From Siderastrea siderea (lineage: Eukaryota > Cnidaria > Anthozoa > Scleractinia > Rhizangiidae), in assembly GCA_964030785.1 (NCBI GenBank), contig OZ034975.1:14022142-14086141 (forward strand): a DNA stretch of 64,000 bases. The letters are read 5' to 3'. A program made the position numbers and the translations under genes. Under the pieces are notes generated by a model. That model saw only the letters and a program-made list of their open reading frames with translations, was not told the origin of the DNA and made no database searches. Below are positions 1 to 64,000 of the stretch, piece by piece; positions within the stretch are counted from its first letter, which is position 1, and each line of letters opens with the position of its first letter.

Positions 1-20
1 TTATAGCAAAAGTTGCTTAC

Positions 21-78
21 CTGTTCCTTGAGCAGGGCTAACAAATAACAACAGGAAAACCAGCAAGATCATCTTCAT
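21..78 (-). CDS. signal-peptide first exon of a secreted or membrane protein (partial gene)
   Basis: Read on the minus strand, the exon starts at the ATG at 78 and gives MKMILLVFLLLFVSPAQGT. This has a basic start, a leucine-rich hydrophobic core and a small-residue cleavage region (SPAQG), which is a textbook signal peptide. The exon ends after one base of the next codon at a consensus donor (G|GTAAGC, intron from 20 downward). That makes it a phase-1 intron, the usual arrangement after signal-peptide exons of animal secreted proteins. The remaining exons lie beyond the left edge, so the product cannot be named. The exon is too short to appear as a long open frame. The nearby upstream sequence (79-105) shows no further coding signal. 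Confidence 0.6.
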
Positions 79-105
79 TGTCCTGCTAAAAAAAATACCA
101 TAACT

Positions 106-1890
106 ACCTTTAATTATCTATCTGCTTATTTCCCTCATTTTTTTTTTCATCGATGAAATAAGATCTCGAAAATTCGTCTCGCTTGTTGTGCACATAATTC
201 TAACTTTTAAATCTATTGTGATTACGATTATTATTATCATTACTACACTCTTCTCAGTTTAAACATTTTAGGAATTAGACGCTATTGTTTGAATTAAAAT
301 ATCGAGAGTTTACCTTCGGAGAACACCACGAACAACTGTACCCAAATCTTTCGATGTGTTATATATATATAATTATATATAATAAGGGTGAGTTTAAGCT
401 CGTCGCGTTGAACATCTTTTAAGTATATATTTTATTTTGTTTTGATTTATTTTATTTTAAGAAATTTATTATTTTATTTTCTTTCATTTAATTTGTTTCA
501 TTTTATTTTTTTTTTCATTTATGTAAAATAAAATAAGCTCTTTGAATTACCGACCAGTCACCTGGCGCAATATTTGTCTGCATGGCAAATTTTTATACTG
601 ACTTCGGTTTAAGAAATTTGCATGTGTTTATCACGTCGCTAAAGAAAGGTAAGTGAGCCTTTGAGCCATTTACCGTAAGATCATAAGTCAAACTTTCTTC
701 GCTTAATACAGTTTTTTTTCTATAAATTAGCGTCCTGTGAATTAGTTTTTCTGAAAATTCACGATAATTAAAGCACTCGTTTGGAATATTATGATTTTAG
801 TTACCATTGGTAGCATTCTTTCAGTTAGTGGCTATGAAACCAAATAGTAAGTTATTTTTGCCTTGGTCATTCATTTTAATTTTTTAGGAACTATTCTTTG
901 GATTACGGTAGAAAGCGTTTCAGTAGTGTGTTCTTTCACTGGTTTAACACATTGGCGGAATATAAACTAAAGACACATTAAAAACACATGGCAAATTACA
1001 ATGCTTGAATAATTAAATAAGGAAAAATAACTAAAAACATAAATTGGGAATTACAGGCAAGAAATACAGGAATTACAGAAAACTAAAGACAAAATTAATA
1101 AAGGAGAGGAAGAAAGGATACGAGAAATAGGAAAATTGAGCAGTTATGCTACATTGTTTGCAATTTTCTGTAGCACAATAGGTGCTTCAACATAATCATC
1201 CTCTCCCTCCATCATCGAAAGCAAGATATAATGAATATGTTTTTCAAAGGCTCTCTTGGGGAGTTGACGAAATTAATCGCAGATGCTATTTTAAAGTTTA
1301 GCTCCAAAGCTTAAAAACTTGGCTAAAAAAGAAACCAAAATTCCATTAAAGTCTTTTCAACATGAGGGCTATCACAATTAAAAAACCTTGTGTGGATTCA
1401 CCCACAGCAGACGTCGTTTAACACACTAGCAAATGCGACAACTGTGCGCCAAATAAATCCACCTTAGTTATGACATGTTTATAAAAGAAAACACGCTATT
1501 ATTGTGACTGAGAAACATCCAGATCGTGAATCACAACTAGACAAGTACAGCACTTTAAAACATTTCCTATCTACGTTGCGCTTTGGCAAGTGCATATTTC
1601 TTCCTCCTTCTTATTATTACTACAGATGTACATACCGTAGTCCTCAGTTATTTGGCTTTAGTGGTTTCTGGTGCCGTACGACTCACTGAAACGAACCTGT
1701 TGCCTAACTGTCGTTGTCAATGACTGCCTTGTTATGTGGACGACTGAAACACTTTCTAGGATCACCCATAAAGCAGACCATCCGACGACCTGAGTGGTAT
1801 GTCTTTTGTATGCCACTCTTGTGAGTGACGTATCAGCACATGACGTCACGATTTCTGCACTTTCAAAGATTGTTGAAAAGAGACATGACG
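106..1890. repeat. tandem duplication, copy A
   Basis: Copy A begins ACCTTTAATTATCTATCTGC and ends near ATTGTTGAAAAGAGAC. The same order of sequence returns from 1891. Shared landmarks include GATGAAATAAGATCTCG, ACACATTGGCGGAATATAAAC and GTTGACGAAATT. The copies differ by scattered substitutions, so the duplication is not fresh. No gene is recognised in it; short open frames around 1504-1689 recur in copy B as part of the repeat and are not protein evidence. Confidence 0.75.
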
Positions 1891-2438
1891 ACCTTTAATT
1901 ATCTATCTGCTTATTTTCCTTTTTTCCTTACTTTATTTTCCTAGATGAAATAAGATCTCGGAATTATTTCTTCTCGCTTGTTGTGCACATAATTATAATT
2001 TATTAATCTATTGTAGTTACGATCATTAATATCATTACTCCATGCACTCTTCTCTGTTTAAACATTTTAGGAATTAGACGCTATTGTTTGATTTAAAAAA
2101 ACGGGAGTTTACCTTCGGAAAACACCATTAACAATTGTACCCAAATCTTTCGATGTGTAGGGTGAGTTTAAGTTTGTTGCGTTGAATATTTTTTTTTTAG
2201 TGTTTTGTTTCGTTTTGTATTATTTCATTTTAAAACGTTCATTATTTTATTTCATTTCATTTAATTTGTTTCATTTTATTTCTTTTTATTTATGCAAAAT
2301 ACTTTAAGCTTTTTGAATTACTGACCAGTCACCTGGTGCAACATTTGTCTGCAAGGTAAATTTTTATGCTGACGTCGGTTTAAGAAGTTTATTTACCTGT
2401 GTTTATCACGTTGCTAAAGAAAGATAAATAACTCTTAA

Positions 2439-2821
2439 AGGGGCAGTCTCATGGCCATTTTCCTATCTTCTTTGTCACAAGTTTAATTAATATATATCAA
2501 AGTACCTTGCTCATACATGAATTGCTTTTAGACCACAATGGGACAATATTAAATGAATTTTCAAAAGAAAAAACAAGCCAAAATTAGTTTTTAAATATTT
2601 TATCTGAGACATAAGGCAGAAACTTGAAAAATTCTGCCAGAAGTTTTCAAGTCGCACGCCATTTCCATCCTGGCCATTCCTCTCCAGACATACTTATTAT
2701 AGTTTCCATGTACTGGAATACTCATTTTAATACTACTGGACCATTATTTTTAGGCTTCCATAGAGAAAATTGTGTCTTTTGGCTTTTCACAGTGATACTA
2801 AAAATTGATGAGACTGCCCCT
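2439..2821. mobile_element. TTAA-flanked MITE (383 bp)
   Basis: The element starts AGGGGCAGTCTCAT and ends with the exact inverse ATGAGACTGCCCCT. It is bounded on both sides by TTAA (2435-2438 and 2822-2825). TTAA target duplications are characteristic of piggyBac and Kolobok transposons. There is no coding capacity, so it is non-autonomous. The matching place in duplication copy A (about 655-675) lacks it. Confidence 0.8.
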
Positions 2822-3274
2822 TTAAAGTCATTTACCGTAAGATCATAATTCAAACTTTCTTCGCTTAACACCTTTTTTTTTAAATTTGCGCCCTGTGCAT
2901 TAGTTTTTCTGAAATTTCATGTCAATTAAACAATCGTTTTGAATATTTTATTTTTAGTAACCATTAGTGACCTTCTTTCATTAAGTGGCGATAAAAACAA
3001 AATAATAAATTATTTTTTCCTTGGTCATTCGGACATTTTAATTTTTTAGGGAATATTCTTTAAATAAGATATCAAACGTTTCAGTAGTGTGTACTTTCAC
3101 AGGAGAGAGACATATGCATCATGCATTAACACATTGGCGGAATATAAACTAAAGACACATTAAAACACACGTCGAGCAAATTACAAAATCTGACACGAAG
3201 TAACAAAGGACGTCGTAAAGTCAAAAAATAAAAATAAAAAAAATCACAAAAATACATAAATTATTAAATACAAT

Positions 3275-4665
3275 AATTGTGACCCTCCACGAGAATTTGG
3301 GTAAAAAGGTGAACGCACGGGCAAGCTAAAATGACACGCTAAACAATAGGCAGTGAGTGAAATGACACGCCGGCGTGCGGGCAGAGTGTCATTTGGCACG
3401 CCTAATTAAAATTTTGCTTTTGTTTTGAAAGCACGCTGAAAACAAAGCCACGTGTTCAGTCGAACAAAGAAGTGTGCCGAGTTTGTAAGAACAATAAAAC
3501 CGTGCAAAATGATACGCTAGCGAGCAAAATGGCACACTAGCGAGTAAAATGGCACACAATCGTGTGAAATGGCACACTAGCAAGCAAATTGACATGCCGT
3601 GTCCACAAGACAATCCTTTGGCTTAACGTGCTGTTGTCGGCTCGTCTAGTTGTTAAAAAATGCTCCAGCAAACTATTAGCGAATGGGCTAACTTGCATCT
3701 TCATTCGGGGACGATTTTCATGGTTTATAGAATAACAAAGGTTGGATGTGAAATACCCATCTTTTTCTTGCCTCTAACTCGTACAAAGTAAATTCTGCTT
3801 ATTAGAGTTTCAATGCTACTTTAAACTGGCATACAGTCATACATGAAAGAAACCATGCAATCAGTAGTTTCAGTGTTTTCAGTTTAGTTACAACAGTCGA
3901 TGTAAATTGAACCATGTTCAAAAACACCCGCTTTTCCTTAACGTTCTCAGGGAGACCACTTCGTGGTAGAAAACTTCTGGTCCGTCATACTTTTGTCACA
4001 GATATTTTCGGTTTGCGCGGCCGAAACTAGAACCATTCTCGCGGCATTCTCCGGGAAATCGCGAAAACATTCAACGCATTACCTAATTTTTTTTTTACTT
4101 CCTCGTGATATTTTCGAGCGCGTGAACATTTCCTTATTGCTACGAATTTTAAAAATTAAGACCGAACCTAGAACCGATTGAGTTCGTTCCAATGTCTGCC
4201 TGTGCTTACAGAGCGAGTTGGGCCTCGTCCGGGTTTGTATAAACTGAAATAGAACGTTCAGAGCTTTAATCCATGACGTAGTTTTGGGTGAACCCGTTTT
4301 CCTCCTAGTTCTAACCAATTTTATAATGAATTGATTTGCTAAACGGACATTCTTGACTTTATTTTGACCATGCTTTAAACGAACCTGACGAACACCATGC
4401 GAGTAACGGTGACTTCCATTTCTTGTTCATCCGGCACTTCTTAACACACACGAGCGATAAGGCACGCGTGTCATGCGATGAGACACGCGTGCCACTTGGC
4501 ACACCACCCAAGACAAAGGCAAACAAAAGCTACCGTGACACTCTATGTTTTGCTTATTACATATGCGCATATCCGTGACATTATGACACGCTTAGCGTGC
4601 CGTGTCATGGCACACGTGCCCGTGCGTTCACCTTGTTACCCAAAGTCCCGTGGAGGGTCACAATT
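3275..4665. mobile_element. non-autonomous terminal-inverted-repeat element (about 1.39 kb)
   Basis: The left end reads AATTGTGACCCTCCACG and the right end reads as its inverse, with homology continuing inward for about 50 bp through TTGGGTAA and GTGAACGCACGGGCA. Inside both ends are many copies of TGACACGC or GGCACAC-like words, a typical subterminal binding-site array. No transposase frame is visible. The target duplication is not clear from the AT-rich flanks. It sits inside duplication copy B. Confidence 0.72.
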
Positions 4666-5658
4666 AATAAGTACTAAATACTTATAAACGAAGAAGATTC
4701 GGTTCCGCCCGCAAATAGCAGAAGCTTATCGAGGCGGGCGGAGCCACAAAGGTGCGGTAGTCCGTCCAATGGTTGAATAATTAAATAAGGATAAATAACT
4801 TACTAATCATTTGGCAACTTTTAGGAATTACAGGCAAGAATTACAGGAATTACAGAAAACTAACTATAAGATTAATAGCCGAGAGGACGAAAGGATACGA
4901 AAAATAGGAAAATTGAGCAGTTATACTACACAGTTTGCAATTCTCTGTAGTAGAATGGGCGCTTCAACATAATCATCCTCTGCTTCCATCATCGAAAGCA
5001 AGATATAATGGATATGTTTTTTCAAAGGCTCTCTTGGGGAGTTGACGAAATTTATCGTGGATGAAGTTCCAAAGTTTAGCTCCAAAGCTTAAGAAACTTG
5101 GCCAAAATAAGAAAGCAAAATTTCATTAAAGTCGCGTTAACATGAGCGCTATCACAATTAAAAAACCCTGGGTGGATTAATCCACAGCAGACGTCGTTTA
5201 ACACACTAGCAAATGCGACAACTGTGCGCCAAATAAATCCTCCTTAGTTATGACATGTTCATAAAAGAAAACATGCTATTATTTCGACTGAGAAACAGCC
5301 AGATCATGAATCACAACACAATAGACGTGTACAGCACATTAAAACCTTCCCTTTGTACGTCGCGCTTTGGCAAGTGCATATTTCTTCCTCCTTCTTATTA
5401 TTACTACAGATGTACATACCGTAGTCCTCAGTTATTTGCCTTAAGCGGTTTCAGTTGCCGTACGGCTCACTGAAACGAACCTGTTGCCTGTCTGTCGTTA
5501 TCAATGAATGTTTTGTTATGTGGACGACTGAAACTCTTTCTAGGATCACCCATAAAGCAGATCATCCGACGACCTGATTGGCATGTCTTTTGTATGTCAC
5601 TCGTGAGTGACATATCAGCAAATGACATCACGATTCCCGCATTTTCAAACATTGTTGA

Positions 5659-6610
5659 ATACATTTGGTTTGTTGTTCGGAATTATCAATGAATTACGAC
5701 GGCCGAAAGTAAATTTGTTATTATTACCCATGCCAGGAAAGAAAACCATAACACCGAAAAAAAAAGGTTCCACAAATTTCTGGTGACTAGTGGGTAAAGA
5801 CGACCGAACCTGAGAACGCATTAGGCTAATGGAGCTACTGCAGTCATTACAGAATTCGCGCTTGCCGCACGAAAAGCAAAACAATGAAGAGTTTCGTCCA
5901 TCAGGGTTTTTCCAGCTAAATATCGATTGCTATACCTTTAGATAAAAAGTAGATTTTCTGTTCTCTCCGTCGAGTAAAGTAGGGAAGAAAAACTAAAAAC
6001 AATTAATAAAACAAAAGCATCACTCGTTAGCTCCACAATTTATGCACCCTTTCATGATATGCGACAATAAGTTGTTTGACATGCAGGTGATCGTGCTATC
6101 GGTTTAAGGACACGCGTGTATGTGACTCACGAACTACACAATGATATTGACTTCCCTTCACCGTTCAAAATTGTTTCGATGTTTGGCAAGCTCTGTGCGT
6201 TTAATGGCGCTTTAGTCAAGTTTTACCTTAGTCATATCACCAAAGCAGGATTTTTTTTAATAAAAGGTGTTTTCTTCTGTTTGGGCCTTTAGACTCATCA
6301 TATGGCAAATTCCCTGAAAATGGGTTTAAAACCCAAAGTATAAAACCAAACCTAACTGAACTAAAATTGTACTACTTTCCAGTAATAAGAGGCGTATATA
6401 CAAAAAGTGAGGAAAAGACCACTTTAATGGTCAGTACCATTAAGGTTTACAAAATTAAAATTAACCAGGCTATACTTTCAGTTTTGATTTAATAATTTAT
6501 GTATTTTTGTGAATTTGTTGTGAATAAACTGCTTGACAAAGTGACGTGTGATATTCAAATCTATTTGCTAAATTGAGAGCACAAATAAATAGACAATAAT
6601 ACATGGGCGC
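5659..6610. other. AT-rich stretch without recognisable genes
   Basis: No exon with convincing splice sites, no clear terminal inverted repeats and no RNA gene were seen here. Confidence 0.5.
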
Positions 6611-6722
6611 GCAGAGATATGGAATTTCTCTTCGAGTGTTCAACGCGATATCTCACGAGTTCGCTACGCTCACTCGTGAGATATCGAATTGAACACGAGA
6701 AGAGAAATTCCATATCTCCAAG
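6611..6722. repeat. long hairpin (imperfect palindrome)
   Basis: GAGATATGGAATTTCTCTTC on the left pairs with GAAGAGAAATTCCATATCTC on the right, and GCGATATCTCACGAG pairs with CTCGTGAGATATCG around a short loop. The flanks also pair (AATACATGG with CCATGTATT). It lies at the 3-prime side of the Crypton-like relic at 7110-7551 and may be that element's end. Confidence 0.7.
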
Positions 6723-7109
6723 CAACCATGTATTATTGTGTTTATTATATAAACACAAAAGCCCACAATATTACTGAAACAATTTTTATTTAAGGGCAAC
6801 AGCAGTAAGCGTAGAGGCAAAAGATAAAAGTGATTCCGGTTCAACTCATTCAAACAAGCAATTTCCAAATACATTCATTAACACAATAGAAAACTTTTCA
6901 CTATTATTTTATTTTCATGCTATTATTACTACTCTTTACTGCTTTATTTGTCCTATTCATTAGTACACAATCTAAAATCACCGTACCTTCTTGCTCCAGA
7001 TTAAACTTGCGACGTAAATAACTGCAATGGAATAGCACTTTAATATCGATTAACCCGAATATGGTCATCCTCAAATTCGGCAAAGTCGCAACTAGCCGTT
7101 AGTTGTCGA

Positions 7110-7551
7110 AGCCTACACACAGACTGATCCGCAGTCTCGTGTCAAAATTGAGAAATTCGTTTAAACAAGTGCCTCTCAAACAATTCAACTGTCAAACGTT
7201 GTCCTTCGATAACAGACTCGCTGTAGCGTGGGTTTCTAAGATAACGCTCCACAGAAGCGATAATTCCTGTGAGTGTTGTTGGCTCATATTCATTACCAGA
7301 CTTTTCTCACAGACAATAGAAATCTGCTGAGGTAAGCGTCTAATTCTGGCGGCAGTATGTCTTGGAGTTGTCTTGTTTCGTTTTCATTTGGCAAAAACGA
7401 CTTCATCAATGCTACGTCGTTGTGCATTTCTTTGAGTGTTTTTGTTGGCTTCAGCTTCGACAAATCTTTCAACATCTTCGTCAGTGAGGGACACGAATCT
7501 TTCACTTGCCGAATTTTTGGTTGTTTTTTCTGATGTGCTGCTCGAGGTCAT
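7110..7551 (-). pseudogene. Crypton-like / DUF3504-type N-terminal domain, frameshifted
   Basis: From the ATG at 7551 the minus strand reads MTSSSTSEKTTKN, then RFVSLTDEDVERFVEA. The frame then shifts to KEMHNDVALMKSFLPN and LPPELDAYLSRFLLSVRK, and shifts again to GNEYEPTTLTGIIASVERYL. These pieces in this order match my recollection of the N-terminal region shared by Crypton tyrosine recombinases and their domesticated relatives (ZMYM2, QRICH1, KCTD1 type). At least two frameshifts and a stop after RISQF break it. No catalytic recombinase domain is visible, so it is a truncated relic. Confidence 0.55.
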
Positions 7552-7559
7552 CGTAACCT

Positions 7560-8642
7560 GTTAGTAGTTATTTCTTTTTTGAACAAGCCAAGCGAACAGC
7601 GATCGAGAACTACGAAATCATGGCAAGCCGTTGAAAGTGGCGCGAAAGAAGGCGCGTGACGTCGCGAAAGCTGATTGGCCGTATTTTCACATGTAAAATT
7701 ATCGTAATTTTACGTGTACCAAATACGATTTTTCTCAGTGGTAGAAATCTCTATAAAACACTCCAGTTTATATAATAATATTCGTTACTTCACACTATCC
7801 GCCTCGTTTAGCCTTTCCTATGTAGTTTAGCTTGTATATCAAATTTGCGAGTCAACTTTGTCAATAGATATAGCATTTCATTATGCTTGTAAGCACGTAC
7901 TAATGGCAACTCGTCCGATAAAGGACCATTAGTCAGTTCTATGTGGCTATATTAAAAGCGTTGCCATGTGATGGAATTAAACTGTCTGCTAAGAAAATTC
8001 TTACAATAACTTCGGTTTCAGATAACACATTTTTAAACGTTGTTTGAGTTGTTATAGTAAAGAAAAACATTATTTTAAGTATCGTGGTTTTAAAGTATTT
8101 TAAACTTGCCTTATAATGACTTAAAACAATTGTCCCTTTTTAAGTTCTACTGATTAAGGCAAAACTTGTTCTTTATATTTTATTTTGTCATTAGCATATA
8201 CTCGATCAATGATATAGAGTATATATTTAATTTAAGTTTTTCTGAACAACTGGCTTTTATTCAGCGTGGTAAAGGCTTGGATCTACAATCTCCTGGAAGG
8301 CAAGTCGCGATGCCATATATTGATTTAATTGCATCAAGGCTTAACCCTATTCAGACCGGGCTTTTTTGGGCCTTCTGGGACCGGGGTGAGGGGGGGGGGA
8401 TTGGGGGTCCGTTCCCACCTGTTAACTCTGAGAACATTAAAGCTGTGACAAGAAAACCTAGAGGACAGAGAGTACGTCCAAAAAAATTTCCATTGAGAAC
8501 CGCAACAACAGCTGATGGCGCCGTATGACGTCGCAATAACGTCTTGTTCTCAAACGGCTGCCTTCTTGGATTTTCGAAACCGCCAATATTGATCAAGAAG
8601 TGAACAAAATCAACAAAGTAACACGGAAATGATCTAAAAATT
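7560..8642. other. intergenic stretch, no gene recognised
   Basis: Mostly AT-rich sequence. The open frame at 8166-8528 looks like repeat-derived sequence (a G-run near 8390). No splice signals or family motifs were recognised. Confidence 0.4.
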
Positions 8643-8949
8643 TACCATATTTTCTCGAATAAACGTCGGGGGCGTTTATTTAAAACTCGGCCTCGTGGAC
8701 CCGGCGTTTATTCGGGGCCCGGCGTTTATTTATTAAATGCATTTTCAGCCATCCATTTTTTATCATCAGTACTGGAGGTTTATTGAATTAAGAACCAAAT
8801 TTCAACAAGAACTTTAAAAAAAGTGAAACAATGTCACCAACTTTGTCTCGTCTTGGTGAACCTTGTAAGTCATTTCTCAAAACACTTCACTGGCAGGAAC
8901 CGTAATTGAACTTTTCTCAATCATTGTCCATGTCAGTTCTCCGTGAAAC

Positions 8950-9213
8950 ATGGAGGAAGTGTTTCGGCAACTGCTCAACAGCAAACGTACTGTGCAAGCA
9001 ATTTACAACAGGGTGGCTGCGAGGTTCCTGCTCCATTAGTTCTGAGAAAGGCAAAATTATGGAGCGATTCAAGGAACTGCTGGGTAAATGCTGGAGAAAC
9101 CCTTGAGATGATCATCTCTTGATAGACAAGCCCGCGGAAAAAGAGATTGACACGATACCTAATGCGTCGTTTGTTTCGTCTGTTTTAGTTAGAGCTGCAA
9201 TTGTAAAAGGTAG
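8950..9213 (+). pseudogene. unrecognised coding remnant inside the TACC element
   Basis: From the ATG at 8950 the frame reads MEEVFRQLLNSKRTVQ and ends FLLH at a TAG (9037). Other frames then stay open in pieces up to the nested insertion. This is the texture of decayed coding sequence, but I cannot assign a family. It could also be chance. Confidence 0.22.
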
Positions 9214-10932
9214 TTAAAGGTCAAATAAACCAAAATTTTGATAATTCCGTATTAGCCATTTAAACGAGTCTTGACACAAAAAGAAATCATTGTAAAGCAA
9301 AACTGGACCGAAATTTTCTTTCTCGAGACCTTAAAAGGAGTAATAAAGCCAAAAGTACGAAGATATCCGAAGGTTTCACGAAATCATTTCTGAGAAACAG
9401 GCGATACTTGCAGAAGGTGATGTAGAAATCAAAGGCAAAGGACAGCAGAACTGACGGTAAGGTGATAGTTTTATTGAATTGTCGACATATTTCATAGCTG
9501 TTTGCTTGAAACGACGTTCGGTGAGAACTCAAAATCCATGTTTCCGATAGGCGAGTATTGAAGAGTATTGTTGTAGTTTCGAAAATTCTCTGTTTTCACC
9601 CGTTTTCTTTGCGTTGAAAATGGCCGAGGAGCTCAAACCTGTGGCATTCAACGCAGAACTATGCCAGTTTGAACTACTTGCCACAGACTGCGAAATCTGA
9701 GATGAAATTCGACCGACAGCAATGGCTTCGAAAGTAGACGACCGAATTGGTAAAGTTTACTGGTAAGCGTTTGAGCTTATTTATTCATTACACTGTAAAA
9801 GTTCGCCGTAGAATTGTTAATAAATGCGTTACCACTTCATTTGAGGCATTTTTTGTTGTTCTTTGCAGCCCTTTTTGTACACTTATCGATGTTTGTTGTT
9901 ATGCCTTACTAGCTAGACTGACTAAAGTAAAGCAAAGCTTCTTATACATGTATCCATTATAGTTCCTGCGTGAGTAGGGTTTTCATCCTCGCGGCAACAG
10001 CGGCAGGAAATCCAGCTCAAATTGTGAACATAGCCGAAACCAGAGGTTACAGTTCTTGTTGAATGTATTTGAACTTGTTGAATGTATCTGTCAACATCGC
10101 AAAGTGTTAGTAGTGACTGTGTTTGTTGTTCTGCACGTACACAATCTTGGGGTCAAAATTTAGGTGCATTTAAATTTTGGCAACAGTGTACCAGTGTAAA
10201 CTGGGTGAGAAAGTGTTTGCTGTCGTGAAACCCCAAATCCCGTGATAAGATACCACCTGCTAAGTCCTACAGACAAATGAAGAGAATTTTACCTCTGTAT
10301 GCAAAAATCCAGCTGTCATTGAGACAGGTTATAAGGTCATTCCCCCGAAATAAAATTTAGCATACGATTTTTGTCAAACAAAAGTTGTTATCTATCGTGT
10401 AATGTTTTGAAATATAAAATAAAAAGAGTAGGTCCCCATGTTCGTTTATGAGATATCATCGTCTCAAGTTACCCCACAATTCCGTGCAATTTCGTCTAAC
10501 AAACACATGTTTATTTGATCAGTTACCGCTACTTTCCATAGCAACAGGAAGCACATAATGGAAGCATATCTTGAAAAAATGTACTAGACGTAAAATATCG
10601 ATAACAAGGAACAATTTACTAGATGTTTTATGGCAGATGCTCGAAGCATCAGTCGAAATTGACTTAAAACCTTCCTCACGTGCGTGTTCTCGAGTTCGTG
10701 ATTTCATCTCCGTGAGTAACGCGTTTCTAGTAATAATTTTTTTCGAACATGTGTTTTTTCCAGGGGGGGGAGGGGGAAAGCAACTTCCCATACATTCTCT
10801 TAAATGAAATCCAAACGATGTTCTCACAACTTGCAAAGCAATCTATGAGGTTCTAGTCAGCGGATATACCTCCTACGCGTGCGCAGATGTTGCATGTTCC
10901 AACGGAACTCGGACGCTGAAGGGAAAAAAATT

Positions 10933-11428
10933 ATGGCGGCCAAAGGCGGCGGATTCGGTTTTGTCCCTTCGTTTAGGTAATTGACGAATTGATCGTATTT
11001 TACACTTTTATCATGTTTTCGTGCATTTTGCTTCTTATAAAGACAAAAGTTCGCCCTCGGAGTTTTTTAGTCGCAAATTAGAACAGTAGCGCTTCGATCA
11101 ATCCAGTCTGTGCTGATCGACTGTATAGAATCAGATAGAATTTTCTAAAGCTGGGTTAAAAACTGGGATCGGGTTCAAAGTACTGAACTGTGAAATGATC
11201 TTGTTAACACATCACTGGATTATTGATAATAAAAGTCGTATTTTGTGCGTAGGTATTGTTTCCATGCATTAGGTTATAGCGATTTTGATTGCATTTATTT
11301 CCATCGATGTTTTATGGCACATTTCCCGTTGCAATTTATTTAGACCACGCTGGAGGAAAACATGCAAACCGAGTACAGCCATAACTGTCTCATCTCATGC
11401 TATCAATTCGTTACAGAATGAGATGTAA
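10933..11428 (+). CDS. candidate two-exon small protein, unknown function
   Basis: Exon 1 (10933-10976) reads MAAKGGGFGFVPSF and stops after two bases of an Arg codon at a donor, AG|GTAATT. Exon 2 (11344-11428) follows an acceptor, TTTAG|A, and continues RPRWRKTCKPSTAITV to a TAA. The phases fit and give 42 residues. The GC-rich start with ATGGCGGCC resembles a real 5-prime exon. The second exon could itself splice on at GAGAT|GTAACG. No family is recognised. It lies inside the TTAA-flanked element, so it may be an element gene or a captured fragment. Confidence 0.3.
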
Positions 11429-13422
11429 CGAAACATTGACAGTATTTTTATTTATCACATGCATCAGTTCAGCGATAGACAAAGACCAAAATTACGTCGC
11501 GGAGTACAAGAAATAAAATCCTGAATAGTTCAAGCGCTTTCTTTCGGTAAGAAGTTTATTTACGTTGAATTATCTAACTCTAGCATTCAACTTTGAAACG
11601 TTTGTCGCAAACCTGGTCTCCAAGTATAAACAAGCGAAACGTGACTGCCGTACAGCTCGAGGGCTGATCCACTCTTCACTGCAACAAACAAGACATTGCG
11701 AAAACAGAAGCGTCTTAATCGTTGTCGCTTCCATCGAATATTCTCTTGTAAGAACCTGATAGTAAGTTCCATGAGAGATTAGCCGCTCATCGCTTACTTT
11801 CCCCCGACAAAATACACATTTCGAATAAGTTGATCGTCGATCGGAAATATTTATTATGACAAACACCGCAGTCCACGTTTTGACTGGACCGCTTTGCAAG
11901 TTGTGAGAACATCGTTTCTCGGTCCCAGGCCTCGCCTCTATCCCCCCCCCCCCCTGGTTTTTTCCTAACTCTTTGAACATAAAGAGGAAGATTGATAGGT
12001 CAAAAATGTGTGGGAAAAAAGATAGGTCACCATGCTTGTTTAAGAGTAAATGACTTTTCTTTTCTCTGGTGAGCTTAGCCTCATAGGAAACCTACTACTC
12101 CCTGGACGTACACGCTATAACGACGCAACAAATCGTGAGCAATAAAGATGCGCAATGCAATACAGGGCAATGACCTTAATCAATATTTGTACCTATGAAT
12201 GTTATTTTGCTTTGGGCTCTTTTTTAGCGGAGTGAGGGGGTGGGAGGCAGGGAACAAACTCCATGTATAGATTAGAGCCATTTTGGTCTGAAAATGGTTG
12301 TTGTCTTAAGAGTCAGGTCTGAAAATGGTAATTGCTTCTGGGGTGACAGTTATGTCTGGTCAGTTCTAAAAATGGGTGGGAAAATTACATCTTGTTCTCA
12401 AGATGGGTAGGGAAAATTGCATGTTTGGTCTGACAGTGGGTACACTGTGAGCTGCCTTGTGGTTGAATTTTTTTTGGAAAAAGAGAAAGAAAAACCTCTG
12501 GGAGCAGGGGAGGGACCAGGGGACCAGTGGGGAGGGAAAATTACATATTTTGGTCCGAAAGTGAATTGCCTATAAATTGTGTTCGTGAGATGAGATCGTT
12601 CATTGATACATGATGAATGCTTATGGGGTCGTGTGCTAAATACTAAGACATTTGACAAGAGGTGGTGTAAAAGTAGAAAAAGATCAAGGAACAATAATGA
12701 AATGAAAATTACAAAAAACCCTTATTACATGAATGAACATGATTACATTAACAGTATACTTTGTTAAGTTCTTAGCAACCTTGTACACTTTATGACTTCT
12801 TTAATGGTTTAACAAGTATTGAGTTTACAATCAGTTGTACTACCAGTACAACATATAAGTCATATAATTCATTGTTACTTAAAAGCAAACACAAACTCTA
12901 AAATTTTGGGTTAAACAAATCAAATGTGATTTAATTTCATTATTTCTGAGACTATGAAATCGAGTTAATGAAGTTTTTCTACTGTTGTTACTGGTTAGCT
13001 TACCTGTTTATTTATTTAATATATATTTAGTTTTTGTAGTTGACATATTTATTTAATCCCTTTACTGATGAGTTATCTTTTACTCATCTGTGTATCTTTC
13101 TTATGTTTTGAGTCTGTTGTTTCCTCTTTCTCTCTCAGAACATGTATACAGTAATGTTGCTTATATGCAATAAACGTGCTGGATACGTATGAAGCTGGGA
13201 CGACAAATGCCAATAGCTATTCCATCTTGTCTGGTTTTAAAAATTTAGAGAGAGCTTCCCAAGTAAAAGTGGAAACTGTAAGGGCTTTGAATATGTCCAT
13301 TAACAACCTGGCAGTCTTTCTAGATAACTGATATTAACATCGCATTTGGTTGACAGTTGTACTACTCTTTGAAAGGTTTCTAAACTTTGCATTTTCTTCA
13401 ATTACTACAGAGTGGTACTTAA

Positions 13423-14068
13423 GGACGTTCGCGCTAATTGTTTCTGCGCATCCTTACTACGCACGCAATTCACTGCTACGTCATGCATTGAACGCACGCG
13501 CTGTTGGAGAAATGTGGAGATATATAGCGCAAGTGGGCACTTTAGTATCTATGCACGGTTTTAACTCTCTTAAATGTTCGGTGACCCCATATTTTCTTTT
13601 GATAAATCACTTTCTCTGTCAATTATCTACGTTTTGAAAAAAATTAAAGAAAATCTCTATTGTGGAAGTTTCATTTTTTTCAAATTTTCTGCCCTCGCAT
13701 CATCGAATTATGCTATTACTGTAGCTGCACGGTGTTCGCAAAATTCCATCTTAGAGGACGAGTTTAACTAAAAGGATGACACCAGCTCACATTGTTTACT
13801 TGACAGACCCACTTAAATAAAATTTGACTAAGAAAGTGGGTCTACAGCGAATCATTTTAAATATTTTTCAACTAACAAGCACCGAAGCCATGTCCAGTTG
13901 TGAGGGCCGATTTGTCAAAATTGGGGTAGTTTTCCACGCGCTTTATTTTGAAAACGAAGTCGGTGACCCCCCAATTTTTTTACATTTCTGACATAGGTAA
14001 CTCATTATCTGACTGTAGCCAAAGTATGAAAAAAATCTGTATTATAGAAGTTTTTGGCGCGAACGTCC
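13423..14068. mobile_element. TTAA-flanked MITE (646 bp)
   Basis: The ends GGACGTTCGCGC and GCGCGAACGTCC are exact inverses, bounded by TTAA at 13419-13422 and 14069-14072. There is no coding capacity beyond short chance frames. It is inserted within the larger 9218-15706 element. Confidence 0.78.
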
Positions 14069-15339
14069 TTAACATAGGAGGTGAGAGGGGAGGGGCTCCC
14101 ATAGTGTAGTGAAGGGGTCACCGTGATTACAGTTCATGCTTTGGTACCACTTAGGTTGTTTGAATTAAAAATGACCTTGTCAGTGTGTTTTAATTTGATA
14201 CTTCCTAGGGTCTTAAGGTACTATAATGTCAGAAATTCATGCTGGCAGCAACAACTTTTCAAAAGGTATTACTTGGAGTAACAATGAACATATGCAACAT
14301 CCACAAAAGAAGGGGTGTTTTTGTTTGTCTCTTTTTTTTTTGTTTCAAAATATTAAAAATCAATTCCTTCAATTTTTATGGCTCAACCATTTCCCCCCTC
14401 CTGGGAGTACTTAGATCGCAGCTGTACGAAGGGTGGATCCCATAATTATATTAAGTGATACACCTTTCATAAACTTAGGGGCATGCTTCTCTTGATATAA
14501 TGTCATTTCTGCCTCACCTAAAAAGCTTGAACATGGAACAGCCTGGAGCACCTGCTTGCCAGTGAAAAGCCACAACACTAAGCAATTTGGCTAGTTTATT
14601 AAATTTGGGTTTATGTTGTGTTACAACGTTTTGGTTGTCTTGAGTGTTGGCTTGTGAGAGGCTTAGGAAGAGCCTGCAGCCGCTGTATGAAGCGATAAAA
14701 ATGAAATATTTTAGTGTGTGAAAAATATTATTCAGAGCTCAAAAGTTACGTTTCTAAACTCGACATGCATGTATAACGATTGTAAATACAATCTTGTGGC
14801 CTTATTTATGCGCCAAAAACCCGAGGTTATTGTTATGCTTAGTAACTGCTATGACTTATAATTCTCAAATAAACAAACTAAAAGAGCGAACAACCACCTG
14901 AAGATACAAGCTAGTCATAGGTATATTAAACAAAATGCAAAATTCTTGCCTCTAACTTTCTACGTTGTGCAATTGGTGATCATGACCGCGCAATTGAAAT
15001 TCTTGTGTGAAGTTGCACCGTTCTTCGGCAGACATGGATGGTCTATACCGCTGTAACTTATCGCTCAAAACCACCTCCAAATCCTCGGAAAACCGGCAAA
15101 ACACAGCAAACACATAACAAGTAAGGCTTTTCAAACTTAATTTGGATTTTAAGGTATTTTCCATGGAAAACCACCGATTATTTTCGATCGAATCGCTTTG
15201 GTTACCTCTGGTGTAGACAATCTCTTTACGGTGGCCAATCTACCTTATCAACTCAGTTGATAAATCCAAAATTTTGTGTGGTGTAAACTGGTCTGCATAG
15301 ACGAGTGAATGTTTTGTAGGTTGAAACGATCTTCATTTC

Positions 15340-15428
15340 ATTCTTTGAGCCATTCTTGAGGCAGTTTTGGATCTTCTGGGAACTTAAAAGTACTTACTTT
15401 ACTCTTTAATAGCAGCACAAAACACCAT
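15340..15428 (-). pseudogene. possible THAP-domain fragment
   Basis: The minus strand from the ATG at 15428 reads MVFCAAIKE then a stop, followed in a shifted frame by FKFPEDPKLPQEWLKE. This resembles the start of a THAP zinc finger (C-x-x-C then FP..P.L...W). THAP fingers accompany P-element-type and some other DNA transposases, which would fit the TTAA element around it. The fragment is short and broken, so the call is weak. Confidence 0.3.
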
Positions 15429-16080
15429 GATTTTCCGCTCAAGTCCCCACACTTCGAATCCCCGCAATTTTCCAGCTCGCCAACAGTGACGTCACTAGTG
15501 TTATTTCCGACAATTTACTGACAACTTTCCCGACCACTCTACGATTACGAGGGCCAAAAAGTAGCACTTTTCACGTTCCATTATCTCTGTGATCCCAAGT
15601 CCAATTGACTTGAAACTTCAGAATATGTTTATTTGATACTTAATCAACACATAACAAGGAAATTGGATTGAAAGAAAAAATGTCGAAATTTTGGTTTATT
15701 TCACCTTTAAGGTTTGAATATCAATGTATAAATTCGATTAAAAAGATAGAAAGAGAACTAATATGCAGTTACGACACATAATCCATACCCATCTGGAATA
15801 AACGCCAGGACCTCAAATAAACCCCTGGACCTCAAATAAACGCCGGGACCCCGAATAAACGCAGGGGGCGTTTATTTTAAACTTGGCCCTATAGACCCAG
15901 CGTTTATTTGAAACCGGCGTTTATTCGGGTTTCGGCGAGAAAATCGAGAAAATACGGTAATAAATTTTTATCAAAAAGAGGGAAATTCAAAATTCTGAAA
16001 AAAAAAACCGCCTGTCAAAAAGTGTTTGCCTTGGTAACGCCAAAGGAATTGCTATGACAAATTGTTCCCAGATAGATTTC

Positions 16081-16799
16081 TGGAAAAGGCACCAAGTTTG
16101 GCGGCTTGAACGTCCAAAGTCCTTGGCTAATTTGAAATGTTATGCGTTTCCTCCAAGCTTTGTGAAAAAACATGCAGTGACAAGCCTCTAGTGGTTCTCA
16201 TTGCTCCAGTGTGGGCAACTGATATCCCATGCTTTTGCAACTTCTGACAGATCATCCAATCCTATCACCTCGGAAAGACAATCTTCTTACATTGCCTCAA
16301 AGTCAGCTTCATACCTTGAAACACAGCTTGCATGGAAGTTATCTGGAGATCACATGCAGACAGTGGCTTTTCTGATGAAGCAACCAAGATCATCAGTGCC
16401 TCATGGCCCTCTGGGACTGATAAACAGTACAACTCAGCTTTGAAGAAATGGTGTTGCTGGTGTGAGCAAAGGAGAGAATTGATTTACTTCAAGCATCTGT
16501 AAGTGAGGTAGTATATTTTCTGTCACAATGATATGCCTACGGTAAAGGCTAAAGTACAGTCAAATACATATTGGTCAGCTCTTTCTTCAACCTTATACCC
16601 GGTCAACAATGATGCTGTTCGTTCACACCCACTCATGGCCAGGCTTCTCAAAAAAAATTACCACCTCAGAACTCAACTTCCACGTTATTCGTCAACTTGG
16701 GATGTTGCTAAGGTTACCAGTACCTTTTATCCCCTTCCTATCCAATGGAAACGTTTTGGCCTCAGCCCTTCAAAAAACCTGGAAGTGGAACATTGATCA
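16081..16799 (+). pseudogene. DIRS-like tyrosine-recombinase retroelement fragment
   Basis: Pieces in shifting frames read YAFPPSFVKK, LQCGQLISHAF, then DEATKIISASWPSGTDKQYN and ALKKWCCWC, and finally TYWSALSSTLYPVNNDAVRS with HPLMARLLKK and RYSSTWDV. The block order (RNase-H tail, then the SAM-like N-terminal part of a tyrosine recombinase) matches DIRS/Ngaro-type retroelements as I know them. Several frameshifts and the absence of the catalytic R..H.R..Y region show a truncated relic. 16800-17065 continues with unassigned frames (EWICPCCVSCLSKQSG). Confidence 0.5.
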
Positions 16800-17230
16800 A
16801 CTATAGGTGGCTTGGCCTATTTTACCACCAATTTTGCACCCAAAATTGGACACGTTTTTCTTGAATAGCTTTGCCAGAATTTGGTTGATGTTGAAAATGG
16901 ACACACTTGTGAATGGATCTGTCCTTGCTGTGTTAGCTGCTTATCAAAACAATCTGGTCACGTCAAAAATGATGACATCACCAGTGGTTTAATGTCTACT
17001 CGTCTAAATGTCGACAAAACTCGACTTTCGCAGGCGAACCTCAAAACGTTCTTTAAGACTTAATAGGTCTATTTTCCTTTGGATCTTGCTCTACAGTAAC
17101 AAATAAGAACATCGATGAGTTGTACCTCTGATCTTCCTGAACATGATTATCACTTTTGCGTCCCTTAAGTGTCCGTTACACATGACATAACAGGATGCTT
17201 TGAAATGGGGAATTAATGGGTCCAAAACGT

Positions 17231-17754
17231 CATCTGAAAGGAAAACAAGACCTTGGTTCCCCCCATCATTCACTGTAGCCGCAACTCACTACGCTATAGT
17301 TGAAAGTTCAAGCAGAACACACACTCACTCTTTTTTCTGATCTGCATTCACTCCCCATCAAATATCGCATTGACTTCAAAATTTAGGTTACAACATACAA
17401 AGCGCTTAATGGTCTCGCACCGGTTTTGAGGGCTTTATTAAATTTGTGGTCAGTCGTTCTTACATTTGAAGATTTAATTACATTTGTGACGTCATCTGAA
17501 AGGAAAACAAGACCTTGGTTCCCCCCCTCATTCACTGTAGCCGCAACTCACTACGCTATAGTTGAAAGTTCAAGCAGAACACACACTCACTCTTTTTTCT
17601 GATCTGCATTCACTCCCCATCAAATATCGCATTGACTTCAAAATTTAGGTTACAACATACAAAGCGCTTAATGGTCTCGCACCGGTTTTGAGGGCTTTAT
17701 TAAATTTGTGGTCAGTCGTTCTTACATTTGAAGATTTAATTACATTTGTGACCA
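17231..17754. repeat. 262-bp tandem duplication containing LINE reverse-transcriptase tail
   Basis: Two nearly identical units (17231-17492 and 17493-17754) begin CATCTGAAAGGAAAACAAGA. Each contains the frame LHSLPIKYRIDFKI, an in-frame TAG, then VTTYKALNGLAPV (from 17342 in unit 1). This is the conserved C-terminal end of CR1/L2-type LINE polymerases, where the TAG takes the place of a leucine. Both units share the stop, so the LINE was dead before the duplication. Confidence 0.65.
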
Positions 17755-17861
17755 ATTATTACGTTTGTGGCTTTTCCAGGGTATCACTTAGGCAATTCTT
17801 TTCCATCGAAATTTTCAAACGATAAAAGGAAATTCCTCTTTACTGTCCATTAAAAAACTGG

Positions 17862-18296
17862 TACACTCGGTACACTCGGTACAGCCGGTACACTCGGTAC
17901 ACTCGGTACACTCGGTACAGCCAGTACACTCGGTACATTCGGTACACTCGGTACACTCGGTACACTCGGTGCACTCGGTGCACTCGGTACAGCCGGTACA
18001 CTCGGTACACTCTTTACAACCGGTACACTCGGTACAACCGGTACACTCGGTACACTCGGTACACTCGGTACAGCCGGTACAGCCGGTACACTCGGTACAC
18101 TCGGTACAGCCGGTACATTCGGAACACTCGGTACAGCTGGTACACTCGGTACACTCGGTACAGCCGGTACACTTGGTACACTCTTTACAACCGGTACACT
18201 TGGTACACTCGGTACACTCAGCACAACCGGTACAACCGGTACACTCGGTACACTCGGTACAGCCGGTACGCTCGGCACACTCGGTACAGCCGGTAG
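17862..18296. repeat. 9-bp minisatellite, about 48 units
   Basis: The unit is GGTACACTC with a frequent variant GGTACAGCC and rarer changes. Because the unit is a multiple of three, several frames on both strands stay open and give peptides such as TECTECTGC, VPSVPSVPA or HSVHSVQPV. These are products of the repeat, not evidence for a protein. Confidence 0.9.
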
Positions 18297-18299
18297 AAC

Positions 18300-19273
18300 T
18301 CAGAGGTTCAACTGACACGATCCTTTGTTTTGGTTTGGGGTATTCTCGTTCTTAAGGAACAGGTCTCCCTGCACCGATCGAAAGCGGCACTATGACTGGC
18401 TTGTTAGCGAGAAGAATAGGACACTTTGCACGAAATGATGTGATATATGAAGAAAGGGGACCTAATAGTAGATTTACTAATAAAACAAAGAAGTCGCCTT
18501 CAAAGCCAATGTGAAATAATCAACAACACATGTACTACATCATTTCATGAAAAAAATATTCTATTGTTCTCGCTAACTAGCCAATCACAGAGCCGCTTTG
18601 GATCGGTGCAGGTCTGCTCTTTAGTTGGGGCCTAAACTGCCATAGATTGCCGGCGTGAAATTTGATGCCTTTTTTCTCCAGTGAAGGGGGAAAACGGAGG
18701 AAAATTGAAATTAAATTTTACCGCAAACTACACTCAACGCAAAATTGTATGTTGATCCGTTAGACGCGATTTAGAGCAACCCCTAATATCGTCCTAATTG
18801 GCCTTAGAGAGCTTACGAAACAAGGATGGCGACAACAGTGAGAACGTCAAAAAGCAAGGGGGTTTTATGTCCAAGAAAATGGCTCTGCACGTACTTTGAC
18901 GATTTGGTACATATTTGTCAATGGCCAAATTCAACGTTTCATGAAAAACGTGAAAACAGGACAGTGATATAATTCCTCTCTTTCCGAACGTGAGCGTCGT
19001 AGTGTCCTAACTAATTCAGCACATGCGTGTTAAGCTACAGAAACAAATTTAACGGGTTGGAATAATCTTAAAGAAGTTTATAAGAACGTGAATTCACTTT
19101 TTAAGTGATTTGACGACTTGCCCTCATGCTTTCGAAGGGTCCCTTTTTACATATGGGGAAAATCGATCGGGTAAAAATTGCATTGAAAAGACATTTTGCT
19201 TACTTTGCTGGCGTGCTTCATTAGATGTTGGCATTTACATGATAATTATAGCTGTCATTAGATTGACGTCGCA
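18300..19273. other. no recognisable gene
   Basis: Single-copy looking sequence with only short frames. No exon, TIR or RNA signature was recognised. Confidence 0.4.
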
Positions 19274-22200
19274 ACATGTCAGGCCAGAAGAACCAAACAG
19301 GTCATGCATTTGTATATTAGTCAGTTTTTTTTAAGGCCGACATGAGTTGATAGAGGAATGTTACCCATCATGCTCACAAGTATGATTTGATACATGTATC
19401 AGCAACTGAAGAAACGAATGCGAAGGCTCTATATCTATGGTGTAAGCTATAATTGACATCCACTATGAACAGATGTTATATGGCACTGTAATATGTCAAA
19501 ACACGGCAGAAGTCCATATTACATGGTTTCCAATCGAACCGTGTAACTAAGGCTAACAAATATTTAAAAAAAAATTTATTAAAATAAAAGAGAGAGAATT
19601 AGGTTGAAATATTTTGTCTAATTTAAGAATTTTTTTTAAATGGTCTCTGTGACAGGGTTGGGCTAGAGGCCAAGGCTACCGCAACCGCACGCTTTTGTCG
19701 TCTGTTCATTGCAGAAATTTGTCGGTCCGATTACGAAGGTGGAGGTTTCTGACGTGATCATTCAGCTGTGATTTTGAACAGGCAAGCGTCTTGGAAAATG
19801 TTAAATGATTTTCTTTTAGCAGTGTCTAGATCGGCCCGGCAGCCGGGTACGCATCTTTCAAGACTTAATGCCCGGCAGTCCAAAATTTTCTAAGGATTTA
19901 GACGGAAAGACACATTCAAACATTCTGGAAGTACTAGATATTTGTTTGAAATTGCAAAGCGATTCAGAAAAGTATTTGGTTTGGTAATTGACGCATACCA
20001 TAAAATCACCATGTTCACGACACTTAGAACATTCGTGGTTTGATCCGCGAGTCAGAAACTCTTAAATTTCTCACTGCATTTGGAGGAAAATTCTCATGCA
20101 AACCTCTGGGAGTATTCGACGTTTGTTTGGAATAACTAAGTGATTCAAGGAACCAATTTGGTTTTGTAGTTGACGATTGTTTTTGCGCTTGAGCATACTA
20201 TAGAAAATTTGTCAACCGAATTCGTGCGTTCGTTCGTTCGTTCGATTGGTTGTTTATTTATTTATTTATTTTCTTATTTATTTATTTATTTATTACATCA
20301 AAAACGTAAACGGAATTAGCTTCAATTAGCTAAGGTTGCTTACTTTGCTTTATAAAAACAATAGCTTTGCCAGTCCTACAAACTGTTTGCATCACCCTGA
20401 GAATCGGTACAAAAAGCGAAATTTTACCATGTTCCTGACATTCGTACAACGGCTCGATTACACACACTGTAAATTGAACAGACCCTATTTTCTCCCCCAC
20501 CCCCCCCCCCAAAAAAAATGGGGCCTCTTCATGGGTAAAATACAGTACTATTTACAGCGGTCTTACCCAAGCGAGTATAAGAGAGACATACGCACAGAAT
20601 TCATTATCATTTCGATAGAAGACACGTCCGGTTCTTCATGGCTTTATTAAACGTACTTACCAACACCTTTTCTCCCCTCCACCCCTTCGCATTTTCGTTC
20701 TAGCTTCTACTTTTTGTTTTTTAGCTTTTATTTTATTTATCTCCAAATTTCCAGACATTTCTTTTCAGCTATGCAGTCGGTAAGTATGTTTGTCGCAGCT
20801 GTCTAAACCGTTTCCACGTGGTCGATGCTTCGTTCAACTTTTCCCTACTTTGAGGTTAGTATCTGCCTTCTACTTTGCATTCTTTGCTTGCGTTATCATT
20901 CTTTTCTATTCATCTGTGTTCGTTCTCTGCTGTCACTCCTGGGATGATAGTTTTGCAAGGGAGTCTAATTCCCTGTCGGATTACTGGCGTGCAAAACTGT
21001 CCACCCCTGTCAGCTGCGATTCCTGTCGTTGTTCTTATGCCGTATTTTTTGTCTTTCAAGCTATAATCTTCTCGACAGGGTTTTCCGTTTTCCATATCCA
21101 GTGCAGCAAATCAGCGTCTACTTTTTCTCTAACCGGGCTCAGGGGATGACAGGAATTTGTTCACTCTTCATGCGTATAAGTCCGTGGGCATTTAATTTCT
21201 TTCAGCCGCTTTTTTTTTTTACATGTTTTTCAACGTTTTACACCTGGTCAGGTAAATATCCTTTCTTTAATATTTTATCACACCGCGTGCCCGCATTTCC
21301 CACTATTTTCATAGAGTTCGTTCATTATGCTGTCTTCTTAGTTCTGTGGCTCCAGAGCAGAAGTTTTGTTTCACGGCAATTTTTTGTTTCCTGACTCCGT
21401 CGAGCTTGTACTAGTAGCAAGGGCTCAATTTCGCTAAGTCTTATTAATGTTCCCTGGCCTTGTCAGTACGTTATGTGGCTCCAGAGCAGAAGTTGTTCTA
21501 CGGTAATTTGTGTTTCCTGACTCTGTCGAGCGTGTACCTAGTAGTAGGGGCTCAATTTCGCTAAATCTATTGCTTCCTGGCCTTGTCAATATATTGTGTG
21601 GCTCCAGAGCAGAAGTTGTTTCGCGAAATTTTTGTTTCCTGACTCTGTCGAGCGTGTTCTGAGTGGCAGTGGCTCCATTTTTATAATTTTTATGAATTGT
21701 TGCCTCATGGCCGGTGTTCAGTTTAATACTTCCAGCATGAGATGTTTTATAACTTTTTGCCTCATAGCCCATGTTTATTTCATGTACTTTCCGGCATAAG
21801 ATGTTGTTATTTGCATATGCTGTTTCTGGCCCAAAAGGCTTCTGCTTTGTCACGAGATTAATTGGCTTTTATTTTGTTGCTCGTTACGATTTGTTGTTTG
21901 CCTGTGCCTTTATTTGAGCAGGCTTAAAAGGCTTCTGCTCTCTCACAAGATGTAATTGGCTTTCATTTTGTACCTCGTGACGAATTTGTTTGTAGTTTGC
22001 ATAGGCCTTTGTTTGCTTTTATTTCAGCAAGGCTGGCCCAAAAGGATTTTGCTCCTCGTTACGTACTTGTTGGTTGTTTGCAAAAACTTTCGTTTGTTTT
22101 TCTTTTCTTTTCTTTTCCTTTTTTTTTTGTATTGGACGAGGCCCAAAAGGTTTCTGCTCTCTCACGGCTTTTATTTTTTTCCTCTAACATATTTTCATAT

Positions 22201-23035
22201 TCTTTCCATTGTTTTTCTTTGAGCAGGCCCTACAGGCTGCTGCTCTCTCACAAGATTAATCGGGTTTTATTTTGGTTCTCGTAGTGTCTTGTTTGCTGTT
22301 TCCTTTATGCTTTGCTTATCTATTACAGGCGCTTTTTCCGGTCCACAAGAAACATTTATAATTTATCTGTCTGTTCCTCGCGACGTTTTACTTTGCACTT
22401 TCCATTGTCATTGCCTGTTTAGAAGGCCCAAGAGGCTTCATCCTTTGTTACAAGATTATTTCGGCTTTTTCTTGGTTTTGTGGTATCTCTTCGTTTTACG
22501 GAATTCACTTTTTGTTCCTAATTTTGGGCCGTTGTGCTAGGTCTCGTGTGCCTCGTTTTTGAGCTTGGGTTCATTTTCAGTTTGGGTATCTCGCGGTTTT
22601 GGTGCTTTTGGGCTTGACGCGTTTTGAGTTTTGGGTGCTTTTTGGTTTTGGGGGTGTTGTTTTCTGTAGTTGCCTGGTCATGTACCAGTTCAGCGATGTG
22701 GCCGCCAGATCCCCATTACTTAAAGGAGTGCTGGTAAGACCGGTGTAAATAGAATACTATTTTCGGGGGATAAACTGCTTTTCATAAGTAAGGCCAACAC
22801 GGTCCTATTTTAGGGGCTGGGAAGGCCCCAGAAGGCTAAATTGGGACCCACCGGTTAGGGTTTCTGATGGGGTCCCTTTGTCCACACGTTATACATAAGC
22901 TAGCCTCACAAAGGATCACATAGGCAGCCCAAGGTGCGTTAGGCTGATTTGTAGCTTAAGGCACATGGAGTTCACGCTGTTTCGTTAGAAAGTATGGGGG
23001 GGGGGGAGGTTGATAAAAATGTTTCCCATCCCCCG
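19274..23035. repeat. 3.76-kb tandem duplication, copy 1
   Basis: The unit starts ACATGTCAGGCCAGAAGAA and ends CCATCCCCCG. Copy 2 begins directly at 23036 in the same orientation. The copies differ by only a few substitutions and short indels, so the event is recent or an assembly duplicate. The unit contains CGTTCGTTCG and TTTA microsatellites (about 20220-20295), a poly-C run, a diverged internal repeat around 19900-20200, and two families of short repeats (21335-22460). Long frames such as MSQLSKPFPRGRCFVQLF are low-complexity and unsupported. Confidence 0.85.
21335..22460. repeat. two short-repeat families with a shared core in opposite orientation
   Basis: Family 1 (about 21335-21700) has three units of roughly 110-130 bp, each starting GTGGCTCCAGAGCAGAAG and containing TTCCTGACTC and GTCGAG. 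Family 2 (about 21830-22460) has about six degenerate units with AAAAGGCTTCTGCTCTCTCA. The core AGAGCAGAAG of family 1 is the reverse complement of CTTCTGCTCT in family 2. Copy 2 of the large duplication carries the same array at about 25095-26215. Confidence 0.6.
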
Positions 23036-24015
23036 ACATGTCAGGCCAGAAGAAGCAAACAGGTCATGCATTTGTATATTAGTCAGTTTTTTTTAAGGCC
23101 GACATGAGTTGATAGAGGAATTTTACCCATCATGCTAACAAGTATGATTTGATACATGTATCAGCAACTGAAGAAACGAATGCGAAGGCTCTATATCTAT
23201 GGTGTAAGCTATAATTGACATCCACTATGAACAGATGTTATATGGCACTGTAATATGTCAAAACACGGCAGAAGTCCATATTACATGGTTTCCAATCGAA
23301 CCGTGTAACTAAGGCTAACAAATATTTAAAAAAAAATTTATTAAAATAAAAGAGAGAGAATTAGGTTGAAATATTTTGTCTAATTTAAGAATTTTTTTTA
23401 AATGGTCTCTGTGACAGGGTTGGGCTAGAGGCCAAGGCTACCGCAACCGCACGCTTTTGTCGTCTGTTCATTGCAGAAATTTGTCGGTCCGATTACGAAG
23501 GTGGAGGTTTCTGACGTGATCATTCAGCTGTGATTTTGAACAGGCAAGCGTCTTGGAAAATGTTAAATGATTTTCTTTTAGCAGTGTCTAGATCGGCCCG
23601 GCAGCCGGGTACGCATCTTTCAAGACTTAATGCCCGGCAGTCCAAAATTTTCTAAGGATTTAGACGGAAAGACACATTCAAACATTCTGGAAGTACTAGA
23701 TATTTGTTTGAAATTGCAAAGCGATTCAGAAAAGTATTTGGTTTGGTAATTGACGCATACCATAAAATCACCATGTTCACGACACTTAGAACATTCGTGG
23801 TTTGATCCGCGAGTCAGAAACTCTTAAATTTCTCACTGCATTTGGAGGAAAATTCTCATGCAAACCTCTGGGAGTATTCGACGTTTGTTTGGAATAACTA
23901 AGTGATTCAAGGAACCAATTTGGTTTTGTAGTTGACGATTGTTTTTGCGCTTGAGCATACTATAGAAAATTTGTCAACCGAATTCGTGCGTTCGTTCGTT
24001 CGTTCGATTGGTTGT

Positions 24016-24046
<31 letters not shown>

Positions 24047-26791
24047 TTACATCAAATACGTAAACGGAATTAGCTTCAATTAGCTAAGGTTGCTTACTTT
24101 GCTTTATAAAAACTATAGCTTTGCCAGTCCTACAAACTGTTTGCATCACCCTGAGAATCGGTACAAAAAGCGAAATTTTACCATGTTCCTGACACTCGTA
24201 TAACGGCTCGATTACACACACTGTAAATTGAACAGACCCTATTTTCTCCCCCACCCCCACCCCCCCCCAAAAAAATGGGGCCTCCTCATGGGTAAAATAC
24301 AGTACTATTTACAGCGGTCTTACCCAAGCGAGTATAAGAGAGACATACGCACAGAATTCATTGTCATTTCGATAGAAGAGACGTCCGGTTCCTCATGGCT
24401 TTATTAAACGTACTTACCAACACCTTTTCTCCCCTCCACCCCTTCGCATTTTCGTTCTAGCTTCTACTTTTTGTTTTTTAGCTTTTATTTTATTTATCTC
24501 CAAATTTCCAGACATTTCTTTTCAGCTATGCAGTCGGTAAGTATGTTTGTCGCAGCTGTCTAAACCGTTTCCACGTGGTCGATGCTTCGTTCAACTTTTC
24601 CCTACTTTGAGGTTAGTATCTGCCTTCTACTTTGCATTCTTTGCTTGCGTTATCATTCTTTTCTATTCATCAGTGTTCGTTCTCTGCTGTCACTCCTGGG
24701 ATGATAGTTTTGCAAGGGAGTCTAATTCCCTGTCGGATTACTGGCGTGCAAAACTGTCCACCCCTGAGCCGCAATTCCTGTCGTTGTTCTTATGCCGTAT
24801 TTTTTGTCTTTCAGGCTATAATCTTCTCGACAGGGTTTTCCGTTTTCCATATCCAGCGCAGCAAATCAGCTTCTACTTTTTCCATTGCCGGGCTCAGGGG
24901 ATGACAGGAATTTGTTCACTCTTCATGCGTATAAGTCCGTGGGCATTTAATTTCTTTCAGCCGCTTTTTTTTTTACATGTTTTTCAACGTTTTACACCTG
25001 GTCAGGTAAATATCCTTTCTTTAATATTTTATCACACCGCGTGCCCGCATTTCCCACTATTTCATAGAGTTCGTTCATTATGCTGTCTTGTTAGTTCTGT
25101 GGCTCCAGAGCAGAAGTTTTGTTTCACGGCAATTTTTTGTTTCCTGACTCTGTCGAGCTTGTACTAGTAGCAAGGGCTCAATTTCGCTAAGTCTTATTAA
25201 TGTTCCCTGGCCTTGTCAGTACGTTATGTGGCTCCAGAGCAGAAGTTGTTCTACGGTAATTTGTGTTTCCTGACTCTGTCGAGCGTGTACCTAGTAGTAG
25301 GGGCTCAATTTCGCTAAATCTATTGCTTCCTGGCCTTGTCAATATATTAGGTGGCTCCAGAGCAGAAATTGTTTCGCGAAAATTTTTGTTTCCTGACTCT
25401 GTCGAGCGTGTTCTGAGTGGCAGTGGCTCCATTTTTATAATTTTTATGAATTGTTGCCTCATGGCCGGTGTTCAGTTTAATATTTCCAGCATGAGATGTT
25501 TTATAACTTTTTGCCTCATAGCCCATGTTTATTTCATGTACTTTCCGGCATAAGATGTTGTTATTTGCATATGCTGTTTCTGGCCCAAAAGGCTTCTGCT
25601 TTGTCACGAGATTAATTGGCTTTTATTTTGTTGCTCGTTACGATTTGTTGTTTGCATGTGCCTTTATTTGAGCAGGCTTAAAAGGCTTCTGTTCTCTCAC
25701 AAGATGTAATTGGCTTTCATTTTGTACCTCGTGACGAATTTGTTTGTAGTTTGCATAGGCCTTTGTTTGCTTTTTTTCAGCAAGGCTGGCCCAAAAGGAT
25801 TTTGCTCCTCGTTACGTACTTGTTGGTTGTTTGCAAAAACTTTCGTTTTTTTTTCTTTTCTTTTCCTTTTTTTTTTGTATTGGACGAGGCCCAAAAGGCT
25901 TCTGCTCTCTCGCGAGATGTAATTGGGCTTTTATTTTTTCCTCTAACATATTTTCATATTCTTTCCATTGTTTTTATTTGAGCAGGCCCTAAAGGCTTCT
26001 GCTCTCTCACAAAATTAATCGGGTTTTATTTTGGTTCTCGTAGTGTCTTGTTTGCTGTTTCCTTTATGCTTTGCTTATCTATTACAGGCGCTTTTTCCGG
26101 TCCACAAGAAACATTTATAATTTATCAGTCTGTTCCTCGCGACGTTTTACTTTGCACTTTCCATTGTCATTGCCTGTTTAGAACGCCCAAGAGGCTTCAT
26201 CCTTTGTTACAAGATTATTTCGGCTTTTTTCTTGGTTTTGTGGTATCTCTTCGTTTTACGGAATTCACTTTTTGTTCCTAATTTTGGGCCGTTGTGCTAG
26301 GTCTCGTGTGCCTCGTTTTTGAGCTTGGGTTCATTTTCAGTTTGGGTATCTCGCGGTTTTGGTGCTTTTGGGCTTGACGCGTTTTGAGGTTTGGGTGCTT
26401 TTTGGTTTTGGGGGTGTTGTTTTCTGTAGTTGCCTGGTCATGTATCAGTTCAGGATGTGGCCGCCAGATCCCCATTACTTAAAGGAGTGCTGGTAAGACC
26501 GGTGTAAATAGAATACTATTTTCGGGGATAAACTGCTTTTCATAAGTAAGGCCAACACGGTCCTATTTTAGGGGCTGGGAAGGCCCCAGAAGGCTAAATT
26601 GGGACCCACCGGTTAGGGTTTCTGATGGGGTCCCTTTGTCCACACGTTATACATAAGCTAGCCTCACAAAGGATCACATAGGCAGCCCAAGGTGCGTTAG
26701 GCTGATTTGTAGCTTAAGGCACATGGAGTTCACGCTGTTTCGTTAGAAAGTGGGGGGGGGGAGGTTGATAAAAATGTTTCCCATCCCCCGA
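23036..26791. repeat. 3.76-kb tandem duplication, copy 2
   Basis: Same content and order as 19274-23035. Differences include a longer TTTA run near 24017, a shorter G-run near 26750 and a handful of single-base indels. No protein or RNA family was recognised in either copy. Confidence 0.85.
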
Positions 26792-27196
26792 CCGACGCAT
26801 TTTTTTAAACAATAATAACAGTGTTTTATTATATTGTGTTGAAGGTTTATTGATTGCTTAATTTTATTGGGTGTTCCTAACTTTTAATTTTCTTCGTGTA
26901 TATCTTCCAATGATAACAAGACATCAAAGTACGCACATAGTCGTAGTACAACAGTTAAAAAGTTTCAGTCCTGGATAAGATATGATCAAAGCTCGCACGT
27001 TGAGCTTATATTTCTTGGTGATGGCTTTAGATTTGCATTTGAAAGGGAAATAAAATGCGAGATTACAAGTCGAGAGAAAGCATTTGAATTGGAGATTAAG
27101 ACTAATTTATCCGTCTTTTTACTTTCACTTTCAACCACTTTGTTCTGTGGTTATTTCCACTAGGGAAAGAAAGCCAAACCTTTTATGTTTGCAGTA
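26792..27196. other. no recognisable gene
   Basis: Flank between the 3.76-kb duplication and the split MITE. Nothing with convincing coding or structural signal. Confidence 0.4.
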
Positions 27197-27522
27197 AGTA
27201 TAATTAACAATTATTCGCCTCAGGCTCAGTAAATATTCGCCAGTATTTACTGAGCCTGAGGCGAATAATTGTTTCAGTATAATTTTGAGATGTACACATC
27301 AAAAAGTAAAAAAAGGGGCTAAAACATGACTAAAAACACACAAAAAAAAGGAATTTAGCTTATCAGAGGGTGCTAATGGGGTTAGTAGTTAACTGACAAT
27401 TGGCCAAGAAAATAGTAGTTAACTGATATTTGGCCAAAAAATTAGTAGCTAACTGATAAATGAAAAGTAAACAGTTAACTGACCTTTTATAAATTATATT
27501 GAATACGATTGATGATGTTCTT

Positions 27523-28560
27523 AAGAGCGCTTGTCTGTAAAAATCAGACACAACCAGATTTTCGTGGCAAGGGTGGAAAATTCGATTTCTTTAATATTTT
27601 AATGTTAGATAGGTTAGGGTATAACTAAAATCACTGGATACTTTTTTTGGCAAAATATCCTTTTATTTCAGAGAAAAATGCAAATAACGAAATTCCGTAA
27701 AAAATCGCCATTTGAAGCAGTAAATTATTACATCAGTTTGAGGCCTTCGCGTGCAAAAACAAATCCCTCTGTCGTCTTTAAAACACTCAAATCAACTTTT
27801 GCAATCTCTCAAGAGCTTCAAAAATGATTTTCGGTAAAAACTGCGTTGTTCTTTGTGTCTCAAATAATTTAATTTTGAAAGCATACATTTCTCATGAGGA
27901 AAAAAAGTACTTCGTGAATTGAATTATTTTTCGCCATGTGCTAAACCTTCAAATCGATTCAGCTTCTGGCTGTTGAATTAAGAAAAGATGTTCTCAGGAT
28001 TGCTACAAAAATTTCTTTGGGCAAATGATTGAGAGCGAGGCGAGAGCTTTTCAAAGTTCGTTAAAATGCAGGTTATTTGACCCTTCCTGGGAACATTCCA
28101 TTCGCGAGTCACGCACATATTTTAATATGTTTCGACCCATATGAGATCGAAAACGTCGAACAGAAAAACAGTTCGAAATGCTCTAACCTCATTTGCTGTA
28201 GAGGACAGGTCCAGAGGCCATTTCCGTGTGATTCTCTTGCTGTTCGTCGTATTTTGGTCCTGCTAATGACGTCCAGCGAATACCGCTAACTAGGTCAACG
28301 TATTGTATTAAAAACGATCGAAATGCTCAACAACAACCTTTCTTGTAAAACTGTTGACATCTTTCTACATTGTGACATCTTACTCAACGGTTCAGTTGCT
28401 GGTGAGTGTTGCTTTGTAGTTGGCAGTGCACAAAAAGATTTTCATCACTAAACACACATGTTGCCGCTAACGTGGCCAGAGTTCTATGTAGGGCCGCGTC
28501 ACGCAATGCAAATCATTGGAATGGACATTTGTACTAAGGGGGTGGGGGAAGGGCAAAATC
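27523..28560. repeat. left arm of a 1-kb inverted repeat
   Basis: This arm is the diverged reverse complement of 30526-31545. Matching landmarks are AAGAGCGCTTGTCTG at the outer edge, GTTAGGGTATAACTAAAATC, and a GGTGGGGGAAGGGCAAAA edge that pairs with TTTTGCCCTTCCCC. A frame at 28077-28289 recurs in the opposite arm with small differences but has no known family. Confidence 0.75.
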
Positions 28561-29062
28561 TGTACTTCTCATTTTAACGGCTCAGGTTTCGAGAAATGGG
28601 AAGAACTAGTAATGGACCAAAAATACGAGACAAAATTAGTTGTACATTTAGGCACCTTAACCTCCCCTGCCAGAATGCAGAAAAAGTAATCACCCCTCGG
28701 GGTGAGTTGTAGGCATGCAAATAACAATGTTCGAACCCGAAAAAAAAAGCTAACCAAGGTTACGTGTACTAACTTAAGTTAAAAACTTCTTCAAAACATC
28801 GAGTCCAGAGCATTAGAATCGTTTTTATTGCGGAAATTGCGATGTGTCTAATTAGTTTGTTCTTATTGTTTAGGCTTAGAGGGGGAGCTTGGACTCTCTT
28901 TTTTTTCACAAATGATACATTCATGCATGAACTGCCTCGTGACACAGAAGACGGTTGTTGTTTGTTTCATTTTCTTGTCGGCGGAGTTTGTGGTTACAAC
29001 ACTAGACTTATCGAAAGTGTGAAACGGAAATTGTTCCATTACTTTCATGCACCAGGAATACA

Positions 29063-29726
29063 CAGGCCCGTAGCAGGGGGAGGGGCAGGAGGGGCTTGAG
29101 CCCCCTCGAATTTTTGGAAGTTAAAAAACATTACAATTGAGCCAAAAAACAAGTGAACGTGCAACAATCAGTCTTAAATGCTGACTCAAAAAAAGCCTTT
29201 ATAATTTCCCAACCTTTAACAGGGTTCGACGTCTCTTGAGTCACTAGCCACTGGGAAAGTGGGCTTCAAAAGTCTACTAGCCCACCGCACATTTCAGTCG
29301 CCCAGGTTCCTTAACAATGTCTTTCTTCTAAATTGAAGGCCATTAATACCTTTAATAGCTGAGTGACTCACGCTGTGTATTTATGCAAGCTTTAAGTGCA
29401 TTGTTGTAAAACAAGTCTAAAGAACAAAACTATATTGATCTCACCAATCGAGTGACAAACGTTGCGTAAACGTTTAAAACTTTAAGGATACTTTTTTAAA
29501 ACTGATGCTATAAATCTGGTGGAAGTTGCCAACAGCAAGCAGCTTTTTGACCAATTTTCAACGAACGATGTCTCCATAAAGGTGTCCTTTTTGACGAAAT
29601 GGACACAAACTGTGGCATTGTGAATAGTGTTAGTATACATCTGAGTCTGTATTTTCAAGTCGGGGGATGTGACAAGGCCAATTTGCTCCCCCCCCCCCAA
29701 GTCATTCCAGCCTTGCTACGGGCCTG
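29063..29726. mobile_element. hAT-like MITE (664 bp)
   Basis: The ends are CAGGCCCGTAGCAGGG and the near inverse CCTTGCTACGGGCCTG. The flanks GAATACAC and ATACCACA resemble an eroded target duplication. No transposase is present. The hAT assignment is from the CAGG-type terminus and is tentative. Confidence 0.6.
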
Positions 29727-30525
29727 ATACCACAAGTAACAAGTCAGCTTAGTTTTAGCTGAACGGCAAGGTTTTTTGTTTTCTGTTTTTTTTCACAACG
29801 AACGCTTGAGTACAATGACGATGTCCCAACCATCGTGCAAAACGTGGAATAGTGTTGACCAGAAGCTGCCGCACAAGGGGCCCGGTCTCAGGCCACGGTA
29901 AGGAAAAGGAGAGTGCCCAAAAAAGCAAGAACACTCGGGGAAAAGGGGTCTAACGCGAGACTGGATTATTTGTAAAAGATGGATCGGATGAATTTTATAT
30001 TGGGTATGGTGTGATTTTAAATATGATGCCAGTGGCGAGAATATTCCACAGTCTCCAAACAGCACTGGCGTGCTGTTAGAAAACCCACTCATTTGTCAGG
30101 ACACACTAATGTAGACTAACTTCGATCGCACCCATTTGTCATGAATAGAGAACTTTTCCTGTCCAAAACTCCATCCGTCAACTTCATCCAATACCGAGCT
30201 GACTTCCACTCCTGATATAACTGTGCCTTGTGCTTGCGCTAGCTGAGAACCACCAGAGCACACCAATGATCATGGGTAGAATACCCACTCGTCAATTGAC
30301 AAAAGGGAGCCCCTTTTAGTTGTAGCTTTTCTGCGTTGGTTGGGTCTGTTTTGCACCTCTCAGCTGCAAGCTTCAGTACTGACGTTTGCAATTGAGTTTC
30401 AGACTACTAGGGTAGCAAATACAATTTTCAATGGTTGTAAGAACACTGGTAATAAGTAAGAAAGACACACAACGCCGTTAAAACCAAGAACAATCCCTGC
30501 AATTAACACTGAATGTTATTGTTGT

Positions 30526-31545
30526 GTTTTGCCCTTCCCCTACCCCCTAAAATGCCTTTGATACGCATTGCGTGACAAACCGAATACGCACGCGGCGCCA
30601 TCCACGTTTGGCCCCAATTTATCAGTCAAATCTGATATAACGCTTTTGTGCTCTGCAAACTGAGCAACACTCGTATTAAATCAACTGAACTGTTGATTAA
30701 GACACCATAGTGCAGAAAGATGTCGAACCCTTTATAAGAAAGGTTGGTGTCGTTGAGCTGTTCAACTGTTTACAACACATTGACCGAGTTAGCGGTGTTC
30801 ATTAGACGTCATTAGCAGGACCAAAATACGACAAACGCCAAGAGAATCACACGGAAATGGCCTCTGGACCTGTCCTCTACAGCAAATGAGGTAAGAGCAT
30901 TTCGAACTGTTTTTCTGTTCGACGTTTTCGATCTCATATGGGTCGAAACATATTAAAATATGTGCGTGACTCGCGAAGGGTATGTTGCCAGGAAGGGTCA
31001 AATAACCTGCATTTTAACGAACTTTGAAAAGCTCTCGCCTCGCTCTCAATCATTTGCCCAAAGAAATTTTTGTAGCAATCCTGAGAACATCTTTTCTTAA
31101 TTCAACAGCCAGAAGCTGAATCGATTTGAAGGTTTAGCACATGGTGAAAAATAATTCAATTCACGAAGTACTTTTCCTCGTGAGAAATGTACACTTTCAA
31201 ATTTAAATTATTTGAGACATAAAGAACAACGCAGCTTTTACCAAAAATCATTTTTGAATCTCTTGAGAGATTGCAAAAGTTGATTTAAGTGTTGTAAAGA
31301 CGACAGAGGGATTTGTTTTTGCACGAGAAGGCCTCAAACTGATGTAATAATTTACTGCTTCAAATGGCGATTTTTACGGAATTTCGTTATTTGCATTTTT
31401 CTCTGAAATAAAAGGATATTTTACCAAAAAAAAGTATCCAGTGATTTTAGTTATACCCTAACCCATCTAACATTAAAATATTAAAGAAATCGAATTTTCC
31501 ACCCTTGCCGCGTTATGTTTGATTTTTACAGACAAGCGCTCTTAA
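30526..31545. repeat. right arm of a 1-kb inverted repeat
   Basis: Reverse complement of the arm at 27523-28560, separated from it by a loop of about 2 kb (28561-30525). The loop contains the hAT-like MITE at 29063-29726 and otherwise nothing recognisable. Confidence 0.75.
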
Positions 31546-31584
31546 AAGCAACAAAAATTTTCCTAACGCTGCATGACCTGTTAA

Positions 31585-33148
31585 GGTGTTTCGATAGTTT
31601 TTTTGGGACCATACCTAACTTTTTGAATCGGCTCTTAGACAGTCCTTTCCTTGTTAGATCAAAGTGAAATTTGCAATACTTGTTGGTTTTGGATTGAACT
31701 TTAGCGTGGTTTACATTTTGTGAAAATCGATATTTCCATGACAACGATAAACAAAGAACCTCGAAAACACTAAAATTGAAATTTTCCGCAATCCAGATTT
31801 CACTTTGAAAAGCAAATACCAACATCTTAAACTGTGGTGTATGGCACACAAAATATACAAGAACAAAAAAATTCTGTATGTTTGTTTTGAAGTAAATCGC
31901 AAAAACATTTCTAACCCTAGTTTTTGCATGCTAATAGCAAATGCACCGAAAAATAATCAATGCTTTGATGAAATGGCTCGAAAATACTTTCAAAATGTGT
32001 CTTACTTACTATTCTACGCCTAGAAAGTTTCGTTGAAACTGGTGTTCGCGATCTCGAGAACGAATTGTTTTTCTAAGATCATTCGCGTAATAATTTTGTG
32101 GTAATTTCTGAATTTGAGCGTTTTTGGGAAAATCTTAAGAACGGCTCGAGGGATTTTTTTAAAAACATTAAACACACGTGCTTGACGATTTGTCCAATTT
32201 TAGTATCGAGTCTTATTAACATTGACTCACTGGAACACTTTTAGATTTAACGCTAAAAAGGACATTTGGCAAATAAATGCTAATATATTCAAAGTAATGC
32301 GCAAAGCATTCCTCCGTGATTTTTACTTTTCGTTGTAATCTACGGTGCAACAAAGAACAAAGAAACCAGATAAAAATTACGAAGCAATGAATTACCCATT
32401 ACTTTGAATATATTAGCATTTACTTGCGAACTGTGAATTTGTAACGCAACCTTTTCCGTCCGTTCATTCGTCCTTTTTAGCGTTAAATCTAAAAGTGTTC
32501 CAGTGAATCAATGTTAATAAGACTTGATACTAAAATTGGTCACATCGTCAAGCACGCGTGTTTAGTGTTTTAAAAAATCCATCGAGCCGTTCTTAAGAGT
32601 TTCGCAAAAGCGCTCAAATTCAAAAATTACCACAAACTTATTACACGAATGATCTTAGAAAAACAATTCGTTCTCGAGATCGCGAACACTAGTTCCAACA
32701 AGACTTTCTAGGCGTAAAATAGTAAGTAAGACACATTTTGAAAGTATTTTCGATCCATTTCATCAAAGCATTGATTATTTTTCGGTGCATTTACTATTAC
32801 TATGCAAAAGCTAAGGTTGAAAATGTTTTTGCGATTTACTTCGAAACAAACATACAGATTCTTTTTGTTCTTGTATATTTTGTTTGCCATACACCACAGT
32901 TTAAGTGGTTGGTGTTTGCTTTTCAAAGGGAAGTCTGGATTGCGTAAAATTTCAATTTTAGTGTTTTCGAGGTTTTTTGTTTATCGTTGTCATGGAAATA
33001 TTGATTTTCACAAAAAGTAAACCGCGCTAAAGTTCAATCCAAAACCAAAAAGTACTGCAAATTTCACGTTGATCCGACAAGGTAAACACTGTCTAAGAGC
33101 CGATTTTAAAAGTGAGGTATGGTCCCAAAAAAAATGTATCGAAACACC
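31585..33148. mobile_element. 1.56-kb fold-back (palindromic) element, TTAA-flanked
   Basis: The left half beginning GGTGTTTCGATAG reads through TTTGGGACCATACCT and returns inverted as AGGTATGGTCCCAAA to end CGAAACACC. TTAA lies on both sides (31581-31584, 33149-33152). Both halves carry the same non-protein frame in opposite directions. The centre (about 32240-32480) holds a diverged AAGGACATTTG...CGTCCTTTTT palindrome related to the MITE at 39597-39843. A half copy lies at 38913-39592. Confidence 0.75.
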
Positions 33149-33160
33149 TTAAAAAATTAA

Positions 33161-33722
33161 CTCTCGGGCTTACATCCACCCCCATAAGGTTTTCCTTCAA
33201 TTTTTCCAAGACAATTTGTTATCAGCAACTGCCGTTTTAAGTAGCTATAGGCATATCCCCTAGACACATTTTGACGCAAGTTTGAAAAGAATAGATTGCT
33301 ATGGTTACGAGATATGACGTCATAAGTAGCAGGTGGTCAAGCCATTTTTGGGCAAAACTGTGTTTTTCGCGTTTTTTAGGCGAAAAATGCACAAAAAGCA
33401 GCAACGTGTTTAATTATGTCATATTGTACATGACTGGCATTAACAATTTCCAGTTTCCGCCGCTTTCTCATGATTTCTAATTTTGGTAAAACCCAAGATG
33501 GTGGCCAATATGGCGACCACCTTGAATGACGTCCCAGGCCCCCAGCAGTGCCCCAACCCATAATATATACCTCATCTTGTAGAGCACATCAAAGGCTTTC
33601 TACCAAAGGCAAAATCTCTCCAAAATATTGAAACACAGCAAAAACCCAGGGGAGGGGTTCTATCACTCCCCCCCCTTCCTTGTACCACGGTGGGGGTGTG
33701 ACTTTGCTTGTACGTCCGAGGG
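33161..33722. mobile_element. TTAA-flanked MITE (562 bp), GTCACACCCCC family
   Basis: Inverted ends CTCTCGGGCTTAC and GTACGTCCGAGGG are bounded by TTAA (33157-33160 and 33723-33726). A related copy in the opposite orientation lies at 44137-44732. The open frames here are repeat-derived. Confidence 0.68.
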
Positions 33723-33825
33723 TTAACTGTTATTTGAGTCACTTCCAATGCAAAAGTGCCATCCACGAGGGAGCGTCTGACTTGGGCCTTGATCTCCGTG
33801 ATGGCTTCAAATGGAGTGGTCAAAG

Positions 33826-34188
33826 TAGCCTGCGTGGAGGCGCGGAAAGGGGAGGGAAAGGAGGAGAAATTATTCGCGAGCGCGGAGGTAGCGGGAGGAA
33901 GGGAGAGGAAGGAAGTCATGCAGACCTTCCAGCCCCATTTTATAACCGCGTTAAATGTAAATTGAGAAACACGAATTTCGAGTACGTAACTGACATAAAT
34001 TAATTGTGTCCAACCAGAGCGTTCGATTGGGCCCTTGATTGACCTATAGAGTTAAGTAATTCTGACCAATCACGATTTTTGCAGTCGCCTGGCGAAAGTA
34101 AAATACGGCTGAAATACGCTCGTTGCTTGCGCTTAGGAATAATTTCTTCCCTTTTCCCTCCCCTTTCTGCCGCCTGCCACGCAGGCTA
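33826..34188. mobile_element. Mutator-like MITE (363 bp) with 9-bp target duplication
   Basis: The ends TAGCCTGCGTGG and CCACGCAGGCTA are exact inverses. The 9 bp TGGTCAAAG occur on both sides (33817-33825, 34189-34197). Nine-bp duplications are typical of Mutator-like elements. It is non-coding. Confidence 0.75.
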
Positions 34189-34808
34189 TGGTCAAAGTTA
34201 TTCTAAGTTTTTATCGAAATGATGACAAAGGATTGGCATTCGAACGACACGCGTGCCGTTTGACTTGGCAAAACACAATTCAATGGACATAGTTTGTAAA
34301 CATTCAGTGCAGGTGTTATGGGAATTAAACAACAAGCGGTAAAGTTTGGACTCGGTGCGTTGACTTGAAGTTGGTCCGATTAGATAATTGGTTGTTCAGC
34401 AAGCGAACGTGGTTTGGCCTTGTGTGGCCTGATTTATATCACGTCAATAACTGTTTACAGGTCGACAATACACAAGCCCTTTCGTAATGAGCAAGATTTC
34501 TGATTAATTGTGGTTGGTTTTTAATAATTATTTTCGTGTCCAGAAGCTGTAATTTATTTCTTGATTTGAGTAAGGTCCACCCCCAAGGATGATTGACGTA
34601 AGAAAAATTCGGGTCATGACGCAACAATTTTCGCTGTAAGAAAAGGGAAGTTAATAGCTACAATAATTAGTAGTTAACTGACATTTGGATGAAACATTTA
34701 GTAGTTAACTGGAAATTGGGTACCCCCATTAGCACCCTCTTATCAGTCGCGCCTTGACATGTTATTTTCACCGGGTAGCGCGGGGAATATAGCATTAAAA
34801 TTATACTT

Positions 34809-37231
34809 AAGTCAAGTATTGCCTTAAACTGTTTGGGCAGACTTTGTTACGCGTCTGGCTTGAAGGTGCCTCCAACCGATCGCAAAACACGACGCAGTTG
34901 AACGCAAGACGTGGAGGAATTCAATATATGTTACACTGGAAGCGTAAGAGATATTCGCTGAAATTAACAAGTTGACATCAGTTGTTTTATACGTATGTCC
35001 TGTTGTTGTTGATAAATTGTGTCATAACGTTTTGAGAGTGTTGTGGATCCACAAGCCGCAGGCGAGGACAGTCACACATAAAAAAACTGACGTCAATTTG
35101 TTTTTTTTTTAATATATAATAACAAAAAGCCAAAACTGATTTTTAAACGAAGGAAAGAAATGCAAGAGACAATGCAAGATGCGATTGCCGTGGAAGCTGA
35201 ATTTCATCGAATCACAGGCTCGAAATTTAAAGTTCAGTAAGAATAGGCCGGAAATACAAGGAAAAATTCAAATTGCTAATTAAAACTAACCTTTATTCCA
35301 GTGAAAACTGTTCACAAAATAATCCGCTAAAACACGGTTCAGCATGATTTCATCGACAGCACAAATTCCCGCTCACTGCCGATTTTCAAGTCTGAAACCT
35401 CAACAACCTGGTCTTTTCGCTCTGTTTTCAATGGCTTCTTCAGTTTCACCCCATGTATTTTAAATGATTTTCTAATTGAAGAATACTAGATTTGTGGTAC
35501 AATTCTCGCCACATCGACAATCAGCGCGCGAGAATTCGTTCAGTTATTTTAAAAATTATTATCGAGTAATACTCGGCTAAAAGTGCTCTACTCGCCACAT
35601 GTGAACAGATATAGTTTGAATCCTGATTCCTTTTTCCTCGACTTGGCGCTCTCCTCCTGGCTCCAAAACATGGATCAACTAAGTATATTAACGTCTTTCT
35701 CGACAGGCAGCCCATCTTTAGCTAGCGCTATGTGGAAACGTGAGCTTGGGCCGCTTGCCCTTCCTCTGAATGTGATGCTGTTGCCTGCCAATTAACGACA
35801 AAAATTGTTGGTTTAGTGAGTGAAAATACTGTAGGATGAGGTCAGATATCTTTTTATGTTTAGATTTACCCTAGAATGTACAAGCTAAATCATCCCCCCA
35901 ATGTGGTACAAGATAACTTCTGAGTCCTGACATCATCCCACTAGGCTGTGTGGTCACTCCTCCCCCCCCCCTTCCCTTTCTTTTTAGCGCGAAAAGATTG
36001 CAAAAAGATCGAAGTGCGAACGCGAGGCGAGAGGAGCGTGTAGGTTCTGAGGGAACTCGGACGACTGCTCGTGGTTTATCATGGCATTATAGCAGATTAA
36101 AGCCGTAGATAACAGTCGAATCATAAAAGCTGAAACAAATGAATTACAGATAATCCAGTTATTTAATCCAAAGGGGCTCGGCATCACCCTGAGGTTCAAT
36201 AGGTTTTAATATACTAATATTTATCGAAATGGCAATATGCCAAGAACAAATATTGCACTTGATCTTTTTATTTCTCAAACACAAGCCGAAAACAGTAAAT
36301 CATCGCGGGATTTTAGTCCTTCGAAGGCTCAATACATTTTTGTGATGTAATTTCTGACCTAGTTTCACAAACATTTTTGGTACTGGTCTGAACCCTATTT
36401 CCCTATTTTGCCTGGGTTCTTTTTTTTTTTTCGTTTCTGAGCCTAAGGGGGGAGGGGGGGGGCACAAAGTGCCCCCCAAAGATCTGGAAAAGTATTCACG
36501 CTCTTTTGATGAAACTTGGCACGTTTTTAGCACGTCATAGCTTTAACAGATTGGGTTTATGACGTGCCGATTATGACGTTACCTGACGTTACAATGACAT
36601 CACAAAACAGCCATTTTGAATTTTGAGCTGCCATCTTGAATTCCGAGCATGCAGTCATACAGTTGGCAATGACGACATCGCAAAATATATGAATTTGTTC
36701 TAAGAAACAATCAAAATAAGCACAAAAAAGTAAAGGATTATTTTCTTCTTACAAGTGACATACACACCCGCTGATTTTCTAGGGCAAATTTTCTATGACA
36801 AATGATTTGACCGTGTACGTGGGGGACCAAATTTTCTTTGAAAAATGTCCTTGTTTGTGTGCCGGCAAGGACTTTTGAACAGCGGAACACCAACAGCTCA
36901 AGGAGGGAAAGCCGAAAAGTTGCACAAAGCAAGTGAAAAAAAATGTTATCCAAAAATGTAAGGGGCAGTATCAAGAGGAATTTCCTTGCTTTTGTCACGT
37001 ATTGAAAAGCCAATAATCACATTAATATACATGTAAATGAAAATCTAAAAATATGGGTCAATTTCTTGTTCAGACACTATAGACACCTAAGAAAAGTTCA
37101 ATAGCATTTATGAAATTTAATTTTTGTAAAGGAATTTTCATTTTAGTTACTTGTTGCTTCATTAGTGAGAAAAACGTGTAAAGTGAAACTCAATAGCATT
37201 TTGAGCTTTTCATTTTCATGTTGTATACACC
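34809..37231. other. no recognisable gene
   Basis: Only short frames without motifs or splice support. Poly-C/poly-G runs occur near 35960 and 36450. A 37105-37230 segment is an inverted partner of 38470-38600, so part of this stretch is an older mobile-element arm. Confidence 0.4.
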
Positions 37232-37705
37232 TACCGTGTGGCACCAAATTTTTGCGAGAGCTTAATTTTGCGGATTGGCGATTTTTTGTGTTTTGCGGGA
37301 ACTAATTTTTGCGATTGGAAAAGACTGGTTTTTCTTGCTGGGAATTAATTTTTTCGATTTTCTGGAATTCGTGTTCAAACGGAGCTGATAGCATTGTTTT
37401 ATCTGCAATCGAAATACAGATAAGACAACATGGGAATGTAAGACAGATTAATCAATGTCACTCTATTACACTACGATGGATCGACAATAACTAAGGTACC
37501 ACTTGATGTATTATCCACCGAGTTATCTATGGCATTTTCTCCTTCAAACCAGTATTTTTGTATATAATTTCTACAGTGGAGTAAGTTTTTGCGGAAAAAG
37601 AATTTGCGGTAATTTTATTTTGCGGGAACTTATTTTTGCGGATCGCGAAGAAAACCGCAAAAATCGCAAAAATTCGAACCCGCAAAAATTTAGTGCCACA
37701 CGGTA
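37232..37705. mobile_element. TACCGTGTGG..CCACACGGTA MITE (474 bp)
   Basis: Terminal repeats TACCGTGTGGCACCAAATTT and its near inverse at the right bound the element. Both subterminal regions are packed with TTTTGCGG or CGCAAAAA words. The layout (TACC start, short GC-containing subterminal array) parallels the element at 8643-15959, though the sequences differ. No clear target duplication. Confidence 0.7.
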
Positions 37706-38014
37706 ATTGCAATAACGTTGTCATACAAAAATGGAAAAAAGAATGAAGGAAAAAAGCCAAATAGGAATTAATTAGCCATGCAAATGACATTCTTAGATCT
37801 ACATAATTCTCAAAGCACTTATGGACAACGGTGTGATACTTCAATTTGATATCAAATGAGTTGAAACAAGTTAAATTGGTCACCTAAAAGACCTTTTGAG
37901 CCTTAACCAATCGTCAGAGCAATTCCCTGAATGTAGTTAGCGTACCTAACTTATTCCTATATGGGTTTTTCTTTTCTCTTTTTTCATATTTACATGACAA
38001 CGTTATTGCAATTA
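37706..38014. mobile_element. short TIR element, ATTGCAATAACGTTGTCAT ends
   Basis: ATTGCAATAACGTTGTCAT at the left returns inverted as ATGACAACGTTATTGCAAT at the right. It directly abuts the preceding MITE. The surrounding CACCTA and TAGGTG also pair, suggesting the MITE and this element are nested in an older inverted repeat. Confidence 0.55.
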
Positions 38015-38912
38015 GGTGTATAGCCTATGGCGTCTTTATAAAATCAATAACGTATTGAAACATCGTTAACATCTAGAGAATTTCATTTAAAATTCTAGTT
38101 GTTATAAATTCCTTTTACAGTGTATTTCGAACGGACAAAAACACCATACATGCATACACAAACGACAACGCTCTTTAATCTTAAACGTTTAATACAGTAT
38201 CAGACAGTACAGGCTACAAGGAGGAAGTGATTGCCGAAGGAAGTCCGGGAAAGAACTGTGTACAAAAACAAGACTACTCTAAAGAAGACTTCGTGAAGTT
38301 AAGCATAGAAAGGAGTTCAGTTCGCCAGCGGCACTATTGCGAATTACATATCAGGCATACACTATCACGATGTTCAAAACAGAGAAATATACCTGTCCAG
38401 TTGTTTTGCCATAATAACATATGAAATTCTCGACACGTAGACGACGTTGCTAAACGCATAATTGATTTTCTGAAGACACCTAAGAGCATCTTCAACATGA
38501 AAATGAAACTCTCAAAACGCTAGAATTCACACGTTTTCATCACTAATGAAACAACGAATAACTAAAATAGAAATTCTTTCCCAAAAATGAAGTTCCTCAA
38601 ATGTTGTTGGATTTTGCTCAACGGAAATGAAAATTTATTTTCTGGTAATGAAGGGCAAAAGGTCTAATACACTGAAACTGTTAATAAGTGCCTTTGGCCA
38701 CAGATGGCCAGGATGGAAATGGATTACAACTTGAAAATGTTTAGCGAAGGTTTCACTCCATCGCTCAGTTTTGCGGTGCACCCTTGCCCAAGCTTCGCGA
38801 GGTTCTGCGAGTCACGTATTTCTAGTTATGGTTTACTCTCCTTGCAAAAATTTACTTGGTATCTTCCTCTTGGTGTTCGAGGAGCATTCTGTGTGGAAGC
38901 GAAGGCATTTAA
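38015..38912. other. no recognisable gene
   Basis: A frame at 38227-38424 (SPGKNCVQKQDYSKED region) has no family resemblance. 38470-38600 is the inverted partner of 37105-37230. No splice signals of note. Confidence 0.4.
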
Positions 38913-39592
38913 GGTGTCTAGATACAGTTTTTTTTGGGACCATACCTAACTTTTTGAATCGACTCTTAGACAGTCTTCTCCTTATCAGATCAACGTGAAA
39001 TTTCCAATACTTGTTGGTTTTAGATCGAACTTTAGCGTGGTTTACATTTTGTGAAAATCGATATTTCCATGACAACGATAAACAAAAATCCTCGAAAACA
39101 GTAAAATTGAAATTTGCGCGATCCAGATTTCACTTTGAAAAGCAGATACCAACATCTTAAACTTTGGTGTATGGCAAACAAAATATACAAGAACAAAAAA
39201 TTATGTATGTTTGTTTTGAAGTAAATCGCAAAAACATTTTCAACCTTAGTTTTTGCGTAGTAATAGTAAATGCACCGAAAAATGATCAATGCTTTGATGA
39301 AATGGCTAGAAAATACTGTTAAAATGTGTCTTTTACTTACTATTTTACGCCTAGAAAGTTTTGTTGAAACTGGTGTTTGCGATCTCGAGAACGAATTGTT
39401 TTTCTTACATCATTAGCGTAATAATTTCTGGTAATTTTTTAAATTTCAGCGCTTTTGTGAAAATCTTAAGAACGGCTCGATGGATTTTTTTAAAACATTT
39501 GACACGCGTGCTTGACGACGTGAATAATTTTAGTATTGAGTCTAATTAACATTGATTCGCTGGAACACTTTTAGATTTAACGTTAAAGAGGA
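38913..39592. mobile_element. half copy of the fold-back element
   Basis: This matches the left half of 31585-33148 in the same orientation, including a TTAA (38909-38912) and the start GGTGT. The right half is missing; instead the copy runs into the MITE at 39597. Confidence 0.65.
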
Positions 39593-39596
39593 CATA

Positions 39597-39843
39597 TGAG
39601 CCGACGGAAAAGCTTGCGTTACAAATTCACAGTTGGCAAGTAAATGCTAATATATTCAAAGTAATGCGTTATTCATTACTTCGTGGTTTTTATCTGGGTT
39701 CTTTTTTCTTTTTTGCACTGTAAATTACAACGAAAAGTAAAAAACACGGAGGAACGCATCGCGCATTTCTTTGAATATATTAGCATTTACTTGCCAACTG
39801 TGAATTTGTAACGCGAGCTTTTCCGTCGGTTCATACGTCCTCT
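39597..39843. mobile_element. TTAA-flanked MITE (247 bp), nearly palindromic
   Basis: AGAGGACATATGAGCCGACG at the left pairs with CGTCGGTTCATACGTCCTCT at the right (reading the right end forward CGTCGGTTCATACG then TCCTCT). TTAA flanks lie at 39593-39596 and 39844-39847. A decayed relative forms the centre of the fold-back element at 31585-33148. Confidence 0.75.
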
Positions 39844-40030
39844 TTAATAGTTATCATCATCAAATTTCTTCTCGTCATATCAGTACATTATAACACATAC
39901 AAATCATGAGAAGTAAGGAATTGATCACTGAAGATGAATTCTCTTGATGTTTAAACAAGTTCTCCCAACTAGTGCTCAACAAAATATACCGAGTCCAGTA
40001 AGGAGAATTTGCATAATGATGCTTGGGTTT

Positions 40031-41036
40031 GGTGAGAAACTAAGTCATCAGTATTTATTTATTTAAAGCCTATACACAGGGCTGCGAATGGTAGCGACAT
40101 TGTGCGAAATATAGGCTCTTCAGTAAATCTTTCAGTTTCTGAATCAATAATTGCAAGTGCGTTAAATCGTGTGCTACGGAATTGTGACTGGCTTTTAGGC
40201 ATTTTTAAATTTAAAAAAGTGTCGAAGTCCGGCTTTTTTGTACGTTCCAACGTTAATAGAAACTATTCAGAAGTTTTCCAACAAAACAAAACAAAAACTA
40301 CAATACTACTCCTTATAGCTAACATAGAGCTTGGGAAAGGCTTCTAATCTTCAATCCAAAATCTTGCGATCTCTAAATTGCAACGTATTGTTCTTTTCTC
40401 GGCAGTGAACAATAGCTGCTTGAATTTAATTTCCATAATTTGCATAATCTTACTTTAAACATTCGTGTTTATTCGGTAAGCCTTCGCAAGCTCTAAAACC
40501 ACCAATTTTGTGTCCAAGAATACAGCGCAGATATAGAATTTCCTGAACAGACACAACAGGCAGACAAACTAGGTGTATTGTAGATTGTCACAATAGAAGC
40601 CTTTTTTTCAAACAGGCTTTTTAACAAAATATCGAGGACTTCAAATTTCAGCAAGGTCGATTTTACTCATTTAAAAGCTTACAACTTTCAATGGAACTCA
40701 AAATCCTATAATTGGCTTCTGTTGTGACACAATAGAGGTTTTAACTGATCAATGAGTGGTAAAATCAAGAAGTGTTGTCTTCTCCATGAGGAGAAATTAC
40801 TTGGACACGGAGTCGCGTTTTACAAAATCTTAACTTTGGGAGCTCATAGCATCGCAAAGAAGCGCAATCTATCAAACCAAAAACAACCTTGTTGCATTTT
40901 CACCATTGCCCAAACTCTCTGTTAAGTTTCAATGGAATCAGCTCCCAAACGTTCAAGATATAACGTTTTTAGCGCAAGACCTCCACCAAAATTTTGCCTT
41001 ATAAATTTATTCATCAGCAGCTTGTAAAAGGTCGCG
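40031..41036. repeat. 1-kb tandem duplication, copy 1
   Basis: Begins GGTGAGAAACTAAGTCATCA and ends with TTGCCTTATAAATTTATTCA nearby. Copy 2 follows directly. The copies are clearly diverged, with many substitutions and small indels, so this is an older event than the 1,339-bp or 3.76-kb duplications. No protein family is recognised. Confidence 0.75.
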
Positions 41037-42042
41037 GGTGAGAGACTAAGTCATCAGCATTTACTTATTTAAGTGTATGCACGAAGTGCGACGAATGATA
41101 GCGACATTGTGCGACATATTCATGAAGAGGCTCTTCAGTAAAACTTTCAGTTTCTGAATCAATAATTGCACGTGAGTTAAATCGTGTGCTACGGAGTTGT
41201 GACTCTTAAGCATTTTTAAACCAAAAATATTGTCAAGTCCAGCTTTTTTACGTTCGAATGTTAATAGAAACTTTTGAGAAGTTTTCCAAAAAACAAAGCA
41301 AAAACTAAAATAACACTTCTTATAGCTAACATAGGGTTTCGGAAACGCTTATATTATTCAATCCAACTTTTTGCGATCTCCAAATTGCAACGTATTGTTC
41401 TTTTCTGGACAGTGAACAATAGCTGCTATAGAATTAATTTCCATAATTAGCAAAATCTTACCTAAACATTCGTGTTTATTCGGTAAGCCTTCGGAGGTCC
41501 TAAAACCACCAATTTTGTGTCCAAGAATACAGCGCGGATATAGAATTTCCTGAACTGACACAACAGAGAGGTAAAATAGGTGTGTTGTAGGTTGTCACAA
41601 CAGAAGCACTTTTTTAAAACAGGCTTTTTAACAGAATTTTGAAGGCTTCAAATTTAAAGAAGGACGATTTTACTGATTTAAAGGCTTATAACTTTCAGTG
41701 GAACTTGAAATCACAAAATCGGCTTCCGTTGTGACACAATAGAGGTTTTAACTGATCAATGAGTGATAAAATCAACAAGTGTTGTCCTCTCGACGAGGAG
41801 AAAACTTGGACACGGAGTCGCGTTTTACAAAATCTTAACTTTGGGAGCTCATAGCATCGCAAAGAAGCGCAATCTATGAAACCAAACGCAACCTTGTTGC
41901 ACTTCCACCATTGACCAAGCTCTCTGTTAAGTTTAAACGGAATCGGTTCCCAAACGTACAAGATATAACGTTTTTTAGCATAAGACATCCACCACACTTT
42001 TGCCTTATAAATTTATTCATGAGCAGCTTGTCACCCGCGGCC
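41037..42042. repeat. 1-kb tandem duplication, copy 2
   Basis: Second unit of the duplication at 40031-41036. A minus-strand frame (41695-41997) is open here but the corresponding frame in copy 1 is not maintained, which argues against coding. Confidence 0.72.
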
Positions 42043-42319
42043 TTAATCATAATTTTAGCAAAGTTTTGACGAAACGCGACCAAAGTACAGCCTCCGCGAC
42101 CTTGATACAGCCTCCTTCAATTATATCATGTGGCTCGGTTGCAATACTTGTATTGCGATATGCAGCTGAAAATGAGGAAACGAAGAAGATGCAAAATATC
42201 AAACACGAGAAAGAGTGTTTCATCATGATATCCAAACACTTAGAAGTGGGTTGAAAAAACGAGGAGCAGCCGAGTTTTTGACCGACTTCGAGGTGTTTGG
42301 AGTACTATTTCAAAAACGA

Positions 42320-42432
42320 GTGCGAGTGTTTCATCACGATTTCTAAACACGAGAAAACAGATGAAAGCACGAGGCCGCTTCGGCCGAGTGCTTTTATTGT
42401 TTTCGAGTGTTTGGAAATCGTGATGAAACACG
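42320..42432. repeat. long hairpin
   Basis: CGAGTGTTTCATCACGATTT pairs with AAATCGTGATGAAACACG, and AGCACGAGGCC pairs with GGCCGAGTGCT at the centre. It lies 196 bp upstream of the second Crypton-like relic, mirroring the hairpin beside the first one. Confidence 0.65.
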
Positions 42433-42627
42433 ATGCACGAATTTTTATGCAGTGTTGTATTTTTCCCATTTTTCTTTAAAATGCCTTGTATGTGTGAGTT
42501 GTTGTATTCAGTCGGCATCCATTGTATTGTGAGCTTTTGTTTTTAATTATCCAATAGTTTCACGTTGCACCAAATTTGTATTCCAAAAGCGTTGTGAACT
42601 TGAAGTGATTTACATATTGTTTTTGCC

Positions 42628-42899
42628 ATGGCCGAAGGAAGGTTTCGCTGCCCGAAAACAATCGAGTAGGAAGAACTTTGCGTAGAGAGAGCAGTACCGA
42701 AGTTTACCAGATATAAAAATAAGTGGGCAGTAGGCATTTTTGAGGATTGGCAACGAGTGCGAAGCGTTAAGTCTCCAATACTCGAAGTTGGTGGAGTTTT
42801 TAAAGAGTATGAATTGGACAAAGTTCAGCCGCTTACTCAGCCCATAACAGAGATGGACGCATTGACGCTCAACTACTGGTTATCCAAATTTGTTCAGCA
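42628..42899 (+). pseudogene. Crypton-like / DUF3504-type N-terminal exon with one in-frame stop
   Basis: From the ATG at 42628 the frame reads MAEGRFRCPKTIE, a TAG at 42667-42669, then EELCVERAVPKFTRYKNKW, FEDWQRVRSVK, VGGVFKEYELDKVQPL and MDALTLNYWLSKFVQ. It ends at a consensus donor, CA|GTGAGT. The pattern (N-terminal acidic/aromatic block, then the LNYWLSKFV helix before a splice) is what I know from ZMYM2/QRICH1-like, Crypton-derived proteins. One stop in an otherwise clean exon points to a young pseudogene or a recoded gene. No following exon was recognised. Confidence 0.5.
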
Positions 42900-43963
42900 G
42901 TGAGTCCGTGTCACGGAAGGTAGAAAACGTTTCTCAGAATGTGGATATGGATACTATGTCAGTCTGTTTTGGTGACTTTAAGAAATGTACTGTAAACTGT
43001 AATTTCAAATGACTTCAGCTTGTCAGTTTGTAATTTGAAATGTTTTTCCTGGTCATTGTTTATTACAAATTATTGATTCATGTTAAGGTGTGTTTGAGCA
43101 ATATATGAATATGCAGATTAAGAACAATTTATCACTAGTGATGAAAACGTGAGGAAACACTAGTGATTTTCAACTGGTGTTTCATTGAGTTTCAAACTCA
43201 TCCACCTGACCCGAATGGGGCACTCTGGTTGGCTTATAACATTATTAATGAGTTTGAGAATACCTGATGAAACATTCTTTAGAGTTTGATATAAGGCATC
43301 TCAGACCATTTATAATTCAAAGCAATAGTTCGCAAAATTTATGCTGATTAAGATCTGGTATCAAAACCACCTCACGGTAGTGATTTCTTTGTTTTCTCTT
43401 CATGAATAATTATTGTTTTGAGAAAGCAATTTCGCATGGGCCGTGGATCTTGGTCACTCGCAGTGCCAGTTAAAGTGCTTCTAAAAGAAATTGACTGAAA
43501 CGCGTGGGAAAGATCTGGGAAGCTATTTTCCACAAACCTTTGGCAAATTTTCTTTTACAACCCATCTACACGGGCAAATTTTCTTGAACAAATGAAAACT
43601 GACGTGCCAATTGTGTCATATGACAATTTGACAGATCTTCCTATCTAAACGAGCAAATAACATTTGCCATAGAAAATTGGTCAAAGAAAATTTGCTCGTT
43701 TGCATGGCTCTTTACCTGTTACCTGTTTATGGCGTATTTTGGCGACCCTTTAACATCCTAAAACAGCAAATTTCCCAACCCTTTCGTATACTACAAAGCG
43801 CTCAAAAGCCACCACTTTCGGGATGAGCCGCCCTGTATAGCCCATCGTCAGACATCACCGGCATAGCCTGTTGCTCTAAATTATGCTAAAGACATTTTCT
43901 CTTTTGGCCTAGAAAGAGGGACAGATTTTGATATTTAGGACTGCGATCATCATCATCATCATT

Positions 43964-44004
<41 letters not shown>

Positions 44005-44136
44005 TGTTATCGTTACTGCCCTCCCATCTTCCCACTTTCACGGGAGTGAAACATCCAATTTAAATTTCCTGAGACTATCGGGCAGTTCTTCAGTATGCAA
44101 GGCCTTGCTGCGTGGATTATAAGAATTTTGGGTTAA
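42900..44136. other. no recognisable gene; ATC microsatellite
   Basis: Contains an (ATC)n microsatellite at 43948-44004, which alone creates an open poly-isoleucine frame. GCAAATTTTCTT and AAGAAAATTTGC near 43560-43700 pair as another short inverted repeat. No exons were seen. Confidence 0.5.
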
Positions 44137-44732
44137 CCCTCCTACGTACAACGAAGTCACACCCCCTCCGTAGTACAAGGGGAGTTGATGGAAACCCTCC
44201 TTGGGTTTTCGCTATGTTACTATATTTTCAAAAGATTTCACCTTTAGTAGAGAGCGATGTGATGTGCTCTACAGGATGAGGTACATATTATGGGTTGCCG
44301 CTCTGCTGGGGGCCTGTGACGTCGTTCAAGATGGCTGCCATATTGGGCGCCATCTTGGATTTTACCGAAAATTAGAAATTGTCAAAAAACGTTAAAAATT
44401 GGAATTTTTTTTATGCTGGACATGTACAATGTGACATAATTAAACATTTGGTGCTTTTTGTGGACATTGTTTTGCATTCACCTAAAAAGGGTAAAAAACA
44501 AAAATTTTTCTTCAAAAATGGCTTGTCCACCTGCTACTTATGATGTCATGTCTCGTAACCATAGCAACTGATTCTCACCAAACTTGCGTCAAAATGTGTC
44601 TTAGGGATATGTGCACAGCTACTGAAAACGGCAGATCTAGATATTAATTCGTCTCGGAAAAATTCAAGGAAAACCTTATGGGGGGTGGCCTCCAACCCCA
44701 CCCCCCGTCCCCCCCCCTTGTACGCCCGAGGG
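44137..44732. mobile_element. MITE, inverted relative of 33161-33722
   Basis: Left end CCCTCCTACGTACAACGAAG after TTAA (44133-44136); right end GTACGCCCGAGGG followed by TTAT. The body matches 33161-33722 in reverse orientation, including the GTAGAGCACATC segment inverted as GATGTGCTCTAC. Confidence 0.65.
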
Positions 44733-47700
44733 TTATTATTATATGGTCTGTTTTACTAGATACCTGCTTTGCTTAGTTTTAAATCCCCTTTCAAGGATTT
44801 GCACGCATGTTTTTCATCCTTTTTTGCATGAAAAGAATAACACGTCGACAAAGAGCTACAAGGTGTTAACTTATGTCCAGCATAATTAATATTTCTTATT
44901 TTGAGTAAAAATCCAAGATGGGGCCAAGACGGACTCTACTTTTCAGGAAAATCCTTCTTCCCGCCCACTTCATCGAAAGGATCGTCAACAGATGAGTCAC
45001 TTTATTGGACTCAAAGGAGCACAGTATTGAGGGTTCAGTCGCTGCATCGGTGAGGTAACCCGACATTTCTCGCACATGGCACAGGCCTCGCACAGGCCTC
45101 GCACATATTATGCCAACACTACTTTTCAACTTTTCAAACCGAAATAAAAGAAGTCCTCCATATCCACTCGGAATAGCCTTCTTTGAGTCAGCAACTGCAT
45201 CGTGTAGTTTAACCCTCGGAGGAACAAGCAAATCGCCAAAAACTAAAATTTAAAGGTTTCAGTATATTCCTCCTCGTTCCACACTAAAATGCTCCGAGTC
45301 TTAGCTTACTTGTATACATATGACATCTACATTCGTTTAAGCGTTTCGTTTTCCATTTTTTGTTGAATGAATTTTTACTTAACTCGTTACGATATATTTC
45401 CATAATTATTTTATGCCGTTTGCTGTCATTTGCGCAAAATGAATTTTTACACTCATGTCATTTGGTTGAATCAAAATACAAAGTATAACCTGGTTAACTT
45501 TACAAATCTTAATTGTACTGGCTACGAAAGTCCACTTCTCTTTATATTTATACCTCTATTACATGAAAATGGGACAATTTTTGTTTAACGTAACATTTTA
45601 GTTATGTTTCAAATTGCAAAATATATTTTTCATCTTCTCTTTAAACTTTTTTTCTCGGGAAATTGACATAAGACGAGCTAGTCCGATGGCCCAAACAGGT
45701 GAAAACATCTTTTATTAAACAAAAACTAAGAAAGATATTGCCGTTTGTTAATTATTATAATCACGTTAGTGTTTTTTGGCAACTTAATTGAGTCGCCTTT
45801 ATACGTACAGAGCCTGCCAAACATCGAAATATTTTTTTAACGGAGAAGCGAAGTCACTAAAATTGTGTAAATTTCCCTGTTGCCGCCATAATTTAGGGAT
45901 ATTTCCAAACAGAAAAACAAATTTTTTTCAACAATATTTGAAAAGGTAGGGATCGTGAAGTCATTTGCTAACACGAGCAACATACGTCACTTACACGAGT
46001 AACATACGTTACTCGGGTCGTCATATGTCTAATGCTTTAGGGATCCTAGGGGTGTTCTAGTGTATCATATAATAAGCAGTCATTAATAATGAGAGAAAGG
46101 TGTGTTAAGGTTTACGTCATACCATATCTGGTATGACTTAAGTGAAATAAGGACTACGCTATGTACATCGGCTCTATAAAAAAAATAGAAAATTTGAAAA
46201 TTTGAAAATTTAAGGTGGCACTGTACCCCTTCCGAACATTTTTTAAACTTTGCAAAAAGTTGTATTTTAACAAGCCAATTACAATTCAATAATAAATAAT
46301 TGGGGTCACGGAGCTTGTTTTTGAATTAATAATTTTTGTGCGTGTAAGATTTCACCACAAGTAGACTGCGAGTAGCCTCTAATTTTGGCGATGGCGATTG
46401 TGGGCGCGCGCGTGTGTGTGTATTTCGCCCGCCCCTCAATCGCCGTCGCCAAAATTAAAGACTACTCGCAGTCTAACCACAACGAAAATTCTGGTATAGT
46501 TGTTGGCGGTGATCTTCAAGAAGCTATACAAACCAAAACTTCAATAATTAACTCGACACAAGAGCGACTTATTCTGTACACCTTATATTTTTCCTCTCGC
46601 CAGCCTCTGCTAAAGAAAAGAAAAAAGATTTTTCGCTCATTGCTTTTACTTAGGTGTCAGCCACGGAAAAAAAGTGTCATTTTTTCATAAATTAGATTTT
46701 TACTTGCTCAGAAAAATCTCTTCGAGAGCTTTCTTTCAAACAAAAAAATAGAAGAAAATACTGGCTCAGTGGAGAGTTATTAAGAGTAAAAAGATCTTTC
46801 CTTGTTAATTATGGTAATTGTCGCTGACAATTTCTGTCACACCTGATTAACTTGGTCAGGTGAAGTCGAAAGCGCGTGCTTTTAATATTTCTTCCGCAGT
46901 GGTTATTAGACTTATTAGTTATTTTTTACGAGGTAATGAGAGTTTTCTTTCACCTAAACGCATCCTAAAAAGAAATGGTTGTGTCTTCTAAACCAAGAAT
47001 AAAGGAAAAGAAAGCCCTTGGCAAAGAATGGGCAGTGAATTGGCATAGAGCGATCAGGCTTCATTTTATTGACAGCAGAAGTGGTTGCGTGGATGATTTC
47101 CCCTGGATTTCGCCGTGATTTTCGGCATCTTTATCCACTTGGTCAGCATTTCGGGAAATATGTATAACAAATTTTACATGAAATAAAGATTGAATATTTC
47201 GTAAACGAAACTGACGAAAATGACGAATGTTTTCTCACTTCCGAGAGCGGTGAGTAGAAAGCAAAAACATTATTTTCTGCTGCTCGCCGCGTAAGACTGC
47301 TCCTGTTACGTGTCAAAGTTCTATTGTTTGAAAAAGCTGATAGCTCTCTGGTATCGATCAAAATAGAACTCACCGGACATTCCAGGTGTCATAATCTCAT
47401 TACTGGCAAGACGCCACAGAAAATACATTTACTTTTTCTCGAAAGTCAAATTTTGGTGAGCTGTACGTACTTTTTTAACTACAAGTCGACAGCCGCTCGA
47501 CCAATTTGGCTGAAATTTTGCCAGATTGTTATTTCCAGATAGCTTTTCTACACAATCGTGTCTGCGAATTTTAATCTCTTTTTTGTTTTAAAGCTAGACG
47601 TTTTTTTCCACGCGAAGTGCTAATTTATTTGTCTTCTCTGACTTTATCTGCTAATATAAAAGAAGAACAAACGCACTTGCCAAAAATCTGAGACAGTTGT

Positions 47701-48268
47701 TTTAGCCATAGGTGTCTTAAAGAGAATGCGGTGTTAATCGTTTTGTTTTCGTGTTTCTGGAGGGAGTGGAACCTTGTCTCTGAAGACATGTATGTGGGAA
47801 AAAAACCTTCCCATTTTCCGAACATGTTAAACTTCTGCCTCTTTTTGAATATAAAGTAATTTTCTGGAATTATCAAGCTGCCAAAAAATGTATAGTTTAT
47901 AGGGTTTTTCATAAAAACAACAAAAACTAGAGTGATCAGCGCGCAAACGGTCCCGAAGGGTGGCTGATACCTTAACTAATTAATAGTTTTACTGAATAAA
48001 TTAATGGTATTCTATTCATGGCAAATGTTCAACACGTCTTTTTGAATTTCTATGAATTTTCAATGAACTAGTGACAACAGCAAATCAGCTGAAGTCAGCT
48101 TTGTTTGAGGCCAGCATCTCAAGCCGCATTAATCAGTTCTTCGACTGTCGTGTTGCTGCTCATGATATCTGTGCAGAAAAGTGGTGAGTGCCTACAGTCT
48201 AGAAGAGATCCAGTACTTTACTACATTTTAGAAAACCCTGTTGTCAACATTCCCGACAGTGGCTAACC
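44733..48268. other. no recognisable gene apart from a small MITE
   Basis: A minus-strand frame at 44896-45231 (VPPRVKLHDAVADSKKA region) is the longest here but has no motif or splice support, and an end of the TTAACCCTCGG family lies within it near 45213. 46372-46475 is a small MITE. The rest is AT-rich and unassigned. The last few hundred bases are probably 5-prime flank or leader of the secreted-protein gene. Confidence 0.4.
46372..46475. mobile_element. 104-bp hairpin MITE
   Basis: TAGACTGCGAGTAG and CTACTCGCAGTCTA form the ends, with GGCGATGGCGATTG pairing inside. The flanks ACCACAAG and ACCACAAC look like an 8-bp target duplication with one change. Confidence 0.7.
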
Positions 48269-51200
48269 ATGGCTGGAGGAAAGGAACTTTTCTTTGCTGC
48301 AATTCTTTATTTTGCAATTGGTAGGTTAAACCGGTCTTTGCGTGTATGGGTCGATTTAGATGGCACGATTTTTGCTTACAACTGTTGTATGCGACTTGCT
48401 TATGTTATATCTGCAACACGAATCGTGTCGTCTAATTCAGGCGTACTACATCATTACGACAGTCGCATACAACACGAAAAATGTCGTAGGATTTTCAAAC
48501 ATGCTTTAAGACCCTAAGGCAGTCGTAGCCACGATCAAAATGTTAGAATGACTAGTTGTTTACTATCTTTGCCTGGCGCGAGCAGCGGGCGTTATAAATT
48601 ACACGCATACGACAGTCGTGAGCAAAAATCGTACGAGAAACTGGCCCCTGGGGTAGAAAGAGACTCGGAAGGGGTAAAATTTCTTGTCTAGGAAACAACA
48701 TGACATACTGTAATACTGAGAAACCAAGCCACTGACCAAGCCACTGACCTAATGATCTCTTGGTGGAAAATAGGATACGCTGCGGATTATCTTTAAGTAC
48801 TAGAATTCTGACTACAGCAATAATAATTTACTTAAAAGAGCGGGAACTACAAACCTGGAAAACAAGCGCATACAAATTGATTCTTTCGGTATTCAAGTGT
48901 CTTCATTTTGGTACACATCCTAAATATTTAAAAGACATATTTAATCTGCGATCCAACATCTATTCTTTAAGAGGAACTGATATTTTCTCCCTACCCGAAG
49001 TAGGTACAACCACTTATGGCCTTAATTCCTATAGTTATCTGGCACCCAAATCATGGAACGCAATTCCAGATCACTACCGCACTATAACCGATTTCAACTC
49101 CTTTCGCCAGCTAATTTTGTCCTACAATAATATTGTATAAATTTGTCTGTATTGTTTATTTTTTCCTTTTATTCTTATCACATGTATTTTACTCATTTTG
49201 TAACTTTAGCTAGCTCGAAGAAATTAGCAGAAATGCTACTCTGTAAATTCGAGATTAAATAAAGTTTATATTATGTTATGTTAGCACTGCAAACATAATG
49301 CAAATTTACTGGTTGAGACAGAAGTTACAAGAGATAGTCCATGACAATGACTTATGTCACAGGTGAGGAAATGGACTCTGGAGTGGCTATTTAACAGTTA
49401 TTCGCCTCAGGCTCAGTAAATATTCGCCAATATTTACTGAGCCTGAGGCGATTAACTGTTTTAGTATAATTTTGAGATGTGGACGCAAAAAGTAAAAAAT
49501 AAAAAGCTAAAACTTGATAAACAACACACAAAAAAAGTAACTTAGCTTAGCAGCTGCGCCTTGAAATGTTATATTCACCGGGTAGCGCAGTGAATACAGC
49601 ATTAAAATTATACTAATGTATATTACATCCTTGCACCTGCTCTGTTTTTGTTTTACTTTTTAAGTTTCTCTACATCTTTATTGCAGGTGGTGCTAATTAT
49701 TCAACGCCTGATTTTGGACTGGCAGGAGGCACAATACCTGATGGTGACATCACAGCATCATCCGTATTAAATTCTCATTCGCATCCTTATTATGCAAGAT
49801 TAGGCAACAAATTTGCGTGGATTCCTCATGATAAGCATCCTTGGATACAGGTTAATCTACGGAAAGTGGTTAACATCACTGCAATTGCTACGCAAGGTTT
49901 TCATGGTCTCAAAGTTAAAAGTTGTTATGTTACACGGTATTACTTGAGTTATGGGAATGATGGATTTTCCTGGGTGAATTATACCATTCAAGGAGTTAAG
50001 GTAAAATAATCATTCATTTTAACACATAATGTTAAGTTATTTCTTAGGGGGTGAAATAATTGTCTACAATGATTAGGTGCAATAATAAAGCGACTACCTT
50101 CATTTTTAAGCAGTTCTGAATATAAAGCACAACTTCCATTATTAGGAGACATTTAGTATGCGCTATGTCATATAATAACATTCTATCATACATGTACATT
50201 AATTACAGTAGTAGCTTCTTAGTAATGCATTTTTTGACGCCATTATAATTTTCATATTTCTCTGCTTTTCCAAAGGTGATTGAAGGCAATGTAGATAGTG
50301 CTAGTGTCAAGACAGTGGTTTTGCATCCTTCAATCATAGCACAGTATATAAGATTGCATCCAACAAACTGCAGCAACAGATGTGCTCTTAGGATGGAGCT
50401 CTATGGTGGTAGCATAACGGCAGGTATGCACAAACATGTAAATGCTACATGTAGACAAATTAAACTTTTCCAAATTTCACAACCATTTGTGCCAACCACC
50501 ACCCCCCCCCCCCCAAATCCGGTTTGCGTCATTTCGCCACCGAAAGTCACTTCGCCACCAACCACCACCAACCCTCTGCAATCCTTTTCAACCACCACCA
50601 ACCCTTTCTTAAAAGGTTGACAAGATTTCACTCTACCTGCGATAAAGACGGAACGTTTTAAACGATCTTTTTTCAATAGATTCTTTTTTCAGTTTATTTG
50701 AAATTTGTTAAATTGTAAAGTTACACGTTTGTTGTGGCTCTAGATCTGTGAACAAATAAGGAGTTTTTTTATTACAGGCCATTACGAAATTGACAAAATA
50801 TCAAAAGAAAATACATAAGTGGGACAAGGGGCTTCATTGCAGGCCCTCGTTTCGTCGCTCTCCCCAGCACAGGGCTTTCTTCCAACTGCCGGTGGGGAAT
50901 TGGTGCATATCCTGGACTGGGTAGCGCAGTGAATATAGCATTAAAATTATACTAATGTATATTACATCCTTGCACCTGTTCTGTTTTTGTTTTACTTTTT
51001 AAGTTTCTCTACATCTTTATTGCAGGTGGTGCTAATTATTCAACGCCTGATTTTGGACTGGCAGGAGGCACAATACCTGATGGTGACATCACAGCATCAT
51101 CCGTATTAAATTCTCATTCGCATCCTTATTATGCAAGATTAGGCAACAAATTTGCGTGGATTCCTCATGATAAGCATCCTTGGATACAGGTTAATCTACG

Positions 51201-52400
51201 GAAAGTGGTTAACATCACTGCAATTGCTACGCAAGGTTTTCATGGTCTCAAAGTTAAAAGTTGTTATGTTACACGGTATTACTTGAGTTATGGGAATGAT
51301 GGATTTTCCTGGGTGAATTATACCATTCAAGGAGTTAAGGTAAAATAATCATTCATTTTAACACATAATGTTAAGTTATTTCTTAGGGGGTGAAATAATT
51401 GTCTACAATGATTAGGTGCAATAATAAACCGACTACCTCCATTTTTAAGCAGTTCTGAATATAAAGCACAACTTCCATTATTAGGAGACATTTAGTATGC
51501 GCTATGTCATATAATAACATTCTATCATACATGTACATTAATTACAGTAGTAGCTTCTTAGTAATGCATTTTTTGACGCCATTATAATTTTCATATTTCT
51601 CTGCTTTTCCAAAGGTGATTGAAGGCAATGTAGATAGTGCTAGTGTCAAGACAGTGGTTTTGCATCCTTCAATCATAGCACAGTATATAAGATTGCATCC
51701 AACAAACTGCAGCAACAGATGTGCTCTTAGGATGGAGCTCTATGGTGGTAGCATAACGGCAGGTATGCACAAACATGTAAATGCTACATGTAGACAAATT
51801 AAACTTTTCCAAATTTCACAACCATTTGTGCCAACCACCACCCCCCCCCCCCAAATCCGGTTTGCGTCATTTCGCCACCGAAAGTCACTTCGCCACCAAC
51901 CACCACCAACCCTCTGCAATCCTTTTCAACCACCACCAACCCTTTCTTAAAAGGTTGACAAGATTTCACTCTACCTGCGATAAAGACGGAACGTTTTAAA
52001 CGATCTTTTATCAATAGATTCTTTTTTCAGTTTATTTGAAATTTGTTAAATTGTAAAGTTACACGTTTGTTGTGGCTCTAGATCTGTGAACAAATAAGGA
52101 GTTTTATTATTACAGGCCATTACGAAATTGACAAAATATCAAAAGAAAATACATAAGTGGGACAAGGGGCTTCATTGCAGGCCCTCGTTTCGTCGCTCTC
52201 CCCAGCACAGGGCTTTCTTCCAAATGCCGGTGGGGAATTGGTGCATATCCTGGATCAATTTGTTCTCCTCCACCACAAGTTACAGGACAATCGCTCCAAC
52301 CACTCCAGCCTGACCAGTAGCCAAAACTGCAACAGTGATTTTGTATCAGATACTTTTACAATGGGATACGAGGTGGATAAGATGATGATGATGATGATGT

Positions 52401-52443
<43 letters not shown>

Positions 52444-54435
52444 AATGATGATGATGAACTTGGGAACTGGTGTCTTAAATGAACTGTACCGTCAAACCAC
52501 AGAAAAGAGGTACAGTTTCTATGGCAACCCTGCAAGAAGGAACCATCCTTCAAGCGACTGCTATCAGGTACCGCCACACTGAAGGTCCTTCATTGGAAAC
52601 CAACTTACCTGATCAAATACATGTACTTATCTGCATGAGAGTCAGCCAAGAGGACAGGGTTGGATGGGATTATCCGGTCATCTCCTGGAAGATTCACCAC
52701 CAATCATCTCACCAACACAAGTCACCTCGCCACCACAGGTCACCTCGCCACCAACCACCTTGCCACAGGGTGAGGTCATCTCGCCACCACCAACTCGCCA
52801 CAAATAGGAGACTTCGCGTAGTGGTGAGTTGGTGGTGGCGACATAGCCTCACTTGGTGGCGCGGTAACTTGTGATGGCGAGGTCGGATCGCTGGTGGCGA
52901 GATGATCGTAAGCCGGATTGGCGTCACTGTTTGAGGAATTTGTGTCAAATGGTAAACTGAGGTCTCACTGATTTTTTTTTGGTAAATCAGCTTTCGAAAA
53001 ACGTTACATAACCAAGGCCATCCGAAGAAGGGAAGTTGGACATACTTTGGTTTTCTTTGGAATTGTATGAAAGGAAAAAACCGTTCGTTTATCGCTGATG
53101 TTCTTACAAATAACTACTGAACAAAACCCATTTCATAGACAGTTACAAAGGATCGAAAAGTGTGTTGAAGTACACGCACAAAAGCATTTTTTGTTGTTGT
53201 TGCCGATTCTCGGAACTTCTATCCAAAAGCCTCGACTCCTTAGGGGACATGTTGCGGGGACAAAATCATTCACTCGCTGATAGTTTTGTTAGTTGCTCGT
53301 TGTTACTATGTCCTTTGGTCAACCAGAAATCTATACATCTTTTGATATTTGCCAATAAAAATTAAAAGAACATCAACTAATGCGTGATCTACAGTGGGGT
53401 TCTTAGATGTTACTGGGTTTTCATATCAACACCCTCTTAGACTTTTCCACATTTTGCATTTCATGCGGGTACTGGCGTGCCTTTAAATCTAACGCGCGTT
53501 ATCATAATACAATGCAAGTCGTAAGTAATGTTTGGTCCGTTAAGTGGTTGGGATCCCCGGGATTATAGAAAGTTTAGAGGTTGTAGAGGCTTGTAGAGGA
53601 CGCAAAAGATTGAAGAGAATGTAGAGGTTGTAGTGGTTGTAGAGGGCGTTTAGATTGAAGAGAGTGTAGAAGTTGTAGAGGTCGTAGAGGGCGTAGAGGT
53701 TGAAGAAAGTGTATAGGTAGTAGTGGATGTAGGGGGCATTGAGATTGAAGAAAGTGCAGAGGTTGTAGTGGTTGTGGAGGGGGTTGAGAATGAAGAAAGT
53801 GTAGAGGTTGTACAGGGAGCAGAGACTGAAAAGAGTGTAGAGGTTTTAGAGGGTCTTACAAGGCTTTTAGTAGATGTTGTAGCTTGGATACTTTGGTTGT
53901 TTCTTTTTCATTTCTCTTTCCTCTTTTACCTTCAGCTAACCGTGCCTGGTTTTGGTACATAGCACTACACCAACCTTTAATTGGAAGGGGGGGGGGATAA
54001 GTGTAGTGGTCATATTATAGACCCTCTACGGCCAACACTACTCCTAAACTCTCATCAAGAAATGGCCGTTCAGGAATAAGTGCCAACCTATAGTTTCTCA
54101 ACATCATTGCATCTTACAGGAGGACTATGCACCATATTCCCAGCGTCGGGAATCTCGTTAAAGACTTACTTCACATTAAGTTGCAGCGGCTAGACTGAGC
54201 AACAGCGAACTCTTTTCGTACAAGATTTCCATTTGAGAACGTTAAGCGAAGTATTAATACTAAATAATACAATCTCTTTTCGATCATAGATATTGATGAC
54301 TGTGCTAGACAACCATGTGAAAATGGTGGGAAATGTGTGGATGGGATGAACGATTTCAGTTGTCATTGTATCCCCGGATACACAGGAAAGACTTACACTA
54401 ACATCGAGCGAGTGGCGGCACATGATGAAAAATAA
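48269..54435 (+). CDS. secreted F5/8-type-C (x2) and EGF-domain protein, six exons
   Basis: Exons: 48269-48320, 49687-50000, 50276-50423, 51026-51339, 51615-51762, 54290-54435. Every join keeps the frame (phases 1,0,1,0,1) and the total of 1,122 nt gives 373 residues and a TAA. Exon 1 is a signal peptide ([18 protein letters not shown]). Exons 2+3 and 4+5 each encode one discoidin (F5/8 type C) domain with the hallmarks [21 protein letters not shown] and YIRLHP...LRMELYG. Exon 6 encodes a calcium-binding-type EGF module. By family knowledge such proteins are extracellular adhesion or matrix proteins; the ligand is unknown. Exons 4+5 arose by a 1,339-bp tandem duplication. The domains lack some standard cysteines. 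If the duplication is an assembly artefact, the true protein has one F5/8C domain. Confidence 0.75.
48752..49283 (+). mobile_element. 3-prime fragment of a CR1/L2-type LINE in intron 1
   Basis: The frame from about 48760 reads [19 protein letters not shown], then [20 protein letters not shown] and [12 protein letters not shown] before a TAA at 49138. This is the conserved C-terminal tail of LINE polymerases. A short 3-prime untranslated region ends in TTATGTTATGTT-like repeats. It is a typical 5-prime-truncated insertion. Upstream, 48330-48650 holds a separate imperfect inverted repeat (GCACGATTTTTGC / GCAAAAATCGT). Confidence 0.7.
49391..49614. mobile_element. hairpin MITE, uninterrupted copy
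   Basis: Same element as 27197-27366 plus 34747-34808, with GCCTCAGGCTCAGTAAATA palindrome at its left and CACCGGGTAGCGCAG near its right. Its sequence AGCTTAGCAG is the unoccupied counterpart of the CTTATCAG target site. The 1,339-bp duplication starts inside it at 49580. Confidence 0.75.
49580..50918. repeat. 1,339-bp tandem duplication, unit 1
   Basis: Runs from GGGTAGCGCAG in the hairpin MITE to the CCTGGACT junction. It carries both F5/8C exons and the inner half of the antisense TSP1 exon. Only a handful of bases differ from unit 2. Confidence 0.88.
49687..50423 (+). CDS. F5/8 type C domain, copy 1 (two exons)
   Basis: Exon 49687-50000 follows TTTATTGCAG and ends AAG|GTAAAA. Exon 50276-50423 follows TTTTCCAAAG and ends GCAG|GTATGC. 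The first carries the ligand-loop half ([10 protein letters not shown] to NYTIQGVK) and the second the C-terminal half ([13 protein letters not shown] to [12 protein letters not shown]). The usual first and last cysteines of the domain are replaced by Tyr-containing and Gly residues, while a CSNRC pair is present internally. Confidence 0.8.
50919..52257. repeat. 1,339-bp tandem duplication, unit 2
   Basis: Direct repeat of 49580-50918 with a few substitutions and one or two length changes in homopolymer runs. Beyond 52257 the original sequence continues into the rest of the TSP1 exon. Confidence 0.88.
51026..51762 (+). CDS. F5/8 type C domain, copy 2 (two exons)
   Basis: Exons 51026-51339 and 51615-51762 are exact equivalents of 49687-50000 and 50276-50423, shifted by 1,339 bp. 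I see no amino-acid difference between the two copies. Splice sites are preserved, so both can be joined in one transcript. Confidence 0.75.
52153..52326 (-). pseudogene. thrombospondin type-1 (TSP1) repeat exon, antisense and frameshifted
   Basis: After a minus-strand acceptor (GTTGCAG, ending 52327) the frame reads [20 protein letters not shown], the TSP1 W..W..W..C..TCG signature. After EQI the frame shifts by one base and continues [18 protein letters not shown] and [12 protein letters not shown], which completes the module. It lies inside the intron of the F5/8C-EGF gene on the opposite strand. The indel makes it non-functional unless it is a sequencing error. The inner half is repeated at about 50815-50910. 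Confidence 0.6.
52377..52456. repeat. (GAT)n microsatellite
   Basis: Nearly pure GAT/ATG repeat with TTG and AAT interruptions. It produces open poly-Met or poly-Ser frames that are not genes. Confidence 0.9.
52690..52920. repeat. inverted cluster of TCGCCACCA words
   Basis: The left half repeats CACCTCGCCACCA and the right half returns GGTGGCGAGATGATC and similar, so the whole can fold on itself. Single words of the same kind also occur in each F5/8C duplication unit near 50540 and 51880. It looks like a small mobile or slippage-prone repeat. Confidence 0.55.
53565..53860. repeat. purine-rich minisatellite
   Basis: Degenerate repeats of GTAGAGGTTGTAGAGG and GATTGAAGAGAGT with a period near 18-21 bp. 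They give open EEVVEV-type frames on the plus strand, which I do not take as coding. Confidence 0.6.
54290..54435 (+). CDS. EGF-like terminal exon lacking the sixth cysteine
   Basis: After the acceptor CATAG the frame reads [34 protein letters not shown], then [14 protein letters not shown] and TAA. Five of the six EGF cysteines are present; the sixth, expected right after GYTGKT, is a tyrosine. The DIDDC start is the calcium-binding signature. AATAAA (54431-54436) overlaps the stop codon. Confidence 0.7.
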
Positions 54436-55138
54436 AATTCCCTGATAAATTTTCTACGGATACCCTATGGCAATCTAAGAAACGTGGTGGAATTTTTTCT
54501 CGAACCGTTTTTTTAAGCCCGAAAAAAAAATTAACATGTTTACGCCACAGTCGTGGCCTGTAAACACGCGAAATAAACGTGTATCATACCTTCTCGTAGA
54601 CTTCGCTCTGTTTGATTTGCACCCCAGAAAACCCTCATTTTAAGCGTGGAAGTTTGCTTTTGAAGTGTGTATGAAGTAATTGAGTCCTGTTTTAGATCTG
54701 TGAATTAATTTTCAAGTTCAGGGCGAGCTGCTGAAAATCACTAAAATTCGCTTGCTTTGAATTCTCAATTTGGCACAGTTTTTCAAGAGAAAGTTTTCCT
54801 CCCCGGTAAAACACCAAATCACTTGAAACTCAGAATTCTTGAAAGACGAAATACCATTCTAAAATCAGGTTTAAAAATTAGTTTCGGGCTTTTTATCAGC
54901 GCCGAGTACAAACGCTCTCAAAATCCCGAAAATCACAATATTAACCCGTCAACCAGTACAAATAATAGGCTCGTGCCTCCGACCGAATAGCCGAAAACTT
55001 GGAATTTTTTCCATGTTTCCTTTGGTATTTGGATGAAAAGTACAGGATAAAGGTCATATCTAGCTCACCTTGAATAAGATTTTGTCTAAATGCCAGGTTT
55101 TGTCAAGTTTTAGGTGTACTGTCCAAGGGCCATCTTGA
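54436..55138. other. gap between the secreted-protein gene and the large transposon
   Basis: The frame at 54757-54990 (LKLRILERRNTIL region) has no recognised family and no clear splice sites. Otherwise AT-rich flank, including the probable 3-prime end of the F5/8C-EGF transcript. Confidence 0.4.
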
Positions 55139-55320
55139 CACGTGCCCAGCGTATCCAATCGAACAAAATCGAACCAAAACTCAGTCGAACCCAATCGAAC
55201 ACCAATCGTTCGATTGGGTTCGGTAATCGAACAAAATCGAACATTTTGTTGTGAATTCGATTTTCGAACCAATCGAACACACTCGAACACAATCGAACTC
55301 AATCGAACTCAATCCGGTTC
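55139..55320. repeat. left terminal inverted repeat
   Basis: Outer tip CACGTGCCCAGCGTATCC, followed by about ten AATCGAAC or AATCGAACNNAA words in one orientation and one inverted pair (CGTTCGATTGGG). The array has the look of repeated transposase-binding sites. Confidence 0.75.
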
Positions 55321-55498
55321 GATTTTGTCCGGAATCCATCTCTTGATAAGTAAATCACGCAAGACTAATCATAATCAACTTTTATTGAATGGAATAAATA
55401 GAAAAACGTCCAAATATCGAACTGAATGTCAATGTTGGGGAATATATATTTTGTAGAAGAGAACAAAACGACGGTAAAATACTGAAATGCACTTTCGT

Positions 55499-56089
55499 TT
55501 ACATTTCTATACTAGAAGGAAGGATATGGTTTCTGCCTTGAGTGTCACCGTTACACTCAAACAGAAGTTGCACCATTTCATTCACTGCAACACAGGCAGT
55601 GGTGTTCAATATGTGAAGAATCATTATAAGTAGCCAAAACGCTGCCGCCATAAGTCTGTCCAAGCCCTCAAGGGCGGCTAAAAGCGACGTTGACAGGAGA
55701 AGAGCAATTTCCAGCATGACAACAATTACATCGGACGAAGTGCTTACTATCAACAGGGATGACAAAAATAACAAGTGAACAAGTAAAACAATTTTTTTCG
55801 TTAGATCGAAATCATCGTAATAAGCAAAAAACTTGCATGAAAAATTTACTTGAGTTTCGGACGAGAAAGCTGTTCGGCTGCCCGAGCCGTGGTTCTTGAA
55901 ATCAATCGACGCAGAATTAATGTCGCGTGCTTGAGAAATTTCTAATGAATTGTCCTGCGCATGCACCAGCTCACTCGTGCTGTCTGTCGTGCCATCGATT
56001 GGCCGAGTTATATTCAAGCTTGATCTTGCGTGAGTGACTTTATCAATAAGCTTTTGTTTTGAATCACTTGACTTAAATGAAAAGCCCAT
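55499..56089 (-). CDS. uncharacterised frame with SAP-like start and hydrophobic tail
   Basis: An ATG at 56089 opens 196 codons to a TAA. The start (FKSSDSKQKLIDKVTHARSS) resembles the helix-extended-helix of a SAP DNA-binding motif. The C-terminal half has two to three strongly hydrophobic stretches (KKIVLLVHLLFLSSLLIVS, VVMLEIALLLSTSLLAALEG, AAFWLLIMILHIL) that would be membrane segments. It is in the same frame as the end of the transposase, separated by a TAA and a TGA, so it may be the transposase C-terminus read through rather than a separate gene. A frameshift between the SAP-like and hydrophobic parts is also possible. Confidence 0.35.
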   Translation of the reverse strand: MGFSFKSSDSKQKLIDKVTHARSSLNITRPIDGTTDSTSELVHAQDNSLEISQARDINSASIDFKNHGSGSRTAFSSETQVNFSCKFFAYYDDFDLTKKIVLLVHLLFLSSLLIVSTSSDVIVVMLEIALLLSTSLLAALEGLDRLMAAAFWLLIMILHILNTTACVAVNEMVQLLFECNGDTQGRNHILPSSIEM

Positions 56090-56164
56090 TTCTAAAAAAA
56101 CTTCTCAAAGCAAAATAAATGTCATGTTCTTCGGATCCCCTGCTTTCAGTTGTTTGATTTTTTC

Positions 56165-59100
56165 TTATCTTTCTTTTTCTTCCTGTTTTGAACGCTTCGA
56201 TTCTTTCTCGACCAGCTCAGGAAGCTTATTATTGATGAACTCCTGATCCTCTTCCGTTATCGGAAAATTGCTGTTATGAGCCTCACCTTGTAAAACGCGA
56301 ACACGCTCCCTACTATTGCACCAAATGTATTTTTTGGTTTCAGTGTAGGAACTTGGCAGTAGATTTTCAGATCCCTTTTCGACGCCTTCAAATTCTAACA
56401 CAGCAAGTTCTGTTACACCGGGTAATTTTGAGCTTTCTTGGTCCAACTTTAGTACAGGGAAAGAAGTTGACGCTTTTAGGGTTCTGGCTATTCTGATGAC
56501 TTTACCCACCACTAATCCCACATTTGGAACAAATAGTCAGCAGCAAAATTTCCTAGGGTAAGGGTGGCTTTGTCGGTATTTAAGGAACTTTCTATTGAGT
56601 CATAAAAGTCACATCTAGACGATGAAAGCCATCTTGAAAGGCGCCCAGTTGTTGGTACATAAGTTTTTCCAATTTGTAAGGAAAGGAAATTTGCTATGTG
56701 GTACACTTGGCCATTGTATTCAACGTACTGTTCTGGTCTGAGTTCTCGGTATTTCTGTTGCCTTCTTCTTTTTTCGCTGTTTTCTTGGGTATTCTGCACA
56801 GAGAGTTCATTTTTTTCCAAAATTGATTTGTTATCCTTTGTCGCTTTTAATTTTTCTCGTTGAGGGTATAACTCGGCTATATCGCACTCGTGGTCATGAC
56901 AAACAAATGAATAATGATTTCTTTCATCGTCAGTTTTGAATTTAATACCTAGACATATTTCATGCCACCATTTCCCACAATCGGGAAACTCGCAACCTAT
57001 CCAATGGACGGTTCTTGGTTCTACAAATCCTTCTTCCTGGAACTTGCAAATTCCACGCTTAAAAAGCTGACAATTTTCTGGACCGCCTTCGTCGAGCACA
57101 TTTTCTGGATCGTCTTCTGAGCTAGTCTGCGCAATGATGCCTGCTAATTCAAGTCTGGTTGGGTCTTCTTGTTCAAGGCTGTTAAGCAAAATATTATTGT
57201 CCAGATCGTACAGTTCTTCAAAAGGTGCGATATATGCCTCGTCTGGAAATGCTGTTTTCTCTGACACAAACGCATTCGTTGGTGAGTTGAGAATCGTCAG
57301 TTCACCAGTTCGTTGATTTTTGTATACAACGTTGGCCGCCCTCAGTCCTGGGATCATTTCCATTTCTTCCCTGGTTTTAAGCATTTCCCTCTCTGCGTCC
57401 TTCATTCCTTCTATCACTTCACTTGCTAAATTACTGGGCCAAGCAGTTTTCTGTTTTGGGATTTCTTGCCGTCTGTTCTTGTGCTTTAACTCCAAAAGTC
57501 TGATAGTTCGCGCTGTTATGTCTAACATTTCCATGAAGTTAAAATTATTTTTTCCTTTTGTAAATCCACGAAGATAAGAAAAGAGAACTTCGCAAGAATC
57601 CGAACCCAGAAACCAGGGGCAAAATGGCACATCTGGAAAATACTTTGCAAGTATTAGCATATTCAAGATTACGGAATGACGTGCAAGAATTGTATCAGTG
57701 TGCGTTTGGTCTGATATAAAGTGCGTGTTTGGATTGTACTTTTCGTAAAAGACCCAAGTTTTCCAAAGTCTGAGAAAGATCACAGGTTTCCAAGCAAGGT
57801 TTGCTCTTTCCCTTGGCGATAAGTTTGTATCTGAAAAGCTGCGAAGCAAAGAAGAACCTACCGAAAGATACACCCTCAAACCTTTAGTCAATGCACCATT
57901 GGATTTCTTTAGACATTCGCAAACCGTAGGGTGCAGAATTTTTTTTGCCGCATCAACGTTTTGTTTGTCTCGGACAAATATGTCCGACTTCTATAATCCC
58001 GACTCTAATTTGTGTGTTTCATAGATTTCCATAAGGTACTCAATAAGGATGACATTTTTTGCCATCAGTAGCAGCCTCTTCGTGTTTAAAAGCTGATTCC
58101 TCCATTTTTTAATCAAATGCCTCCAGTCAGGCTGCATGACTGTGGTGGACAGTTGTGTACCGAATTGTTTCGTTTCGGAGGAGAAGTCAAAACCCTCGTA
58201 ATCGAGGGTTAATCCGTTGTCCCGTTGTTTGCCTTTGGTGTATTTGTCCAGAAAGAACTTCCTGAATTTTGAGTCCCCGTCTGCTCCAATACCAATGATA
58301 CGAATGTAATTTTCCGAACCCATTCGAACTGCTTCCTTATACCAGTTAGCAACTGTTTCTAAGGTCTCACCTGACATGACTGGGCTTAGCGCAAGACCAT
58401 AGAACGGCTCGGATACGTAGACTGGAGCTAATACAAACGTATTCACAAGTTTAGTTTTTGGAAGTGATCTATCTCCAGTTATTCTAATGATATCTTCTGC
58501 TGTACGTACGATAACATCCCCTTCTTTAGCAATACCATAAATTCTGTTACCGCTGACTTTTGAAGACGGTATCACTGGTGTGGCATCAACAGCAAGAATG
58601 AATGGCCCTTGTATACCAAGACGGTCAAAAAATGCTCGTGCACGCGAGAACAACGACGACTCAAGTTTTTGCGGAATGGTATAAGGCAATCGAACTGTTT
58701 TGTATAATGTTGTGAGTGAAGGACCACCCATAGTTTCCCTAACTCGACTCACTAAAGCTGGTCCACCATAGTCCAGAATAAACGCAAAAAGTGACTTGCT
58801 ACTGTCAGACCATTGCTTTCCGCTCCTTTTCCCGTTGTTTGTAATAAGATCAGAAACGATAGCAAGAAGCTCGTTGTTATTGTCTTTTTCCGGATTTGAT
58901 AACATTTCCGCAAATTTTTTCAGTGTTGGATGAACAACTGCACGTTCGCTCATTTGCTTGTGCAAAACCTCTTTCATAGCAAAGTACCCGCAAATTTGGA
59001 CGGTCATTTCTTGCAGCAGTTTAGTTGAAGCGTGTGAACGATGCTCCATTTCTTCATTTGCAAAAACAAAATTTTTAATTAAGTCAATATTTGGAAACTG

Positions 59101-59679
59101 CGCTAGCATAATCTCATTTTCGAAATTGATCTTTGAGACTTCGACTTAATTCCACTAACTTTTTGCGCTCGTCGTTTGCTTTCATTTCAGTAAAGACAGC
59201 AGCATAAATGGCAGCATTGACAATAACTTCCGACTCAACGGCCACTTTTTAACGTTGTTGATTGTACATCTCCTCCATGGAAAGAAAAGCTGTTGCCAAT
59301 GTCCTTCCCTTGTCTACCTCCATTTCATGTTTTTTCTTTTTACACCCTATTTTGATAAAAGAAATAAAAAATTAACGCATATAAGTCTGAAACAGTTTGC
59401 GAGTTTCGGGGTTACTTTGTTTTGTAAATGTTAAACGCACCAAAAAGTTTGAATGTTTTAATGATCATCACCATCATCATCATCATCCTCAATTCATTTT
59501 TTCATTTCATTGTTTCGTTTCATAACTTATCCCTGGGGTTATCGTAAATCCCCTATACAGTACGTAATAACTTAGTCCCTCTCCCCAAATTTAATTAGCA
59601 ATGAGCTTGCTTCAAATTTGCCAAAGGCACACATTGATAGTAAGTTAAAATATTTACGAACCTTACAAATTTCATCCAT
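56165..59679 (-). pseudogene. DDE-type transposase with PHD-like finger, decayed
   Basis: Candidate start ATG 59679 (exon 59667-59679, donor T|GTAAGG), main exon from 59346. Blocks: N-terminal helix region (EVDKGRTLATAFLSMEEMYN) with TAA at 59249-59251; frameshift near 59116-59146; core 59109-57991 with ILAVDATPVIP (Asp about residue 175), IGIGADGDSKFR (about 277-279) and QPDWRHLIKKWRN (about 326-338); TAG at 57991-57993; same frame on with GSDSCEVLFSYLRG, the likely catalytic Glu, then a Cys/His cluster C-x4-C-x4-H-x2-C...C (WIGCEFPDCGKWWHEICLG) like a PHD finger; frameshift near 56515; tail ELAVLEFEGVEKG and TKKYIWCN to a TAA at 56165. The D-D-(H..K.RN)-E order recalls P-element/KDZ-like RNase-H transposases; the superfamily is not settled. 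Confidence 0.62.
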
Positions 59680-59952
59680 TTGACAAATACTCTTCAAAGC
59701 TGAAACATCTGCAAAAGGTTGTGTGCCAAAGGGCGGTCCAGGGCAACAGATAGGCTCTTGATTCACTTTTGTGGTTTCCGGTCTGTGATGTCCGCGGGAA
59801 TTTCCGTCTGATGACTTGAAGAAACTTGATATAAGACCTGGAAATGACCGGAAATAAGTAACAGATCGAAATACCGCAGAATATTATAAACCGTGTAATT
59901 AACCGGAAACTATCTTGCGAAAGCGTTAACGTTAGCACTAGCAGAAATAAAC

Positions 59953-60541
59953 ATGAGCACGTTTAAAATAACAGTGAAGGATGATCAGAAAGGTATGCTC
60001 CAAGATGCCTTGAGAGAGCTTCAAGGATCGATTCAGTTTGAGGTAGTGGAGCTGGCAAATTCTGCTCCGGAGATACACGAGATAAATGTCCAGAATGTGG
60101 CGCAGGAATAGGACACAGATGAGGGAGAGGAGGATGAAGGCCCTAAGGAGATAGCAGATAAAATATCAAAGTGGCTGAAACGAAAGCTCGCTCAGATTTT
60201 GTCAAGTATATCAACCGGTCAAAGTCAACATTCACCGACATGCTAAAGCGACCGCCTGCTTCACTATCCAAGGGCGCTGGAAAAGAATCGTGGATAAGGA
60301 TACGCGACTTTCTCAAAGACGAAGCATCTCGACGCTCATTTCTTGACGACTTTGGTGCAAAGAGGAGAAAGCGACCGGCTGCAATTCCTAAAGACCGGGC
60401 TACAGACCCAGAAACAAATGAGCCCCCAGCAAAACAACAGCCTGCGAAGTTCGAGAAGTGGCAGCAAGCCAGTGTAATGGAAAACCACAAAGCGAAACGC
60501 TGGATAAGCTGAGCAAGACAATCAAGATTGGAAAAGACAAG
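59953..60541 (+). pseudogene. CUT-like DNA-binding protein, first exon with a stop and frameshifts
   Basis: ATG 59953 opens MSTFKITVKDDQKGMLQDAL...INVQNVAQE, then TAG at 60109-60111. The same frame continues with an acidic linker and PKEIADKISKWLKR. A one-base shift near 60180 leads into RSDFVKYINRSKSTFTDMLK, RPPASL and GAGKESWIRIRDFLKDE. This matches the CUT-domain pattern (I...I...L, SQ..F....L.RSQGT.SDLL..P, GRE.F..M..WL) as I know it. A basic segment (AKRRKRP) could be a nuclear signal. A further shift near 60485 would join LDKLSKTIKIGKDK to a donor, AAG|GTAAGA, at 60541. No next exon is certain. Position suggests a DNA-binding partner of the transposase. Confidence 0.5.
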
Positions 60542-60720
60542 GTAAGATTATTTAGCGCCGGGTTTCGAAAATGTAAAATGCTCACCAGACTTTTTCAGGG
60601 AAATATAAACTCTTTATATTATCTGTCATTTTTTTAAGTCAGGCACCCGACATGCAGGTTTACACAAACACATTCTGATTTCTGGTTAACACCCGCAAGA
60701 TTCCCGGACAGCTTGTAAAT

Positions 60721-61269
60721 TTATCTTTCCCGCATTATTGCCCTAATACCAAGTTTTAAGAGATCGTTCTTTAATTCCATAATCTTGCTTCGAGTTTCTT
60801 CCGTTTCCACTCTTACTGGGACGTTAATTCCTCCACCAACACGCCATCTTCCTCTTGGATCATCGAAGGGCCTTCCAATAACTGTGCTGTAAAAAAATAT
60901 CAGGGTTTATTTAACGAAGCGAACGTCAGCCTGTCAGTCAGGTCTAGCCTCAGGGTCATGACATTTACACCGTTCGAACGCGATCTATTTAGCCCTAAAT
61001 CGGATCACTACTCACCATTTCATTCCGTCCTTGAAAAACCAAAGAGGCGAGACCATCGCCCGCTCAAGATGTCCTAACTGGCCTCTAGTGTTAGTCACTT
61101 TAAACGCTCTTCCTTTGGAACTGATCTTCTTAAAAATTCGAAACTCTTCTCCCACATCAACGCTAAAAGGACATTCTTGATATCCTTTTACAGTACATGT
61201 AATTTCGATGTATGCAGTCTCCTCCCGGGTCTCCTGGAAATCGCTTCGGGTTCTTGATGCTCTCGACAT
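60721..61269 (-). CDS. HIRAN-like small protein, two exons, intact
   Basis: Exon 1 (61269-61016) starts MSRASRTRSDFQETREE and runs through ITCTVKGYQECPFSVDVGEE and VTNTRGQLGHLERAMVSPL. It ends after two bases of a codon at a consensus donor, TG|GTGAGT. Exon 2 (60886-60721) follows TTTTTACAG and continues CTVIGRPFDDPRGRWRVGGG to LGIRAIMRER and TAA. Phases fit and the product is 139 residues. The pattern G-x-V..G..F-x(8)-G-x-LGHL resembles a HIRAN domain, a fold that binds single-stranded 3-prime DNA ends in HLTF-type helicases. It is the only undamaged gene of the element, which suggests either retained use or chance. HIRAN identity is tentative. Confidence 0.55.
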
Positions 61270-61455
61270 TTCTTTTTGGGTTGACCAAAGCTAGCAGTGA
61301 TTCGACCTTTAGCAAAATTTCCCCCAAACACGTGGCTAACTATTGTGCACGTGGCTATTATGCAGACAATCGTCCTATCCCGGGGTATGGCGAATCGCCA
61401 AAAAAGGATTAGGGGAACGGTGCACCGTACAAAATGTCTGCAGTATAAACAAACA

Positions 61456-61642
61456 GGAGTTCGGTAATCGAACGTTCGATTGAGTTCGATTGTTGACTGT
61501 TCGGTAATCGAACGTTCGATTGAGTTCGATTGACCAAATTTTATTGTGAGTTCGATTATGTTCGATTACCGAACCCAAGCGAACGATTGGTGTTCGATTG
61601 GGTTCGATTACCGAACGTTCGATTGGATACGCCGGGCGCGTG
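61456..61642. repeat. right terminal inverted repeat
   Basis: Mirrors the left end: GTTCGATT words dominate, inverted pairs occur as AATCGAACGTTCGATT, and the tip is GGATACGCCGGGCGCGTG. The array is similar to but not collinear base for base with the left end. Confidence 0.75.
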
Positions 61643-63067
61643 GAATCGACCGTTATCTCCTGGTATCTCCAGATTGATTTTCAACTAATGAATAACAACT
61701 CCGCCATCACATTCACATCCCTTAACGAATGGCAAATGAATTTTTAAAATCTCTTAGTGTTAATTCCTTGAAAAACTAAATAACTTTGGAGTGATCTCCA
61801 CATTCATCTCAGAAACCGCACTGTTATTATGGTCTGATTTAACTAAATTTGTCTGTCACGCAACGGGTTCTGGTCAAGTCACAGGATAGGTTTTGGCGAT
61901 GAGATTGCAAAAAGGGAAAAAAAATCGAAAGATTAGGACGTTTGAAATACCTTAAGATAGAAGGCGATATAAATAGTGATGGCGTTTGTTTCAGCAACTC
62001 GACCGGAATGACCGTTTCCCGTTTTCATCCCAGATGTCGGAATACCTCAATGTATAAACAAACCGCAGAGATAGCTGAATTTTTTCCATGATTTAAACGA
62101 AAGCATATCGAAGGCTAACAAAGAAGGCATCCATTTGTTTTTTACAATATATTATAATATATTGCAATATATTATTATATATTGCAATATATTATATATT
62201 ATAATATATTACAATATATTATAATATATTTTACAATATATTATATTGTAAAGTTTAACTTTTTTTCCTTTTTCTATTTGGTAATAAAGCTTGTTGTTGT
62301 ACAAGCTTCCTGAAAATTTTAAGTTCACTTTTCTCTATAATAGTGAGTTTTCAATGCGTAGCACTTGGCTACAACTGCGTTTGTTTACTCACATTCCGTC
62401 CTCCTGTTTGGTGTCATGTTACACCGCCGAAGTTATGCCTGAAATATCTTTCGATTAGTAAAATAGAGTGATACTACATATGACGGGACTATTCACCACA
62501 CAATTCTGACCTGTGCAAAACAAGTTGCAGATGACATAGATGTACAATTTGTGACGCTCTGGCGCTCTCTAGAAGCAGACCCAGAAACAAATTAGCTTCC
62601 GATAGTCTAAAATAGTAAACATCGATATATATTTTTTATATCTTACTGCAGTGTTCGACTTTTCAAGTCTAATTAATTTCACGGTGAAGGATTTCAATAT
62701 TATTTGCAAGCCACCAGTGTCGCGTCGAAGAAGGCGCCTTGAGAAGCTGCCATTTGCAGAAATGTTGGAAATCAGGCGTGTGAGAATTTCAGGTGCGGCA
62801 TTATTGGAAACTAGACAAAATGTCTTAAGTGCGGATCGGCTTTGAGTAAATGTTCAAAAACTGATAATTTTCGCTAAAAAAAAAAAGAAAAAAAGGAAAA
62901 CGCCAGATTTAACACGCAGCAGCTGTAGAGCGCTTCCTCTATATCGTGCCATTGTGACTTTTCGGGTCACACTTGCAGTGTTGGAATCAGCGATATTCAC
63001 TCAGAAGTTGAGCTTCGTTGATTTTCCTTTAGCACGCGCAATAGTATTTTTAATTAGTATTCTTAAC
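61643..63067. other. no recognisable gene; AT palindromic repeat
   Basis: Contains an ATATATTATAATATATTGCA-type repeat at about 62147-62254 that can form cruciform-like hairpins. A frame at 62651-62845 (SRRRRRLEKLPFAEML region) is open and slightly basic but not assignable. The last 150 bases are the likely leader of the following exon. Confidence 0.4.
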
Positions 63068-63266
63068 ATGGACCATTTGCCCAGCCCATCGCTCTTGTCT
63101 GGGAATAGCGCAGAGGGAACTAATCGATGTTGGTCATGTTCAGTTCTACCAGGGCTGTCTAAGTATGGCTCGAACGGGAAAGTGAGAAAAGCAGACCGTG
63201 GAAATGGTAAGTCGGCGTCCAAAGCTATTTTGCAACACATCGGTGTCTTCCTTCCAGTGGGCTCTG
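63068..63266 (+). CDS. zinc-finger-bearing first exon, probably of a transposase-related gene
   Basis: ATG 63068 reads MDHLPSPSLLSGNSAEGTNR, then CWSCSVLPGLSKYGSNGK, a basic patch and ILQHIGVFLPVGSG. It ends after one base at a perfect donor, G|GTAAGT. A C-x-x-C pair followed about 45 residues later by a hydrophobic IGV..P..SGKY turn is the first half of a four-cysteine finger I associate with transposase-derived cnidarian proteins; the second C-x-x-C pair would be on the next exon. An alternative donor lies at GGAAATG|GTAAGT. The following sequence (63319 on) holds the relic of such a transposase. Confidence 0.4.
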
Positions 63267-63318
63267 GTAAGTACACTTTTTTCTCATACCCACTTTCGTG
63301 CATTCCTCGCTGTAATGG

Positions 63319-63760
63319 CAGACGTCATTAAGCTGATTAACACTACCACACCAGCCCTGAAGACAGTCAGCTTCCGGCAAGACAGCGCTGGCTGCTACCA
63401 CTGCAGGAACTGCAGGGCCACCATAGTTTGCGCAGGAGTACTAGGAGCAGAGCTGGGCGTGGTGTTCAAACTCTTGGCTCCCTTCCTTTCCCATGGAGGG
63501 AAGGGAACTTGCGACCGCAAGGCCGGCGGAGACTAAGTCGGATACATTTATCCTCCTAAACTCCAGACACGATATCAAGATCCCGGTGGAGAACCATCCT
63601 TAAGTGTCATCCGGTGCGCGTCCATTGCAAGCCCTTTAGTTGCCACTTGGAAGATCGATGGTGTCAGCATGCTCTCGAATATACAGTTTTCTAAAGAAGG
63701 AATCCGTCCGTGTAAGAAGAACATATGGCGTGGGACCTAAAAGACCAATATCTGCGCAGA
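63319..63760 (+). pseudogene. decayed transposase core (RNase-H-like), relic
   Basis: The frame DVIKLINTTTPALKTVSFRQ and DSAGCYHCRNC continues to HGGKGTCDRKAGGD and a stop. Shifted frames give NSRHDIKIPVEN and DGVSMLSNIQFSKEGIRP. The order D-x-AGCYH ... GKGTCDRKA ... N.GHDI ... M.SNIQFSKEG is one I recall from a group of uncharacterised animal transposase-like proteins. At least three breaks show it is dead. 63761-63899 continues with fragments. Confidence 0.4.
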
Positions 63761-63899
63761 AATCTAAGGCCCTGTCATCTGATGGTCTACCGTTCATAGC
63801 AGTGCTCTAAGCGAAACCGAGCTCGTTCTCCTCAACCGTGAGAAGGCAGAGAAATATCGCACAACCAACTGTCTCCTCACAAACAATGGGGTTAGTTTC

Positions 63900-64000
63900 T
63901 AGAGAAACTGTGGTGCTGCATCGGTGGGGAAGCGAAACACAAAATTTTGTATTTATAAACTGAGTTGATAAGGTAAATTGAGCCACCGTGAAGAGATTGA
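63900..64000. repeat. dispersed repeat, copy 2 (inverted copy at 15213-15290)
   Basis: AACTGAGTTGATAAGGTA and CCACCGTGAAGAGATTG are the reverse complement of CAATCTCTTTACGGTGG and TACCTTATCAACTCAGTT at 15213-15265, including the adjoining AAAATTTTGTGT. The repeat continues past the right edge. Confidence 0.65.

What the first reader, a model, noticed from the sequence alone, without database searches (positions are those of the whole stretch)
55139..61642. Large DNA transposon carrying transposase, CUT-like and HIRAN-like genes
Seen: matching inverted ends about 6.5 kb apart and, between them, three separate gene-like units plus a membrane-rich frame. Known: most DNA transposons encode only a transposase, sometimes with one DNA-binding partner. 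Inference: the CUT-like protein recognises element or host DNA, and the HIRAN-like protein handles DNA ends or recruits repair, making this a multi-protein transposition system. I do not know of a described family with this set.
Basis: partly seen in the sequence, partly recalled or inferred. Interest (0 to 1): 0.9.

Follow-up and report, generated by a model that had tools for sequence, protein, structure and literature searches.

The report
Coral transposon with membrane-tailed transposase
This is a decayed copy of a jumping gene, likely from a coral, whose family carries a whole toolkit: a cutting enzyme predicted to resemble the fruit-fly P-element enzyme but ending in a likely membrane anchor, a CUT-homeodomain protein that likely recognises the repeats at the element's own ends, a protein predicted to grip DNA ends, and in most relatives a fourth small, likely secreted one.

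Summary
Real, and richer than reported. The element is 55145-61636: inverted ends CCC(A/G)GCGTATC and a 6-bp target duplication (5 of 6 here; perfect in 11 of 16 distinct insertions in this genome). The window copy is dead. A 94.6% identical sister has the same genes, and divergent relatives keep the set: of 16 transposase loci examined, CUT at 15, HIRAN at 10, a fourth small ORF with a signal-peptide-like start at 11.

I found no described family with this set. End recognition by the CUT-homeodomain protein and membrane anchoring are inferred and untested.

The parts
55139..55144 (.). left target-site duplication CACGTG
   Evidence: 5 of 6 match to the right copy; perfect 6-bp duplications in 11 of 16 distinct related insertions
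55145..55242 (+). left terminal inverted repeat, tip CCCAGCGTATCC
55145..55340 (.). left subterminal array of AATCGAAC-type repeats (ATCGA core)
   Evidence: ATCGA 55 per kb in the end 200 bp vs 2.2 per kb in the window (both strands)
55502..59323 (-). transposase gene (broken): DDE core, PHD, HeH-like, membrane tail
   Evidence: in-frame stops at 57991-57993, 56165-56167, 56105-56107, and frameshifts; start by eye
56539..58977 (-). DDE core and PHD region, aligned with L039 transposase residues 130-953 (40% identity)
   Evidence: catalytic D, D, DxxH, E conserved in A1
56890..57009 (-). PHD-type zinc finger in the transposase
   Evidence: PF22908 E 0.0033, below cut-off; some relatives reach the cut-off (P0052, P0053, L042)
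56021..56125 (-). HeH/LEM-like (SAP-like) motif of the transposase
   Evidence: by eye, against relatives in which PF12949 gives E 1.7e-5 (L040) to 0.083 (P0052), all below the curated cut-off
55583..55792 (-). three predicted membrane-spanning stretches, C-terminal tail of the transposase
   Evidence: Kyte-Doolittle, 19-residue means 2.05-2.42
59953..60541 (+). CUT-homeodomain gene, first exon, broken (stop at 60109-60111, frameshifts; homeodomain part by eye), splice donor at 60542
   Evidence: (PF02376 E 1.1e-4); for relatives
61016..61269 (-). HIRAN gene exon 1
60721..60886 (-). HIRAN gene exon 2, after a 129-bp GT-AG intron
   Evidence: the script, which required one GT-AG intron, found one of 69-144 bp in 9 of 9 loci given
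61459..61636 (.). right subterminal array of AATCGAAC-type repeats
61550..61636 (-). right terminal inverted repeat, tip GGATACGCCGGG
61637..61642 (.). right target-site duplication CGCGTG

Best explanation
This is a decayed member of a family of 6.5-8 kb DNA transposons, likely cut-and-paste, that encode a transposase predicted to share the P-element fold and to end in membrane-spanning helices, a CUT-homeodomain protein that likely binds the ATCGA/ATCAA repeat arrays at the element's own ends, a protein with a predicted HIRAN fold that would bind the freed DNA ends, and in most relatives a fourth small protein with a likely signal peptide. Shown from sequence: inverted ends, 6-bp target duplications, copies in the same genome, co-occurrence of the genes in divergent relatives, repeat arrays with a CUT-type core, conserved D/D/DxxH/E residues. 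Predicted: folds of the transposase core and HIRAN protein; membrane helices; signal-like start. Inferred: (1) the transposase has no THAP domain that I could find and probably leaves end recognition to the CUT-homeodomain protein; (2) the P-type DDE core, probably with its GTP-binding insertion, cuts and joins; (3) the HIRAN protein holds or protects the cut 3' ends or brings in repair; (4) the PHD finger reads chromatin; (5) the HeH-like motif plus tail tethers the enzyme at the inner nuclear membrane or ER, restricting where or when it acts, perhaps with the fourth protein on the luminal side.
Against: No binding, localisation, expression or mobility data. Sequence-level kinship to P elements is weak: PF21787 does not hit, PF21788 only at E 0.011-0.013 below cut-off in L039 and not in L040 or P0054, hhalign probability 12.7% (E 0.0023). 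HIRAN is invisible to Pfam and to a profile search of PDB sequences. HeH hits are below cut-off in every case and absent in P0053 and L042 (SAP E 0.09 in L042). Pfam finds no zinc finger in the fourth protein; its C2H2-like pattern is by eye. Tail and signal calls rest on hydropathy only. dN/dS between close copies is 0.06-1.8 by gene, above 1 for some HIRAN, CUT, C-terminal and tail pairs, so selection on those parts is argued only from conservation between distant relatives. HIRAN was not found at 6 of 16 loci; at L054, L055 and L056 the end array lies inside the fetched stretch, so there it is absent or too diverged (only at L058 is the stretch plainly too short). The fourth gene is absent from the window and its sister. 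The AATCGAAC repeat of the window differs by one base from ATCGAT. One insertion has a 7-bp, one a 9-bp and one no clear duplication.
Confidence: 0.66

Rival explanations
1. An ordinary P-type transposon: only the transposase is needed, and the CUT, HIRAN and fourth genes are passengers or regulators (captured host genes) with no part in the transposition reaction.
For: P-type core fold; HIRAN is not found at 6 of 16 loci and the fourth gene at 5 of 16; the window copy lacks the fourth gene.
Against: CUT present at 15 of 16 loci across strong divergence; the end arrays have a CUT-type core in each of the 14 stretches that hold an array; no THAP or other known end-binding domain found in the transposase.
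Confidence: 0.2
2. The CUT-homeodomain protein is a transcription regulator of the element, using the end arrays as promoter sites, and does not take part in end synapsis.
For: CUT-homeodomain proteins are transcription factors (PMC10515288, passages); the right array lies next to the HIRAN gene start.
Against: Arrays occur at both ends, in inverted orientation and in short gene-poor derivatives, as expected of end-recognition sites; the two roles do not exclude each other.
Confidence: 0.35
3. The membrane tail is a switch, not an anchor for the reaction: the tailed protein is held in the ER or nuclear envelope as an inactive form and becomes active after splicing or cleavage removes the tail (compare the P-element repressor made by intron retention; recalled).
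For: Tail is C-terminal and separable from the catalytic core; sequence cannot tell an anchor from a switch.
Against: Tail is in one open frame with the core in L039 and P0051-P0054; splicing was not tested.
Confidence: 0.3

Closest known systems
P element superfamily (Drosophila P; P-type transposases of the same genome, PF21787/PF21788)
   Same: Predicted fold of the core; order of D, D, DxxH and E motifs.
   Different: 6-bp instead of about 8-bp target duplication (PMC3706591 passage); no THAP hit; arrays of short repeats at the ends; PHD, HeH-like and membrane tail; partner genes. PF21787 matches 45 places in this genome, none of them these loci.
Dada superfamily
   Same: DDE with DxxH motif and 6-7 bp target duplications (PMC3706591 passages).
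   Different: Dada-U6/U1 lack terminal inverted repeats and target small RNA genes; Dada carries CCCC and CCHC fingers (same passages).
IS3EU
   Same: 6-bp target duplications, accessory genes in fungal members (PMC12730594 passages).
   Different: Termini TAYGG..CCRTA in those fungal families versus CCCRGCGTATC here; accessory genes there are TET/JBP and alpha-kinase.
HLTF/Rad5 HIRAN domains
   Different: Here a free-standing small protein, not fused to a helicase; not recognised by Pfam.
ONECUT/CUX CUT-homeodomain proteins
   Same: CUT plus homeodomain, helix 3 W-F-Q-N-R/K-R; nearest PDB sequences HNF-6 and ONECUT2, at E 0.04-0.12.
   Different: Encoded by a transposon; one CUT domain seen.
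HeH/LEM inner nuclear membrane proteins (Src1/Heh1, MAN1; recalled)
   Same: HeH-like motif followed by membrane helices.
   Different: Here fused to a DDE transposase and PHD finger; HeH score below cut-off.

Membership tests
[quoted passage not shown]
   11 of 16 distinct insertions with a perfect 6-bp duplication, 2 with 5 of 6, one 7 bp, one 9 bp, one without clear duplication
P element superfamily | RNase H-like DDE core with P-type fold | tested here: met
P element superfamily | target duplication of about 8 bp | tested here: not met
   (6 bp); 8-bp figure from a passage of PMC3706591
P element superfamily | N-terminal THAP DNA-binding domain (recalled) | tested here: not met
   no THAP hit in Pfam scans of P0051-P0054, L039, L040 and the L037 N-terminal frame; a missing upstream exon is not excluded
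P element superfamily | Pfam TNP-like_RNaseH_N (PF21787) | tested here: not met
   canonical members hit at E about 1e-24, this clade not at all; PF21788 hit at E 0.011 in L039, below cut-off
Dada | 6-7 bp target duplication | tested here: met
Dada | no terminal inverted repeats (Dada-U6/U1) | tested here: not met
   inverted repeats present
Dada | insertion in small RNA genes | not tested
   flanks were not compared with RNA genes
IS3EU | termini TAYGG..CCRTA (as given for fungal families) | tested here: not met
   termini CCC(A/G)GCGTATC
hAT (hAT5/6/7 variants) | hAT-type transposase | tested here: inconclusive
HIRAN domain | HIRAN fold | tested here: met
   model of relative P0058, pLDDT 76
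HIRAN domain | Pfam HIRAN model hit | tested here: not met
   five spliced proteins
CUT-homeobox proteins | CUT domain and homeodomain | tested here: met
   PF02376 3.1e-12 (L044), PF00046 1.2e-6 (L040), both above curated cut-off; the window copy is degraded
HeH/LEM membrane proteins | HeH/LEM domain plus transmembrane segments | tested here: inconclusive
   PF12949 best E 1.7e-5, 24.9 bits against cut-off 28.9; hydrophobic segments above threshold

The most novel reading that the evidence does not exclude
A DNA transposon that runs its transposition at the nuclear membrane: a P-fold transposase tethered by a HeH-like motif and C-terminal membrane helices, guided to its ends not by its own DNA-binding domain but by a captured CUT-homeodomain protein whose binding sites form the element's ends, with a HIRAN protein capping the cut 3' ends and a secreted-type partner in the lumen. 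It would be the first membrane-anchored transposition machine.
Probability: 0.25. Interest if true: 0.93.

Novelty: new variant of a known kind. Interest (0 to 1): 0.8.

Why it matters
Most DNA transposons carry one or two genes. This family appears to have split the job among up to four proteins, with a transcription-factor-type protein matched to arrays of likely sites at the element's own ends, so end recognition can be tested by swapping array types (ATCGAA, ATCGAT, ATCAAT) between subfamilies. A transposase with a conserved membrane tail would raise a question rarely asked of DNA transposons: whether integration can be confined to the nuclear periphery. A free-standing HIRAN protein in a mobile element offers a small natural test of what HIRAN does at DNA 3' ends outside HLTF/Rad5.

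Tried and rejected
Tried and of little use: dN/dS between close copies, because both members of each pair are decaying or too similar. Pfam on the HIRAN exons singly and spliced: no HIRAN hit; settled by fold instead. PDB sequence search with the HIRAN profile: only a chance pyruvate kinase row (E 0.31). Literature: 'HIRAN, transposon, transposase' gave 377 papers (20 listed, each with the word 1-3 times, probably as an author name; opened none for this question); 'HIRAN domain' with 'DNA transposon' 0 papers; superfamily overview (57 papers, 20 listed), Dada (23 papers, 8 listed), IS3EU (41 papers, 12 listed); LEM domain with transposase 10 papers, 8 listed; P element/cnidaria 12, all listed; CUT/ATCGAT 20, 8 listed; 'DNA transposon', 'CUT domain', 'transposase', 'homeodomain' together 0 papers; the ONECUT motif search returned irrelevant papers. 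Coral CMITEs (PMC2872659, passages) are piggyBac-type with TTAA duplications: not this. KolobokP (PMC9587614, passages): TTAA or 3-5 bp duplications, not this. Several 7-9 kb 'pairs' of ends turned out not to be gene-bearing full copies: L013/L014 is a short element beside a GPCR-like gene in tandem duplicates, L012 has no ORF of 150 aa, L015/L016 keep only HIRAN exon 1 plus an unrelated reverse-transcriptase-like ORF (gene types by eye). Rejected: the membrane frame as a separate gene. Loci with only one recognisable tip (L018, L020, L025, L026, L027, L030) were dropped before the duplication count, and L019 had none. Six of the 22 transposase clusters were not fetched.
Full report
WHERE AND WHAT. 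The window lies in an unnamed 831-Mb genome of 402 contigs. The three named relatives of the proteins come from Porites lobata, Actinostola and Montipora capricornis, so a hexacoral host is likely; the organism was not identified. Comparing copies fixes the element at 55145-61636 (6492 bp), with tips CCCAGCGTATCC and GGATACGCCGGG.

TARGET DUPLICATION. Of 17 end pairs scored, 13 are distinct insertions: 10 show a perfect 6-bp duplication, the window and L015/L016 5 of 6, L024 7 bp. Three more pairs give a perfect 6 bp (L040/L066), 9 bp (L050/L044) and none clear (L065/L038). Total 11 perfect of 16. Loci with one recognisable tip were left out (see Tried and rejected).

COPIES. L011 (contig C7, 7228 bp) is a near-complete sister, 94.6% identical over its longest aligned piece, and holds every gene of the window copy. 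The short pairs of ends looked at (L020-L029) are 0.4-1.1 kb derivatives that keep end pieces and often part of HIRAN exon 1 or of the tail. A transposase search found 32 matches in 22 clusters, CUT 9 matches, HIRAN 150 matches among 150 of 360 candidates scored.

GENE SET. I examined 16 of the 22 transposase clusters (window, L011, L037, L038, L039/41, L040, L042/52, L043/53, L044/50, L045/46/51, L049, L054-L058). CUT was found at 15 (not L057; weak but with homeodomain at L055), HIRAN at 10 (in L039/41 only exon 2; upstream lies a tyrosine-recombinase-like sequence, by eye), a fourth small ORF at 11 (not in the window, L011, L049, L056 or L057). HIRAN was not found at L043/53, L054, L055, L056, L057 and L058; at L054, L055 and L056 the end array is inside the fetched stretch, at L058 the stretch is too short to tell. 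The loci are not all independent: L044/L038 and L045/L039 are close pairs. Order and strand are the same in most; in L042/52 the CUT gene lies outside HIRAN, and in L049 HIRAN is inverted. L037 (8002 bp) and L040/L066 (8146 bp) show HIRAN, fourth gene, CUT and transposase with tail between two inverted ends with a perfect 6-bp duplication.

CUT-HOMEODOMAIN GENE. Pfam CUT reaches 3.1e-12 (L044) and Homeodomain 1.2e-6 (L040); a separate exon with the helix-3 pattern W-F-Q-N-(R/K)-R lies downstream in six elements. Nearest PDB sequences are HNF-6 and ONECUT2 (E 0.04-0.12). The element ends are arrays of short repeats. Counting all 6-mers without prior choice in 19 stretches, the commonest one in the array is GTTCGA/AATCGA/ATCGAA, ATCGAT, or ATCAAT/AATCAA in each of the 14 stretches that hold an array, with 7-15 copies per 200 bp, against at most 4 in 300 random 200-bp draws with the same base composition; the other 5 stretches hold no array. 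Window, L011, L037, L054 and L049 are of the AATCGAAC type, L038, L040, L044, L050, L052, L055 and L056 of the ATCGAT type, L039 and L046 of the ATCAAT type. [quoted passage not shown] that ONECUT prefers ATCAAT is recalled. I infer that the encoded protein binds the element's own ends.

FOURTH GENE. A 96-139 aa frame with a C2H2-like pattern by eye and no Pfam zinc-finger hit. In 8 of the 9 frames recovered (11 loci queried; L037 and L058 not recovered) the start after the first Met is hydrophobic and signal-peptide-like, often followed by CAPH/SAPH; the eight hold two near-duplicate pairs, so six independent cases. The ninth (L055) looks truncated. L037 has a weaker stretch.

READING. The parts fit a transposition system with separated duties: CUT-homeodomain for end recognition, P-type core for catalysis, HIRAN for the freed ends, PHD for chromatin, HeH-like plus tail for membrane tethering. 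Only the presence, conservation and resemblance of the parts is shown; all functions are inferred. Because the 6-bp duplication and missing THAP fail the P tests, I file it as a P-like but separate clade.

LIMITS. 

Noticed in passing
own genome, HIRAN matches beside left-end matches: HIRAN exon 1 has 150 scored matches against 9 for CUT and 22 transposase clusters; in 8 places it lies within 1.5 kb of a left-end match, so it seems to survive in end-bearing derivatives. Whether it is kept for a function or only by position is unknown.
   Followed up: partly
P0143: A 143-aa database protein fuses HIRAN exon 1 directly to the transposase membrane tail, as expected of an internal-deletion derivative joining both ends in frame.
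   Followed up: no
L011:576-850: The sister copy has two left tips with the same 25-bp flank in front of each, suggesting a local duplication of flank plus end.
   Followed up: no
L050:453-461 and L044:8112-8120: One ATCGAT-type element is flanked by AGGTAGACT on both sides, a 9-bp duplication rather than 6.
   Followed up: partly
own genome, 45 places: Canonical P-type transposases with frames up to 686 aa among the loci opened also live in this genome, separate from this clade.
   Followed up: partly
L040:8039-8386: A second frame repeats the transposase tail peptide of L040:6531-7997, so the tail-coding segment seems locally duplicated in this copy.
   Followed up: no
L017:1333-1833: A non-autonomous 3.3-kb copy contains a THAP-like open frame (recognised by eye), probably from another inserted element.
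   Followed up: no
window 62140-62260: AT-rich run of repeated AATATATTATAATATATTGC-type units just outside the element.
   Followed up: no
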